Assembly (NCBI GenBank): GCA_009192285.1
Contig: CM018609.1
Coordinates: 186,001-250,000 of the forward strand
Source of the DNA: Morchella semilibera
Lineage: Eukaryota; Ascomycota; Pezizomycetes; Pezizales; Morchellaceae
Direction of reading: 5' to 3'
DNA length: 64,000 nucleotides
The position numbers and the translations under genes are program-made. Position 1 is the first letter of the stretch; each line of letters opens with the position of its first letter. Under the pieces are notes generated by a model that saw only the letters and a list, made by a program, of their open reading frames with translations, was not told the origin of the DNA and ran no database searches. This document shows positions 1 to 64,000 of the stretch, piece by piece.

Positions 1-2005
1 GACCTAGCAAAATTAACGCCTCCACCGGTCGCGGGGAATGCCGCCCTCTGCGTCCAGGATCTGAGGCCGAGCATCGTCGTTCTCGATATTCGCGGCGGTG
101 CGCTGCTAAGATGTTCTCCTATGTGAAGGCGGCGCTGACACACGTCTTGTTGGTTTTTCGGCCATGTAGGTCCCTACCCGCCACCTGCGCATCACCTCAA
201 TCCTGTCATCGGCCTGTACTCCCGCTAGGTTGTTTGGCGACTGAAGGTCCACTTTCCGCGCAACAAGCGTTGGGAAACCAAGGAGAGACCCGAGCCCCCC
301 GCATACACTGGCACCAGCCATACAGGCCCTCATTACGGCCCGGCTCCTTCCAAAGACTTCCCACGATCAGTGGCCATCCACGTAGAAGAAGTTCATTCAG
401 CGCCGGAGATAAGGATGCTAGGTAGGGTTTTTTGCTACCGCTGTAGCGAAAGAAAGAAAAGATCGGCAGTGGGGTTCAGCCTTCCCTCGGTGTGGAACTT
501 AGGTATGGGTGCGAGGGCGAGCATTGATGCGGTGGGCGGCCGTGGGCGAGGGAGGAAATAAAGCATTTGGTAACGGTGTCTAGGATATGGCAGGACTTAA
601 TCAGCGATCTTGCACACGTTTAATATCAATGTTCCCTAGAAACAATAGGTCCGTATTTACTCCGGGCTCACTGGGCCGCCAAGCCAATTACCAGGAGGTC
701 TGAGGTATGATGTTCCAGTACAAGAACCTTTAAAAAACCGTCTCCGACTAGATAGCTAAAGAGCCGAAGTATGTTAGCGGGTGTTATTATCGTCTTGAAG
801 GAGCTTTGGAGGCGAGAGGGGGGGGGGGCGGAGACCTTTAGCTAGAGACTAGATATTTTTAATTTAGCCCTGACGACTTTTGTTTTCGGTGTGAGCTTGG
901 AGAAAGATAACTAAAGGGACGATTAAGCAGATGTTTTTCGAGCTTAGGGGTTCTACCTTATCCATTTGTAAGTGAGTATGATATAGGTCTCTCCAAAAAC
1001 GATGGGATAAAGAGTTGGGAGTTGACCTTGCGTTAGACTCCATCTCGGGAGTCAAAATGGAGAGATTTCGTATCAGTCTGAGTGCACGGCTCAGCGTGTA
1101 AATGGAGAAAGAAAAAGAAGGTCCAGGGATTCAGGATTTAAACGTGTTCGTTCCCCAAGCTACAAGCAGGCGCCTAGGGCTCGCCTAGCTCTAGTGTCGG
1201 AGGATGACGTTTAGTGCGCGCATGTAGGTCTGCCCGGCTTCGGTGGTGGTAGAATGTGATCAGGACCCCGGGGGGGTTGTGGGGGCAAGAATAGTAGAGT
1301 CATGGAGGTCTTGTCAGGTTTCCTAGACGAGCATTGCGGTTAGTTTTTCTTTAGAATTTTGGTTTGCTACCTACAAGATTTGGTCCTCGATCGTTTGATC
1401 GCTGAAAATTTTCAGGTGAGAAGAGCGAGAAAGATGTTTTCGTTTTCCTTTTTGTGTAAAAGGATCTGGTGCTTAACCAAAGAAATAGAGAGCAGAAGAA
1501 AGCGGACCTGGAACAACATAGGGCCCTGAACATCGACAGGGGTGGAAGAATTAAGGTGCTAGGATAAGCTAGCTCAGACTTCAGAGTTCAGCCTGTTGCC
1601 GATGAAGGTATTAGTGCTGTAGTCTGGAAGAAGGGGGTGATCGTGTTGTATGGTGAGGCCTGCGTCGAGGAAGGAAGGAGAGAGAAGCAGACCATGACTA
1701 CCATCACTGAAAGCTCACCTGCGTTGAAGGAGCTCCCAGAATACCATGAATAGAACCCACAATCTTTTGCGAGTGGATAAAAGATTGTACTCGTCTTGCA
1801 GACTGGACTCAGGGGTCTTTGTGTTGTGCCTGGGTGGCTATTTCCACTTAGCGGGATCGGCTGGCTGTGGTTATCGGGCTTTTCGTATCGAGTGGGTGGG
1901 CGTGTGTGGGCAGGTTACAGAGTGGTGAAGACGTCGGAAAGAGATGAGGACGCTCGTTAATACCTGCGGTACTGGTTGTGCGTGTACAGCTAGCAGGCTT
2001 GGCAC

Positions 2006-2022
2006 CGAGTGATAATTTGTGT
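2006..2022 (+). repeat. Dispersed 17-bp motif, copy 1
   Basis: CGAGTGATAATTTGTGT. Preceded by GGCTTGGCAC, so it carries the long form of the motif; the final TGA is TGT here. Confidence 0.6.
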
Positions 2023-4291
2023 AACAGCGCCCGCTAGAGAAAAGAGAAACAGCAAGGGGGGCAAAACAAGATACATCATATGGGTGGTGCATACGCAGCT
2101 CCGTTCCCCCATGCCGCACCGCCCACGCAACTCCTCTAGAGCATGTGGGGAATGGTGTCAGGGGCTCCCTCTGAGAGCGGGGGTTGCCAAGTGTTCGCTA
2201 TGCCGACATTGTGTGCCCCAAAACGCCATCATTTTTGACAGAAAGAGCACAAGATCCGCCCACCATCAACATACAGAATGAGGGCCTGCCACAACGTCTC
2301 CCTAAATCCATCTAGGATCGACTTACCGCGAAAGAGTTAGCATCGCCCTCCGAGGGCGCACGTAAATGAAGCTGGGCCCAGGAATCAACAACAAAGCGAC
2401 GCATTCGTGTACAGAGGCGCCTGATTATCCTTTAGCTTGGGAGCTCGAGCTTCCACTTCATACACAAGATGGTATTGTGCCTAATACTCCCCTTACATAC
2501 ACTCTCTCATCTAATTTATCGATAGGTTTCCGACAGTGATAGTCTGAAGCGGCAGGATATGACTAGCCGTCTAAACCGCATTTATCATCCAACCTTGTCG
2601 ACATCAGGAGGAGCTGGGAAGTGGAGCATGGCCAGTTAGTTGCCACGCCTAGCTGCTCCTTTTGCAATTTTTGCCGCCGATGGTATGTTTATCCGTGTGT
2701 TTTTCAGGGTGTATTAAGCTAATGAACTATGCTTTTGGTTAGGCGCAGATCCTACGTTTTCATTTCTTGAAGTCGGCGGTTATTCCTAGAGGATCGCATG
2801 GTTATACTTGCCGTTGGTGAATCTCATGTTGCTTTGCTGCTGAAGCTTTGGGACAGTTGTTAGGGGGGCAGAAAAGTCTAGGAGAACAGATATCTGGTAC
2901 GGCTAGTATTTGAAACAGTTTTGGAGCCTCTGGGGCCTGCGTTGCTCAGCGTCGGCGAGGCTGTAGCCTGTTTGTATGGCAGGAGTACCTACGGGAAGGC
3001 ATTAGGTTGGTTACTTGAAGAGTTTGGTGTCGAAAAAAGGTGGAACTGGGGAATGCTGATGGTTTTCGTTAAGTATGAAGATGCCTACACCCCCGCTCCG
3101 TCGTTATCTATGGTCCATGCCTCTGCCCAGAGTTTTTGGGGAACTGAACTGCAGCTGATGCCACATAGGGACTTGTAGTTAGGTAATTTGTACTTACTCT
3201 TTTATTGGAAGGAGGCCTATACATGGGTTTTTTTTTGTGAAGTTATAAAGCGCCTGGTGGATAAAGCATAGGTGAATGAGAGAACACTGGAATGGCAGTC
3301 CAATAATCATCACAGCATATTGCGCCATTTCCTCTGCTCTATCGGTCACAGCCCCCAGCAGGGGAAGAGGAGTTGCTTCTACGGGCATGAATGTCTTTGC
3401 GGGGGGAGGGGAGGGGTGGGGGCGCGGGTGGGGATTGAGACATTGGTGAATGCAGGCCTCTGCCGTATGGCCGTAGATGCCTTCTTTTCCGCATCAGTAC
3501 ATTAGCTCTCTCCATGTTTTCTACCGCTCCCCCCCCCCCAAAAAAAAAAAGATGATCAAGGCTTACAGTATTAGTGTTGCATGATCATTAGCCGGCGCCG
3601 GGGAAGGCAGCGCTTGAGTCTTGGTGCCCGCTGCTCTAGGACGTTTTTTTAGCATTGATTTAGAGGTGAGGGCCGAGCTGGAACACCCGTGGAGTGGTGG
3701 CCGGTGTGTGGGGGAGGGGGGGGGGGGAGTACAAGCTGTGTACACGACGTGGGGGTCATAAGGGAATAGGGATTGTGTGGAGATGGGGGACAGCGTGAAA
3801 GAAAGCGACGAGGCTGCGATGCGCTCTCTTCGTATGTCTCGGCTCGTGGCGTTTGGTTTCGGTGTATTATTGGAAGACACTGACGGCTGCTACAGATGGC
3901 GGGACTCGTAGGTTAAGGGTTATGGGCCAGATTGGCGGTAGAATGGGAGTAGACGTTGGGCTGAGTAGACCAAATTTGCACAGCCTCTGGTTACTAAAGA
4001 AACGTTCAGATTACGGCGATTCTTCTCATGTTAGATAGGGCTAGGCCGAACATGTAGGTTTAGCAAAGAAGTGGCATGGTTTATATACTCTACGGCTAGA
4101 CTATTGCGGTGTTTGTCCTTTAAATCTCGCTTGTGCAGCACCACCGACAGGATGTCAGTGGGGGTTATTACCTTGGTAGACCGTAGAAGGTGAGACCTAT
4201 GAGCTAAAGCTGGGGATACAAGTAAGAATCAACTACATATCTGGTGGCTGAACATACACGAGGAGTTGCGGTTAGGAAGGTAATCACCACC

Positions 4292-4308
4292 GATCACTCG
4301 GCGCCAAG
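4292..4308 (-). repeat. Dispersed motif, half copy with GGCGCCAAG
   Basis: GATCACTCGGCGCCAAG. Only the TCACTCG half and its GC-rich extension are recognisable. CCGA just before and TCGG inside could form a short four-base-pair hairpin. Confidence 0.5.
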
Positions 4309-5111
4309 ACTCTGAGGCACTACCTCGAACGGACAAAGAAATAACAAAGAGGATATCATGTCAGAAGCTTCGTAGATAGACTGGTAACAAGGTGGTAAAG
4401 TGGAGCTGGCTTGTCCCTGGTATGGGTATGGAATCTTAATCATACTAGGCCTGTTTGTTCCCGCGCGGGAAACTGACCAGGCGCACTAATTTTGAGTCCC
4501 GAACCGGACTGGAGAGCAGAGCAATTTGTTACGGAATCAACGTCGATCAAAAAGGCTTTGCGCCCGTGACATGCGTGGTAGGCGCGTGCAGATATCTTCT
4601 TCTATTATGTTTGGTGGTTCAGCTCCTCTTACTACGGCGCCTCTCAGGGGGGGAGAGGGAGAGGGAGGGGGGCAGTGGTAGGCATAGACATCAATGATAC
4701 ATGGGAAATTATTCAAACCCCCCTGGGGAGGTAGAAACTTCTTAAGTGGGGTGTCCAGTGCTACGCAAAAGTTAATGGCCCCGGCCACGCCCGAAGGTTA
4801 CCCCGCTCGACAACCAAAGGGCTACATGGGGTTTCGTCGGCGCCGTGGACGAGATGGGCTACTGGAGTGGTGGTTAAGGGCTACCTAGAGAGGTATATCC
4901 GTCAGCAGGGGGTAGGGGGTATATCGTGCTTTGTGGGGTGCCTGAGCTTCTGCTGCGGGTATTTTGGGGGTGAGGAGGTGAGCTGGGATGGGAACTTGGG
5001 AGGATGGGATATGTACGGATGGTGTCTTAAGGGATGAGTTGCGCGTCAGAGAAATACATAATAATCGAATGGAGTCTTGAGGCTACGTCGTCAAGCGCAC
5101 GAATCATACTT

Positions 5112-5130
5112 GGTCACTCGGCGCCAAGCC
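5112..5130 (-). repeat. Dispersed motif, half copy with GGCGCCAAG
   Basis: GGTCACTCGGCGCCAAGCC. The preceding CTTGG pairs with the terminal CCAAG, so the copy can fold on itself. Confidence 0.5.
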
Positions 5131-7058
5131 GATGCGGCTCTGCAAGCAATACAACCAACCTTAGCTGTCGAAAAACATAAAGTACCTCTCCATGCTATTT
5201 GAATGGGTAGGTGGCAAGCACCGAGAATCACTTATCGTTAAGCGGATATGGCTAGGAATAGTAGATCGAGAAGAAAAAAACCTCTCGGTGGTACGACGCT
5301 GTAGATGAGAGGGAGGCGATAAGGATTTTGCAATCAAAGGTTAGTGCAGTTGGGCTCGACGCAGCCTGAATGTTTGGCTCCGTCACTAACGGATGTCTGT
5401 ATTGAGGATAGTTTCTATGTTAAAACAGGCCTACCAGGGATGCGTTTGGGTCCGGGGGTGGATGACGGCTACATGAACTCTGAAAATGGGGAACCGGGGT
5501 GATTGTTTCTGCTGGTTTTGGAGCACAATGACCTTTAAAAACGGAGAGTGTTTAGAATGGGTGGGGGACCTGGGGGGGGGGGGAGGGGTGATATCCTCAA
5601 AGGGATTCCCTCGGAGTGTTAATAGCCTTCGGGTCAGCGGGTTGTCCGCCCTGCAGTCGCTGCTTACCACTGCCGATACTCTCGTGTTCTAGCGAGCTTC
5701 TTTATTCTGCATTTCTGCTGGCCCTTCTTCTGGTTCTGAAACTCATGGGAGGAAAAATCTAGAAAGGGATTCATTTTGGCGACATTTACTACACAGCCAC
5801 CACAGATACACTTATAGACGCTGGTATGTTTATCTTGGGTGGGGGAGACCAAAGAAAACGGTTGACGCCGATTGAAAATAGGCAACGAAAGGATTAATGG
5901 TAAGTACTTAGCAATTGCAGTGGTATAATTAAATCTGATGTGCTGGCCATATGGGAAGGGAATAATTGTAACATAATCCCGTGGTATATCAAGGGAACAG
6001 ATTTCGAAAGGAGAGAGAAAGGATTTTACTGGTCTTTCCTGCGTGCAGGGCCGGGGGAAGCTCACTTGGCCGCTTGATTCCTAGCAACGGAGCGTTTACC
6101 ATGTCCGATAAGGGTGATGAGCTACGGGTTATACCTTTCCGGACGCGCTGTACTCCACCCTCTAACATTTGGCGGAGAGGCACAAATATCAATTGACTAT
6201 AGAACATGTGTTGCTCCTACTAACTTTCTGAATCCCTCTAGAGATACTAAAGACAATCACATTTGCTTGGAGCTGTATTAGTCGTGAGTTGCAGGTTGCT
6301 CAGCGGTAGGAGGGCTTCAGCAGCGAATGAGGAGGATACTGTAGGATTTGGTCTCTAATTGGCAGAAACTATATATAAGGACAGGGACTGAGATATACAA
6401 GCACCTCCGGAGACGCTGGAGTTGGTAATTTTTCTGGTTATGTACGCGGCGATATGTAAGCGGAACAGCGTAGGGACTCATAACGAGTTCGTAAGGATTA
6501 AAGGGCACAGATTTGAGATATGGGATATAGACTAGAGCTCGGGCGAGGTAAAGCCGTGTGGTGAGGAACTGTAGAGGATGGTGAGGGATGGGGGTTTCTG
6601 GAAGAGGGGGGGGGGGGTCATGCGCAAAGAAGAGAGATTGCAAAAGGAAAGGATAAAGGGCTTATACCAAAAACAACACCACCGCCCAGCCAGATCTCAC
6701 TGTGAACAACGCCGAATCAAGCCCGGCCCAATACTGAACCAAGTCCCATCCGATACCAGGGGCAGCGGCGCGCCGCCACACCCACACGTACCGAGAAACA
6801 GGCCCAGGATAAAAAAAAGGAGTAAAATGACACTTACCTCCAAAAGGGGTGCAGCCGGCGACGGGGCCGGTCCATTGACAAGACCAAATCTATCCCCTTT
6901 GCTGTACCAAGATGATATCAGATTTCTAACTCACCCGTTCCGGGGGTAATGGAGCTAACAGGCGCCTCCGTGCTTGAGGATCTTCGGTGTTAATTTTGTC
7001 CAATGTTGATAATTTTCTAGATGTTGGGGCGGCGGGGGCTCAAGCCCTGCAAAAAAAT

Positions 7059-7264
7059 AAGGTTTGCTGGCGGGCCGCTAAGGTCCTTTACGCACCAACA
7101 ATAGCAGGCTAAAAGTGTAAAAAGACACACAACGACATCAGGTCCGTGATCTAGTCGCTAACGCCTCATCTCGTATCGCATCTGCAGGAGTTCGACTCCG
7201 TATTGTAGCGCTGGCTGCGAGTGGCGCGTGAATGGCAAAACCTCCGAACTGACAATTTTTTTTT
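7059..7264 (+). repeat. tRNA-derived SINE-like repeat, copy 1
   Basis: A tRNA-like head carries an A-box-like TGATCTAGTCG at about 7147-7157 and a B-box-like GAGTTCGACTCC at about 7188-7199, the spacing expected of an internal Pol III promoter. The body ends in a run of T at 7253-7262, which could serve as a Pol III stop or tail. A diverged second copy at 9562-9728 shares the stretch from TTGCTGGCG to CTGACA. The anticodon arm does not fold well, so a functional tRNA is unlikely. No flanking target duplication was identified. Confidence 0.55.
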
Positions 7265-7797
7265 TCCCCCATCCTTTTTCCAAATTTACGTTTTTATCTC
7301 ATTATGTTAAGTATATAAATACATGTACTTATAAGGCTCGGGGTTTTAACCTCACATGCTAAAGCGGCGGGCGGGCAAACGGGCACTGACTAGCAGGGAC
7401 AGGCGGACAAGCAGGTGGTCTGAGGCGCTGTATATTTTATACCTGATCTTCACTAGTCTTTCTTATATGCGGAAAGGTCTTACCCGCAAAATAATTCTTT
7501 TTTTTGTCACAAGTCAAAGCAGCAAAGGGGCTTTACAGGGAAATATTTACTAAATACATGTAGTATAAATATATTCGACTAAGGAGAGCCATCTTTGCTT
7601 TATTTCACCCTTCTATAAACCTAAAAATGCCTTATTTTTCACCTGCCCTGGTGCTAAGATGTACTCTTCCAGTTGCCAGAGCAGAGAGGTACATACTCGT
7701 GCATTATAAAATCCCGGGTGATTGAACTACTTGATAAAACTATTAGGAACCCAGTGGCAAGAGCTACCCCGGGGAGAACCGAGGCAGCTCGAGAGAT

Positions 7798-7835
7798 ACC
7801 TAGGTGTATAGAGGATACCTAGGTGTATAGAGGTC
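7798..7835. repeat. Tandem 19-bp duplication
   Basis: The unit ATACCTAGGTGTATAGAGG occurs twice in a row without change. Confidence 0.8.
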
Positions 7836-7983
7836 GAGGAAACCCAAAGCAGCTGTCACTAGAGGGAGAAGCCACTCGATACCTCTGTCTTCGCCTGGTG
7901 CGCTTCGTGAACCACCCGGCCTCCCTTCTGCACCTTGTGGTTTTGCTACCTAGGAGACTGCATCTATGTACCCACCTGTGAAA

Positions 7984-8160
7984 TTGATCGATCAATCTTC
8001 TAAGTCTTTGTGCATGTATGTATGAAGTAATAATAAATATATGAAATTCTAATTCTTTGTGTGGGAGTAAGGCTTGGCGCGAGTGATAAATTGTGACCCG
8101 AGGGCATTGATCGATTGATTGATACTTCATACGTGACCCGAGGGCATGGTGGGGCAGGTT
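7984..8160. repeat. Dispersed repeat carrying motif copy 2
   Basis: This stretch resembles 9800-9965 and 15787-15890. All three have an ATCAATC/GTATGAAGTA-type segment, then a CGAGTGAYA motif, and two go on to a GGGACAGG/TTTTATTC segment. In this copy GTGACCCGAGGGCAT is present twice, flanking 26 bp that contain GATACTTCATAC, the reverse complement of GTATGAAGTA(T) upstream. Element ends cannot be fixed by eye. Confidence 0.45.
8080..8096 (+). repeat. Dispersed 17-bp motif, copy 2
   Basis: CGAGTGATAAATTGTGA, preceded by GGCTTGGCG (long form). Confidence 0.7.
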
Positions 8161-8295
8161 TGGACAGTTTTATTCTGGATATGAGACGTTCAGGCGGTAA
8201 TATATAAAGTAGCTAGCAGGCATCTCAATGCTTCAGAATATTCGGTGTTAGAGTAGATTCTCGATCTATCGATACTCAATATATATAGTGATACG

Positions 8296-8426
8296 GCAAA
8301 ATCTGAGAAAATTCGTTACGCTGCAGCAGGAATACTCTACACCAAAACTTGCATATTGACGTTCAGAGGCTGCCTCTGGTTGGCCTATACCCCTGCTGTC
8401 TCGCAGCGGGCTTTCTCAGATTTTGC
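8296..8426. repeat. Short element with 15-bp perfect inverted repeats
   Basis: GCAAAATCTGAGAAA at 8296-8310 is exactly complementary to TTTCTCAGATTTTGC at 8412-8426. Just inside, GCTGCAGCAGG and CCTGCTGTCTCGCAGC continue the complementarity imperfectly. The shape suggests a small hairpin-type MITE of about 131 bp. No target duplication was found. Confidence 0.6.
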
Positions 8427-8462
8427 GGCATTCTCGTTACAGGAAGTATTAAGAAGTACTTA

Positions 8463-9142
8463 GGGCCCATTTGGCAGTTTCGTGGTTATGAAATTCCGTT
8501 ATGTAACAATTCCGTTAGACGAGTGTAAACGGAGATTTCTGAAACAGAGTTTGGGTTTCCCAACAGCAGTGTAGTTTGGTTGTCAAGGTGGATGTTTCTG
8601 GTAGGGTTTTGAGCGTTGCAATGAAAACGGAGATGAAAAGTAGGTAATACCTACTTTTCAAAACACTATTCCAAAGCCCTAACGGAGGTTCAAATTGGTA
8701 TGCCAAACATTAATATTTCTTGTAAAACCGTGTTATGAAATAGATGAAATGGAGTTTTTCTGTTGCGATACAAATTTGCCCACAAAACTCCGTTTAGACC
8801 TGCCCCCAAACGTATGGAGCGGTAAATGTGCCAAAAGTAATTTTACCAACGGTGGTATAAGCACTGAATTTCAGTCCTTGCGCCAATACAAATGGTTAAT
8901 TTCAGTCTATATGCTCCGCTATATACTATGAAGGTTTCCCGCCGGTGGTGGTGAAACTCACCACCGGTGGACAATTGGGCTCATAGATTGGCATTATATA
9001 GCCCCTTTTGGCCAAAAGGTCTGTGCTTTTATCCATTTTAGGGTATAAATCTTGATATTGTTTTCACCACCGGTGGTAAAATAATTTACCATCGTTGGTA
9101 AAATTACTTTTGACAAATTTGCCACACCATACAAACTGGCCC
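8463..9142. mobile_element. Harbinger-like MITE with TTA target duplication
   Basis: The left end GGGCCCATTTGGCAGTTT and the right end AAACTGGCCC are imperfect inverted repeats, directly flanked by TTA on both sides (8460-8462 and 9143-9145). A 3-bp TTA duplication and GGGCC-type ends are known for PIF/Harbinger elements. The right part from about 8820 is itself an inverted structure: CCAAAAGTAATTTTACCAAC at 8831-8850 mirrors TTGGTAAAATTACTTTTG near 9096-9113. Between them are several CACCGGTGG palindromes. No transposase frame is present, so it is non-autonomous. A diverged copy of the right part lies at 53940-54285. Confidence 0.65.
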
Positions 9143-9561
9143 TTAACTACAGTCTCGAGAATAGGGGTAAAAATTTAACCGTAGGGCTACGGTATTGAGT
9201 CAAGGATACTGGTTTAAACTAGCATCGTAAGTAGAGTACTATATCGATACCGCATCAATACCGCCCCCTTACAGTATCACTAACGTAACGACTGGAATAC
9301 GGTAGTCAATTTCTGCGCATTTTCGGTACTGTACTTGACTTACATGTACTTGTGTAGTTTGCCGGTCTGCAAGTGCTATTTTATTATGTATATCTTCTCA
9401 CTTGGTATAAGAATATTTTGCTATAAGGACACATACTTTTGGTCCCGACCGCATCCCTATAGCGAGAGTGTACTGTATTTTTTATTTAGGAGTTCTTGGG
9501 TGGTGGGCGCCGTGGGGGCTTACATGCATGTGAGCCATGGAAAAAACAAGGTTGGGGGAGG

Positions 9562-9728
9562 TGGGGTTTGCTGGCGCGCTAGCTACTAAGGCAGGGTAAA
9601 AATGTAAAAAGAGACATTACGACATCAGGGCCGTGGTCTAGTTGCTAACGCCTCATCTCGTATCGTATCTGCGAGTGGCGCGTGAACGGCAAGACCCCCG
9701 ACCTGACAAATCTTCCTGTTTTTTTTTT
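9562..9728 (+). repeat. tRNA-derived SINE-like repeat, copy 2
   Basis: Matches the copy at 7059-7264, with the A-box-like TGGTCTAGTTG kept. About 34 bp including the B box are missing, so this copy should not drive Pol III transcription on its own. A T run follows at about 9719-9729. Confidence 0.5.
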
Positions 9729-9883
9729 ATCTCGATATTTTATTATCATCCTCCGCTCCACCCATTGCTTGTCCTGTTTTTTCAAGAGACCACTTTTACT
9801 TGGTAAACCAACTGATCAGTCTTCTATTTCTTCGTGTATGGTATAGATAGTAGTAGTAGTCCTGTTGCCGAGTAAAGCTTGGC

Positions 9884-9900
9884 GCGAGTGATAATATGCG
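9884..9900 (+). repeat. Dispersed 17-bp motif, copy 3
   Basis: CGAGTGATAATATGCGA, preceded by GCTTGGCG. Lies inside a repeat that resembles the one around copy 2. Confidence 0.55.
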
Positions 9901-10009
9901 ATTCGGTGGCTTTGTGGGACAGGTGTAGATTGTTTTATTCTCGATGTGCGACATAGAACTAGGTGTCTGGTACGTAGCTGAATGCGGGGGAAGGTTGTAG
10001 TCAATACGA

Positions 10010-13000
10010 ATTCAAGCTTTGATCTTTAATTTATATTTATATTGCGCCGACAGTTGGAAGCTACATTTTATGTTCCTTGTTTCTGCAGGAGCAGTAGGGC
10101 GCTGGAATATATGGCGCAGTACAGTGAGAGACTGGAGTAGACTCCTGGAGGATAGTTGCCTATTTTCGCTTCCATTTATATAGTCTAGCTAATGCACAGG
10201 AGTGGAGGAGGAGGATTGGTAAATTTGAATTTGATGTATTGCAGGATCTTGGATACTCATACTTTTGGGTTTGATTTTAGTGCTCGTCGGAAAGCGCTGA
10301 ATTATAAACTTATACTTAGGTACTTAGATGGATCACAACACCCCCGTCATCGCCATCATATAACTGCGTTAATTCCGCTAGCCCGGGGAAGCAAACGATG
10401 GTATGTTATCTCGGATGGAATTAGATTTCTTTTATTTAAGTTAGCTAGCCGTACCTCCGTAAAGGAAGGAAAACTCCATGGCTGGATTTATAGGCTAGGT
10501 GTTGAAGAGATGCTCGTGAAGATCAAAAACATCTCGCTTTGTGGGGGATTTGGATGGCTGGCGCGTTTGTCACTCGCGGCCGGACAAGTGGGGTACGGAT
10601 AAACTACATAGTTTTCAAAAGTCTGGGTGATCACACTCATACATGCCACGGTAATTTAGGATCTATTTGTGCGGGATAAGAATTGACATTTACTACAGGC
10701 CTCTAAATGCTGAGCGGGCACGAGGCGGTAGCCATAGGAATAGTGGCAGGGGCGAACATACATAGCGGGACAAAAACGCTCCTTACACTAAGAGCATTCC
10801 TAGTAAGGATATATGCAGCATAGTGGATTGATTATAATGATCTGCCGTAATCGAGGTGCTGCTGGTGAGGTCCCGGGCGGGTCCATGCATGAGTAGGTTA
10901 AAGAGAAAGGAGTAGCTTGCTCTCGCATGTGTGGTGAAAAAAAAAATAGAGAGAAAAAAGAAGAAAAAAAAGAAGGAAAGCGGGCCGGCGGTGTGATACT
11001 GGAAACCACATATCCTCGGATAGGAGTTTTCTCGTGGAGCTGTCACCAACCTTAGTATAGATGAAGGGATCTGGGATCGGGCGGGGAAGCTCACCGCCAA
11101 CTAGAACCCCACATGCTGAGCACATCAGGGAAGGGATCACAGCATGTTTGGGAGAAAGTTGTATCAAAAGGACGCAGGCCTCAACACGCGGAGGTAACAG
11201 TTGGGTTGAGTAAGTTCGCTTACTTGTGGAGAGTAAGAGGTGCTAGTTGACCAGTAGCCAGAAAGGAGGGGTAGCGTCTGGCGGGTAGACGGTGCGCGAA
11301 GACAGAGAAAATAGATTCCGGTTGATAAAAGACATCTGGGGCATTAGTACGTAGTATAAGAGACGGTAGGTAGACGAAAGTTCTTTCTCCCGAAAACATA
11401 AGTTAGCTTTACCCTATCTATCATAAAGACAAGGCACACAGGTCACGTACAGGTGAAGAAAAGGAGGACTAGGCTGGAGACGAGATCGTAGAAACAGTGC
11501 TGCGACTGAGCGTAGGAGAAGAAGAAGGGAGCCACCCAGAGCCCGACAGTTACGCCGATGCCTATGGAAAGACCATTGCGGAAACAAGCCCAGCACATGG
11601 ATACGCGATTATATTGTTTCTGAGATGTTTGGTGAAGATTGTGACGGGCCAGGTGGGGGGGGGGGGGGAGGAGGGGGGCCAAGGGGGGAAGGAGTAAAAG
11701 TGTTTTCTGGTGCACAAAAAGCAAAGAAATAGAGGGGGATGGGGCTGATCTGGGGAAAGGGACGGGCGGACGTTGTTGTTGGTGCTGGAGATTACGCGGC
11801 TCATTGGACAGAAGACAGCAGAAATGGGAATGAAGTGCTTTCCTGTTTCTGTGTAACGGTGTCCACTTCCTATTCTCTGTATAAACTTTTTATCCGAGTG
11901 CAATTGGCCGTTTAGAGCTACATGTCATTACAGGTACATGTACTTAACATACATGTATATACAGCTCGATGTCAAAAGTCGCGGGACAATAGCCAAAACA
12001 CACCGAAACACAGACATTTTACAACACCCTCCAGGAACCACCACCAGTCGATAGACCTTGGGATGATATGGACTCGGAAGGCCCCGGGGTACCCTGTAAA
12101 CATACCTTGCGTTAATTTTCAATTGTTGGTGGTGTAGCAAGCTCCAGCTCCCACAAAGACCTGGATTTCCCATACAAACCACAACCCATCCACAAAAATG
12201 ATTATCATCTATGAAACGATAATTTTATTTGGGTTTGCGCTTTGATTTGGACTCCTCTAATGATTCAGTAGACTCTGTCAAATCGCCGTTCACTAAAATG
12301 TGTTGTGTGTAAGTAGGTCTTCAAAAGCGCCCGTCTGCGGGTGTGGCCCGGGATGTTGCCCCAGGGCTTTTTAACAAGAACTATACATTTGAGTAGGTAA
12401 ACGTAACTCCTCCAGTTTCTGGTGGGAAAGGCCTGTAGAGGTACGGGAATGATTGCAATGAAATTGACGGTGTTTTTCTCCCTGTAAGGCGATGATAAGA
12501 GCTCTTTGGGCATGTAACATACTATATTCAGAGTTCTATTATAATGCATGTAGATTATACTTTATGTATATGTGCTGCGCTGTCGAGGTGCGTGCTGAGA
12601 AGACAAAAGAATGGTAAACCATACATGCATGCACCCATCAATGGGAATATTAGAAAACCAGGCCATAGAAAAGTAGACTCCGCTACGTCGATAGCAAAAT
12701 ACCCAAAATAAAATCTTAATATACGCTTCAGTGGTTAGGGGTTATCGGCAATCAAATTTAAACCTATATAATTCATCAGATATATTTCTATAAACAACCT
12801 CTTACGCATCTTATTTGTTTCTGTAGCTACCGCCTCATACCTAGATTTAACCCACTAGTTCTTTCATACCCAGTCATCAGATATTTCAAGAATAAGAGTG
12901 CATATATACACCCTCTAGGGCCTTGGGCCTCAACTCTAAGCCTGATATCGGAGGCTGTCGACATGTACAGCCTAGGGCTACTAGGTCCCTAATATATCCC

Positions 13001-15850
13001 GGTTGTTCATTATCCGAGTCTTTTGTTCTCAACAAACATAGTCTGGGGTTACCCTAGCTTCAGCGATACAAAGCCTTCAACAGATGTATGGCTCAATAAA
13101 ACCCATCAATCTAAAAAGAAAGGTCAAAGGAAAAGGAAGAGGGGGAGGGGGGCGGGTTTGGTTCATGCCCCTCACCTACACCCTCGGACGTTCGTTCCCT
13201 CTGCGGGATGTGCGCCGGCGAGAAAGCTAAATCGGCGATCATTTGTGGATTTTATATAAATATCAGACACGAGAGGGTTATCATGAGTTCCCAGTAGCAG
13301 GAGGGTGGCCGGCAATAATTGACGCCGGGGTTGCGGGGACAGGTGTTGATACGCCCTTTGGAGGCGGTGAATAGCTGGCTTTCTAGCCGCCATGCTACAG
13401 ATCTTTCTGTCTTCTGTGTGCGCGGAGGAGAGAAGGATGTGCTGCACACAACAGGTCCAGTTCCGAACAATTGTAAGCTTAGGGGGTGAAGGGGCGTAGG
13501 GTATATGCTGCGTGGGGGCGGAGTGTATTATTTGCTGAGGGGCTCTGGGCTAGCAATTATCAGAACACCGTCTCCAAGCACTGAGGCATCAATATAGCAC
13601 GATATCTGTAGTGTAATACCTATTTAGTATCTAGATACTACGGACCTGTGAGTTGTCAACATTGATTGATGTGTGGCTGAGACCTAGTAACATATGACGC
13701 GGAATCCCGCTTATATTCTAACGTATTGCACTTCCGGGAAGGCCAAGTAATACCGTACCTCGGGCTAGGATAGAAAGCATATTACTGCTCTGTGCGGCAA
13801 TATATGAAATAGACCAATTAGCCTAGAACGTAAATTAAATGAGGTTGGAAAATAGGAGAGCCTAGAAATGCTACGGGTCTTCTAGAGCAACGGCCGTAGC
13901 CGAATGGGGTTCTTTACAAATCAATCAAGGTATAAACTACTCACCTAGCACATCATTTTAAGTAGCGTTCATGCTCATTCGTTACTGTCGAACCCAAATG
14001 CATAGTGGTAAATTGCGTCATCGAAAATCACTTGCTTCGTTGATCGATACATTGTTGTGATCTGTGTTGCCTCCGAGTACCGTCTACCTCTGTCCCTAGG
14101 GCCAACACACACACACGTTTAATATCTAATATCGGTATATAAGACAGCTCTCTTGTCCTGTAGTTAGTCGAACAACAAAGCCTCGTCCTGTCCAGTCCTG
14201 TAATCTACAGCGAGACTGGAATAGATATTGGGGACATACCAGCTTTCCTACGCTTCCGGCGAGATTTGAACTTAAATGATGTGCTCGGGTGACGGAAGTT
14301 CAGTGAAACCGATCATTACATCAAAGATCAGACCCGGTGTAAAACCGTACGTATAGTAATGGTTCTCGCGTCTGATAGGGGGTGGATGTATGAATAAACG
14401 ATGTAGATCCCTTAGGGGTTGAATAACATGTAGAAATTGTATGGAGCGAGTATTTAGCCGAAGGTAGTCGCTGAGCTCTCGGAGCAAATTTAGGGGGCGC
14501 CGGTTGGACTAGAAGTGTGAAACAGGTAGCTGTTAGTCACTGTTATGAAAAGGAGCTGATCTTAGTCGAAGTATAACGCGCCCTCTCGTTCACCATGACC
14601 AACTCCGCAGTATTCCACTCACCGACAGGCCTATTCGCAAACAAATGCAACGTGCGGGATTTGCCCCCACCACAGTAACACCCACCCCTCCCTTTCCTCC
14701 CTATCGCGGCGGGGTATGTCAAGGGTAACGTGACGTAACCAAAAAAAAAAAGAAAGAGCCGCGTTGTTCCATTAGAGAGAGAGATCTGCCCGGTGGGGCT
14801 AAAGGACAGCTGGGGGATCCTTGAGCGAGAGATAACTTATCGTGGGGTTTGTTGTGTTCCCGGAGGGCGTACGAGTGCGAGACTCATCGATATCAGTCCG
14901 GGCCTGGCTACAGTATCTATTTAGAGTTATTAGCGGGGTCTAGTCGATAATGGTTTAGCGGTGGATCGGACAAGAAAGCAGAAGACATGAAACCCCCCCC
15001 CCCCGGTCGCTTTGGCTGGCGAATATATGGGCGATTCTTCGTTCCTAGTGGAACTGGCTTGGTACTTGACCAGGTGGAGACTGGATTATCCATCGTGGTA
15101 GCGTTGAGGTGTGCTAGAGGTAACCCAGGGCTACATTAATCAAATGTGAATGACTTGTGGTCTTTCCTGTATTTTGATTGGGGGGTGGGGAGGCAGCGCA
15201 CCAGAGAGAGAGAGAGCTACCATGAAGGTGTGCATACACAGTGTAAGTAGTGGGAATAGGGAGGAGAATGAACGTACTGTAGAAGGGTGTGCAAGCCCGC
15301 GCGATTAAGGGGAAGGGGTGGGGTGTATTTTCGGCGCGTGACGCGGTGGTGAATGTGAGGAGCCTGAATTTGGTATAGGGAGGAATAACACGAAAGTTTG
15401 GATGCCGTTTAAAACCGAATACAGTATCACATGTGCTTATAGGAAGTAGGTTAGCAGGAACATCATCTCCCATCAAATATTTGTAAGTATGTATATATTC
15501 TAATTTGATAGGAACAGATACTTAGAAAGAAGGGCTATGGGCGATACGTGTACAAAGATTGTAGGCCATCGTTCAACCAAGCCTTGTACCATTGTATTGA
15601 CATAGAAGTTTTCTTTTGGGGGCTCGCCCGGTGAATGGTGGGCTTGGGACAGTGAGCGCCGGGTCGGCTATGTACGTGTAGTGTTGAGGAGGTTTGAGTT
15701 TTCTAATTGCCGGGGGGGGGGGGGGAATTTCGCCACTCCATGCGCAGTTGGCGCAGGGGAGGGGCGGTTAGCATAACCTACGTTGCATGCATGTATGAAG
15801 TATCAATTAATCAATCAATCAAGTCTTGTATCACGTAGTGTGGGATTTAC
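10010..15850. other. Gene-poor stretch, no supported gene
   Basis: The longest frames (136 codons at 10192, 120 codons on the minus strand at 15476) have no recognisable domain or splice-linked partner and look accidental. Long G or C runs lie near 11657, 14993 and 15711. ACATGTAC-type palindromes recur near 11931. No transposon coding sequence was recognised. Confidence 0.55.
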
Positions 15851-15854
15851 ACAA

Positions 15855-15871
15855 CGAGTGACATCTTATGA
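15855..15871 (+). repeat. Dispersed 17-bp motif, copy 4
   Basis: CGAGTGACATCTTATGA. Upstream GCATGTATGAAGTATCA and ATCAATCAATCAAG segments are shared with the repeat around copy 2. Confidence 0.65.
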
Positions 15872-16587
15872 CTCGATATCTTTGGTCTGATTCACTCCAT
15901 ATTGTACCTAGGGGTACCGGAAAGTGATGCAACGACTCGACTTACCACTCACAATTTCAACCACATGCAGCCCAATTGTAACAACAATATATGGTATACA
16001 GAGTAAACAGATCAGTAAAAAGAATTCATCAATCATATTTATATAAAAGAAATCAAGGTGGTTGTGAATTTACCAAGGCCCCACCTAACAGTGCAATCTC
16101 AAGCCGTTGCACCACTTTTAGAGACCCCTGGGTACACCGTTACTATTCCTTGGGGATTAATTAAGTAGACAGGTAGGTCACAGCTGACATTTTAATGTCC
16201 AAAGCCCTTGTGGGACCAATCCATATGTACGTTAAAATGACGTTCGGACACGATGAAACACGTTACTATCCACAAGGAAATATACTACAAGCTTCCAAGC
16301 GATATAACGCGCGAAGAACGGCTAATTATCTCGATAACAGTATACCTTATATTTTTTACAGTATCTTAGTCGGCATAATATAGGATTGTGGGAGCGCCTG
16401 GTCGCGCGTAGTCATTACTCCTTGTTACACCCCTAATTTTTTTTAGCCCTAGGAGTGGGTCACCTCCATTCTCTGAACAGCAAACCGCACCACCCACTTA
16501 ATACACTGAAACCAAGGCCCATTGGCTCTTGGCATGGCGTAGAGGACTTGATTCTACCCCGGATAATCTTCCAATCCTACGTCACCC

Positions 16588-16850
16588 CCTCACAACCTAT
16601 ATCGCGGTATTTTTTTCATCAGTCGTTCGAATTTTTTTTATCTCAATATCCCCGCACTCTACCCCTACATTAACTCCTCTTACCTCCTCACAACCTATAT
16701 TGCAATATTTTTTCCATCAGTCGTTCGAAAAAATATTTATCTCAATATTCCCACACTCTATACCTACATCACCTCCTCTCACCTCCTCACAACCTATCTT
16801 ACAAGATTTGTTTCTTCAAACGTTTGAAAATATTTATTTCAATATTCTCA
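16588..16850. repeat. Tandem repeat, 98-99 bp unit, about 2.6 copies
   Basis: CACAACCTAT recurs at 16591, 16689 and 16788. Each is followed by a (C)AATATTTTTTCCATCAG-like segment, a GTTCGAA/GTTTGAAA block, a T-rich ATCTCAATATTC block and a CACTC...ACCTCCT block. The array ends about 40 bp before the start codon at 16892, so it lies in the 5' leader or promoter of that gene. Confidence 0.8.
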
Positions 16851-16891
16851 ATAGTTATCTTACTATAACCTCTTAACTGATCTACTACAAT

Positions 16892-19800
16892 ATGTCCTCG
16901 CCTACTGAGGCTGTACCCGCGGAGCACCCACACATTCCTGCAGGACATGAAATAGTTGAACTTCGAACTCCATCCCCATCAGGCATTTCCTTTCTTACTG
17001 AATCCCCCTTTACCTCTTCTCCCTTTCAATCTTCTCCGCTGGGACCATTTGATACATCAGCATTTGTCGGAATCTCAGAAATTCGGGAAAGGATACTTGA
17101 AGGAGTGCAAGAAATAAGAATCGAGGTTCAAAGAATCAACCAAAGATCCTCTAGGAGAGATAGCTACAATAGGGCAAGGGAAGAATACCGGGACCGCCGG
17201 GACAGATTCAGATGGTCTTTGAAGACCATACTGGAGGACGACATCGTTAGAATCTGGCCCAGTGGGCCACGTTTTGTAAGGGTCAATTTCCAACTCAAGA
17301 TGTTTTTGACAGGTAACAAGGCCTGTCGACATGATATTGAAGCCGTCAAAGCGATTAGCCAAAGGATCGAGGCGGTTTTCAAGGATATCACTAGCAAAGA
17401 CTCTCGTGATATGGTCCTTCTCCTTGTGAAACAAGCTCGTATGGATAGACAGGTAAGAACTCACAAAGACATGTTACCGTTTCCAACTTCAATATTTGAT
17501 TCTAATCGTATACCTTGAATTTAGAGACCAGTCGTGTTGGATGATAACGCAAAAACGGTCGAGCTGGAGATTGAGAATGCCGTGAGTACAAAAATGACCC
17601 CCCACCCTATCTTCGTGAAGGAGTTCCCGGTAACTAATAAAATATTAATAGGGTTTCGATATTACCGGTGTGAATGCAGCTCGCGGCCAATTCTGCATTA
17701 CTCTTACTAAAAAGGTATCACTCAGATCTTGTAGTTTGTTTTTTCTTGCCTTTTTTTTTCTATCTATGGGATCTAACAAATTCTCTAGAAAAAGCCACCG
17801 CAAACTTCAAAGAGGCGGACATCAATCAGAAGCAAGAGAATAGATAATGACCGTATGGTTCATGCCAGATTTGGACCAGTCGAATCCGCTGTTAGTCCCT
17901 GTGGGAGTAAAACCATTTGTCGGGTCGGTGGGTTAAAGATCATGGGAGAGCTGATTTGCTGTTCCGCGCAAACCGGGACCGAGGCCAACGCACAGGCTTC
18001 TACCACTGGTGTCCTCAGGTCCCTTGGACAACATGTTGTTGATCACAAGGGTAAGACTCTTAGTAAGACCACCGCCGCAGAAGGTTCGCAAGGACCTGTA
18101 TCTCAAGTCTCTGGATTAGCAGAACCTGTCGCTGCCGAGCCACAGGGAGACGGCATTGGCTCTTCTGCCTTTAGGTCAAGTAGATCTAGACGTCAAAGTG
18201 GTTTTGCCACTAGACTTTATGAACCTCCAGAGGACGGGCTTTCGGTTAATGCTCAAGATACTATCACCTACACTTCAAGCACCGCTCCATCCGCAGAATC
18301 TGAATCGAACATGTCAGGTTCCCCAAAATTACCAGATTTAATTCCATTAAGCCCAAATCTTGAGAGGTTCCCATTCTTTGAGACTTACCAGGAAGAAGCG
18401 GCGGCCCAGAGTGTTACTCCCTTAGTTCCACAGCAGGATTGTGGAGTCGGCTCCAAGGCCAGTGAATCAACGCAGTCACAGGAAACCGAGACTCTCACTG
18501 CAAGGCAGGAAGAGAAGCTTCCTCAGAGAGGCACATCCATTGAAGGACATTCACTAGGCTCTGAAGGAGTTGCCAATTCCAGGGGCAAAGTTAGCTTCGC
18601 AGGAGATCCAACCTCTAGCTATCATAGTGAGCACGAGAGTAATTCAGAACCCGAACTTCCAAAGCTGCTATCACCTATTATCTACGGAGGAAAATCATCT
18701 AAATCCTTGGAAGAGATCCTTGCGGAAATTGATGATTCCAACAGAGACTTCCAGCGGTGCATTTCTCAGAATTTGAAGGCGCCTCACTCGGCGAGCACAG
18801 ACGGTGCCTCAACAAACCCTCAAGAGGAAATGGGGATGCCATTCTCCTCACTACGGAGAAATGTGCTTGCTCAAGATACTCAGCAGAGTATCGCGTCTTT
18901 CGCAACCGTTAATAAATCCACAAATAATAAATCCACAAATGATGCAAATACTTATATCTCAAGACCTCCGGTGATTGGCGTAAGAACTTCCTCCATAGGT
19001 AAAGGAAAAGCAGTGGATAGAAGCTTTGCCGGTGACACTAGAGGTGATTTCTTCGAGCATCCTTTGGGGAGCCCTTTATATAAAGAGGTCATGACTCGTG
19101 TAGCGGCTCATGATAGATCTATGAACAAGAATTTGGCGAAGGCAGTTTCAACCAACCGCCCCGCAATCAACAAATCAAGCTCCTCGAACGTTCAGACTAA
19201 GAGCGACAATACAGAGCAAGATGGCAAAGAGGGCAGTTTACGCCAGATTACACAGCAGAACTCTCCAATGGGTATACTTGGATCAGCAATGCAGCTGGTT
19301 GCCGATACCTTTGGCATTTGCCGCCATTCCTCTGAACGAAATGTGAGAGGTTCTACTAAGGAGGATAAGCCAAAGACAGCAAAAAAGCCATCTTCCCTAA
19401 TCCTCTCCACTATTTCCCCGATAGCTCTCACCAAGCAACTTCTCGCTATCGTTGGCTCAGGCACTAAGAAGGGAGGGTTGATTTCGTCAGGTGTACTCCC
19501 TGATAAAGGCAGCGTTGACAACCCTTCCCACGAATTAGGGCCTAATTCTGAAGAAAGAATGTCCAAAAAACGGACTCGGAGCATGGTGGATGATAGTTCC
19601 CCAACTGCACCCAATTTAGTTCTAGTTACCTACCACGGATCACCAATCCTCAGTAGCCATCAAGTCAAAAAGCCACGCCTCAATAAGCCTACCGATTCTC
19701 GAGCACATGCTGCCCACAACTATATCATGGGCAGGCAGTTTAGGCCTAACGGCTTCCTTCGAGACTCAACCAGAGCCCATCCCCAACTTCCGGATGGTCC

Positions 19801-20161
19801 GGAGGACCCATTCATGAGCTCGGGGTCTAGCGCGAATACTGCCAACCGTCGCTCGTTCTTCCTCAAAAGGATGAGAAAACATAACTCGAACGCCGGCGAC
19901 CGTCGGCCCAGGCAACAACTCCCGGAAATGTTTACCCAGGGAGGCCGCATCCATGCAAATACTACCGAGGAGGAAGCTAGAACCTCCCAACACCCTACTA
20001 CCGTTCAGACCGATGGCTCTGAGGGTCCGTCTACTGCCCATGCCGGAATTACTACTACGAGCACTACAACCCATGGTCAACACATCGGAGGGAGAAGAAT
20101 CTTGGCCCCAAAGAAACAACGGGCTACGGGCTCGAAGTTTGCTAGGAAATTTATGATTTGA
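16892..20161 (+). CDS. Disordered basic protein, four exons, 1017 aa
   Basis: Exons are 16892-17452, 17525-17581, 17652-17714 and 17789-20161. All three introns are phase 0, with GTAAGA, GTGAGT and GTATCA donors and TAG acceptors, and the joined frame stays open to the TGA at 20159. Residues 61-125 form a charged helical segment rich in Glu and Arg (EIRERILEGVQEIRIEV) that could be a coiled coil. The spliced junction at about 225-247 is a lysine/arginine cluster (KKKPPQTSKRR) suggesting nuclear import. The rest, about 750 residues, is Ser/Thr/Pro/Gln-rich and probably disordered, with an NKSTNNKSTN repeat and further basic clusters (KKRTRSM, KKQRATGSK) towards the end. No catalytic domain was recognised, so function is unknown. 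A nuclear scaffold or chromatin-associated role is only inference. The gene stands alone, with a 98-bp tandem repeat just upstream. Confidence 0.8.
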
Positions 20162-21600
20162 TCGTTGAAGTTTAATTCAACAAGAAAGGGTATCTTACCC
20201 AAGTCTCAAGGAGACGAGAGTTTGCAGGAAGGTGGCCATATGGTTAGATTTGTTTGTATCTTGATGTTGCAATTGTGCTGGCAGAAGTGGGGTTTTTTGG
20301 CTCCCCGGCGTGGGATGCCTTGCATATGGGGGAGAACTGTGGTATCAGAACATGTCGTTTCTTCGTTTGTCTTTTAACTGTTGGGGTTGATGTACTGGTT
20401 TTAAGTGAGACTGGTAGTGGGAGAATCTGATTCAAGAAAGACGAAAGGAATAGGGATATTGTGATGATATCAATGGGCGTTATTAGTCGCTACAATAAGG
20501 AATTCTTTGCAGATTATTAACAGGTGCTTTTTCCTTGCCACATCTGCGCACAAATATTTAGTGAGATAGTATAAAGTTTCGTCTAAACTGAGCTTGTGAC
20601 CTAGAGAAACACCGATATCGATACAGCTTACTACTCGCGCTACTATCATCATGTATTCCTTCCTGATCTCTTTCTACATGCCCAATTCCGCTCCCTGGCG
20701 CTGTCTTGCACATTGACCGCAAGGGATAAATCTTAAGCACCGTGGCCAACTATGATTACAAGTACTAGTACTATCTACGGGCTACATACAAATCAAATGC
20801 CGACAGTTTAATCCAATTAACACCTATCCAGCCGTGAGCTCACAAGACCCGTAGTAGTGATCATGATACGCTCGGGACAACCTCTCCTAAGGGTATAGTA
20901 GATATCCGTTAGCATGGATAATGGAGGACTATAGTAGTCCCTAGTCTCAGCACTGCCCTGCAAGGCCCGAGCTACATGAGCAGCAGAGTAGAGGGTGGGC
21001 TCGAGTAAGCGCGCGCGGATCATGCCAATACCGCCCAAAATCGAAATCGGGGTTGTGGCATAAATGGCTCGAGTGCAACTTATGAACGTGCCCGTAGAGT
21101 ACCCGCCGGATGTGACAGTCGCATATCTATGCGTGGTGCGAGGCACTATGGCTGGCCGCCCGGGACCGGAGCGGGGAATCAATATACAATTAGAAAGAAA
21201 GACAAGAAAGAGAAGAAAGCGAGAAAGAAACAACCGCCACGGACGGAGAAGGGGATGGAAAAGGCGTTAGACACCTGGGAGCAATGGGTGGACAGATCTA
21301 GAGTGGTGACGTACGCGTGGGGGGCGAAGCAGATGAAGAAGAGATCAAAGATCACGATTGAATCAGGAAGGAATCGCCTGCAGCTGTAATGAAGTGAAGC
21401 AAGAATGGAGCGGTCGCTGGGCTATTTGTTTTTGCTTAGGCTGTTGTGCTCTGGTTTGTTCTGGTGGTTGTTCTGCTTTGGGGGCGGTGGGAGGAGGAGT
21501 TCTGGGGCGGTACTGCGGTGTTGGCGGGGCTGGGGGGATACATATAGCTAGAGGTTAATGAATCAAACCAGGAGGAAAAAAAGAAAGAAAAAAGAATTTT
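20162..21600. other. Intergenic stretch, no supported gene
   Basis: Probable 3' end of the preceding gene, followed by non-coding DNA. Frames on either strand are short and lack domain features. Confidence 0.55.
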
Positions 21601-21900
21601 AATGTCGCCGAGTGACACCCCATGAGCCAAGGCACGAGCCAATATCAGTAGTAGCAACAACCGCTCCACCCTCACAAAAGCCCACTAGCTCTACTGGTAC
21701 GAAAAGAAGAAGAAAGAAAAAAAAGGAAAAAAAGTGAAAAAAACTCAAAACCCCACCGAGTGACACCCCATGATCCAAGACACGAACACGTACCAGCGGC
21801 TAGCAACAACCCCACAAAAGTCCATCCACCTCGGTACGAAAACAAAAAACAAAAAAACAAAACTAAAAACAACCCCACCGAGTGACAGCCCGTGACCCCG
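21595..21900 (+). repeat. Tandem repeat headed by motif copies 5, 6 and 7
   Basis: Three units begin with CGAGTGACACCCCATGA at 21609, the same sequence at 21757 and CGAGTGACAGCCCGTGA at 21879 (spacing 148 and 122 bp). Each of the first two is followed by CCAAGRCACGARC, AGCAACAACC, CACAAAAG, a CCACCT/CCACTAG segment, GGTACGAAAA and a long A-rich tract before the next motif. The A-rich tracts account for most of the length difference. Confidence 0.75.
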
Positions 21901-22068
21901 CCAAGCCGCCATGGGCATAACCATCCAGCTAGCAGACCCGGAAACGTGGGCCTACATTACCCCGACTGAATGCCCAACAGACTTTACTCCCGGTCTCTTC
22001 CTACGCGCTGTGGCACGTAGCTCATCTTTACAACCTGACTGCTGCGGACGGCCAGGGCGGCCAGGATC

Positions 22069-22168
22069 CGAGTGATGCCCCGTGACGCAACAAACAGCAA
22101 CTACATGTACTCCACCGGACAACGCTGGCCCCGGCCGTCCGGGTTACGGTGCGAGTGATATCTCGTGC
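22069..22168 (+). repeat. Dispersed 17-bp motif, copies 8 and 9
   Basis: CGAGTGATGCCCCGTGA at 22069-22085 and CGAGTGATATCTCGTGC at 22152-22168, both on the plus strand, 83 bp apart. The sequence between them is GC-rich and unrelated to the tandem unit just upstream. Confidence 0.65.
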
Positions 22169-22539
22169 GTGAGATATCTGACGACCGATGACCCTCTTCA
22201 TGCACAGTCGGTCTAGCCGGAAGGGGGTGGAGTCTAGAGCTGCCGCTCGTGATATGTGCGCGCAGCGCTATAGAAACACTTCTCACGCTTCATCACAGTA
22301 GCACCTGCGTTATGGTATTGTATATATTACTACTATTACTACTACTTGTTAACAATAAGTAAGGAATATCATTATAAAATACAAACAAAAAAGGAAAAAA
22401 AAAAATAAGAGATCAAACGCACCATCCACCCCCCCTCACAGCCACTACAACGACGCCCCCCTCCTCACCGGCGTCCTCCCAACGCCGCCGCCCTCCGCCC
22501 CCACACGACAGAGCCCACCAGCACCGACACTCACGCCCC

Positions 22540-23435
22540 TCACCGGCCTCGGGATCCTCGACGCCGGCGCCCTCCTCTCGCCCTACACCAATCAGTCAGC
22601 CCACGCCACGCCCGCACCACACCAACAGCCAAACTCACCCCCTTGCCAAAAAACGCCAACCGCCGCTGCACCATCTCCGCGGCCGCCCCTCGCAGAACGG
22701 ATCGCCCTGACCCACCCCCGCCGCGGCCCTCTCCCGCCGAGTGCGGTAGCGGAACCTCCTGTCAAAGACATACTCGCCGGGCCTGCCGCCAGCGGGCGCG
22801 ACCAGCGCACCCTCGGCCACCGGCGACCCGCAGGCCAGTACCGCCACGGGCCGGTGCCGGCGGCGGGGCGGCGCCGCGGGTAGCGGTGGGGGGGAGCGCG
22901 CGGACTCCGCCTCCGCCTCGAGCTGGGAGAAGATGTCGCCGGGGGAGGTCCACAGTGCGTAGACCTGGCTTGGGGGCGTGGTGGGCGCGGCGGGCGCAAA
23001 CGTTATTGTCTGTGATGTGACGGTGACGGTCGGGGGCGGGGTGTCCTGGGCTTGTTAGTGGTGGTGCGTGGGTGGGGAGGGGGGGGGGTACGTTGATGAC
23101 TAGCACTGTTGCGATGCGCTTACACAGGTCTGCGAGCTCTGTGTCGGGGTTTGCGGCCTGCGGTGTGTTAGTTAGTCATGGAGAGAGTGCCAGCGGGGAG
23201 AGGGGCTTACAGTGTCGCTGTTGAAGACGGCGGCCACCATGTGTGCCTGCTCTGCTGTGACGCCGAGGAGCAGCGCGGAGAGGGAGCGCTGGGTCTGCGC
23301 GTTTGAGGCGAAGCGGACGCTGGTGATGAGGGTGTGTTCGGCGGCTTCGGGGATCGCGGGCATGGGGTGCGTCCAGCTGGGGGCGTAGTGGGCGTAGTGG
23401 AGGCGGGGGTCGCGCGGGAAGGTTGCGGTCGGCAT
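22540..23435 (-). CDS. GC-rich spliced gene, hypothetical protein of about 233-246 aa
   Basis: Exon 1 is 23435-23211, exon 2 23157-23092 and exon 3 starts at 23045. The introns are 53 nt (GTAAGC, CTAACTAAC branch, CGCAG) and 46 nt (GTACCC, CACTAAC branch, CCCAG), both phase 0. Exon 3 can run to a TGA at 22635 (233 aa) or splice again at a GTGAGT (22638-22583) and end at 22540 (246 aa). The N-terminal 75 residues start MPTATFPRDPRLHYAHYAPS and continue as an Ala/Leu-rich helical region. The middle is Pro/Thr-rich, and the C-terminal third is Arg/Gly-rich (DRRFRYRTRRERAAAG). The coding strand is much more GC-rich than the flanks. I do not recognise the family. The branch sites and frame continuity are the main support; the 3' end is uncertain. 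Confidence 0.6.
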
Positions 23436-23576
23436 GGTGGTGGTGGTGGTGGGTGATGGAGGTGTGGTGGTGGGATTGTGGTAAGGGTGTGCGTGGTGCA
23501 GGGTTCACGTTGCGGGTGGGGAGGGTGCCGGGTGCTGAGTCGGCGGGGGGACGGGGTTGTTTGTGTATGTACGTCC

Positions 23577-23593
23577 TCACAGGTGATCACTCG
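23577..23593 (-). repeat. Dispersed 17-bp motif, copy 10
   Basis: On the plus strand TCACAGGTGATCACTCG, followed by GTGCAGG. It lies about 140 bp upstream of the start codon of the GC-rich gene. Confidence 0.65.
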
Positions 23594-23619
23594 GTGCAGG
23601 AAGTGCTGGAGTAGGGAAC

Positions 23620-26290
23620 AGATGTAGCAGTAATATTAATATCCATCACAGGAGGTCACGGTGCTTAATCTAGGCCTCTGAAACTAAGTGCTAGGAGAAC
23701 GGGTGGACACTACAGCACTAAACTTAAGTACGTACAAGACAATGGCCTATCCACGCACGAGACGGGGCAGTGATCCTACGTGAATCCTAAACTCAGGTTG
23801 ACTAGAGCAGTAACCGTAAATGCGGCCTTTCCATGCTGGATGTCACGATAACCGACGCTGGTTCGGGCCGGTGGTAGAAGCACTGCTTGCCCCGTCTGGC
23901 TGGTGTATATATCCACTCGCCATGCTCTCACGCGGCAGCACGTTCCTGCATGTACTCTACCAGCTGGGCATAACACACCCGGCCGGTCGGTGGGAATCTA
24001 ACGGCGTGCTCGATACAAGTACAACCGACCGGGCACCACCATGCCAGACACCGGCCGTCGACAGCCAACGGGGGCTAGTACAATACAGATTGGGGGATCG
24101 GGGGGGAATGATGCAGTGTGGGGCTGGGCGTGGGCTTTACGTTGCTTTTTTTGCTTTGCATTGTTTTATAAAATGGGAGGAACTACGCTGCGTGGGGTGA
24201 GCTTCGCCATGGCTTGCCTTCGGGTTGCATGCACGCGTCGATGAAACGATGACCTCGACGAGCGCCTCACGAGTTATCACTCGCACACCAGCGGTGCATC
24301 TATCACTTCAGTGAATGGGTTCTCATGTAGAGTACCCACCAAACCACACCAAATTAAAGTGTTAGAGTAGACCTCCAACGTTATTCCTCGCTGAGCATAC
24401 TGCCACTGCCATATGTAGAGTAATGACTAAAGTCATAGAGATGGTTGTAACGTGCGTATTTCCTGTTTATCACATCTAGCAATATAGGCATGTACGTACC
24501 AACCCATGCAGCATTATTTCCTTCCCAGATGAGACGAGAACATTAACCACCCATGCACAGAGGTCCAGCCCAGCAGGAAGACGGACGTGTTGTGCGAAGT
24601 GGCTGTTGACTGTCTGTCAATTCAAGATGGATGGGTGTTGTAGGTCGATCCCTAACGTCCTGTCTACACCTTCCGGCATGGGTGTTTGGCAGCGTATAAG
24701 CCTGGGCGTAGTGCTTGCCTGGATACATAGCTAGGGCTGGCTGAATCGAGGTTAGATAGTACATCTATGGCTTCCAACATTAAACTAAGTTATCATTAAA
24801 CAAGCAACGCACGCATCCATCTAGCTGCCGGCCCAACCACAGGGCCCCAGTTCGTGAGATGGCAGGATTAATCTATCGTGGAGAGTATATAGCATTTAAT
24901 GTAGGATCTACGAGAGTACATCCTGCACCCAACGATTTCTGTGCGTAAACAACCCTGCCTGGTCCGGACAGTGATTGTAGCGCCGTTCTCGGTATGACTA
25001 AGCACACGCCTGCCCCGCACCGCGTGTCGGAAAGCGGTGCACATCGACAATCTACCACCCACAGAGGGCTCACCACACGCGACCACACATGGTCGTTGAG
25101 ATCCACAGGGACCAAAAAAGAGTCTTATCTGTGCCCTTTACCACCCGCAGCGACCTCTTCCCTTACCGCAAACCCCGGTATCGAGACATCGCTACATACA
25201 TCACAGGGGAGTATATACTCAAAACCCCACCAGAGGTGTTTTCAGTGTGTTTGCGTGTATCAGGCGTTGTCAGGGCGGGTGTGCATCACCTGGGTACATG
25301 GCCCATGCCAAGAAGATGTGAAAACCAGGAACGATCGCAACATCAAGAATAAACACAGCAACACGCCCTGTAACGGATCCTGGGGTGAGCCTATAGCAGC
25401 GAATGGATAAGTGTCGTCCCTGAAGAAAGGAACGCAATGGCCCGCTGTGTAGGTTACCTCCTATGCACCCCCCTTCGTAACTTCCACTGCCTATCTCGGG
25501 TTGATCTTGAGTCTCGCTACTAAGTTGTATTGTAACGCCCCCCCCCCCAAGCCCACTACTACCAAGTACGTCCTCCCGTCAAATACGTCCTCCTTCGTGA
25601 TAAAGTAGAACACATCCTCCCAATACCAACGCAGCCTTTTCCCCTCGCGTTTCTCCTTTGCAGCGGTGGTGGGGTGAGCCCCTGTGGCGCTACATCGACA
25701 CTCCACACGCAACCCAACACAAAAAGCTTTCCTTTGTGTGGCTCCTTTTTGCTACGCGGGCCGTTGCTATGCCACCCCACTACCAACACTCGCTACCTAC
25801 GGTGCTAGCGCAACACCCAGCAGATGTATCTCCCACCGCTACAACTATATGGGCTGTACACTACAACTCCGGCTAGTCACTGGGGTCTATGGAGATCGTG
25901 GGTAACACATCTAGCTGTAGCTCAAGGGACTGATTTAATACTACCAAGGCATATATATATACATTAACCAACACAAACAGTAGACTGAAACGGGACCAAG
26001 TCCATGCACGCAATATAATCCCACCAAGGAGTGCGTAACCAGGGTGATGCTGCCAGCGCTAGTCGCAAGACCAGGGGATATCGAGAAGATGTAGAGCTAG
26101 ATGGGAGTGATATAAAACCCACAATGAAACACCGGATTGATATAATAGGAGAGAGAGAGGAGCCGTGCTGGAGATGTGTTGGGAGCCATGTACATAAACA
26201 CCCACTATAGCTACATACATGTATGTGATGAGTTGGGTCCTTACAACTAGACCGGCCAGTCCTACCACACACACCCAACCACTACCAGCT
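23620..26290. other. Intergenic stretch, no supported gene
   Basis: Non-coding by eye: frames up to 138 codons occur but overlap each other in several frames and have no splice-linked continuation. A C run lies near 25540. Motif copy 11 is at 24267. Confidence 0.5.
24267..24283 (-). repeat. Dispersed 17-bp motif, copy 11
   Basis: On the plus strand TCACGAGTTATCACTCG. A complete match to the consensus. Confidence 0.7.
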
Positions 26291-26339
26291 CTGGAAACGA
26301 ATCAAGTGATTCGTTTTCGGGGGACGTTAATTGCAATAA

Positions 26340-26415
26340 AAACTTTGATTCATTTACTTGATCCATTTACCTGATTCCCTTACTTGATTCATTTACTGAT
26401 CCATTATCAATCAAT
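26340..26415. repeat. Degenerate short tandem repeat, TTGATTCATTTAC type
   Basis: Units such as TTGATTCATTTAC, TTGATCCATTTACC and TGATTCCCTTAC follow one another. Similar units recur singly at about 26588-26605 and 26640-26675. The period is about 14-17 bp. Confidence 0.6.
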
Positions 26416-26708
26416 AACCCTCTCTTACTACTTTCTCTTAAATGTCATTATCTGAAGTATTGGCGGAAGCGATAAGATCTAGGCTAAAGATTCAAGATAG
26501 TGAGAGTTCAGCTGTCATCAAGATCAACATTTTTCTTTTTCGAGAGTTTGGGTGGGAAATGTGTGAACTTAAGTGACAGGATGAACTTGAGATTCATTTA
26601 CTGATTCGTTTCCTATTTGATGCCTTATTATATGTCACATTTGATCCATTTGCACGATTCATTTCCCGATTCACTTTGATAGCTTGTACAGAACCCACCA
26701 GTCCCAGC

Positions 26709-27031
26709 CAGCGTTTTCAACGGTTTGTACTGTCAGCAACACTAAACTAAACTACACTGAGCTATATAAAAATGCCCTGCAACTGAACCGGTTTATGCTG
26801 CAGAACCGTCCTGCCAGTATAGCAGGGACTATACAGCAAAGGTGGTCCCCTCTAAATAAAGTGTTCGCAATTTGTATGAGGAGATCCAGCTGCATGCACG
26901 ACCGGCTTCACGCTAGCCCAGTTCTGAACTGAACCAAATAGAGACAAGACAAAACTGAACTGAACTGCTTTGTTAAACGGTTTTAGTAAACCGGTTTGAA
27001 CTGGTAAACCGAAGAACCATTGAAAACACTG
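26709..27031. mobile_element. hAT-like MITE, 323 bp, 8-bp target duplication
   Basis: The left end CAGCGTTTTCAACGGTT and the right end AACCATTGAAAACACTG are inverted copies with two differences. GTCCCAGC flanks the element directly on both sides (26701-26708 and 27032-27039). An 8-bp duplication with CAG...CTG ends is the pattern known for hAT elements. The interior holds AACCGGTTT-type repeats and no transposase frame, so it is non-autonomous. The intact duplication suggests a fairly recent insertion. Confidence 0.8.
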
Positions 27032-27206
27032 GTCCCAGCCACCAAGTCACTACATCAGCCCACCGCCGCACCAAAACACTCCCACCCACCCACCCACCAA
27101 CCAGTAACAACCCAGCGTAGTCGTTACCGGCACCCATTGTTACCCACATATATGACAACCACGCTGCTTACGTAACCCATTTCCGCCAAAGTGATCATTT
27201 CCACTC

Positions 27207-27223
27207 CGAGTGACATTACATGA
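27207..27223 (+). repeat. Dispersed 17-bp motif, copy 12
   Basis: CGAGTGACATTACATGA. It lies about 380 bp upstream of the next gene and about 170 bp beyond the hAT-like MITE. Confidence 0.7.
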
Positions 27224-27569
27224 CCGCACCACCACCACCGCCGTAGCTCAACTCTGTACTGTAGTGAATATCGTTGTTTCTGTAAATCTGCCCGTAGCTA
27301 GAGAGTCTCTCGCGTGGGAAGAATGTATTTCGCTAGGCTTGGCGGCGTGTTGGCGTGGTTACGGGCCGTGATGGAGCGCCAGTAGTTAAAAAACTGAGAC
27401 CCAAGGGTTAGCCACGGCGCTAGAAAAGTAAACAAACAAAACAAAGCAAAACAATAGCAAACCCCACCTCCCGCCCTCTCCCCTTCTTTCTCACCATCCT
27501 CATATCATATCATCACTTTTCAACTCTCCACACATTCACAGATCTACACATTCCCACTTTCCACTCCCA

Positions 27570-27592
27570 CACACACACACACACACACACAT
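27570..27592. repeat. CA microsatellite
   Basis: About eleven CA units just before the start codon at 27603, within the likely 5' leader. Confidence 0.85.
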
Positions 27593-27602
27593 ACATATCA
27601 AG

Positions 27603-30600
27603 ATGTCTGCCACAACCACCACCACCGCCAATACCAACGGGGAGCAGGTCATGCCGGCCGAGTCGATTCCCAGAATCACCCGGCTGACCTTCAGCCTTGC
27701 CGTGACCCCCGCGCAAGGGGAGGTCGACGAGGAGGTGTTTGGGCCCGCCGAGAAGGAGATTGCCTTCTACCTGCTGAACATGCAGGTTCCTGCCGCCGTG
27801 GTGTGCAGGAGGTACATGTTTGGCAGCACGGCCACTTGGGAGGATGAGAGGGAGGAGAGGGAGAGAGCTGAGAGGGTGCTCGGAGTGGTTAGGCTGCATG
27901 TAGGTTTTTGCTTTCCTTTCGTATTTTATGTTGTAGTGTTTTTATTATCATTTATGGGCTGTGAATATGTATTTGGTCTTATTGTATCTGTAACGGTCAT
28001 GAAATGCTACCACTCCGTATTCCTATACCACCTTCCCAATCCATATATCACTACCCACCACTCTCCAACCTCGCTCTATATATCCAAAACTAACACCCCA
28101 TAGGGCCTAACACTCACCCACGTCAAGTTCACAGAGGTGCGCACCGAGACGCGCACAGCCACCATGACGCTGTACCTGCGCATGGGCCCCCACAGCGGGC
28201 ATCTGCTCAAGGCAGAGCCCATGGTGACGGCCATGCACGTCAGCTGCATCGACCCGCCCGTCTGGCGGCCCGCAGCCTGGCTGATCAAGGAGATGGCCGA
28301 GGAGGCCATGTGCATGCTGCGGTCCACCACTGCGGTCGAGGGCAGCGAGCTGGCCCAGATGATCAGGTTGAGGGTCCAGCAGAAGGTATGTTTTCGAGTA
28401 TACTGTCTTTTTTGGTGGTGCAGGACTAACGGGGTTGATAGGTCCTCCACGGGGTGGTTGACTGGAGGCTGGAAGGCCTGTTCCTGGTGTTCTTGAAGAG
28501 GGTAGGTTTTCTCATCTTTTCCTATTAGGGCTTTAACTGGACTAACAATTGTGAACAGGGCTTCATGATCGAGGACGCCAGCGTAGTATACTACGATGAG
28601 AACGGAGCGCAGGTTTCTAGGTTCAACCTAGAAATCTCTCGTACCGTATGTCATATATTCCCCGCCCTTCCTATATATAAATACTAACAATATATTGACA
28701 GAACCCGACCCACATCGGGGGACTCAACTGGCTAGAGTCCTACCCGGTGACAATGAGGGCTCTAGACGCGAGCCGCAGCCGGCCTGAATCCTCAGCGCCA
28801 AAGAGGGTCGCGAGGACCAAGAGGTCAGGCAAGGGGACCGGGCCAGCGCTCCAGGAGCCCGAGCCATGCAGGCAGACCGTCCCTGCTGGGTCCCCGAGCC
28901 ATGAAGAGGATCCCGACTACCTCTTGGCCCTCTCCCTCCAGGCCATGTTCGACGAGGAGGCAAAAGCGGGCGGCGAGTCACAAGTCGCCGCTGACGCCGC
29001 CCTCGCCGCACGCCTACAGGCCGCCGAGGAACTGGCTGCCAAGGCCCCAGTCCCCGCTCCCGCCGCCCCAGTCCCCACTCCCACCGCCCCGATCCCTGTC
29101 CCGGCCCCAGTCCCCGCTCCCACCGCCCCAGTGCCTGTCCCAGTCCCCGCTCCCGCCCAGTCCAGAGGCAAGAAGCGAAAGGGCAGAGCACTCGGCGACG
29201 ACGAGCTGCCAGTCCATGGCGACGCTGCGGGATACGAGCAGACGCAGCAGAACAAGCGTCGCAGGTTGTCACCTCCTGCACCCTCGTGCCCAGCTGTCGC
29301 CGTCCCCGTCATGGGACCAATGGACTGTCCGCCCCCGCCGCCTGCAGCTGTCGAGTCAACAGCCGCTGCAGACCACGGCGACACAGCGGGAACCGGGCAG
29401 CCGCAGGAGCACAGGCCTCGCCTGTCGTCTCCTGCACCCGAGTCCCCAGCTGTCGCCGTCCCGGACATGGGACGTATGGACTCCCTGCCGCCGCCACCCC
29501 CCACAGCTGTCGAGTCACCAGCTGCTGCCGCCGTCATCCCGGACGCGGCAACGCCAATCTTCTCCCCGCAACCTCTCCGAGCGCTCAAGACCGAGCTGAG
29601 TCCCAGACCGCTCAGGAAAAGCGCATTCAGACCGCGCTACATCCTGCAGCGTGAGTTTGTCCGCCGGGACTCGGCCACCCTAGAGCGCATGGCCGCACGA
29701 GCCGGGGTCAAAGCCCACGACCCCTTCGTCACACGGCGCGGGCAGACAAACCGACGCCGCGAGGCAACTCGACGGGGTTGGTTCCGAAAGCCCCTCGAGC
29801 AGCGGGCCGCTGACGCAGAGGCTGTGTTTGGGGAGAGAGTGGAGCCTGCAGAGGTTCCGCTGGCGTGGGCGGGCGAGGAGTCAAGGGGGGAGCCAGAGCC
29901 AGAGCCATGGAGAAAGCAGATCTCTGCTAAGGAGCTCGAGGCCAGGAGAGAGGCGAGAATGAGGTGGCCGCGCGATACGCCGGAGTGCTTCAAGCGCCAG
30001 CGTGACCCTAAGGACAGGGTTTCGAGTCCTGGGGTTGCGCCGCCGGTGTTCGTCAGGGGTACTCCAAACCCTGCCCCGAGGAGGGTGAGGAGGAACCCCA
30101 AGCCGGTGCCCGCGCGAGAGGCCAGAGAGAGGAGCAGGAAGCCCGCAGCGCCCAAGAAGGCTGCAAGGGTGAGCACCAAGGCAGGGGTGCCCGTCAAGGT
30201 GGACAGCCAGGCAGGTTCGCCTGCCCGGATGAACACCAAGCCCCCTGCCATGGAGGCGCCCAGACCTCTCTTCCCGCATGCCCAGCGCTGCCACTCCTAC
30301 GCCGGCGTCTCCAAGAACGTCAAGAGGGGATCCAGTATCTCCAGGCACCTCCTGGTTGCCTTCGCTGCCGTCGGAGTTGTCGCCGTCACATTGAGTGTCG
30401 GTGACATGATGGCCCCACCGCTGCTACATAGTCCTGCGGTTCAGGAGATGTATGCTGGTGCGGACGCGGGGGCGACCAGATTCTTGCCTCCTCCGCAGGC
30501 TCCAGTGGATAGGGATGGGGACTCCCAGATGGCGGGCCCCGGGTCGGGGGTACCAATTTCGGAGATGTATAGGGTGGGGGATAGGAGGGTTCTTGTTGAG

Positions 30601-30760
30601 GGTTTGTATTCCATTTCTTACTGTTTTTTTAGTAAAGTTCAAGATACTAATGAGTTGCTGGTCATCTCCAGAGTGCTTAGCTGGACCAGCGACCATCCTG
30701 GCGTATGCCATGGCCGCTGTTGGCGGGTTCCTGCTCAGCAGGTTCGGGGCGGGGTTGTGA
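27603..30760 (+). CDS. Six-exon gene: 904-aa protein, UIM-like helix, two C-terminal hydrophobic segments
   Basis: Exons are 27603-27899, 28104-28385, 28442-28501, 28559-28645, 28702-30601 and 30672-30760. The first four introns are phase 0; the last is phase 1, with a TACTAAT branch site. Residues 1-250 look like a folded domain (TRLTFSLAV, HVKFTEVRTET, MHVSCIDPPVW, VVYYDENGAQVSRF) that I do not recognise. Residues about 309-325 (DPDYLLALSLQAMFDEE) resemble a ubiquitin-interacting motif, followed by a second Ala/Leu helix and a Pro/Ala/Val repeat (about 357-394). A basic GKKRKGR follows, then a unit of about 46 residues present twice (about 418-520). Near the end come a hydrophobic stretch LVAFAAVGVVAVTLSVGDM (about 791-809) and, in the last exon, LAGPATILAYAMAAVGGFLL. 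The last splice puts this second segment in frame, which supports the model. Membrane anchoring is an inference. GC content is high throughout. Confidence 0.75.
29230..29530 (+). repeat. In-frame duplication inside the 904-aa protein gene
   Basis: Two adjacent units of about 46-50 codons share RLSPPAPSCPAVAVPVMG / RLSSPAPESPAVAVPDMG, then PPPPP and AVES. The duplication keeps the frame. Confidence 0.75.
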
Positions 30761-30949
30761 GGAGAGCGCTCTAGGCGTTAGAAGGTGGGGGGTGAAGTAT
30801 ATAGGGCTGCGTGCCCAAAAATCCCCGAGCGTATGTATTATCCCTATTCCCATTCTTACTCTTATTTTATATTTTAAGTAGCTTGCTAACCTAAATTTTC
30901 TTTTTTTTTTATATATATATCCATAATTTCCGTCATTCGGATGGCGCAG

Positions 30950-31121
30950 CTGCACGAGGGGTATGCCCTGAGAGGTGAAGGGCATAGTTTGGTATGTTCT
31001 CACATTTTCTCTTTCTTGACATAAATAAACCAAGGCGGGCTGACTGATTTATTGTGTCGATTCAGGGTGTCGGAAGACATTCGGTGTTGAGGTTTTGGTG
31101 GCGGCAAGCTTGATGGCCAAG
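30950..31121 (+). ncRNA. Two short leader exons with simple hairpins
   Basis: Exon 30950-30991 contains TATGCCCT and AGGGCATA, an exact eight-base-pair stem around nine bases. Exon 31066-31121 begins with TGTCGGAAGACA, a four-base-pair stem closed by a GGAA (GNRA-type) loop. Their separation by an intron with a CTGAC branch supports a transcript read from the plus strand. Confidence 0.45.
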
Positions 31122-31184
31122 GTAAGCAATCACCTATATTCATGTAAAAACAATCATTACCCAATCCGAATGAACTGCTAACAG

Positions 31185-31375
31185 AAAGTGTTCCAATAGT
31201 CTCCTAGAGCCTTCTCCTCTCCACAACTGAGGATTTAGATACGCTGGGAAACCGGCGCTAATCTAAGTCCGCCTGGGTAGATCTTGGTAGCACGCGGCGA
31301 CCATTGATCCGCTCAGCCTGAAGGAGGAGCTGGCTCTCGTATGGAGACTGGCTAGAGTGGGGCCTCTCAGTTTGG
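31185..31375 (+). ncRNA. Exon with first type-2 hairpin
   Basis: The type-2 hairpin at 31232-31269 has arms GATTTAGAT and ATCTAAGTC, an inner stem CGCTGG/CCGGCG (one G-U) and a GAAA loop. Downstream, GATC..GGT and ACC..GATC around GCACGCGGCG (about 31280-31309) form another nested hairpin of the type-1 general shape. Confidence 0.5.
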
Positions 31376-31432
31376 GTACGTTATATCTCACTCCTCTTCT
31401 TCTACCCTCATACCCCGCTAACACGAGATTAG

Positions 31433-31661
31433 ATCAAATGTCTCTTGGGCATCTAAACGATCACCACCTACGCTGGACACTCGGCGCAAAGGTGGTGATC
31501 GATTGGGTGTAAGGATCGCGATCGTCCACCCACCCCGTCTCTGAAGACCTCGCTGGGCAACCGGCGGTAACTTCAAAGGTGGGAAGGGCCACCATGTACG
31601 GTGGTACAGGTGGCGCCAAAATAGGACCTTTGCGTGACAGTGGAGGCATTTTCCTTCGTGG
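31433..31661 (+). ncRNA. Exon module: type-1, type-2, type-3 hairpins
   Basis: Type 1 at 31458-31501 has an exact 11-bp arm pair, CGATCACCACC with GGTGGTGATCG, around TA-CGCTG-GACACT-CGGCG-CAAA. Type 2 at 31542-31575 has TGAAG with CTTCA around CGCTGG-GCAA-CCGGCG; CCACC and GGTGG outside may extend the stem. A third hairpin at 31587-31617 pairs GGCCACC with GGTGGCGCC around TGTACGGTGGTACA. Confidence 0.6.
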
Positions 31662-31716
31662 GTATGTATTTTTCCCTTTCCACCTTTCCTTGAGATTTTC
31701 TAACTTGTGAGATTAG

Positions 31717-31912
31717 ATAAAAATTGCAAACGACTCTCGACACCCACCTACGCTGTAGCTCAGCCGGCGCCAAGGTGGGTGTTGGGACGATGTTATCCCT
31801 GTCCCGCCTTTCGACCGGCTCACTGGGGAGCCGTTGTCAAAGGTTGAAGTACTCTAGTAGGCGGGGGAACCTGCTCTATTTGAGTTACTCAGTGGAGGGA
31901 AGTCAATTTATG
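31717..31912 (+). ncRNA. Exon module, 196 nt: type-1, type-2, type-3 hairpins
   Basis: Type 1 at 31737-31785 uses arms ACACCCACC and GGTGGGTGT around CGCTG...CGGCG. Type 2 at 31807-31843 uses CCTTTCGAC and GTCAAAGG around GGCTC...GAGCC. Type 3 at 31848-31890 uses AGTACTC and GAGTTACT around GCGGG-GGAA-CCTGC. Confidence 0.6.
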
Positions 31913-31971
31913 GTGAGCTTCCTTATATTTTCATATCTCTTTCACTATAGATCACTAACCTACAGCCTCAG

Positions 31972-32166
31972 GTAGAATTGCAAACTTCGTTCTCGACACC
32001 CACCTACGCTGTAGCTATGCCGGCGCCAAGGTGGGTGTTGAGACGATGTTAGCCCTGCCTTTCGACAGGTCCACCAGGGACCGGTGGTGGTGTCAAAGGT
32101 TGGGTACTCTAGTGCGCAGGGGAACCTGCGTAAGTGGAGTACTCAGAGGAGGGTAGTCAATTCGTG
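31972..32166 (+). ncRNA. Exon module, 195 nt: near-duplicate of the previous exon
   Basis: Type 1 at 31992-32042 has CTCGACACCCACC with GGTGGGTGTTGAG, 13 pairs including one G-U. Type 2 at 32058-32099 has CCTTTCGACA with TGTCAAAGG around GGTCC...GGACC. Type 3 at 32104-32142 has GTACTC with GAGTAC around an exact CGCAGG-GGAA-CCTGCG. It is preceded, like the previous exon, by an intron of nearly the same length (55 and 59 nt). Confidence 0.65.
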
Positions 32167-32222
32167 GTACGTTTACTTCTCCCACACGATTTGTTTGTAA
32201 TTCCACTAACTTTTGAGGACAG

Positions 32223-32700
32223 TTTCTACACCCCCAGGCCGTTCCCAACGTCTCACCTACGCTGGATGCTTCGGCGCCAAGGTGAAGACGGGGGGTCCTG
32301 CCCTTACGCCCGCCCTACGACTAGTTTGCTGGGAAACCGGCAGAAATGTCAAAGGCTCAGAGTCTTCCGGTACGCGGGGAAACCTGCGCCAACTGGAGTG
32401 CTCTGCGGTTGTCCTCACCTCTCACCTACGCTGGAGTCTGCGGCGCCAAGGTGACGAGGAGAGGATACGGGCCCCCACCCACCCACTAGTCAGCCACTTC
32501 AACGGCTCGCTGGGAAACCGGCGGTCTGTTGGAAAGGCACGAGTGGGTTCTGACCCTCCCCCCCAACAAACCAACAAACAACCATTCCAAGTGTTCGCTG
32601 GGAAACCGGCGGTATCTCGGAATGGTTGTGAGCTCTGTGTACGCTGGACGGCCGGCGCCAACACAGTTGCTCAAGTTCGGGAGGGAGGGGGAGATTCTGG
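32223..32700 (+). ncRNA. Terminal exon with seven hairpins
   Basis: Order: type 1 (32249-32290; CGTCTCACC with GGTGAAGACG), type 2 (32312-32356; GGGAAACC tip), type 3 (32358-32405; CAGAG with CTCTG, CGCGG-GGAA tip), type 1 (32413-32464), type 2 (32497-32537), type 2 (32580-32627; exact AACCATTCC with GGAATGGTT) and type 1 (32630-32673; CTGTG with CACAG around CGCTGG-ACGG-CCGGCG). No further intron was seen, and the 3' end is not defined. Confidence 0.6.
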
Positions 32701-33274
32701 GATGGCTTGTTCAGGGTGTAGAGGGGGGAGCAGAGGAGCAGGAGTGGGAAAGAGGGAGGGGAAGGGTGGAGGGGGGAGGATTGGATAAATTGTTTTGATG
32801 TGTGAGAGTGGGAGGGCTGGTTGGGGGGGGGGGTAAGGGTAGATAGGGACATAGGGGGGGAAATATTATTATTTTTTTTAATCGCGATCCGGGTTTTTTT
32901 GTGTTTTTGATTGAAACGTGTTACTGTGACAGTGATCTATTGCCAGATGGCATAGTAGAGAGTGAAGCCCAAAGTAGTACTCCCTAAAATGCCCCATGTG
33001 AGCGACCCCACATATATTGGTAAACGGAGTTAAGAAGAGGAAGGTACCATGAAAGATATTATATCAAGAAAGAAAGGCCAATGAAAAGCAAAAATAGAAA
33101 AAACCTGACATGATAACTACTAAAAAACTGGCAAACGTACATGCCTCTTTAATATATCACAGCACTTTCTATGTGGCCAGGAATTCTGAGTTCTAGCTAA
33201 ATCGATGAGTTCTACAGCCCAGACTGAGTTTAATATTTGGGGTTGTAGGGGTTCTGTTACGATAAATCACGTTT

Positions 33275-33291
33275 ACTTGATTTATCACTCG
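33275..33291 (-). repeat. Dispersed motif, copy 13, partial
   Basis: Only the ATCACTCG side matches. TGATTTATC here pairs exactly with GATAAATCA at 33261-33269, making a nine-base-pair hairpin with an eight-base loop. Confidence 0.45.
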
Positions 33292-35722
33292 AGGACTTCC
33301 GAATATTAATTGAGAGTTCACCCCCATCTCAGCTGTCTCGCGGGCTAGGGCTGATCTAACCATCCACCTAGCAACCCACCAAGTGTATATAAGTGGCCGG
33401 CACACACTCCAGCCCATACAGCCGCCCCCCCCCTACCCTTTCTTAGAACTAAGGGCCTCGTTCACAGATGTAGTCACCTGGACCTCGAAGGACAATATAG
33501 CACAGCACGATAAACATGTGGGGGGAAACTTCAGTTTGGAGTACTTCGTCCAAGGATATCGCCAAAGCTGGCGAGTAAAACCATTTGCTCAGCGGACCAG
33601 CAGCCATCACTTCGCCTCTTCCACGTACCACTTCGCTTTAAGCCCAAAGGCCATTCGCCAGCCTTGGCGGAAAAGGTTGTTCAAGGACGGGTTAAATCGA
33701 GATATTTATGATTTTTTTCAAGGTATTGCCTATAGATCCGAAATATGATCAGATAAAGTGGTAGTCTTTTTTTTTTTTTTTGGTAAATGGGCCCAGTCTT
33801 TGAGCCTATGGTAGGGGACTTCAAAAATATGTACCCTCGTGTGACGATATTTGGGAAGTGGAGGCTGTTGGTCAGGAGAATAATGTACTAATGTTGGAGA
33901 GGAAACCCAACCGACGGCACAGTTTCTAGCAGCCAATACGGCTACGAAGGATGGCAGAGCTATGGTAGGGTTTATCGCTTGTTGGAACCTGGAAGAGATC
34001 CTCTAATTGCCCCCATATAACAATACTCAGGGAGGTAAGTGTTACACCTACCTCGGAGCTATAGCTACATTAAGCCGAGAGATTACAAATTCGCCAACAA
34101 TAAAAAGCATAATCAGAAAAATAAAAAGTAGTTCCTCACTGTTACGGTATATATTTATTCGCTCGTAACCGTAATAGTGAGTAGTCTGCCCCGGCGATGA
34201 GCCGGACCAATATATGCATTTGTACTGAGTCGAACGGGTGTCGTCCTGCGTGGAAGGTGACGCATTAACCGTTATGAGACCGGACCTCACGCTACTAGCT
34301 CCTGAGAACTGGTATTTGACCCCCCTACTATCCTCTACGCGCGTCTTCGTGGCTCAGGGGGGGGGACGCTGCGCGGGATCTGGCATACATCAAATGGGGC
34401 AGTTGTGAGCACGGGCTGGGAAGCACATTATTCTGGGCCTGTGCTTTGAGCATCTCATAAGGGGGCAATCTACTGTAGTGTGGAGGAGATTCTCGTCCTT
34501 TGATTGTTTGATTCTCATTACTTGTAGCAGACCTCATGGATCAGAGACCCTTTCAAAGACTGGTCTGCCACACTCGAAGATGGAAGTGGGGGATCTGAGG
34601 AGATGGTGGGATTCGCAGATCTATCTGTATATATACCGCTCCACTTACCCCCGCCACCTCTCCCAATTAAAGCCCCCCTAAAGAAAGAATTCCAAAAAAA
34701 AAAGGAAATGCAGGAAACCTTACTGAGTTCTTCATTCGCTGGCTACTGTAACATTAGGGAATGCCGGTATATGTATGGGGTAAGCTGATCAGAAGACCGG
34801 TGATCGAGAGCATTTTCCATCACTCCTCACTACCACACGCCAGCCATGATGCGGAATAGTATTCGGATTAACGGGGCTCTCCAGTGAGTCATATTGTGAT
34901 TCAGCCTACTTCCAGCCATTGGGGTTATGGATCCAGCTGGGGATGCGTACGGTCAGGTCAGCATTTGAGCAGGATTCAACTGCCATACCTTCGTGGCGTA
35001 TAAGACTATAAGTAGTCTACTCTCCAGGCCCATGCAGGCGGGCTACTGATAAACCGCCTCACTCATTTTGAGGATAAGGTTATGGGTTAGTATGGCAGCG
35101 CTTGGAAGTCTTTAGCTAGGCTACCGGCTGCTGTACAGAGCGGCTTGGAGGCGGGAGTGAAAGAAGGTTTAGGGGGCAGGTGGAATAGGCACTTCGCCCT
35201 GTGAGATTGTACCGATTAATGTCCCGGGTACTGTCCGCTGTCTTAGGATGAAGGATAACTACCACATTGCGTCAAGGAAAGAAGCATGTTTACAGGCGAG
35301 GTTTTGGGCTTTAGGTAAAGATATATATATGTTGGCGTACGGCGGATATGTTTAGTGGGCTTTGGAGAGATATTTAGAGCAATGTGAAATGATGTATTTC
35401 AAAAGATGTGGGTCTTCCCCAGTGGGAGACAAACCGGGCAGGTCCGCAATTGGTAGCAGGGATATGTATTAATAGAAGAAACAGGGTTCGATTATTAAAT
35501 TCTACTATTAGGCTCGTTGCTGTTCCACTTCATCTATGGTCCCTGCCGCCACCTTCAGGACCTGCAGATTTGGCATTATATGGATGCCCCATCCACATTG
35601 TATCTCAAAAAAGAAAGATATATCGGCGGGGCGTTGTTGAAGTCCAACTTAATAGTAATAGTCATTACGCCGTGAACCATTAAATTACTTTGTTCTCTTC
35701 TTTGCCCCATAACATACGTTAG

Positions 35723-35739
35723 TCACGGGTTATCACTCG
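35723..35739 (-). repeat. Dispersed 17-bp motif, copy 14
   Basis: On the plus strand TCACGGGTTATCACTCG, a complete match. Confidence 0.75.
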
Positions 35740-36232
35740 ACCATTATGCGACTCTGTGTTGCAGTATTGGTTACTTCCGAGCGTAATGAACATGATTACC
35801 TGACTCGCAGGTATGAATGTGACTCTCGTATATGAGAATATAAGGCATGTTTCATGTCATACAGTCAGTCATGTCAACCAAGCCCCGTACTGTTCAGCTT
35901 TCTCTCCGGTAGGGTTACAAAACACGGAGATGGGCGCTCTTCCCCCATATGGAGCTACGGCAGAAGCATGGCAAATTACAAGTCAAAAGAAGCAAAGATA
36001 TATTATAAAATTCTACCGCCTGCTAATACGCTTTGGTTACATATAGTTCGATTCAAGGCGACTGGGATGCCTAAGCTAACGAGCTACCACTTGGGGATAT
36101 AGTTAGAAGAAAAGTAGGGAAACGTATATTTGTTGTACGGCTCAGCGATTAAACTTATATAAAAGATAACCTACTCACCCCACACCCCGAGCACCCCTCT
36201 CGCCCTAGCCCCCCTCCCCCCACCGCCCACGC

Positions 36233-36706
36233 TCACTCAACCCGCTCCCCATCCTCCTTCCGCTCCTGCACCCTACTCCCCAGCCCCTCCCGTCTTCGCG
36301 TCCTCTCCAACCTTCTCTCCCACCTCGCAATCCTCGCCACCAGCTTTTCCCGTCTCGCCCTCCTCTCCTGCTCCACCACACACCCTAGCACGTGCGCCCC
36401 CCTCCATAGCACCTCCACGTCCTCATCAGTCGCCTGGGTGCCCATCTCCAGCTTCCTCACAACCCAAGCACAGCTGTCAGCGGTGCTCCGAACGCACTCA
36501 AGCATCTCGTCGAGCTGCTGGTCGCTCAGCGCGATGGTCTCGGGGTGCGCTGCGAGAAGGTGGATGTGGGCTTCGAAGGACGAGATGCGGGCTATGATGG
36601 CTTCGAGGATGCGCCGGCGGTGGAGGTGGATGCTAAGGTCCTGCTGCTCGGTGTGGAGGCGGTTGGTGTGGTGGGTGGGGGTGGTGGGACATGTGGAAGA
36701 TGCCAT
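36233..36706 (-). CDS. Small helical protein, 157 aa
   Basis: A single open frame from an ATG at 36706. The sequence starts MASSTCPTTPTHHTNRLHTE, then is almost wholly alpha-helical by composition: a Leu/Ile/His-rich segment (ILEAIIARISSFEAHIHLLA), then an Arg/Glu-rich helix with a 7-residue rhythm (ARREKLVARIARWERRLERT). This suggests a coiled coil. The local GC content is raised over exactly this frame, which favours a real gene. No family recognised. It is of the same general build as the 112-aa frame at 41018-41356, but clear homology cannot be claimed. Confidence 0.55.
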   Translation of the reverse strand: MASSTCPTTPTHHTNRLHTEQQDLSIHLHRRRILEAIIARISSFEAHIHLLAAHPETIALSDQQLDEMLECVRSTADSCAWVVRKLEMGTQATDEDVEVLWRGAHVLGCVVEQERRARREKLVARIARWERRLERTRRREGLGSRVQERKEDGERVE

Positions 36707-36729
36707 CTTGAGGTTCGGTGCTGTCTAGA

Positions 36730-37900
36730 AGCTGAGAGAAGGTTCGTGTTCAGCAGCGGTGGCAGACAGGAACGTATTATTCAATTATATGATCACTCAC
36801 CGAAACGCAGTAGATTGGCTGTCTCGCTGTAGTTGTTGGATAGTTTTGGGAGTCGTTGGGAAGGAAGCGAGCTTTGTAGTTGGGGGTTATAACTAGAAAT
36901 ACAGGTAGCTGCAGTTCGGAAAAAGGGTGGTACTGGAATGTCTGTGGTTACCGTGGGAGTTATTGTGCTTTGGCGGCAAGACTTTAATAGCTGTTATCCT
37001 TGTTTCGGATAGCGCAAAGATCCGAAATTAGTATTTCTGGCTAGGGCCTAGGGCTTAATTCTTAATTCTTGGTTAGGTAGATTGATTAGTTTGAGAAGTG
37101 GTTATTTGTAGTAATATTTATCTTGTATGCATAGTCAACTTTTCTAGGTTTTGCGATATTCATTCAAGTGGAATCACCGGTACCTTGTGCTGGTATCGAT
37201 GTCGCGGTAATCAGGATAACCTACACATTCAACATTTTATTCTGGTGAGGATAGAATTGACGAATATAACATTGATTAGCATTTAGTTGCCGTGCCGGCA
37301 GACATAATGATAGGAGCCGAGTGACAGCCCATGATTACTAGGGTGGGGTCTCGACTTGCACCGCGGATGGCAAAGACATCAAACCATATGTGTAGTAAAA
37401 AGGAAGAGGCTCTACATGATATTGGGTCATTATGTGTGTGTGGTTTAGGACCGGTGGACAAATCTTTTCTTGCTACCCATCTCCCCTCGTCATAACCACT
37501 AATCAATGAAAGAGGGGTAGGAAGGGTGGCCAGAGTTCCGAAAACCATGTATAAAGTGGAAATGAGGTGGGAGAAAAGGGGTCGATTTGATACTATATAC
37601 ATACATTATGACTGTAATACTGGGGTACAGGTGACGGGGCTGGAGATTTAAAAGCAGTCTTTTCCACCCCAATTGATGGGGGGGACGGACTTATTTTTCT
37701 TCAAATTTTGGGGGAAGGGATCGAACGACAGAAAGATTTTCCACATATCCCACTTCTAAAGAGCCGAGATGAGGGACGTGTAAAGGTTGCCAATAATTCA
37801 CTCAACTCCACCACCGGTTATAGATTCCCACCTTTCCACCGGCCTAGAAAGGTCAATGCTACCAACTGCCCACACCGACACAAAGATTTGAAACCCTAGA
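36730..37900. other. Intergenic stretch, no supported gene
   Basis: Probable promoter region of the 157-aa gene, followed by AT-rich sequence. Motif copy 15 lies at 37318. Nothing else is supported. Confidence 0.5.
37318..37334 (+). repeat. Dispersed 17-bp motif, copy 15
   Basis: CGAGTGACAGCCCATGA, a complete match. Confidence 0.75.
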
Positions 37901-37904
37901 AAGC

Positions 37905-38400
37905 CTACTGTTGGACAATGTCCACTTCCTCCAAACCCACCATCGGCTGGAGATATCGTCGTAGAGTGTTGCCGGCACTTGGAAGAAGAAATACCCTGAC
38001 GAATATAGATACCAGAATGACACCAAAGAAATAAATCTTGAATAGAGAGCGGGCGTTGCGCGCTACGCATAGTAGGAGGCGGCCAACGAGGGTATTGGTG
38101 CTTGTAAAGCTGAAGGGTCGGGGGCCGCCTTTGATAGTGAAGGTCACTCTTGAGGCTGCAAAGACCAGTTCAATAGTCATGTCAGCATTCGGGAAACGGT
38201 TCATCATCGGTGAGGCGCAGAACCGATGTGCGAGTAGGACGAGGTGCCGGACTAGCCCGGAGGACTTTATTCGGGCTGTAATGGAGGTAAGGCGGATGAA
38301 TATGGCGTTAGACTTAACCTTCTCTCTAAGAAGGGTGGTGTAGAATGCGCGGACGATGTTCAGCCTTCTAAAGACAAAACTGCATGCGTTTGAAAGGTTT
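37905..38400 (-). CDS. Possible coding frame downstream of the ankyrin gene
   Basis: The minus-strand frame is open for about 165 codons, from a TAA near 38403 to the stop at 37905. The first ATG is at 38207 (100 codons). The translation is amphipathic and includes a hydrophobic stretch FGVILVSIFVRVFLL and the segment VTFTIKGGPRPFSFTSTN. It begins about 30 bp after the stop of the ankyrin gene on the same strand, so it may be an alternative last exon of that gene, a separate gene with an unseen first exon, or chance. Confidence 0.3.
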
Positions 38401-38427
38401 AGTTAAAGGATTGAGAATTGATAATAA

Positions 38428-39826
38428 TTAAATAAAGCTGACTTCGTTGGGTTCTTGAGAGAAGTGAACGCACCGATAGTTCATTGCCAGGGCATCACAA
38501 AGATGATCCTCGAGACGAAACGCAGGCTTTAGAATAGCGTAAGCCTCCCTCCACAAGTTGCAATCGATTATATCCATGGCCATCAACCCATCTTTATCTT
38601 TGATCCTCCAGTTGATATCCTCCCTAACCAACGCCTCAATACATTTGAGGCAACCCTTCTTCGCAGCATAATGAAGAGCTGACTGTCCTTGATTATCCAC
38701 AAAGTCCATGATCCCCATATTCTGCCCGCGAAGAACTCTGATCACATTATGCCTGCACCTCTCCACCGCCATGTGAATCACGCCCATTCTGAGAGCTGAG
38801 CTTGTGATGTTAAGGTTGGTTCCACTACTAGCGCAGAGGGCTGTGACCACCCGGAGAATATCATCATCAAGACCCTGTGCAGATGTCACGCCGTGGTATT
38901 TGAGGGCAAGCATCAAGCTGCTCCTGGGTGTTTCAGTGTTCGTGGCGAGTGCACCATTTTGAAGCAATAATTCGACAAGATCTGGCTGAGCACCAAGGAT
39001 TGCGGTGTTAAGAATGGTATCCGCAGTTACATCTCTCCTATAGTTTAAATCTGCCCCCTCATCCAAGAGGAGCTTTGTAATTTCAAGGTGCCCTTGGAGG
39101 ACGGATAGCATAATAGATGTACGGCCAAGTGAATCTTTGTGATGGACATTCGCACCAATAGCCAACAGCAAATCAACCATCCCAGTGCGGCCTCTTGTGA
39201 TGGCTATGTATAGTGGAGTCATCCCTTCGAGGTCAGTTGTCTCTAGCTCCAGTCGGCCGTAAGAGCAGATAAAATGTAGTGCAGCGGAAACGTCCCCCCA
39301 CATTGCGACACATGCCAAAGGAGTCCATGCGCCCACACAGCCCCTCTGAACGTACTCCCGTGGATCCCTGAACCGTCTTAAGCACTTGTGACACTCCATG
39401 CGGGCACCAAATAGCATCATTGGACCCTCTCCAGCAATTGTGACCTTCTTGACGAGCGTGTTTAAGAGTAGGTCCCACAGGTCATTACCGCTTCCCTCCA
39501 TTGCGTGTAGAAAGAGGTGCAGAGAGAAGCGAGTCATATGTTCGGCGAGGTTTATGTAGATCTCTGCGGGGAGATTCGAGAGCGATACCTGCCGCTTTGT
39601 GGGGCTGGAATTGGGCGTAGTGGGGCCAGGGGGAGTAGAGCCTGCTGCTTCTGAAGTTGCGATTGCTTTAGCCGTTGGTCCTTGGGATTTGCACAGTTTG
39701 CTACAATAGGGCCAGGGGAAAATAGTTACCAAAAAGAGGGCGCTGATGCTCTTCAGAAGGTAGTAGGTCCAGGTAGGAAGGATCTAGGAGACTATCCCGA
39801 TTCTTCTGTTGCAAGCCGACCGCCAT
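38428..39826 (-). CDS. F-box-like and ankyrin-repeat protein, 439 aa
   Basis: Exon 1 is 39826-39730, starting at ATG with MAVGLQQKNR. A 79-nt intron (GTAACT, GGCTAAAG branch, TTCAG) runs 39729-39651 and exon 2 is 39650-38428. Read straight through, the first frame would stop, so the splice is needed. Residues about 54-95 (LSNLPAEIYINLAEHM) match the start of an F-box-like segment, which in fungi links targets to SCF ubiquitin ligase. Ankyrin repeats follow at about 140-170, 174-206 (GMTPLYIAITRGRTGMVDLLL), 207-240 (GHLEITKLLLDEGADLN), 241-270, 305-345 and 353-385 (SALHYAAKKGCLKCIEALV). Ankyrin repeats bind proteins and have no enzyme activity. Function beyond that is unknown. Confidence 0.85.
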
Positions 39827-39829
39827 CTC

Positions 39830-41015
39830 GTCTGAATTTACGTCCTGCTGCTGTATTATATTGTTGGTGGAGCGGGCAGCGTGTGCCCACGGAGGAGCGT
39901 AGGAAAATGGGGGGTACTCTTCCTATTGGATAAGATAGCGGAAACCAGATATAGACAGCGGCCCCTAAGTCTGTTTGGTTTAGTTGTTGGTACAACTGTA
40001 GATGTTGATGGGAATGGGAGTTGCGTGTAACGGGTAACAAAATTTCGTGGATAGGTAGGTGTACACAAGTGGCCACCAAGCTGTGTCTGGGCGGGGTTTC
40101 CGCTCTATGCTAACTACACACATGTACTCCTATCAATGAAACAAACGGGGATTTACTCCCCCTTCACAAACAAGCGGAAATGGGAAATGTTCAAGTGATT
40201 CATTATATCAACCACTCCGGATAATAGTCCGGATCAGGCACCGATACCAGTTGAATCTGAAGTAATTTTAGCATATCTCTTAAAGTGGTTCACAAGAGGT
40301 AAGGGAACCGTGGACAAGCTAGATGGGGGTCGGAGAGGTTTCCCAGGTATATGTAGATCTTATGATTGATTTCTGGACCCGTTACTAAGTAGCAAAATTC
40401 ACATCCTTTCAGCTTACACTCGTACACAGTAATGTTTCCTGTTAGATATTTTTTCTTGCACTACTAGAGTCTGGTCGTGATAACGTGCGAATAGAGAGAA
40501 ATTTAGGATAAAACGCATGCTGTTTCTTATAGACAGATACACTATAGAGAGAGAACAACCTCCAATGACCCAACGTACCGAGATATCCGATATAGATATC
40601 CCGAGATTAGATCACTCAATGCAGGATGCTCCAACGATGAATGAAGCCGTATCAACCCCAAGTGCCAGTAACAGGCGTGTAACGATTACAAGACCTCAGC
40701 TGCGGCTGCTGCACACTATCTTCTAATGAATTCATACATGGTCATACCAGGAGACTCTAGGATGAATACCGGAGGTAGCTAAGCAGAGGTTGGATCAGGG
40801 GTGTAAAAGTCCTGTAGATTGATTCCGGAGTCTATCTCGATGTGCCCTTCGAAGAAGTGATTGACTTGTTCCAGGGACTGTGTAGGCCACCAGCTGGTGT
40901 TTGTCAGAGCCAGGTTATCTTGTTCTTCGACTGAGGAACTATCCGACCCCGCCCTATAAGACCATCCTTATTAGCTTACTGAATGAGACACTTCCTCTTG
41001 ATACAAACGGACTGC
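39830..41015. other. Intergenic stretch with a doubtful 69-codon frame
   Basis: A plus-strand frame at 40517-40726 is open for 69 codons and polar, but has no domain and no clear splice partner. CCAAT (minus strand) about 100 bp upstream of the ankyrin gene start could belong to its promoter. Confidence 0.4.
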
Positions 41016-41017
41016 AC

Positions 41018-41356
41018 CTACCCCACGGATGTTAGTCTCCTCGTAGCCCTCTTAGCCCTATCCAACCCCCTAGTCATGTCCTCCAAATGTGAAATGGCCT
41101 CGATTGAAAGTTCTTGCGCCGTCCTCAAGGTTCTCCTCGCCCTTTGCAAGCTAGCCCTCAGCGTCCTAACGTCGGACAAAAACTGGCGTGTGTAGTTCCC
41201 AGTCTTGATCGTGGAGTTAGCGGCATGCAGGACTGGCACGAGCGTGGTAATTTCCTGGGTGAGCTCGGCGATGCTGGCGCGCTGGCTGTCAATAAGTGCC
41301 AGGAGCGCGTGCCTATCGCAGCGGAATACAGTGGTGCTGCGGCGACGGGGAGACAT
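41018..41356 (-). CDS. Small helical protein, 112 aa
   Basis: A single frame from ATG at 41356: MSPRRRSTTVFRCDRHALLA, then a helical segment rich in Ala, Thr, Leu and Arg (IDSQRASIAELTQEITTLV, LRASLQRARRTLRTAQELS) with heptad-like spacing, ending RLTSVG. It looks like a coiled coil. Family not recognised. Both the opposite strand and another plus frame are open here as well, so the coding call rests on the helical composition. Confidence 0.45.
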   Translation of the reverse strand: MSPRRRSTTVFRCDRHALLALIDSQRASIAELTQEITTLVPVLHAANSTIKTGNYTRQFLSDVRTLRASLQRARRTLRTAQELSIEAISHLEDMTRGLDRAKRATRRLTSVG

Positions 41357-41359
41357 TCT

Positions 41360-42156
41360 TTTGCGGTATTATGGATTGGTGGAGGAGTTACAGTTCGGGT
41401 CTGGTGTCTGGAAGATTCAATATCTCAACACGTGGCAGGAGAGAGCGTGGCCCATCAAGTTGTACTCCGGCCATAACCCTACGCACATTACCAAGTATCT
41501 ATATCAGACTTGAGAGTTCTACCATTTAAAAAAAGCTATTTACGTCCCCCTCAGTCCTCTCTGGCCAGTTCCTAGATGTCATGCAAGCGGAAAGATTAGA
41601 CATCGAACTTGCGAGAATCTTTGGCACTAAACCTCCAATAAGGAAGTAATATATGCCTACGAGTACATACAAGTACATATGTATGTATGTAGCTTAGAGT
41701 TGCCAGTAGGTTAGAACTAGAATATCCACTACCGTGCCTATATGATCGACCACACTGGTAAATTATCTAGAACTATAGATTCTACATGGGGTAAAGCCGC
41801 CACGCAATACTTATCACTATGTTGTATTTTCGTTCCCCTTTTTCATAACAAACGTAACTCTCCTCCGGAAGTGGCTTGAGATACTAAACTTCACCCACCT
41901 TTTAGGATGTTGGATTCTCCTTCTATTATCCTCGATAGCAGCCTCAGGATGCTATATAGGGTATAAATTAATCTTTGCTTGTATCTAGGTGTTCCCATCC
42001 CTAACCCTGACCCTTTCGGTTCATACTGTTTCATTCTCCAATGCACCTGTCTTTAGACCTGGTCAACCAATATATGCCCACACTGGCTCACGAACACACC
42101 TCTGCAAGAGAAGTCACCACCCCAAACATAGCCTAAACAAAGTAGGAACCCCCACA
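41360..42156. other. Intergenic stretch, promoter of the 235-aa gene
   Basis: AT-rich sequence with a GTATGTATGT-type stretch near 41680 and a TATATAGG at about 41953. The pyrimidine-rich segment after about 41990 is probably the 5' leader of the next gene. Confidence 0.4.
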
Positions 42157-42923
42157 ATGGCAACTGAAGCCGACCAAGGTGCCCAGGCGGCCGCCGTGGT
42201 AGTTGTCCACTCCTATACCACCGTCAATCTTCAGCTCTCACAAGATCGAAACTTGGGGGGTTCGGCTCGGACTGAAAGTTCTGTTACTAGCTCTAACCCT
42301 TGTTCCCCCAAGGGCGAGAGGGGGCGGGAGACCCAAAAGTCACCTCCACCCAGAGATCTACCAGGCCCTCCCACGGCGCAAAGGTCAAGCCCCCGCAGCG
42401 CCCAAGTCACAAAGAAACCCGTGCCCATGCCGTTCCCCCTCTCTACCGCGGGATTGCCAAGGACAACAAAACATACCGCCAGTCTCCCTACAGTAGTACC
42501 AGTTATTGTACCGCAGATGAACCCTAGGCTCATTCATCAAGGCCTCTCCAGGATTACTACAACTCGGGTTGGTGACCATTTGCATCTACGCTCCGGACCA
42601 AGTGTGCGCGTAACCCAACTCATGCCTGTGGAAAAACATGTGGGTCATATATTTCCATATCCTTGCTTCCTAAGAATAATCTCTGACCACACCCGCAGGA
42701 CGGAAATACACAAAAGGCTATGCCGACGGTTGCTCTTCATGTTGAAGATGTCCTGGTGTTGCAGCTGGCGCCTTACGGGACAATACAGCGCAGCAGCTCC
42801 AAAACCAAGGAAACCTCTATTCGCGGCAGCGTAGAACATTTCGTTGACAGGTTTTTGGGGGCCGGCGGGCGGAGGAGGGCTGGAGCTGAGAATATGGATG
42901 AGAGAGAGAGTCTTTTGTCCTGA
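42157..42923 (+). CDS. Two-exon gene, 235 aa, paralogue of the gene at 43968
   Basis: Exon 1 is 42157-42639 (MATEADQGAQ...), the intron 42640-42698 (GTGGGT donor, CCTAAG branch, CGCAG acceptor, phase 0) and exon 2 42699-42923. Exon 1 codes for a Ser/Pro/Thr-rich disordered region. Exon 2 carries MPTVALHVEDVLVLQLAPYG, which matches LPTVAIHVVNVMVLWPQEGA in the last exon of the gene at 43968, in the same position after a splice. The C-terminal part is basic then acidic and ends MDERESLLS. Unspliced, exon 1 continues into an unrelated frame, so the similarity to the neighbour is the main evidence for this splice. Product unknown. Confidence 0.65.
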
Positions 42924-42929
42924 GGTATT

Positions 42930-43960
42930 GGTGTAAAGGCATTGGGTGTTGTGGTGAGGTGGGGGTAACCTGATTCGGCTATACCTCACGAGATTGAATT
43001 AGTAAAGTCAGAATTAGATAGGTATATTTGATGCTTCTGTTAGTTATCTTAGCTATTTTAGAACTTTCAAACCCAGGCCACCCACAAGGAACCGCGGACG
43101 AGGATCTGGAAAGGCCAATTGTGGTTTCGGTGAAATCAGATATATATAAAATGATGTACTCAGTCACCAAGGAGGGAATATTCAATATGGCAGTAGTCAT
43201 CGTAGTTTGCTAAAGAGGATTAAAGTCTTTTATATTATATATTGAGGTGAGAGATATCAGAACACCTACCGATTATTTTCTTCCCCTCTTAGTATTTACG
43301 CATAGATATCTGTCAAATTTAAGCAATGTTTTAAAATAAGTATCTGGCTTGTATACATGCGCTAGAGTCGGTTTATTTCAATCAACACGCAGTTGCGCTG
43401 AGCCCAAGAAAAAGCACATATAGGTTGAAGAAGCGGGTAGGCGACATGAAAGGAAGTTTAAGGTGTATTAGTATAGAAGAGGGTGGAATCCAGTGCCAGG
43501 TCGATCATCCCCTTGTATATCGTGCATGTAGCCTTGACACGTACGTCCTTATAATGAATGTTGTAGATATAATCCTAAGATTTCTAGAATGGTAGTTTGG
43601 TCCGACAAGGGCCAGATTATGTTTAGATATATTCCTCCTTCGTATAGTTATCTTCATAACTAGTCACTCGGTCGCCAAGCCAAACTACAGGTATACATAT
43701 CTTGATGCCTGAGAGTTGGGGGGGGGGGGGTTTCTAGGACCCAATAAAATGTGATTAAAAATACGCATCGTCGGTGAAAATTAAGGGTGCGAACCTTGTT
43801 TGTATGGAGCCCCAATGCTATAGTTGTCAACTACATCTAATCCTCTTTATCTAGTCACATAGTACGTGCATACATCACCCATACACTTCTCCCCTTCTCT
43901 AGAATATCATTCCATCATACATCACCCCCAGTCTTACTTTGCATCTAAATCAAGTATTAT
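42930..43960. other. Intergenic stretch between two paralogous genes
   Basis: AT-rich, with a G run near 43718 and a half copy of the dispersed motif at 43663 (GTCACTCGGTCGCCAAG, minus-strand sense). The region from about 43880 is pyrimidine-rich, probably the leader of the next gene. Confidence 0.5.
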
Positions 43961-43967
43961 CATTGCA

Positions 43968-45187
43968 ATGTCTCTCACCTTCGAGAAGAGGACGGATTTT
44001 AACGAGAAGAAGGGTGCTGAAACATCTGGAAAGAAGGGTCGTCCGGTTTCTAACATCCATTCTCAATTGATGGCTCAAAGACATCTCCATAGACGCTTCA
44101 ATCATCAGGAAGAACCACTTGTATCAGGAAAGGGTAAAGAAAAGGCAAGAGCCAACACAGGAACTACTGTACTCTCATCCTCATCTCATGGCAATTCAGA
44201 GAATCTTGCATCTCAAGCACAACAGCCGTCTTCAAGTCGTCAATCAGACGGAAAGGCTGAATCTGGTGTGAATGGGGCCTGGGTCCCACCCCCATCATAT
44301 ATACGCCTGTATGCAGATCCTTATGCACCTCTTGCACCACAACACCCTTCTACGTACCTTGCAAACGGTATACATGGGTCAATAGCAATTCGAAAGATGT
44401 TGGATGAAGCCGCTGCTCGTAGGAAGGCTGAACAGGAGGCATTACTGGCAGCATTGGATCCTCCGTTTGAGCCTTCAAGTAGCAGACAGCAGGCAACGAA
44501 ACACGGCAGGTCAAAGGCATCCAGTTCAACCTCTCATCGAAACCCTGGAAGTGGTGTATCTCAATCCTTGCCACAGCGCCCCAATCATACCGCAAATAGC
44601 AGTAGGACATCAATGGTCTCTCAAACAGCCTCTACAGCTAGTAAGGCCTCAATATCGTGTAAGCCGGTAAGTGAGCTTAAGGTTTGCGTTACCAGTGTGG
44701 AGGTACGCCAACTAACGTATACCAGTCAAGACGGAAATATATGGAGAATGAATCCCACGCACTACCTCCGGAGATCCATAACAGAACTCCGGTAAAGCCT
44801 AGGATCCCTCAAATAGCACCATGGAGGTCTCGTGTAAGTAATTCAAAATTCAGCCTCTTGTACCATCTTCTCACAATTGAACAGCGCAGGGCTCGCTTGG
44901 CGGTCGGGGTCGGTCTACCGACAGTCGCTATACATGTTGTCAACGTGATGGTTCTCTGGCCGCAAGAAGGCGCAGTTCATCCTGATGCGCTAGCGGCTCC
45001 CGCTGCTGAGGCAGGGGCAGATAGAGTTTTAGAGCTTATGAACGATAGGAAGTGGAGGATTGTAGAATGTCTTGAACGTGCTAAACGTCCACCGGTTCCA
45101 GTCGAGGAGGGCTGGTGGAGTAAAGCGAGAAAGTACGGGGGATGGGAGTGGTTTGGCAGGGAGCAAGGCGAAGCCACTGGAACATAA
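43968..45187 (+). CDS. Three-exon gene, 369 aa if the second intron is used
   Basis: Exons are 43968-44666, 44726-44833 and 44885-45187. Intron 1 (GTAAGT, AACTAAC branch, ACCAG) is clear. Intron 2 (44834-44884, GTAAGT...CAG) is 51 nt and in frame, so reading through it would only add 17 residues. The first ATG in a good context is at 43968 (MSLTFEKRTDF), although the frame is open upstream. Exon 1 is Ser/Gln-rich and disordered, with PPSYIRLYADPYAPLAPQ and a helical segment (MLDEAAARRKAEQEALLA). The last exon holds LPTVAIHVVNVMVLWPQEGA, then a helix (RVLELMNDRKWRIVECLERA) and a Trp-rich end (WWSKARKYGGWEWFG). The LPTVAIHV block is shared with the gene at 42157. Family not recognised. Confidence 0.75.
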
Positions 45188-45189
45188 TA

Positions 45190-46230
45190 GTTTGATTCCG
45201 CTTTGGGCGAGGGTCGTAAGGGGTGGCTGCAAATAAGGATGAGGCGTGAGGTATTTCTTTAGCACGGTGGTCATTTACATAGTTGCTATCTGGGAAGAGG
45301 TGTGCATGAAATTTGCTGGAGGAAGCCATGTTGGCAGTGGTTTTATGTAGTATGGTTGGTTGGATTAGGGACTTATGGCTTGATTGATAACGGACTCTCA
45401 CGGGAAACAGGTCCAACAGAGGGCATCAGGCAATCGTGTACTTACTGGGGGTGTATTGCCCTCTTCATCTTCGGCATGTAACCAGAACGGAAAAAAGGGT
45501 TGACTGATACTAGGGAAAGAAAGGTTGCAATAATTGGTATTATGTGAAATAGCTATATCATTCCTGTATGTTGCTCTACTATTGAAGCTTTGATCCATCC
45601 ATTTATTTAGCAGAAACACACCCAGTTTAGTCACGGGTGATATGCCATGGTTGCAATTATTTATGGGAGCGGCTTAGGTCTAGGTCGGAGCGAAAAGATA
45701 TAATGATATTAGTAGAAGCTTAACGGGACGAAATGAGAAGCTGGTACTATCCCGACTAAAGCTGGAGTAGCTGGGTAGGGATCGCAAGTTACATTAGGAA
45801 GCAATTGAACGTGTCGGATGAGGGCAATCGAGTGATAACCTGTGAGTCAGGAAACTGTTCCTGAGAATTGTTTTTCTATCTCTCCAATTTTTTCATAGGG
45901 CTAAATAAGGTTGGGTGACGACAGGAAAATTGGTATGCTACTCTCGTCCAATGCGCCCGCGGCCAGGCTCACCTGCTGGGGTAGGCTCAGAAATTCAAAC
46001 AACCAACTATGTAGGAAACAAGAAAAGAACAGAACAAAGACTTAAATTGGAGCATTCATGTATTAGCATAATCTCGAAGACCCACCGAGATTTAAATACA
46101 TGCAATAAACAAAACAGCAATAAATCAAACAATCTATTCTTTCCTCTTGCCCTGTGAACCTCTCCAAACAAAGGGCCGAAGGCCACATAATAACCAAAAA
46201 ACAATAAGCACACCAAGGAATCCCACAAAA
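45190..46230. other. Intergenic stretch between convergent genes
   Basis: Holds the 3' regions of the genes on both sides and motif copy 16. Frames here are short and lack features. Confidence 0.5.
45829..45845 (+). repeat. Dispersed 17-bp motif, copy 16
   Basis: CGAGTGATAACCTGTGA, a complete match. A weak partner, TCACGGGTGATATGCC, lies about 200 bp upstream at 45631. Confidence 0.7.
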
Positions 46231-46234
46231 TCAT

Positions 46235-48130
46235 CTAAACTCTCATACCCCGCCACCTATCATACTTTGACCCGTAAAACTGCAAGCTCTTGTCCCCCTC
46301 TGGTGTGGGCGGCGGTGGTTCCATGTCAAATAGCTTTCGCAATGGCGTAAGCATTGCCGGCCTTCTCTTTTTCTTCCCTCCAGCTCTTTTTTCAGCAATA
46401 GCCCGAGAACCTACCTTTGATGCCTGTATGGGCATGCTGCAGGATCGCGGGAGGCGTGTCTTTGGCTTTGTAGGATGGTGTGTGCTATTTCGTCGTGTGA
46501 CGCTAGACAGGAAGGGATCTGGTGTAGGGAAAAGATAGAGAAATGGGTCAGCATCTTCAATCAGAGTTTTGCAGGTACTATAATCCTCAACCTCCGAACT
46601 TGAGATATCTGTTCCACTCGGCGGTATTACCGGCAAGCGGGGGGTACTCCGTTCCAACTCAAATGTAGACATGTCACCTACCGTCAGGTTTTCAGAAGCC
46701 GCATCTAGAGAAGGGGTAGGACTGGAGAAAGATGTTTGTGTATCGGGCCCTAAAGAGTTTGGAGGACACAGCCAGCTTGTCTTCGCCGTCTGTGATTGCA
46801 GTGGTGTGGCGGTGGGATTGATGCTGTTGTACAACTGACCCTTCTCGCTCTCTCTGTTGTTTTCAGCATCTAAATTTCGCCTGAGCCTAGGAAGGGGTAA
46901 GATCTTGCGTTGCCCGCCAGAGACTGGAATACGGGACTGTGGGAGCTTCTTCGCCGTAGTTATCTCCTGTGGGGGCGAAGTTGCCGCTTCGTAGACGGTG
47001 GTTCTAAAGCGCACGATATCTTTGGATTCTTCAAGAGACGCCGATACTCTAGTTCCAGCAGGTATAATGTTCTTCTTGTGGGGGCGAGGTGAGTGGAGTG
47101 GTAAGGACACACCTGCGGGGGAAACGAGTTTGTAGAATGGGATTCCTGCCGGGAGTACCTTTGACCGTTCATCAGCGAAAGATAGGTCTGTTTCCTTTGG
47201 CAGACTCTCTCCGTCATCATTTTCAGGCACATCCTCCCAGATGCTAAACACCTCTGTACAGAGCGGTTTCTCCCTCAGCTCAACACTTGCCCTAGAAGAC
47301 TCTCCAAACCTTGAGAGCCGCCGCTTTTCTGGGAGGGGCGAAGATGCTGCTAGAACTGGGTTTTTGAGGGACGATTTATCTGTTAATGTATATGTAGCAC
47401 CAAGTGGGGTACAGTGATTCTTTCTCAGATATTCCGAACACGGAATTCTATCCATCGTTTTCCTTGCGGATTGAGATCGGGTTGTTGTATAGCCTTTGAT
47501 AGTTGATGATCGATATCCCGGATTAAGCAAAACCTTGAACGGGCTGCTAAGCATCTCTTCCGCCAAAGTGTCAATATTAGTAGGAATAATACCAAGGTCT
47601 TCTTGAAAGATAGTCAAGCCTTCAGCACGGCCTGCCTTCTTCCCGTCCGGCGTAGAATATCTATCTTCGTCGGCAACGGTCTCGTCGTCCTCGACCAAAG
47701 ATTCATACTCTGGATAACGCCATGGGCTAGAAACCGAATACCGTGTGATATTCTCCTTTCCTGGCGAAGGTTCCTTCTGGTGTCTAATGGGTATACATGG
47801 CAGTGGTATACGAGAAGGGGGCGCTGAGCGTATAGGAACAATCGGAGGCGATCTCAATGTTATCCTTGCGGGGGTAATGGGAACCCAGGCTTGTTTGAGG
47901 GGCGTAAGGGGTATGCTGTTACTGTTTACTTTGATACCATTGACCTCCAAGAGAGCGAATGGCGTGCGTTTGCGCGGCGCGGTAGGATTTGCCCCACGGA
48001 GTGGTTGGCGCGAGGGAGCCTCTGATGTTGATTGGGTCGGCGCGTGTGACATTTCGAAATGGGCGAGCTGCAGTTTCTGGGATGTGAGTGTTGATTCAGC
48101 GAGGTGGACAGCAGAAGGAAGAACGAACAT
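46235..48130 (-). CDS. Disordered KEN-box protein, 631 aa
   Basis: A single uninterrupted frame from ATG at 48130; a second ATG 26 codons in (MSHAPTQST) is an alternative start. The protein is Ser/Pro/Thr-rich and disordered, with the short motif PGKENI at about 123-128. KEN boxes are known degrons for the anaphase-promoting complex. Other distinctive blocks are FSIWEDVPENDD (about 300), DPFLYLFPTPDPFL and a C-terminal KKKRRPAMLTPLRKLFDME followed by PPPPTPEGDKSLQFYGSKYD. The conserved-looking end and the many SP/TP sites would suit a cell-cycle protein, but this is inference and no named family was recognised. It is divergent with the gene at 48648, sharing about 500 bp of promoter DNA. Confidence 0.75.
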   Translation of the reverse strand: MFVLPSAVHLAESTLTSQKLQLAHFEMSHAPTQSTSEAPSRQPLRGANPTAPRKRTPFALLEVNGIKVNSNSIPLTPLKQAWVPITPARITLRSPPIVPIRSAPPSRIPLPCIPIRHQKEPSPGKENITRYSVSSPWRYPEYESLVEDDETVADEDRYSTPDGKKAGRAEGLTIFQEDLGIIPTNIDTLAEEMLSSPFKVLLNPGYRSSTIKGYTTTRSQSARKTMDRIPCSEYLRKNHCTPLGATYTLTDKSSLKNPVLAASSPLPEKRRLSRFGESSRASVELREKPLCTEVFSIWEDVPENDDGESLPKETDLSFADERSKVLPAGIPFYKLVSPAGVSLPLHSPRPHKKNIIPAGTRVSASLEESKDIVRFRTTVYEAATSPPQEITTAKKLPQSRIPVSGGQRKILPLPRLRRNLDAENNRESEKGQLYNSINPTATPLQSQTAKTSWLCPPNSLGPDTQTSFSSPTPSLDAASENLTVGDMSTFELERSTPRLPVIPPSGTDISSSEVEDYSTCKTLIEDADPFLYLFPTPDPFLSSVTRRNSTHHPTKPKTRLPRSCSMPIQASKVGSRAIAEKRAGGKKKRRPAMLTPLRKLFDMEPPPPTPEGDKSLQFYGSKYDRWRGMRV

Positions 48131-48647
48131 TTATAAAAGAGTGAGGCGATGGAAAAAAAATTCAAAGATTCAACTTTCCATCATTGAATTCGAGAGTTCA
48201 GGCGCTGTCTTGAAACCCCATACTAGATAGAGCAATGGATCAAAGGAAGCTGTCCAATGAGCTTGAAAGTGTTCAGCGCGGCTGGACCAAAGCTGATAGG
48301 CCCACTCCCATTTCGCGAGGGTGGGTTACCTCCAACTCCCGGGTTATGGAATATCCTTTTAAAATGGAACGAAGACTTGTAGTTGGTTTAGTTAGCTTGA
48401 TCTTCAATGACTTGTTGACTCTGTGCTTGTCTGCGCTGTAGTAATGCTCATGGTGTACATATCATACCTCGGTAGCTGCCAAACAAGCCTCTAGCCACCG
48501 CCCGTAGTTGGCGGCGCACTGGATTCCAAGTGGAGCCGCCTTACACCATATTTGACCCCCACTGGCTCCATCTCCATCGTCCAAAACACCAACTATCAAA
48601 GCTATTTACCAGACCATTGATCTCCAATACCGTCTCGTAGAGATCAA
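48131..48647. promoter_or_regulatory. Shared promoter region of two divergent genes
   Basis: A 517-bp gap between start codons facing away from each other. A 68-codon frame at 48235 looks accidental. No TATA box was convincingly placed. Confidence 0.4.
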
Positions 48648-49349
48648 ATGATGGAACTTCGAGTTGGCGTGCCCGCTAGACGGGCTCCTTCGGATGCGGC
48701 CACTCCGAAGCCACTCAGACTCTCTGAAGCTGGGCTCAACACGGTCTCCTACTCCGTCGATCTTGAAAGTACCCTTCCCAAACGGACCCCCGAAGCCTCC
48801 ACCAATGCTCAGACCCCTGCATCAAACCGGAAAACGATCAGCAGTACCGGCGATGATGGATCTCCCAAAAGCTTCATCACCCCTTCGCGCGCCGAGCGCC
48901 AGTATGGAAAGACCGACTCCCCCTTCATCCCCGATATCCACCCTACTCCCGCTCGTCGTCGCCGCCCGCCATTTTCACGCCGCCGTCGTTCTGGGTCTTC
49001 GGCGTACCAGAAGATGGCTGTCGCTATACCGTCCATCGATGATGAGCTTCTCGGTGAAGAAAAGTATAAGCAGCAGATGGAAGAGCATACTGAGTGGAAG
49101 TTGGCCAACATCCGAAACGACGCAGGCGATGCGCCGGAGGAGGCAGTGATTGAAGGTTTTGTCACCGAGCGGGAAAAGAGAAAACGCAGCGAAGACCCCG
49201 AGGAAAACACCCCGGGGAACAAGAGGAGCGAGAGGGAAGCATCTGGTAAAGGTCAGGAAGACGAATGGACGGAGGTCAAGAAGAAAACGAAACAGAAGGA
49301 AAAGCACAGGAGGACAAAGAGGAGGGGGAAGAAGGCGGAGGAAGCATGA
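48648..49349 (+). CDS. Basic disordered protein, 233 aa
   Basis: A single frame from tandem ATGs at 48648. The N-terminal half is Ser/Thr/Pro-rich with arginine clusters (ARRRRPPFSRRRRS, about 105-118). The middle (SIDDELLGEEKYKQQMEEHT) is acidic and probably helical, and the C-terminal tail is lysine-rich (KKKTKQKEKHRRTKRRGKK). This composition is typical of nuclear or nucleolar proteins that bind nucleic acid, which is an inference. No domain recognised. Convergent with nothing nearby; downstream DNA is gene-free for nearly 3 kb. Confidence 0.65.
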   Translation: MMELRVGVPARRAPSDAATPKPLRLSEAGLNTVSYSVDLESTLPKRTPEASTNAQTPASNRKTISSTGDDGSPKSFITPSRAERQYGKTDSPFIPDIHPTPARRRRPPFSRRRRSGSSAYQKMAVAIPSIDDELLGEEKYKQQMEEHTEWKLANIRNDAGDAPEEAVIEGFVTEREKRKRSEDPEENTPGNKRSEREASGKGQEDEWTEVKKKTKQKEKHRRTKRRGKKAEEA

Positions 49350-52134
49350 AAAACAGGCACCAAGGGCTGGCATATGATTGTTCCCTTGTCTACTAGTTTC
49401 ATCAATCTCCACCCGGTGTCTGTGTTAATTAAATAAATGAATTTACGCACTGTGCGATACGAGTGTAACTGTGATTGTATACAAGGAGCTTCTTCCGCTC
49501 CACGCCTGGTGGGAAGAATTGAGATATAGAGAAGAGTCATTACCCTAAATATTATGGCCAATCTGACTGCTTCAACTTTGGAATGATGACCTTGCAATTC
49601 GTTTTCATATGGAAAATGCCAAATATTGACAGATCGCCGCCCGAGCGCCCTCGATTCGGAATATTACCGTGATATGAACAAATGAGTGACCACAGAAGTA
49701 ATCTTTCTTTTGGGAGTATGGCTAGTGATGACCTGTACATATTTTGCATATGTACCCAGTTTACTGATCGAGGTAAGAATCGGGCAGTGTACATGTGAGA
49801 AGGACTACGTCATTTTGAAAAGCTAAAGGACCAGTAAGGGTTGTAGTTAAGCAGTAATGACACCATTTGAACTCCTGGTAGGGGCAGTTGCGAGAATGCC
49901 CAACATGTTAGCGACCCTCTTGAGGGTAACACTCGTCAACCCTCTAATGAATTTGCTCTTTTTCCCCCCACCTCACCTTTGCAAATATCCGAGCTCTTTA
50001 TCACCGTCTAGGATCTGAGTGGGTCTCTCCCAGGGCGGAGTGTCATCTTTCCTAAAATCGGATTGATTTTATCTACTTTATTTTATCTTCAACTATTATA
50101 CTTACAAGTTTACATATACTGGATATGCCGATCTTACACAGCGCAAACACCACACGCACACAAAAACGCAGCGAAAGCAACGCAATCCCCACCAGAGGAC
50201 AACGGAGCCCAGAGACGACTAACGAGTCAATAGTTGGAGTTAATAAACGCACCGACTAAAGACAAAACCGTCAACTGTCTATTCAGAGTGCATGGTACCT
50301 TAGTAATCTACTTGGGGCTGGATATGACGAGGGGCATTTTGTCATTGAGAGACCTCACATCGCCATAAACGGGGCGCCTATCCACCAATGCAACTCAGCT
50401 GCACATATTCGGACCAGCTAGCTACCACCTGCAAACTCGTTTTATTGTCCATTCAGGTGGGATAGGCCCTTCTCCGGAGCCTATTGCTTACCCATATCTA
50501 CTCCGTCAACCAGCTTATATGCTTCTTCAAGGAGGTCCACACGGCTCACCGTAACCGCAAATGTGACCTGTCACTGACTCGTTGTTTGCCGGTATGCGGG
50601 TGCTCTCTCTCTGCCCCGAGATAGGGTAACACAATGTTCCTCCGCGGACAAGAAGTGGTGCTGGGGTTAATCTTCGGTGAAAGACGGGTTGTATGAAGGC
50701 TGCATGCAGGAGACAGATTTCCGGGGCTTTGGGCCAAGTTCGGACAAGATAAACTGACATCGAAGTCCTATCTCGATAGCACTAATTTATAGAATAAACC
50801 GCAGCGTAAGACAAACAGTAATAATTTAGGACTGACTTGATCTGGAGAAGTCGGCCGGGGCGTTTGTCCTATAATAAATTCCTAGCAGTTTATATTTACC
50901 AACAGAATTCGTATGGGTGATGGTTTTTACTTTGAGTGGGTGATTGTTACATTGTGGTTAACTCAAATATATATCCTGATCACCTATATTAGGCTCTCTC
51001 TGCTATCGGTGAGAGGCCATTTCTGAATATCTAAGAGACAAGACGTGGATGATTAGTGTAATGTGTTGAGTGAGGATTCATCATTTCGTGGTTTAGTTTA
51101 AGTGACACTTATCTGCTGGATAAGGTTATACTTGAGCTTTGCTCTACCTAGTATATGCTGGAATATACTGGAATATGTCTCCAGATAAAGAAGCTGACGA
51201 ATCAGCGCAAAGTCTTTGTTTCTTTATCTTCCCTTATTTGGTCTCATTCTTTTCTTATCGGGATAATGCTCTCTCTATGTTTTCTCTTTATGGACATCTC
51301 TTTCCGTATACAGATATTTTTCTTTGTTTCGTTTCTATAAAATATAATCATTCACTCTTTTCAGTAATCGTACTTCCTATTAAGGAATCCCTTATCCCTA
51401 TTCCTATCAGTATATAACGACCTTCTAGTTTGATACATAAGTCTCTTTTTAGGAAGGCATTAACCTGAGGTTGCATTGCTTGGGCGGATGATAGATCGGG
51501 GGACGGGTACGTGAATATCTTTATGCCGTCGACTGCACCGCTTGTCTTCACTTGTAATTTGTCCCCAGAAAACAAGCCACGACCAATAGCATGAGCTTGG
51601 CCGATTGGATCTTGGTTGTCTTACCATTGTTCTACAAGCTACCTGTCCACGGCATTACCTAGGTATCTCGTGGTTTATCGGTACCAACTATAGGAACCCT
51701 ACCTGCTGTTACTTGCTAGGGGGTATGTTAGTTGTCGGGAATAAGTAGCAATCACGTCAGCCACGTGCAACCCAGGAGAACGCGCCCCAGACGCCAGCCA
51801 CCGCCCCGGCCCAAGACGTCAACCTCAACTAATTGCACAATCGAAAAGGATTATGGCTCCTAATGATTAATATTTTAGCTATAACGTACAACTATCCTAT
51901 GGAGCTATACGTAGGTGTGAACACCTCCAACGATCAATCACTGGCTTGCCCTGTTCATCGGCCTAGAAAGGAGACTAACAAAGATTATCAGTACAAATGT
52001 CTAAACATAAATAAGTATGAGAGACCCTACCATGCAGAAAAGTTAAGAGAACTCGTTGGCCTACCAGTTTAGTGAGAAACCAATGGGCTACCGCTCCCGG
52101 TAGGTTGCCCTTCGCCCTATTCATAGTCAGATTG
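49350..52134. other. Intergenic stretch with one dispersed repeat
   Basis: No supported gene. A 190-bp repeat at 51155-51345 has an inverted partner near 63280. Frames of 92 and 80 codons here are parts of that repeat or accidental. Confidence 0.5.
51155..51345 (+). repeat. Dispersed repeat, copy 1 of an inverted pair
   Basis: Shares long blocks with the complement of 63283-63465, among them CTGACGAATCAGCGCAAAGT, CTTTGTTTCTT and CCGTATACAGATAT. Flanked on the left by TGCTGGAATATACTGGAATA, itself a small repeat. No target duplication found. Confidence 0.7.
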
Positions 52135-52900
52135 CTAACTCTCAATGTAGAAGCCTTGATATGGGTGACTGACGTTTTCGTTAGTGCCATTGCCTGCCTT
52201 GTCGCCGCTATTATTGTTCTTCATAGCATCATCGTTGGTGGTCCCCGCGGGAATTTCTTCGTTTTCGGTTTGGGTCCCGATGCTCCTAAGGCGCGCTGTG
52301 CTGGCGCTCCTCCAGATGGTGCGCTTGCTGCCGCCATCCCCAGCCGACTCGTCCTCAGGGCTACGTTTCATCCCAGTATGAATGGCACTGGCTCCACCAT
52401 CGGTCCCGAAATCTGCGGCCACGCTCAGAAGCCAAGTACTGACGACACCCGGTTCGAGGACCCCTGATGGCCCAGTCAAATAGGCGCTGCGATCAACTGG
52501 TCCTTTGTGCCTGATCAGATGTGCCTCGTAAGCGCGTCGATCTCGCTCAAAGCGACCACAGTTGCAGCGATAGAGCGTATAGGACCTAAGATTCCCAGCG
52601 AGACTCTGGAGTTGGTTGCGGGTGAGATCTTGGAGGGAGTTGTTGATATGTCGCACCCAGTGGCGGGGCAAACCATCTTTTGCAGAGAGTGTCGTCTGGC
52701 ATATATTACAGCTCCCGGACGACTTCCTGGCAACCTCGGCTCTGGGCACGGGCGCCAGCTCGCCGTCCCCATGGGCACCCACAGTACACTCCCCCAGAAT
52801 ATTAGCACCGGAGTCGAGCCCCTCGGAGCCGTTTTCATCGTGGGTAGCTTTGCGTTTAATAAGCTTCTGGCATCTACCGCAAAGTACAAACTGGAGTCCT
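52135..52900 (-). CDS. Two-finger C2H2 zinc-finger protein, N-terminus unresolved
   Basis: The frame is open from near 52930 to the TAG at 52135; the first ATG in it is at 52782 (215 aa). Upstream in frame is LCGRCQKLIKRKATH, a cysteine pair that suggests the protein starts earlier, through a splice I could not place in phase. Finger 1 is CNICQTTLSAKDGLPRHWVRH, a Cx2C-x12-Hx3H pattern. After about 27 residues (NNSLQDLTRNQLQSLAG) comes finger 2, CNCGRFERDRRAYEAHLIRH, where the cysteines are CxC rather than Cx2C. The remainder is Gly/Ser/Asn-rich and disordered. C2H2 fingers usually bind DNA, so a transcription factor is likely. It is closely similar in layout to the gene at 55570. Confidence 0.65.
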
Positions 52901-52949
52901 ACCTTGAAGATTAACCTGGGTATTTAGTGCAGCCAACCCTGGGTTGATA

Positions 52950-55560
52950 GCAGCAACTTCCCCTCCGCCGTCACCGGTTTCTGAACCTCCCTGGCAAGAC
53001 TTGTTGGATCTATCATCTCCGCCTGAGATACACATTTTTAATTCTAGGTAATCGGATTGATAGAAGGTCGGGGTGCTATTTCGAGATGAAGCTGCGGTGG
53101 CTAGAGATTGCTGGTAGGCCTATTGGAGTTGAGACTCGACGTCCATTTTTTCTCCTGCAAACAGGATCTGCTATGCTGCTTAGTCGTCGAGGCGGAAGGA
53201 CGAGGTGCAAGGGTGAGTCGGAATCCGTGATCGAACGAGGGTGCTACCATCCGTGCGAGATTCGTATGTAACAACCAGACTTCAAAGAGCTCAAGGACTT
53301 GATTGACGCACACCTAGAAGTATTTCGATATCCTGGGCCTTGGGTAATAGGGTCACAGGAGGGGGAGTGCTGTTTGCCTCGCAGGCATATACCAGCAAGC
53401 CCACCTTTGCACCCTCCGGGGTTGTGTGGCCGTGAAGCATGTACTTCACTTGACAATGAGCTCTCCTTCTTGATTCGGGCAGTTTTTCCTTTTTTACTTA
53501 AGTTTTAGTTCTGGATGGGTAGGAATATAAACACCAACCGAGCCGTTGGGTCTGGAGTTAAAGAGGAACACACCTAAAGCTAAACCCTCTCCATATCCCA
53601 AACCCCTGTGCTTAATATCTCTGTGTTTAGTGTAGATCTAGACGTATCCCCATTCTGTTATAATATAAATTAATGAATTATACCGTGTACGAAAAGCCCA
53701 CAGGCCAACAGATACCAAGGCCCAGCGATTATAACGTTGATAGAGATCACTGGATTCAAGAAATGTGCAGGTATGCCAGTGGAAGGAGATAATTTACATG
53801 TATCTACAATCCTCCTAGACAATTGCGCATATATTATATCTGAAAGCTACGTGCTAGTTGCGTTGTTGGTTTGATGTTGGGTAAGCTAGATCTAGGTGTG
53901 TATTTTATGAAAGAGGCCTTGATGGATGTAATCCTATGCTAATTTTTCCAACGGCGGTAGGTTATTTTACCACCGGCAGTATAAGCGCTGAATTTCAGCC
54001 CTTGTGTCGATTTTGACGTTGAGTTAAGTTCAGTCTCTGTGCCGCGATATACCACATCAATCATTAATGCCAATATCTCTTGAAGTCTCCCACCGGTGGG
54101 GAATTTTGCCACCAGTGGCAGGCTATCCCACCCACCAGTTGTAGGTATTTCACCGGCGGACAATGCGCGTAAATACTAGCATTATATAGCCCCTTTTGGC
54201 CAGTTTTGTGATTTTATCCCTGTTATAAATGTTGGTATTCCTTTCACCAGCGTTGGTGGAATCACCTTTGACACTTACACATCTTTACCGCTCTATAGTA
54301 TTTCATGATATAGAAAATAAAATACTATTGTCTTAGCTGCCATATTCTTTTCCTGATATATCCGGAGGGGTAGATATTGATTGAAGGTAGAAATGTGATT
54401 ATCGATTCAGTTCATGACTATGATAACCGCTCTCGGGCCGTTGATACTCTAGTTAATGGATATCTATATTTTATTAGATCACTGAAAACAAAGGGACCGA
54501 AGGATTCACTCAGACGTGAACCCCACCGCACCTTAGTCAAACCGCTTCCACTACATCTACAGATTCATTTGGTGATGATCTTTCTCAGGGAGCAGTGCCA
54601 CCACAGGCTAAGGCGCTTGATGTAGTCTCTTTTCCCCTACGGAATCCATCGGTGTTGGTTTTCCCTCTAGCGCGTAGTGCGTATATGTATAGGTGGAGGA
54701 ATCAGAGCCTTCCTTGATATTATCTGTACACTCCATTAACTGCTGATGGAGACGGTGGCCACTGTGGGGGTGGGGTATTTATCTAGTAGATCGATGGTAG
54801 CCCAGAAGAGTCGACGCGCTGGCAGTAGCGATGGGGACCCATATGTAGGTCCGCTCAGCATACCCTTGACACGAGTATTGAAAGTTAAAGGATTAAGGCC
54901 GGGAATAGATTATTATAAAAGGATTATTCCCCCACGCCGATGTATTTTCCTATGCATATCTAATAATATAACGGTACACTATGATATGCCTCGGTCTTGG
55001 GCATGAATACTATCAAGAAGCGAATGAGGTATTGAGGTGCTTAGAAGTAACTCAGTGTTTACCGCCGGAATATTATGTTCTCGCCTCCTCCCAGGTTCGG
55101 GAATATATCGACCATTGAACGTCTAGAGTCATGGGATAGTGTATATAGTTATAGTACCATTCTAGTTTTCAAACCTTTATGAAGATCCTGTGCAATGTTA
55201 GTTGTGCTTATGTGGTGTTGGAGGTCTGTGTAATAAACCAAGTTCTTCGGCCGGGTAAAACAGCGGGGTCATTCACCCCAACCTCATCTCAACTGATCCC
55301 TCGCACTTCAACAAAGAAAAAAAAAAGATCGTAAAAGACGGATATGTTATTTTTTTTAGCTGACTTCTAAAGAACAGGTACATGCTTGTGGAATATAGCC
55401 CAACCGAGGTTTCAACATTTACAACCATTGAGACTGTTCAACACCTGATAGGACACTGCTGAGGCCCAAATTCCAGCTACTATATAGCAAACGTCAGCCA
55501 TCATATATTCAGATATTGGTATGTTTCAAAATGAGACAACGGAGTAACCTACTACACTGA
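52950..55560. other. Intergenic stretch with a degenerate MITE part
   Basis: No supported gene. CACCGGTGG-rich repeat at 53940-54285; other frames are accidental. Confidence 0.5.
53940..54285. mobile_element. Degenerate copy of the Harbinger-like MITE, right part
   Basis: Shares with 8835-9142 the blocks TATAAGC(A/G)CTGAATTTCAG, CATTATATAGCCCCTTTTGG, several CACCGGTGG-type palindromes and a CACCTTTGAC/ACTTTTGAC end. The left part with the GGGCC end is missing, so the copy is older or derived from a shorter element. Confidence 0.6.
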
Positions 55561-55569
55561 TATGTTTCT

Positions 55570-56486
55570 CTAGACAGAAGACTCTTGCTTCTCCCCCCTG
55601 GAGGCGAGCGGGCTTGGGCATGAAGAACCGTTTACGGTAAGGCCATCCGTCTCTTGCAGATTATCCTCCTTCCCACCAGTCCCACCGTCCTGATTGTCAC
55701 TTCCCCCCTGCGGGGTGCTAGCGCCACCGCCTTGAAGGATATTGCGACTCATTTCGCTGGGAAGCTCCCCAGTGTTTTCTGTTTCGACGCGCCTGGGTTG
55801 GCTACCGCTAGCATCCAATGCCTGGTCGCACCCAACAGCACCAGTCTCCTCCTCCTCACGCTTGCGCTTCAATGATTTTACACCCGCGATTGGTCTATGT
55901 CGGAGCCCCTCCCTCTTATCACCATGGAGAATCCTCTGACGGTCATTCGCGTTCAATTTTCTACCAAATAGAGGGCCATATCTGTTATCGGAGCCATCCG
56001 GATTCCGCCAAGTTGCAGTTATGTCGCCATTGGCCTCGTGCCTATGGACATGATTCTTGAGATCGCAAAGTCTATTATGAAAGCGCTCACAGATCAAGCA
56101 AATATGATAGGCATAGTGTTTTTTTTGGAGAATATCTGCGAGAAGCTCTCTGTCCTGAGCATTTGGTAGCGGAGTATTCACATGTATGGCGTAATGTCTT
56201 TTGAGACTAGATCCTCTCGTGAGCTTCTGAGTGCAGAACTGGCACTTCCCCACGACTCTGAATGCGGGGTTTTCGTGCATCGGGATTTCGGTGGAACGAT
56301 TGTCCGGGATAGCGATGCCGCCACTGGTGCCTGCAAGGATTCTTTAGCATTCTTCCACTTCGAATAGTACACAACAGAGTTTGAATTACGCTGTGGCCTG
56401 TTTATGGCAACCCAGGAGGTTACGGGGGGTGGTTCGCTTCCATCACGTTCCCTGATAACTGTAGGGGTAGTTTCACCAGCTTCCAT
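55570..56486 (-). CDS. Two-finger C2H2 zinc-finger protein, probably two exons
   Basis: The main frame runs 56280-55570 (MHENPAFRVVGK..., 236 aa) and is open upstream to an acceptor TTGCAG at about 56331. A first exon from ATG at 56486 (MEAGETTPTVIRE) can join in phase through a GTGATG donor, giving about 270 aa; that donor is a guess. Finger 1 is CQFCTQKLTRGSSLKRHYAIH and finger 2 CLICERFHNRLCDLKNHVHRH, both Cx2C-x12-Hx3H. The spacer between them (VNTPLPNAQDRELLADIL) is 27-28 residues, as in the gene at 52135. A basic stretch (KSLKRKREEEE) could be a nuclear signal, and the C-terminus is Gly/Ser-rich. Probable DNA-binding regulator. Confidence 0.7.
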
Positions 56487-56489
56487 CCT

Positions 56490-57620
56490 GCTATTACTTG
56501 GCCGGTTCTTGCCTATGTGTGGTTGGGTTATGGTATGTGGGGGAGGATGGTGGGGGGAGATGGATGCCGTGATATCTCCTCGACCTATAGTGGACCCTCG
56601 ACAGGATAATTAGTGGTGGGGGTTTGGTGACTGTCAAGCTTGGCGACTCCATCAAATTTTCAGTCCGCTTAGTCGTTGGCGCTGAGTCGTTGTGTGGACC
56701 TCAAAGAGCAGGCTATGCGTCTCATCTTTGGTATAACAACCGGGGTTCGAATAATATTGCGCCCCCAGACCAAGAGCCTAAAGCAAATCTACTACTGTGA
56801 GGTTTAACCCTTCAGCTGGATGTCATACTTTTCACCCTATTTATTCCCATAATGGATCGATTTGGAGCAACCCCCGATAGGCCATGAATATCAACTACAA
56901 AGAGGGAAACGGGTGGACAACAAACAGGTCAAAATCATAGAGGTGGGCATAAAATAAACGGGTTATCAGCGGAAAGTATAGTAGGACAGCTATAATAAAA
57001 GAAGTCAACGAATATAACCCCCTCATGAACGGAATTGACGGGATCGGGAGCTCCCACGCTGTTATCGCTACCCAAAAAAAAAAAAAAAAAAAGAAGGAAA
57101 GAGAAAAGGGAAAAGGGAAATGGGGAACGGGGGGGCAAAAAAAAAATAAAGAGCTTAGAGTGTCCTAGTTTGGATATACGGGATACTATTTAAGGTTTTT
57201 ATTATGATGTAGAACTAGTTTGTGATAATTATAAAATATTTGCGAGGCGGATGATTATACTTATAAGAACTAGCTTCTCTCAGTAAGACTTGTTAAATTG
57301 CTACCTAGCGTGTATCTGATAATATTTAAAGTGGCTCATTCCCGACTATTCACACACATGATGCTAATGAAAGAACCATGGAAGCACAACGATAAGAGCA
57401 CTATAATACATCTTAACAGGAGCTAATTTCAACCAAAAGATGCACCCCAAGGTTCTCCACTGCAAACATGGAGAGTCCACCGCGACCCACTTCATCCCAC
57501 GACTACTAGTGAACACGACTAAGTGTAACCTGTCAGGAGGTTGGCAACAGAAGCGAGAGGACATAGCTGATCCCAAAGAATAGCTGAAAGTAAGGATGGG
57601 GGAGAAGTTGGGATGCTGTA
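56490..57620. other. Intergenic stretch, no supported gene
   Basis: Contains an A run of about 18 near 57065 and AT-rich DNA. Frames on the minus strand near 57364-57732 overlap the end of the next gene and are not supported. Confidence 0.5.
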
Positions 57621-57626
57621 CTTCCT

Positions 57627-59600
57627 TCACTTCGAAACTGCCCGTCCCTTCCCCTTCAAGTCTTTTGTGGGTTCCTTTCTCCGCACGGGAAGAGGTACAG
57701 CGCCACCGGTTTCTGTTATCTGCTGGGGCCAATTGATCATATCTGCTACCTCGTGGTGGACACCTTCGTCTCCGCTAGCCTCCCTCGGCTGGGACATGTT
57801 CGATGCACTGCTAGGTTCTGCGGGAGAGTTATCGACCTCGCCTACCCGGTCTCCGGGAACAGGAGCTTGTTTTCCGATGTCGTCTTCTCCACGTTTGCGC
57901 TTGTTTCTATTTTCCTTCGACGGTCCAGTGGCGTGTGTTTGGGTATGGCGATTACGCAAGTAGTTACTTGTGAACGTCTCTCCGCATACCGTACAGGGAA
58001 AAGCGGGATCCTCTTTGCGCGGAATTTCGAGTGAGTACTGCCTATGTGCCGCATAATGGGTCCTTCTGAGTTTGCGAGTGGTGAGTTTTGCCCCACAAAC
58101 TCGGCAATCATAGCCAGCCCTTTCGGTGTTTGATCCCTCCCCGGTGGGAATTTCAGTGAACCCTTCCCTGGCGTTAAAGTCCTCGTCATCTTGAGGATCC
58201 GGAACCACGTCTGCTAGGCTCCGGGCTCCTGCCTCCCCTGCGACAAATCTTCCTTGCTTATGAAGCTTTTGGTGCTGGGCAGCAGTGTGCGGGCTAGTCA
58301 GAGTAACGGCGCACTTTACGCACCTATGAACTTTGTAGCCCTCAAGGTGAGTCTGTTGGTGTTGGCGGAAGAGCTTGGCCCTGTCAACGACAAACGGACA
58401 CTGGTCGCATCTTTGCAGCGGCCGGCCAGAGTAGTGTGCCTCTGCTGCAGCTGTTAATTCTGGGGTAAGTTCCTCTGGGTGACAGAGGTGCATAGCTATA
58501 TGACTTTTTAAGCTTCCGGGATTCGTGACGACGGTTGGACAGATGGGGCAGTGACAGTTTGTTAGAGGTCTGCTTCCTGCCCCTGGCTTGTCCGCCTGAA
58601 CCCTCATGTGACTCCTGTAATGTTTATTGAGCCCGATAATAGTTGGGAAGGTAAGGCCACAGTCGGCGCAGACAAAACCAGCAGAGGTCACTGTTCGCAG
58701 TGTCTTTGGTTTTCCGAATGAAGGCCGTTTAACGCCAACGAGCTTTCGCTGCTGACGGGGGACCTCGTCTTCGTTTTTGGCCTTTTTGTGCGACCCTTGC
58801 GTGCTCGATTCGCCAGCATCACTGCGACCTGGTTGGAAAGGTTGAGAAAGCTCTTGATTGATCTGGGCGTAGCCGTTGTCTGGATTGTACTGTATGGGGC
58901 TTGGCTCCTGGTTTTCGGGCTCGGGCGCGAGATATTCATGGTCGCCAAAGACGTTGAACGGTGCCATTGGTACATTGACACCATATTGGGGCGGGGTTCC
59001 CCATCGCACCATTATTGGAGTAGCGGACTCGAAATAGTGGGGGGGCGCATAAAGAGGGAGAGGGCTCATGGTGTAGGATACACCATTGAAGAGAGGACTA
59101 GAGGGGGGAGTTCCATAGCTTTGGTCCGGGCTTTGCTGATAACTATGATTTGGATCTCCACTAGTTTGGCTACCCAGTACTGTGAAGGGGTGATCAAACC
59201 CCGCCAGGGGCACAGAGCTGGGGTGGGACTGATTATAGTTGACTAGCGGCCCTAGTAGATCCTCGAGACCACTAGGTGTACTAGGTTGGTGAATGAATTG
59301 GGAGCTTGACGATGACGAGTGTTGGTATTCTGGAGCATCCTCGATCTCCGCAGGAAAGCAAACCTCGCCGCCGCGGGGTTCTCTTTGATGTTGTAATTCT
59401 GGGTTTACTTGTACCAATTAGTCACTCTAGTTTTAGGGGAGAATGATTGAGGTATTGAAAATTAAAATCAATTAATGTGCGCCCCGGAGCGACAGACCTT
59501 GCTCCCCAAGGTCAAAAAACCTAAATCCCCAGTCCTTTGTATCGTTCTCAATTTTAACAGGTGAATCATCTGGTGGCAGCTGATCTGACAGAAAATCCAT
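57627..59600 (-). CDS. Six-finger C2H2 zinc-finger protein, two exons, 627 aa
   Basis: Exon 1 is 59600-59498 (MDFLSDQLPPDDSPVKIEND), an acidic start. The intron runs 59497-59408 (GTCTGT donor, GACTAAT branch, ACAAG acceptor, phase 1) and exon 2 59407-57627. The large frame has no ATG near its start and has a stop just before the acceptor, which demands this exon. Residues about 35-270 are Pro/Ser/Tyr-rich and disordered, as in activation regions. Six fingers follow at about 279-301, 319-341, 367-388, 396-417, 468-489 and 505-526 (for example CADCGLTFPTIIGLNKHYRSH). After the last finger comes SKENRNKRKRG, a likely nuclear signal. A DNA-binding transcription factor is the natural reading. Fingers 2 and 3 are separated by a spacer like that of the two smaller zinc-finger genes nearby. 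Confidence 0.8.
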
Positions 59601-59943
59601 TTCCAGGTCCCAATACCTCTTTGTTGTGAGCGCGTATTGTTAGTTCTTGCCCTAAGGTTTGCGGTGAACGGTGTCTGGCGTAGGTATCGAGAGTCTGATA
59701 GTGAGAGAGAGAGGTGAGGTGATGAACCGGGATCCTTGGCAATGTTGGAAAAGGCAGAGGCGATCCGGCATTCCTTAAACCCGAAAGGGTGAAAAAGCTG
59801 GTGTTTGGTGCCCAATTTGGACCTGTTGGGCATAATTAATGGTCTTTTGGAGAGAATCATATACGAAGGAAAAGAGTTGTCAAAAACTGTAAGCAATTCA
59901 GGGTTAGGGCTGGGGACTTGGAGATACCACGTCCTTCCTTCCT

Positions 59944-60010
59944 GACATCTCCACCTTCACATCTCCATCTTCACACCTCCATCTTCACACCTCCATCTCC
60001 ACACCTTCAT
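59944..60010. repeat. Minisatellite, 14-bp unit CTCCATCTTCACAC
   Basis: About four and a half imperfect units, differing by single bases (ATCTCCACCTTCAC, CTCCATCTTCACAC, CTCCATCTCCACAC). Confidence 0.75.
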
Positions 60011-60117
60011 TTCTAACCCCCCCAGCTCCCTGCCCCTACTAACCATACATGAGCTAATCGGTGAATTAAGCAGTAGATTCAGCGAGTCCAAACAAGCACC
60101 GCACCGGGCGTAGAGTC

Positions 60118-60172
60118 GAGCAGCCAATCCAAGCAGCAAATCAAGCGGCAAACCAAGCAGCGAATCAAGCAG
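60118..60172. repeat. Minisatellite, 12-bp unit CAAGCAGCAAAT
   Basis: About four units: GAGCAGCCAATC, CAAGCAGCAAAT, CAAGCGGCAAAC, CAAGCAGCGAAT, then CAAGCAG. Confidence 0.75.
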
Positions 60173-61009
60173 ATATGGCAGGCAGGTGAATGGCTGCAGC
60201 GAAGAGTTGTAGTATTTAACCGGGAAATAAATAAAAATACAATCTGTGAAGTTTACCTCTGCAGGATGAGCGTGGGTACCGGCCTACCTGCGCATTGGGG
60301 GTTTTCAGCGAATAAAAAAATCCTTATAAAGGTATTATCATGTATTAAAATCATTTACTAATATAAAGATTAATCGAAACGTAGGTCAATAAGAACCATT
60401 AAAAACAATATTAAGAATCAAAAAACGCCCTATAATAGGCGCATTATTGGCTCAATATGTTATTATGTCAACTGGTGCTAAAGAATCTGGGCTGTGCTAT
60501 TTTACACTCGCGACAATCAAAAAAAGTCCCAATGAGCAGACCTCAAACACAAACCCCAGGATGCCCACAATAGGAGTTAAACGTAGTCCGTAGTATAGAG
60601 TACTGAGGCAGGCCCTCAACTCGATATATATCACCTACCTTGCGTGGCCCCTGAAATTAGCTACTGTTCCACACTGCGGTGAACCCCGCCCAGCCTGGCA
60701 AGCTGGAGGCCAACCCCGTAGGTGAGTGGCCCAATTTGAATCATGAATGTGAGAGGTACTAAACCACAAAAGTATTTATAAATTACAACTGTTATGCTAT
60801 TCATTCACTTCAGTCCTATATCAATTTAATCCCCAGGGGAGCCTCCCACAAGGACCCCCCACTTTCCTGCGGAATTCCAATTCGTACATTCACGGCCCTG
60901 GTACTGGACACTCTAAGGTTCCCTTTATCTCTAAGCCCCCGTGTCAATCTTGGGTCGAGAATAACGCCCCTTGCATTCCTCGGCCTGCACTGTGATGGCA
61001 CGGTAGTCC

Positions 61010-61065
61010 CGAGTGATAGTTCATGAAGAATACATCACATATAATTGGTCATGGGGTATCACTCG
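61010..61065. repeat. Facing pair of the dispersed motif, copies 17 and 18
   Basis: CGAGTGATAGTTCATGA at 61010-61026 faces TCATGGGGTATCACTCG at 61049-61065. The two are inverted copies except at the three variable bases, and 22 bp separate them. The result is a 56-bp element with terminal inverted repeats, followed by CCGCTTGGC, which resembles the reverse of the usual extension. Confidence 0.75.
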
Positions 61066-61563
61066 CCGCTTGGCTTCATGTCCTGTTGAAAGGAGTAATC
61101 AACTAGTTTGATTGTCGATATCTAGATATATTGCTAGTTATGCTAGAGAAGTCCAATACTTTATTATTGACAACGAGCTCTCCATATTCGACACCGTGAC
61201 CTCAGAACCTTGAACGGAGTATATTTAACATTTTTAAAGATCATTTAAACTTTGGGTCGTATATGAAGTTTACCCATGGAAGACAGAAAGATATATATGT
61301 TTCTGGCATAGTCCTAGGCGTGATTGCTAATTAGAAGCAACACCAGTCTCTTGTTCACATTGGTCGATTTTCTGATACCTGTCTCCTTTTGTCTTCACCA
61401 GCCTTGGAAATTCGAATAGATTTTGTGCGATTTCTCCACCTCTCTATTCCAGTAATTCCAATCAAATTCAAAAACATGTTAATGTCCCAATAGGCCTCGT
61501 CCTTTCCGCTTACTCCTAATACAAAAAGCTCTCCGGCTCTAAATCAAAATATCTACGCACGGC

Positions 61564-62826
61564 TTACAACCGTTTCCGCATTCTCTCCACTGCCATGCTA
61601 ATCTTCCCGCTCAAATAATGGATCCTATGCTTCAAGTGCGGTTTCCTCAGCCTTCCCACTGCCGTCACCTCCTCCTCCCTCTCCTCTTGCACCTCTCTGT
61701 GTAGTTTCTTCCTGCTACCCCCTTTCCCGAGCATATTCTCCACCTCATCTTCAAACAACAGGTGACTAAATCCTGTCCTCGTCCTCTCAAACCTCACCGG
61801 CCCAAAATCCGGATTCGACGGCATCCTCGCCACCCTCCTTACCCTCTCCGTCCTCCTCAATCTCGGCGCCTCAATCCCCACCTTGAGTGGTGTGTACTCC
61901 CGCGCCTCGCCCGCTTCGGCCGTAGTAGAGTACCGGTCATCCTCCTCATCGGCATATGGTGTCCGCTCTCTACCGACGCCGTCGAAGCCCGCAAATAAAT
62001 CAGGCTGGTTCTCATATGTCGGGGAAAGAATAACGCCGGTGGTCGGCACTAAATGTAGCGACCGTGCGCGCGGTACTGTCGGGAACGGACGGAAGGGGTC
62101 ACCAGAGGGGCTGGGGTAGGTTGGAGAGTATTCTTGTACTATGGTGCCGAACCGGGTAAGGATATTGCGCATGGGGATAGGGGGATCTTCGAAGCGGGCG
62201 AGAGGGTCTTCGTCTTCGACTGTGGGTTTTAGGAAGCTACCTGCGCGCCTTCGTGCTGCGGCATGGGTAGTCGAGGGCGCGTCGGCGAAACGGTCGGCGA
62301 GGTCGCCCACGGCGGGGAGGATGGATAGGTTGGCGAAGTGCTCGCTGATTCGACCCCCTAGGTAGGGGGGCGGCGAAGAGCCCGGAGTTCCCAGCTCTGA
62401 AGCCTCACTGAGTGATACGGTACTCATGATATCCAGCGGCGGTAAATCGAGCGCTGACAGCGGCGAGACAGTTGGGCTCCTGTCTGGCACATTCAGTCCC
62501 TCATCGATCGTACAGACCACATACGGTCCCCGATCAGCAAATGCCTTTGTCCTAGCTCTTCTGCCCACTTCCTCCATTTTCAAAATCTGCTCCTCTTCGG
62601 TCTCGGTCTCTGTCTTGTCGTCCTCATCCAGCTTGAGCCAGTACGGCCCTGGATCTCCCACGACGTAGGGTCCGCGATTTGCGAACGGTATGTATCGCCC
62701 TCTAGGTTGTGTCGGCGCTGAGGGAGAGGGCGGCGGCGGCGTAGGGCGGGGGCGCGGCTGTAGAGTCATGGAGCGGAGCATGCTTGGGATCGGGACGCGT
62801 GGTTGTGTGGGGTCGGGGTTTGACAT
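61564..62826 (-). CDS. Disordered protein with twin RGPYVV motifs, 420 aa
   Basis: A single frame from ATG at 62826 (MSNPDPTQPRVPIPSMLRSM). The start is Pro-rich. The motif FANRGPYVVGD at about 48-58 recurs as FADRGPYVVCT at about 96-106, which suggests a short binding motif used twice. Then comes a Ser/Pro-rich acidic middle (SEASELGTPGSSPPPYLGG) and a basic C-terminus with helical segments (RKKLHREVQEEREEEVTAV, ISMAVERMRKRL). No enzyme domain seen and no family recognised. The coding strand is GC-rich compared with its flanks and keeps one frame for 420 codons, which supports a real gene. Confidence 0.75.
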   Translation of the reverse strand: MSNPDPTQPRVPIPSMLRSMTLQPRPRPTPPPPSPSAPTQPRGRYIPFANRGPYVVGDPGPYWLKLDEDDKTETETEEEQILKMEEVGRRARTKAFADRGPYVVCTIDEGLNVPDRSPTVSPLSALDLPPLDIMSTVSLSEASELGTPGSSPPPYLGGRISEHFANLSILPAVGDLADRFADAPSTTHAAARRRAGSFLKPTVEDEDPLARFEDPPIPMRNILTRFGTIVQEYSPTYPSPSGDPFRPFPTVPRARSLHLVPTTGVILSPTYENQPDLFAGFDGVGRERTPYADEEDDRYSTTAEAGEAREYTPLKVGIEAPRLRRTERVRRVARMPSNPDFGPVRFERTRTGFSHLLFEDEVENMLGKGGSRKKLHREVQEEREEEVTAVGRLRKPHLKHRIHYLSGKISMAVERMRKRL

Positions 62827-62829
62827 GTC

Positions 62830-64000
62830 GCGGCGCGCAGAGGAGTGGCGGAGGGTTCTGGTACGTCCTGGGGGGTTGGGGCGGTCCCTCTAGGTGCGGA
62901 AAATGTCATGTTTGGGTGTATGATTCTAGTAAAAGAAAGGTTTTAAAAAGTTTTGAAATGTAAGGTGAGTTTGATCGTTGTAGAAGTTGGTGGTTATTTC
63001 TTTTCTAAACCAAAGAAACCGATGGTAACGGTGAGTTGGAGAGAAGGAGAAGTACCATATATAGGTCATTTTCTTTTCGAGAAGGCCCACCGATAACCCA
63101 CGTTTCATAGTGCTGGGCTTGATTATTGGCGGTTTTCATTTCAGTTGGAAGGCTGGCTCTTGAAACGTTGAAACTGAAGGTTAAGTGATGGGTCAAGGAT
63201 GCTAATTTGGAAATAGACAGTACTAAATTGAGAATGATTATTAATTCTATATATGGCTATCCAAGGTGGATGTCGTCCCTATTTCATAGGAACGGAGCAA
63301 GGGAGAATATCTGTATACGGGAAGGGACGTCCATAAGGAGAAAATAAAAGAGAGCACCATACAGATAAAGAGGGAATGGGACTGAATAAGGGAAGATGAA
63401 GAAACAAAGACTTTGCGCTGATTCGTCAGCTTTTTTTATCTGGAGACATTCCAGCATATTCCAGCAAAGGATGCCCACAATCTGAAAGAAAGCCCCTTTG
63501 TTTGTCACTAGAAACTCGAATGCAAAAGTCTCCCTCTCTCCGGACGCCTCTGCGATAGAGGCAATGATAAACCATGATTTTAGTGAGCCGATACTCCATT
63601 TTCTTTCAAGTTCGGCCTGGGATGGGAGTCAATATAAGTCTTAACTTTTAAAATGTGGTAGTATAGTAGCATATGAGGTGGCTAATTAACTGTGGTCTTC
63701 CCCCGCAAGGATATATATATGGAGCCATCAATTGATATTGTCCGTCACAAAATCAACACACTCACACCACTTCAGTGTTTGCAGTGGTTGATACCGGTAT
63801 GAAAATGCCACCGTATTGTACTACCTGTAGCACAATGGACTCAGAATCGTACTAACTATTTAGCCCGCTCTTCCAAAATGGTTAAACCGGTAATACCATT
63901 TATCTAAATGGTAAGTGGGTTAGGGTTCTTTGCTGTTGTTTTGTTGCTCCGGAGGGCAAAGGTTCTGCCGAAGGCGGCGGAAAAAACAATATTCCGTACT
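62830..64000. other. Intergenic stretch to the window end
   Basis: AT-rich. It holds the second copy of the dispersed repeat (63283-63465) and no supported gene. Confidence 0.5.
63283..63465 (-). repeat. Dispersed repeat, copy 2 of an inverted pair
   Basis: Complementary to 51155-51345 over about 180 bp. The complement begins TGCTGGAATATGCTGGAATG and keeps the CTGACGAATCAGCGCAAAGT block. The copies diverge past the CAGATATT block, so the element end may lie there. Confidence 0.7.

Follow-up and report, generated by a model that had tools for sequence, protein, structure and literature searches.

A putative spliced noncoding RNA gene of Morchella semilibera composed of tandem modules of related hairpins

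Among the noncoding RNAs that carry a recognition motif many times over, CsrB/CsrC and RsmY/Z are bacterial and unspliced. E. coli CsrB contains 22 GGA sequences, the majority of which are CsrA sites (excerpt of PMC7652899), and the roX RNAs of Drosophila are long noncoding RNAs (lncRNAs) with stem-loops bound by the helicase MLE (excerpt of PMC6451107). GOLLD, ROOL and OLE are natural RNAs that form RNA-only complexes (excerpt of PMC12286853). On a smaller scale, ies6, one of the fungal motifs of Li and Breaker (2017), is a GNRA-capped hairpin with internal loops (excerpt of PMC5640933), and the C-loop is said to adjust the helical twist for a hairpin-loop tertiary contact (excerpt of PMC8570644).

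Here we describe a locus in a window of 64,000 nucleotides of the Morchella semilibera genome (the whole stretch of DNA analysed; contig CM018609.1, positions 186,001 to 250,000, renumbered below from 1), where the plus strand carries 16 related hairpins at 31.2-32.7 kb, arranged as tandem modules in exons separated by intron-like segments. The region 28.5-35.5 kb was read directly, and motif scans, repeat finding and folding followed. A selected structured RNA at 30792..32700 is in our opinion very probable, and it is likely to be both spliced and noncoding. That the locus gives rise to an RNA is what we infer from its sequence; the transcript would be a spliced noncoding RNA of roughly 1.2-1.5 kb. 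Such a molecule would resemble CsrB/CsrC and RsmY/Z in that a single noncoding RNA repeats its recognition motifs many times on hairpins (as these are described in an excerpt of PMC7652899), but RNAs of the CsrB type present single-stranded GGA in hairpin loops, whereas the locus has long covarying stems, internal loops with GNRA tips, and intron-like segments. The letters GGA occur in 13 of the 16 cores; a GGA lying wholly in a single-stranded loop, as in CsrB and RsmZ, is found in about three (B3, C3 and C1), the first G's being paired elsewhere in the predicted folds. The likeness to roX, drawn by description, is that of a eukaryotic lncRNA with stem-loops, of which the locus has about 16 in duplicated exons. 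GOLLD, ROOL and OLE have in common with it a large, elaborate covarying structure and a poorly understood function (excerpt of PMC12286853), but they are bacterial and phage RNAs, and their Rfam models matched nothing at the locus. Finally, ies6, compared in sequence via Rfam only, forms a single extended hairpin next to a particular protein gene, whereas the locus is a tandem multi-exon array.

Three related classes cover all 16 hairpins (Table 1). Type 2 (A2, B2, C2, D2, E2 and F2, with cores at 31469, 31749, 32005, 32258, 32427 and 32640) starts from an outer arm and a U-A pair, followed by a 1x3 internal loop and then a CGCUG/CGGCG helix containing a U-G wobble, and ends in a variable tip; the loop sets A against CCA (CAA in A2). 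Type 3 (Z1, C3, D3 and a decayed B3) combines a 1x3 loop with a helix of this kind and a GNRA cap. Type 1 (A1, D1, E1, F1 and two decayed, degenerate copies, B1 at 31816 and C1 at 32068) has a 3x3 internal loop, a U-G pair and the same helix, with a GNRA cap in the four good copies. Common to them is an inner block, consisting of the helix CGCUGG/CCGGCG with its U-G wobble, a 1x3 or 3x3 loop below and, in half of the hairpins, GNRA above, of which 13 good copies (nine plus four) would stand on one putative RNA. The wobble has become G-U in D3 and A-U in C3, with both sides changed, and is kept as U-G in Z1. In nine aligned hairpins the 1x3 loop sits at a constant distance from the tip helix, and in its long strand the third base is A in 9/9 and the first is C in 8/9. 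The consensus of the C-loop is an asymmetric internal loop, with a long strand starting with C and a set of non-canonical pairs; the 1x3 loop of the locus, likewise asymmetric and usually beginning with C, resembles it in these two respects.

Table 1. Features of the locus (window positions; arm values are shuffles as good per 1000)
Feature	Position	Strand	Remarks
Putative spliced noncoding RNA gene	30792..32700	+	from exons, intron scan and hairpins; both ends guessed
Intron 1, candidate, weaker	30831..30949	+	119 nt; acceptor by eye; no strict match
Intron 2, candidate, weaker	30992..31065	+	without strict branch site
Intron 3, candidate	31122..31199	+	strict-scan acceptor at 31188
Hairpin Z1	31231..31270	+	1x3 loop A/CUA, GAAA tetraloop
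Intron 4, candidate	31376..31432	+	strict match
Hairpin A2, module A (exon 5)	31451..31508	+	type 2; 1x3 loop A/CAA, variable tip
Hairpin A1, module A	31534..31583	+	type 1; 3x3 loop, GCAA tetraloop
Intron 5, candidate	31662..31716	+	strict match
Hairpin B2, module B (exon 6)	31735..31787	+	type 2; 1x3 loop A/CCA
Hairpin B1, module B	31807..31843	+	type 1, degenerate; no GNRA tip; arms borderline (49)
Hairpin B3, module B	31849..31890	+	GGAA tetraloop, 1x3 loop lost; arms unremarkable (194)
Intron 6, candidate	31913..31971	+	strict-scan acceptor at 31965
Hairpin C2, module C (exon 7)	31987..32046	+	type 2; 1x3 loop A/CCA
Hairpin C1, module C	32058..32099	+	degenerate type 1; 7-nt loop (predicted fold)
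Hairpin C3, module C	32100..32146	+	1x3 loop G/UAA, GGAA tetraloop
Intron 7, candidate	32167..32222	+	strict scan adds donors 32112 and 32130 for same acceptor
Hairpin D2, module D (exon 8)	32244..32295	+	type 2; 1x3 loop A/CCA
Hairpin D1, module D	32312..32355	+	type 1; 3x3 loop, GAAA tetraloop; arms unremarkable (233)
Hairpin D3, module D	32354..32410	+	1x3 loop A/CCA, GAAA tetraloop
Hairpin E2, module E (exon 8)	32410..32467	+	type 2; 1x3 loop A/CCA
Hairpin E1, module E	32493..32538	+	type 1; 3x3 loop, GAAA tetraloop
Hairpin F1, module F (exon 8)	32578..32629	+	type 1; 3x3 loop, GAAA tetraloop
Hairpin F2, module F	32630..32672	+	type 2; 1x3 loop A/CCA

A first-pass annotation of this DNA had put the number of hairpins at about 17, with at least six of type 1 and seven of type 2. 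We count 16, six of them of type 2; the seventeenth, which would be the seventh of type 2, is a weak candidate at 31597 that 98 of 500 shuffles fold as well. Modules A to D follow the order type 2, type 1, third hairpin (that of module A, at 31597, being doubtful) and space their type-2 cores by 253-280 bases; modules E and F are shorter. From this kinship and spacing of A to D it follows that an intron-exon unit was duplicated in tandem as the gene grew. Beside the main pattern, the stems of D2, E2 and F2 are slightly interrupted a second time (1x2 when paired by hand), at four to seven pairs beneath the 1x3 loop; A2, B2 and C2 lack this at that point. The variable tips of B2 (TAGCTCAGC, 31756-31764) and C2 (TAGCTATGC, 32012-32020) contain the palindromes AGCT and TAGCTA, respectively, which could form kissing pairs.

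The conservation of the inner parts, and the divergence of outer arms that nevertheless stay complementary, are borne out in the nine hairpins of the 1x3 class, where identity is 0.86 in the core and 0.37 in the arms, and 96% of cells are paired. The three stems quoted in the first-pass annotation are exact: 31458-31468 pairs with 31491-31501 over 11 exact pairs, 31992-32004 with 32030-32042 over 13 pairs (one of them G-U), and 32580-32588 with 32619-32627 over nine exact pairs. The switch from core to arm identity takes place within ten bases, which would not be what gene conversion of whole repeats leaves. In the same nine hairpins 14 cells are changed on both sides, compared to 3.8 in shuffles, and the covariation score is 0.495, compared to 0.161, neither value being matched by any of 500 shuffles; a weaker measure, the number of pairs with two-sided change, is 5 against 3.0 and is reached by 38 of 500. 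In principle, kinship alone can lift related sequences above shuffles, but a sliding-partner control, which retains kinship, lowers pairing to 29-51% and covariation to at most 0.116. The four type-1 hairpins score 0.364 against 0.145 in shuffles (4/500 as high), their further pair types being unremarkable (172/500).

Re-dealing the arms among the hairpins leads to the same view. With all 16 the observed value is -251, against a mean of -106, and none of 20,000 deals is as good, a result which partly reflects differences between the classes; nor is any of 20,000 when C2, a near-duplicate, is left out and 15 remain. Within classes, deals as good number 1/20,000 for eight hairpins of the 1x3 class and 182/20,000 for six of type 1, whilst the 155/20,000 for type 2 (five hairpins) and 830/20,000 for type 3 (four hairpins) are about the floors set by the 120 and 24 possible orders, respectively. 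Taken singly, against 1000 arm shuffles each, 12 of the 16 hairpins are matched by 0-13 shuffles; E1 (27) and B1 (49) are borderline, and the arms of B3 (194) and D1 (233) are no better than shuffles. All of this covariation is between paralogous hairpins of one locus, and it indicates that the stems are maintained mainly by pairing and the inner block by sequence.

Beyond the single hairpins, RNAalifold on modules A-D gives 41 pairs, 10 of which with two-sided change, and shares 12 to 44 pairs with the energy folds of single modules (out of 63-78); given this partial agreement the linkers and outer stems are uncertain. In minimum-energy folds, moreover, exons 5, 6 and 7 each have their two ends paired, which would close the exon on itself into a four-way junction; this arrangement failed the end-arm test and was rejected: shuffles as good number 387, 513 and 49 per 1000 for these three exons, 377 for exon 4 and 613 for module D. 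Stability against shuffles is confined to the exons with hairpins, which together with compensatory change above the controls upholds the description of the locus as structured. Plus-strand fold z-scores of six hairpin segments are -3.4, -6.5, -5.9, -7.6, -5.4 and -8.3, those of the minus strand are -2.5, -3.3, -3.2, -5.9, -0.3 and -4.5, and the plus strand is thus further below its own shuffles in all six. The introns (+0.3 to +1.8) are not stabler than shuffles. Exons 1 to 3 have unexceptional plus-strand values of -1.0, -1.6 and 0.0 (-2.5 for exon 2 on the minus strand), and may lie outside the structured part.

The plus strand is also indicated by eight GNRA tips (at 31243, 31552, 31861, 32116, 32328, 32374, 32509 and 32597), since we know of no stable loop class to which their complementary-strand versions belong. 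Five of these tetraloops are GAAA, two GGAA and one GCAA, so that variation is found only at N; the count arises partly by selection, the search pattern being GNRA-like, but a scan allowing two mismatches would have exposed other letters. With up to two mismatches the tip pattern has 10 sites in 64 kb, eight of which in the locus, compared to 1.42 expected.

The seven intron-like segments reported between the hairpin exons could all be drawn as GT..AG candidates of 55-119 nt, and five fit a strict donor/branch/acceptor pattern. This pattern was composed after the sequence had been seen; it has seven donor matches in the locus, yielding the five introns, against 0.29 expected in shuffles (maximum 4; seven reached by 0/500) and a mean of 0.35 in 62 other tiles (maximum 3), and there are no matches on the minus strand of the locus. 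For introns 3 and 6 the strict scan places the acceptor earlier than drawn. The introns are short, have CTAAC branch sites and a GC content of 29-46%, compared to 53-61% in exons, and none of the 16 hairpins overlaps them. Their presence points to a eukaryote, and their shortness and branch sites hint at an ascomycete. By these sequence tests, splicing signals are above chance on one strand, in agreement with a spliced RNA. Introns 4 and 5 end identically (GAGATTAG, at 31425-31438 and 31709-31722), and the exons that follow start alike, which is perhaps a trace of the duplication of a whole intron-exon unit.

The upstream gene (27432-30760, plus strand) encodes a Pro/Ala/Arg/Lys-rich and probably disordered protein; of its open frames, two lack a Pfam match. 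By eye it has an intron at about 30602-30671, then a short hydrophobic tail and a stop near 30760, about 30 bases before the hairpin locus; three intron stretches there have CTAAC- or CTAAT-type branch sites, like the locus introns. Further along the window, on the minus strand, are an ankyrin-repeat open frame (38431-39783) and a C2H2 zinc-finger open frame (57630-59417).

As far as Rfam 15 and the open-access papers searched reach, the statement that no known fungal family has such a build holds. Rfam 15 has no match at gathering score in the 64 kb, and between 30.7 and 33.0 kb only four below threshold, none of them credible (the best, mir-791, with E 0.34 and 21.9 bits against 70); its H/ACA snoRNA families give no plus-strand match at the locus and one on the minus strand (SNORA14, E 4.2). 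No such RNA is described, by title or abstract start, among the matches listed in open-licence papers. Covariance models built from the hairpins, a search proposed in the first-pass annotation, found no convincing copy outside the locus within the 64-kb window: a nine-member model scores 27.7-41 bits on its own rows and at most 9.9 outside, a four-member model 50.4-52.2 and at most 14.2. A motif pattern scan found 10 loci in bacterial genome contigs, compared to about 6 expected by our own estimate, and 16 in viral contigs, which is near chance by an estimate from the presumed size of the collection; three narrower scans of the viral contigs and blastn in phages and plasmids found nothing. Over these 26 bacterial and viral loci, covariance model R2 has 6 matches (best E 0.47) and R1 has 38 up to E 10, mostly the pattern itself. 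One R1 match in a viral contig (L018, 967-997, minus strand; 24.6 bits, E 0.00015) beats the pattern match of that locus; it forms a similar GC-rich hairpin and is probably due to chance. A second R1 match in L009 has 20.2 bits, and the match in L003 lies inside a bacterial open frame. Seven matches in five loci (L001, L003, L004, L009 and L018) were rejected, their minimum-energy folds differing from the motif. As the bacterial, viral and plasmid collections are non-fungal, they provide weak evidence of absence.

What could such an array be for? Stems kept by pairing around a block kept by sequence are the pattern to be expected if the block is read and the stem presents it. The conserved inner blocks would then be one recognition element, displayed many times on one molecule and binding many copies of an RNA-binding protein, which would either be titrated away from other RNAs, as CsrA is by CsrB in bacteria, or be held in a ribonucleoprotein scaffold, as on the stem-loops of roX in flies. 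Many-fold protein binding by the inner blocks is our first choice of mechanism, to which we give about an even chance. As a whole, duplicated intron-exon modules giving a structured lncRNA, whose repeated recognition element binds protein many-fold, seem to us the best explanation, one we hold with a slight leaning in its favor.

Its main rival is an architecture of RNA only: internal loops would receive the GNRA tetraloops of neighbouring hairpins, in the same or in another molecule, and the RNA would thereby assemble into an ordered particle or array, like the ornate RNAs of bacteria. Eight GNRA tips and a repeated, C-loop-like 1x3 loop, fixed in its distance from the tip helix and in the A and C of its long strand, are what such docking could use, and the GCAA loop and the A/CAA variant are combined in module A alone. 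One co-varying module is no test, however; six type-2 tips are not GNRA (although those of A2 and F2 can close into 4-nt loops), the A/CCA loop differs from the 11-nt GAAA receptor, and the fixed CGCUGG/CCGGCG helix seems, in our judgement, more than docking needs, all of which makes this rival rather unlikely. Bolder, and only tentatively put forward, is the idea of a eukaryotic 'ornate' RNA arisen by exon duplication, with exons as folding modules, as in modular proteins, spliced into an RNA particle with about 16 GNRA and internal-loop elements for contact; to our knowledge no nuclear genome has a counterpart to an exon-built ornate RNA. A fungal Dicer might also process the hairpins to a set of related miRNA-like RNAs, for type-2 stems of roughly 18-23 bp, interrupted (counted by hand from the folds), and many hairpins on one putative transcript would suit a small-RNA precursor. 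We find this improbable, because free arms with fixed tips are the reverse of a conserved small RNA borne on an arm, the paired length of several type-1 and type-3 arms is only 6-13 bp, which we judge short for Dicer, and the GNRA tips would have no role.

Two further readings dispense with a selected noncoding RNA, and to each we give very little chance. Mobile hairpin elements, or a repeat-prone locus, would leave inverted repeats without selection, and the copies here are indeed tandem and clearly related; nevertheless the 64 kb contain no convincing further copy, the sole inverted repeat of long range, found near the 3' end, consists of a C/G-rich run, none of the hairpins extends into a drawn intron, and the spreading of one element would not leave arms that diverge between copies and yet pair. 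Alternatively, the region could code for a protein containing repeats, or belong to the upstream gene as its 3' UTR; the open frame of that gene, on the same strand, stops shortly before it (an end placed by eye), and exon 8 does contain one stretch of 182 codons without a stop, a length that only 6 of 300 shuffles reach. The first ATG of this stretch, however, comes 19 codons before its end, and the spliced RNA has no ATG ORF longer than 67 codons, a length reached by 185 of 300 shuffles. The repeated motif occurs in phases 0, 1 and 2 (with type-2 cores of length 22, 23 or 25), at cut-off none of five unspliced frames of the locus matches Pfam (best E 0.53), and as many as seven introns downstream of a stop codon would, in our judgement, be unusual for a 3' UTR. 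The noncoding character claimed at the outset thus agrees with repeats that keep no common reading frame and with an unexceptional ATG ORF.

Covariation support for structure in eukaryotic lncRNAs is reportedly contested, to go by the title of Rivas et al. of 2017, and the present locus brings its own comparison in the form of sixteen hairpins, most of them with arms that have diverged but remain complementary. Short and uniform as they are, the inner blocks could be used directly as baits for a protein partner. If transcribed, the locus would provide a fungal lncRNA whose structural code is clear, and an instance in which exon duplication builds an RNA as it builds proteins.
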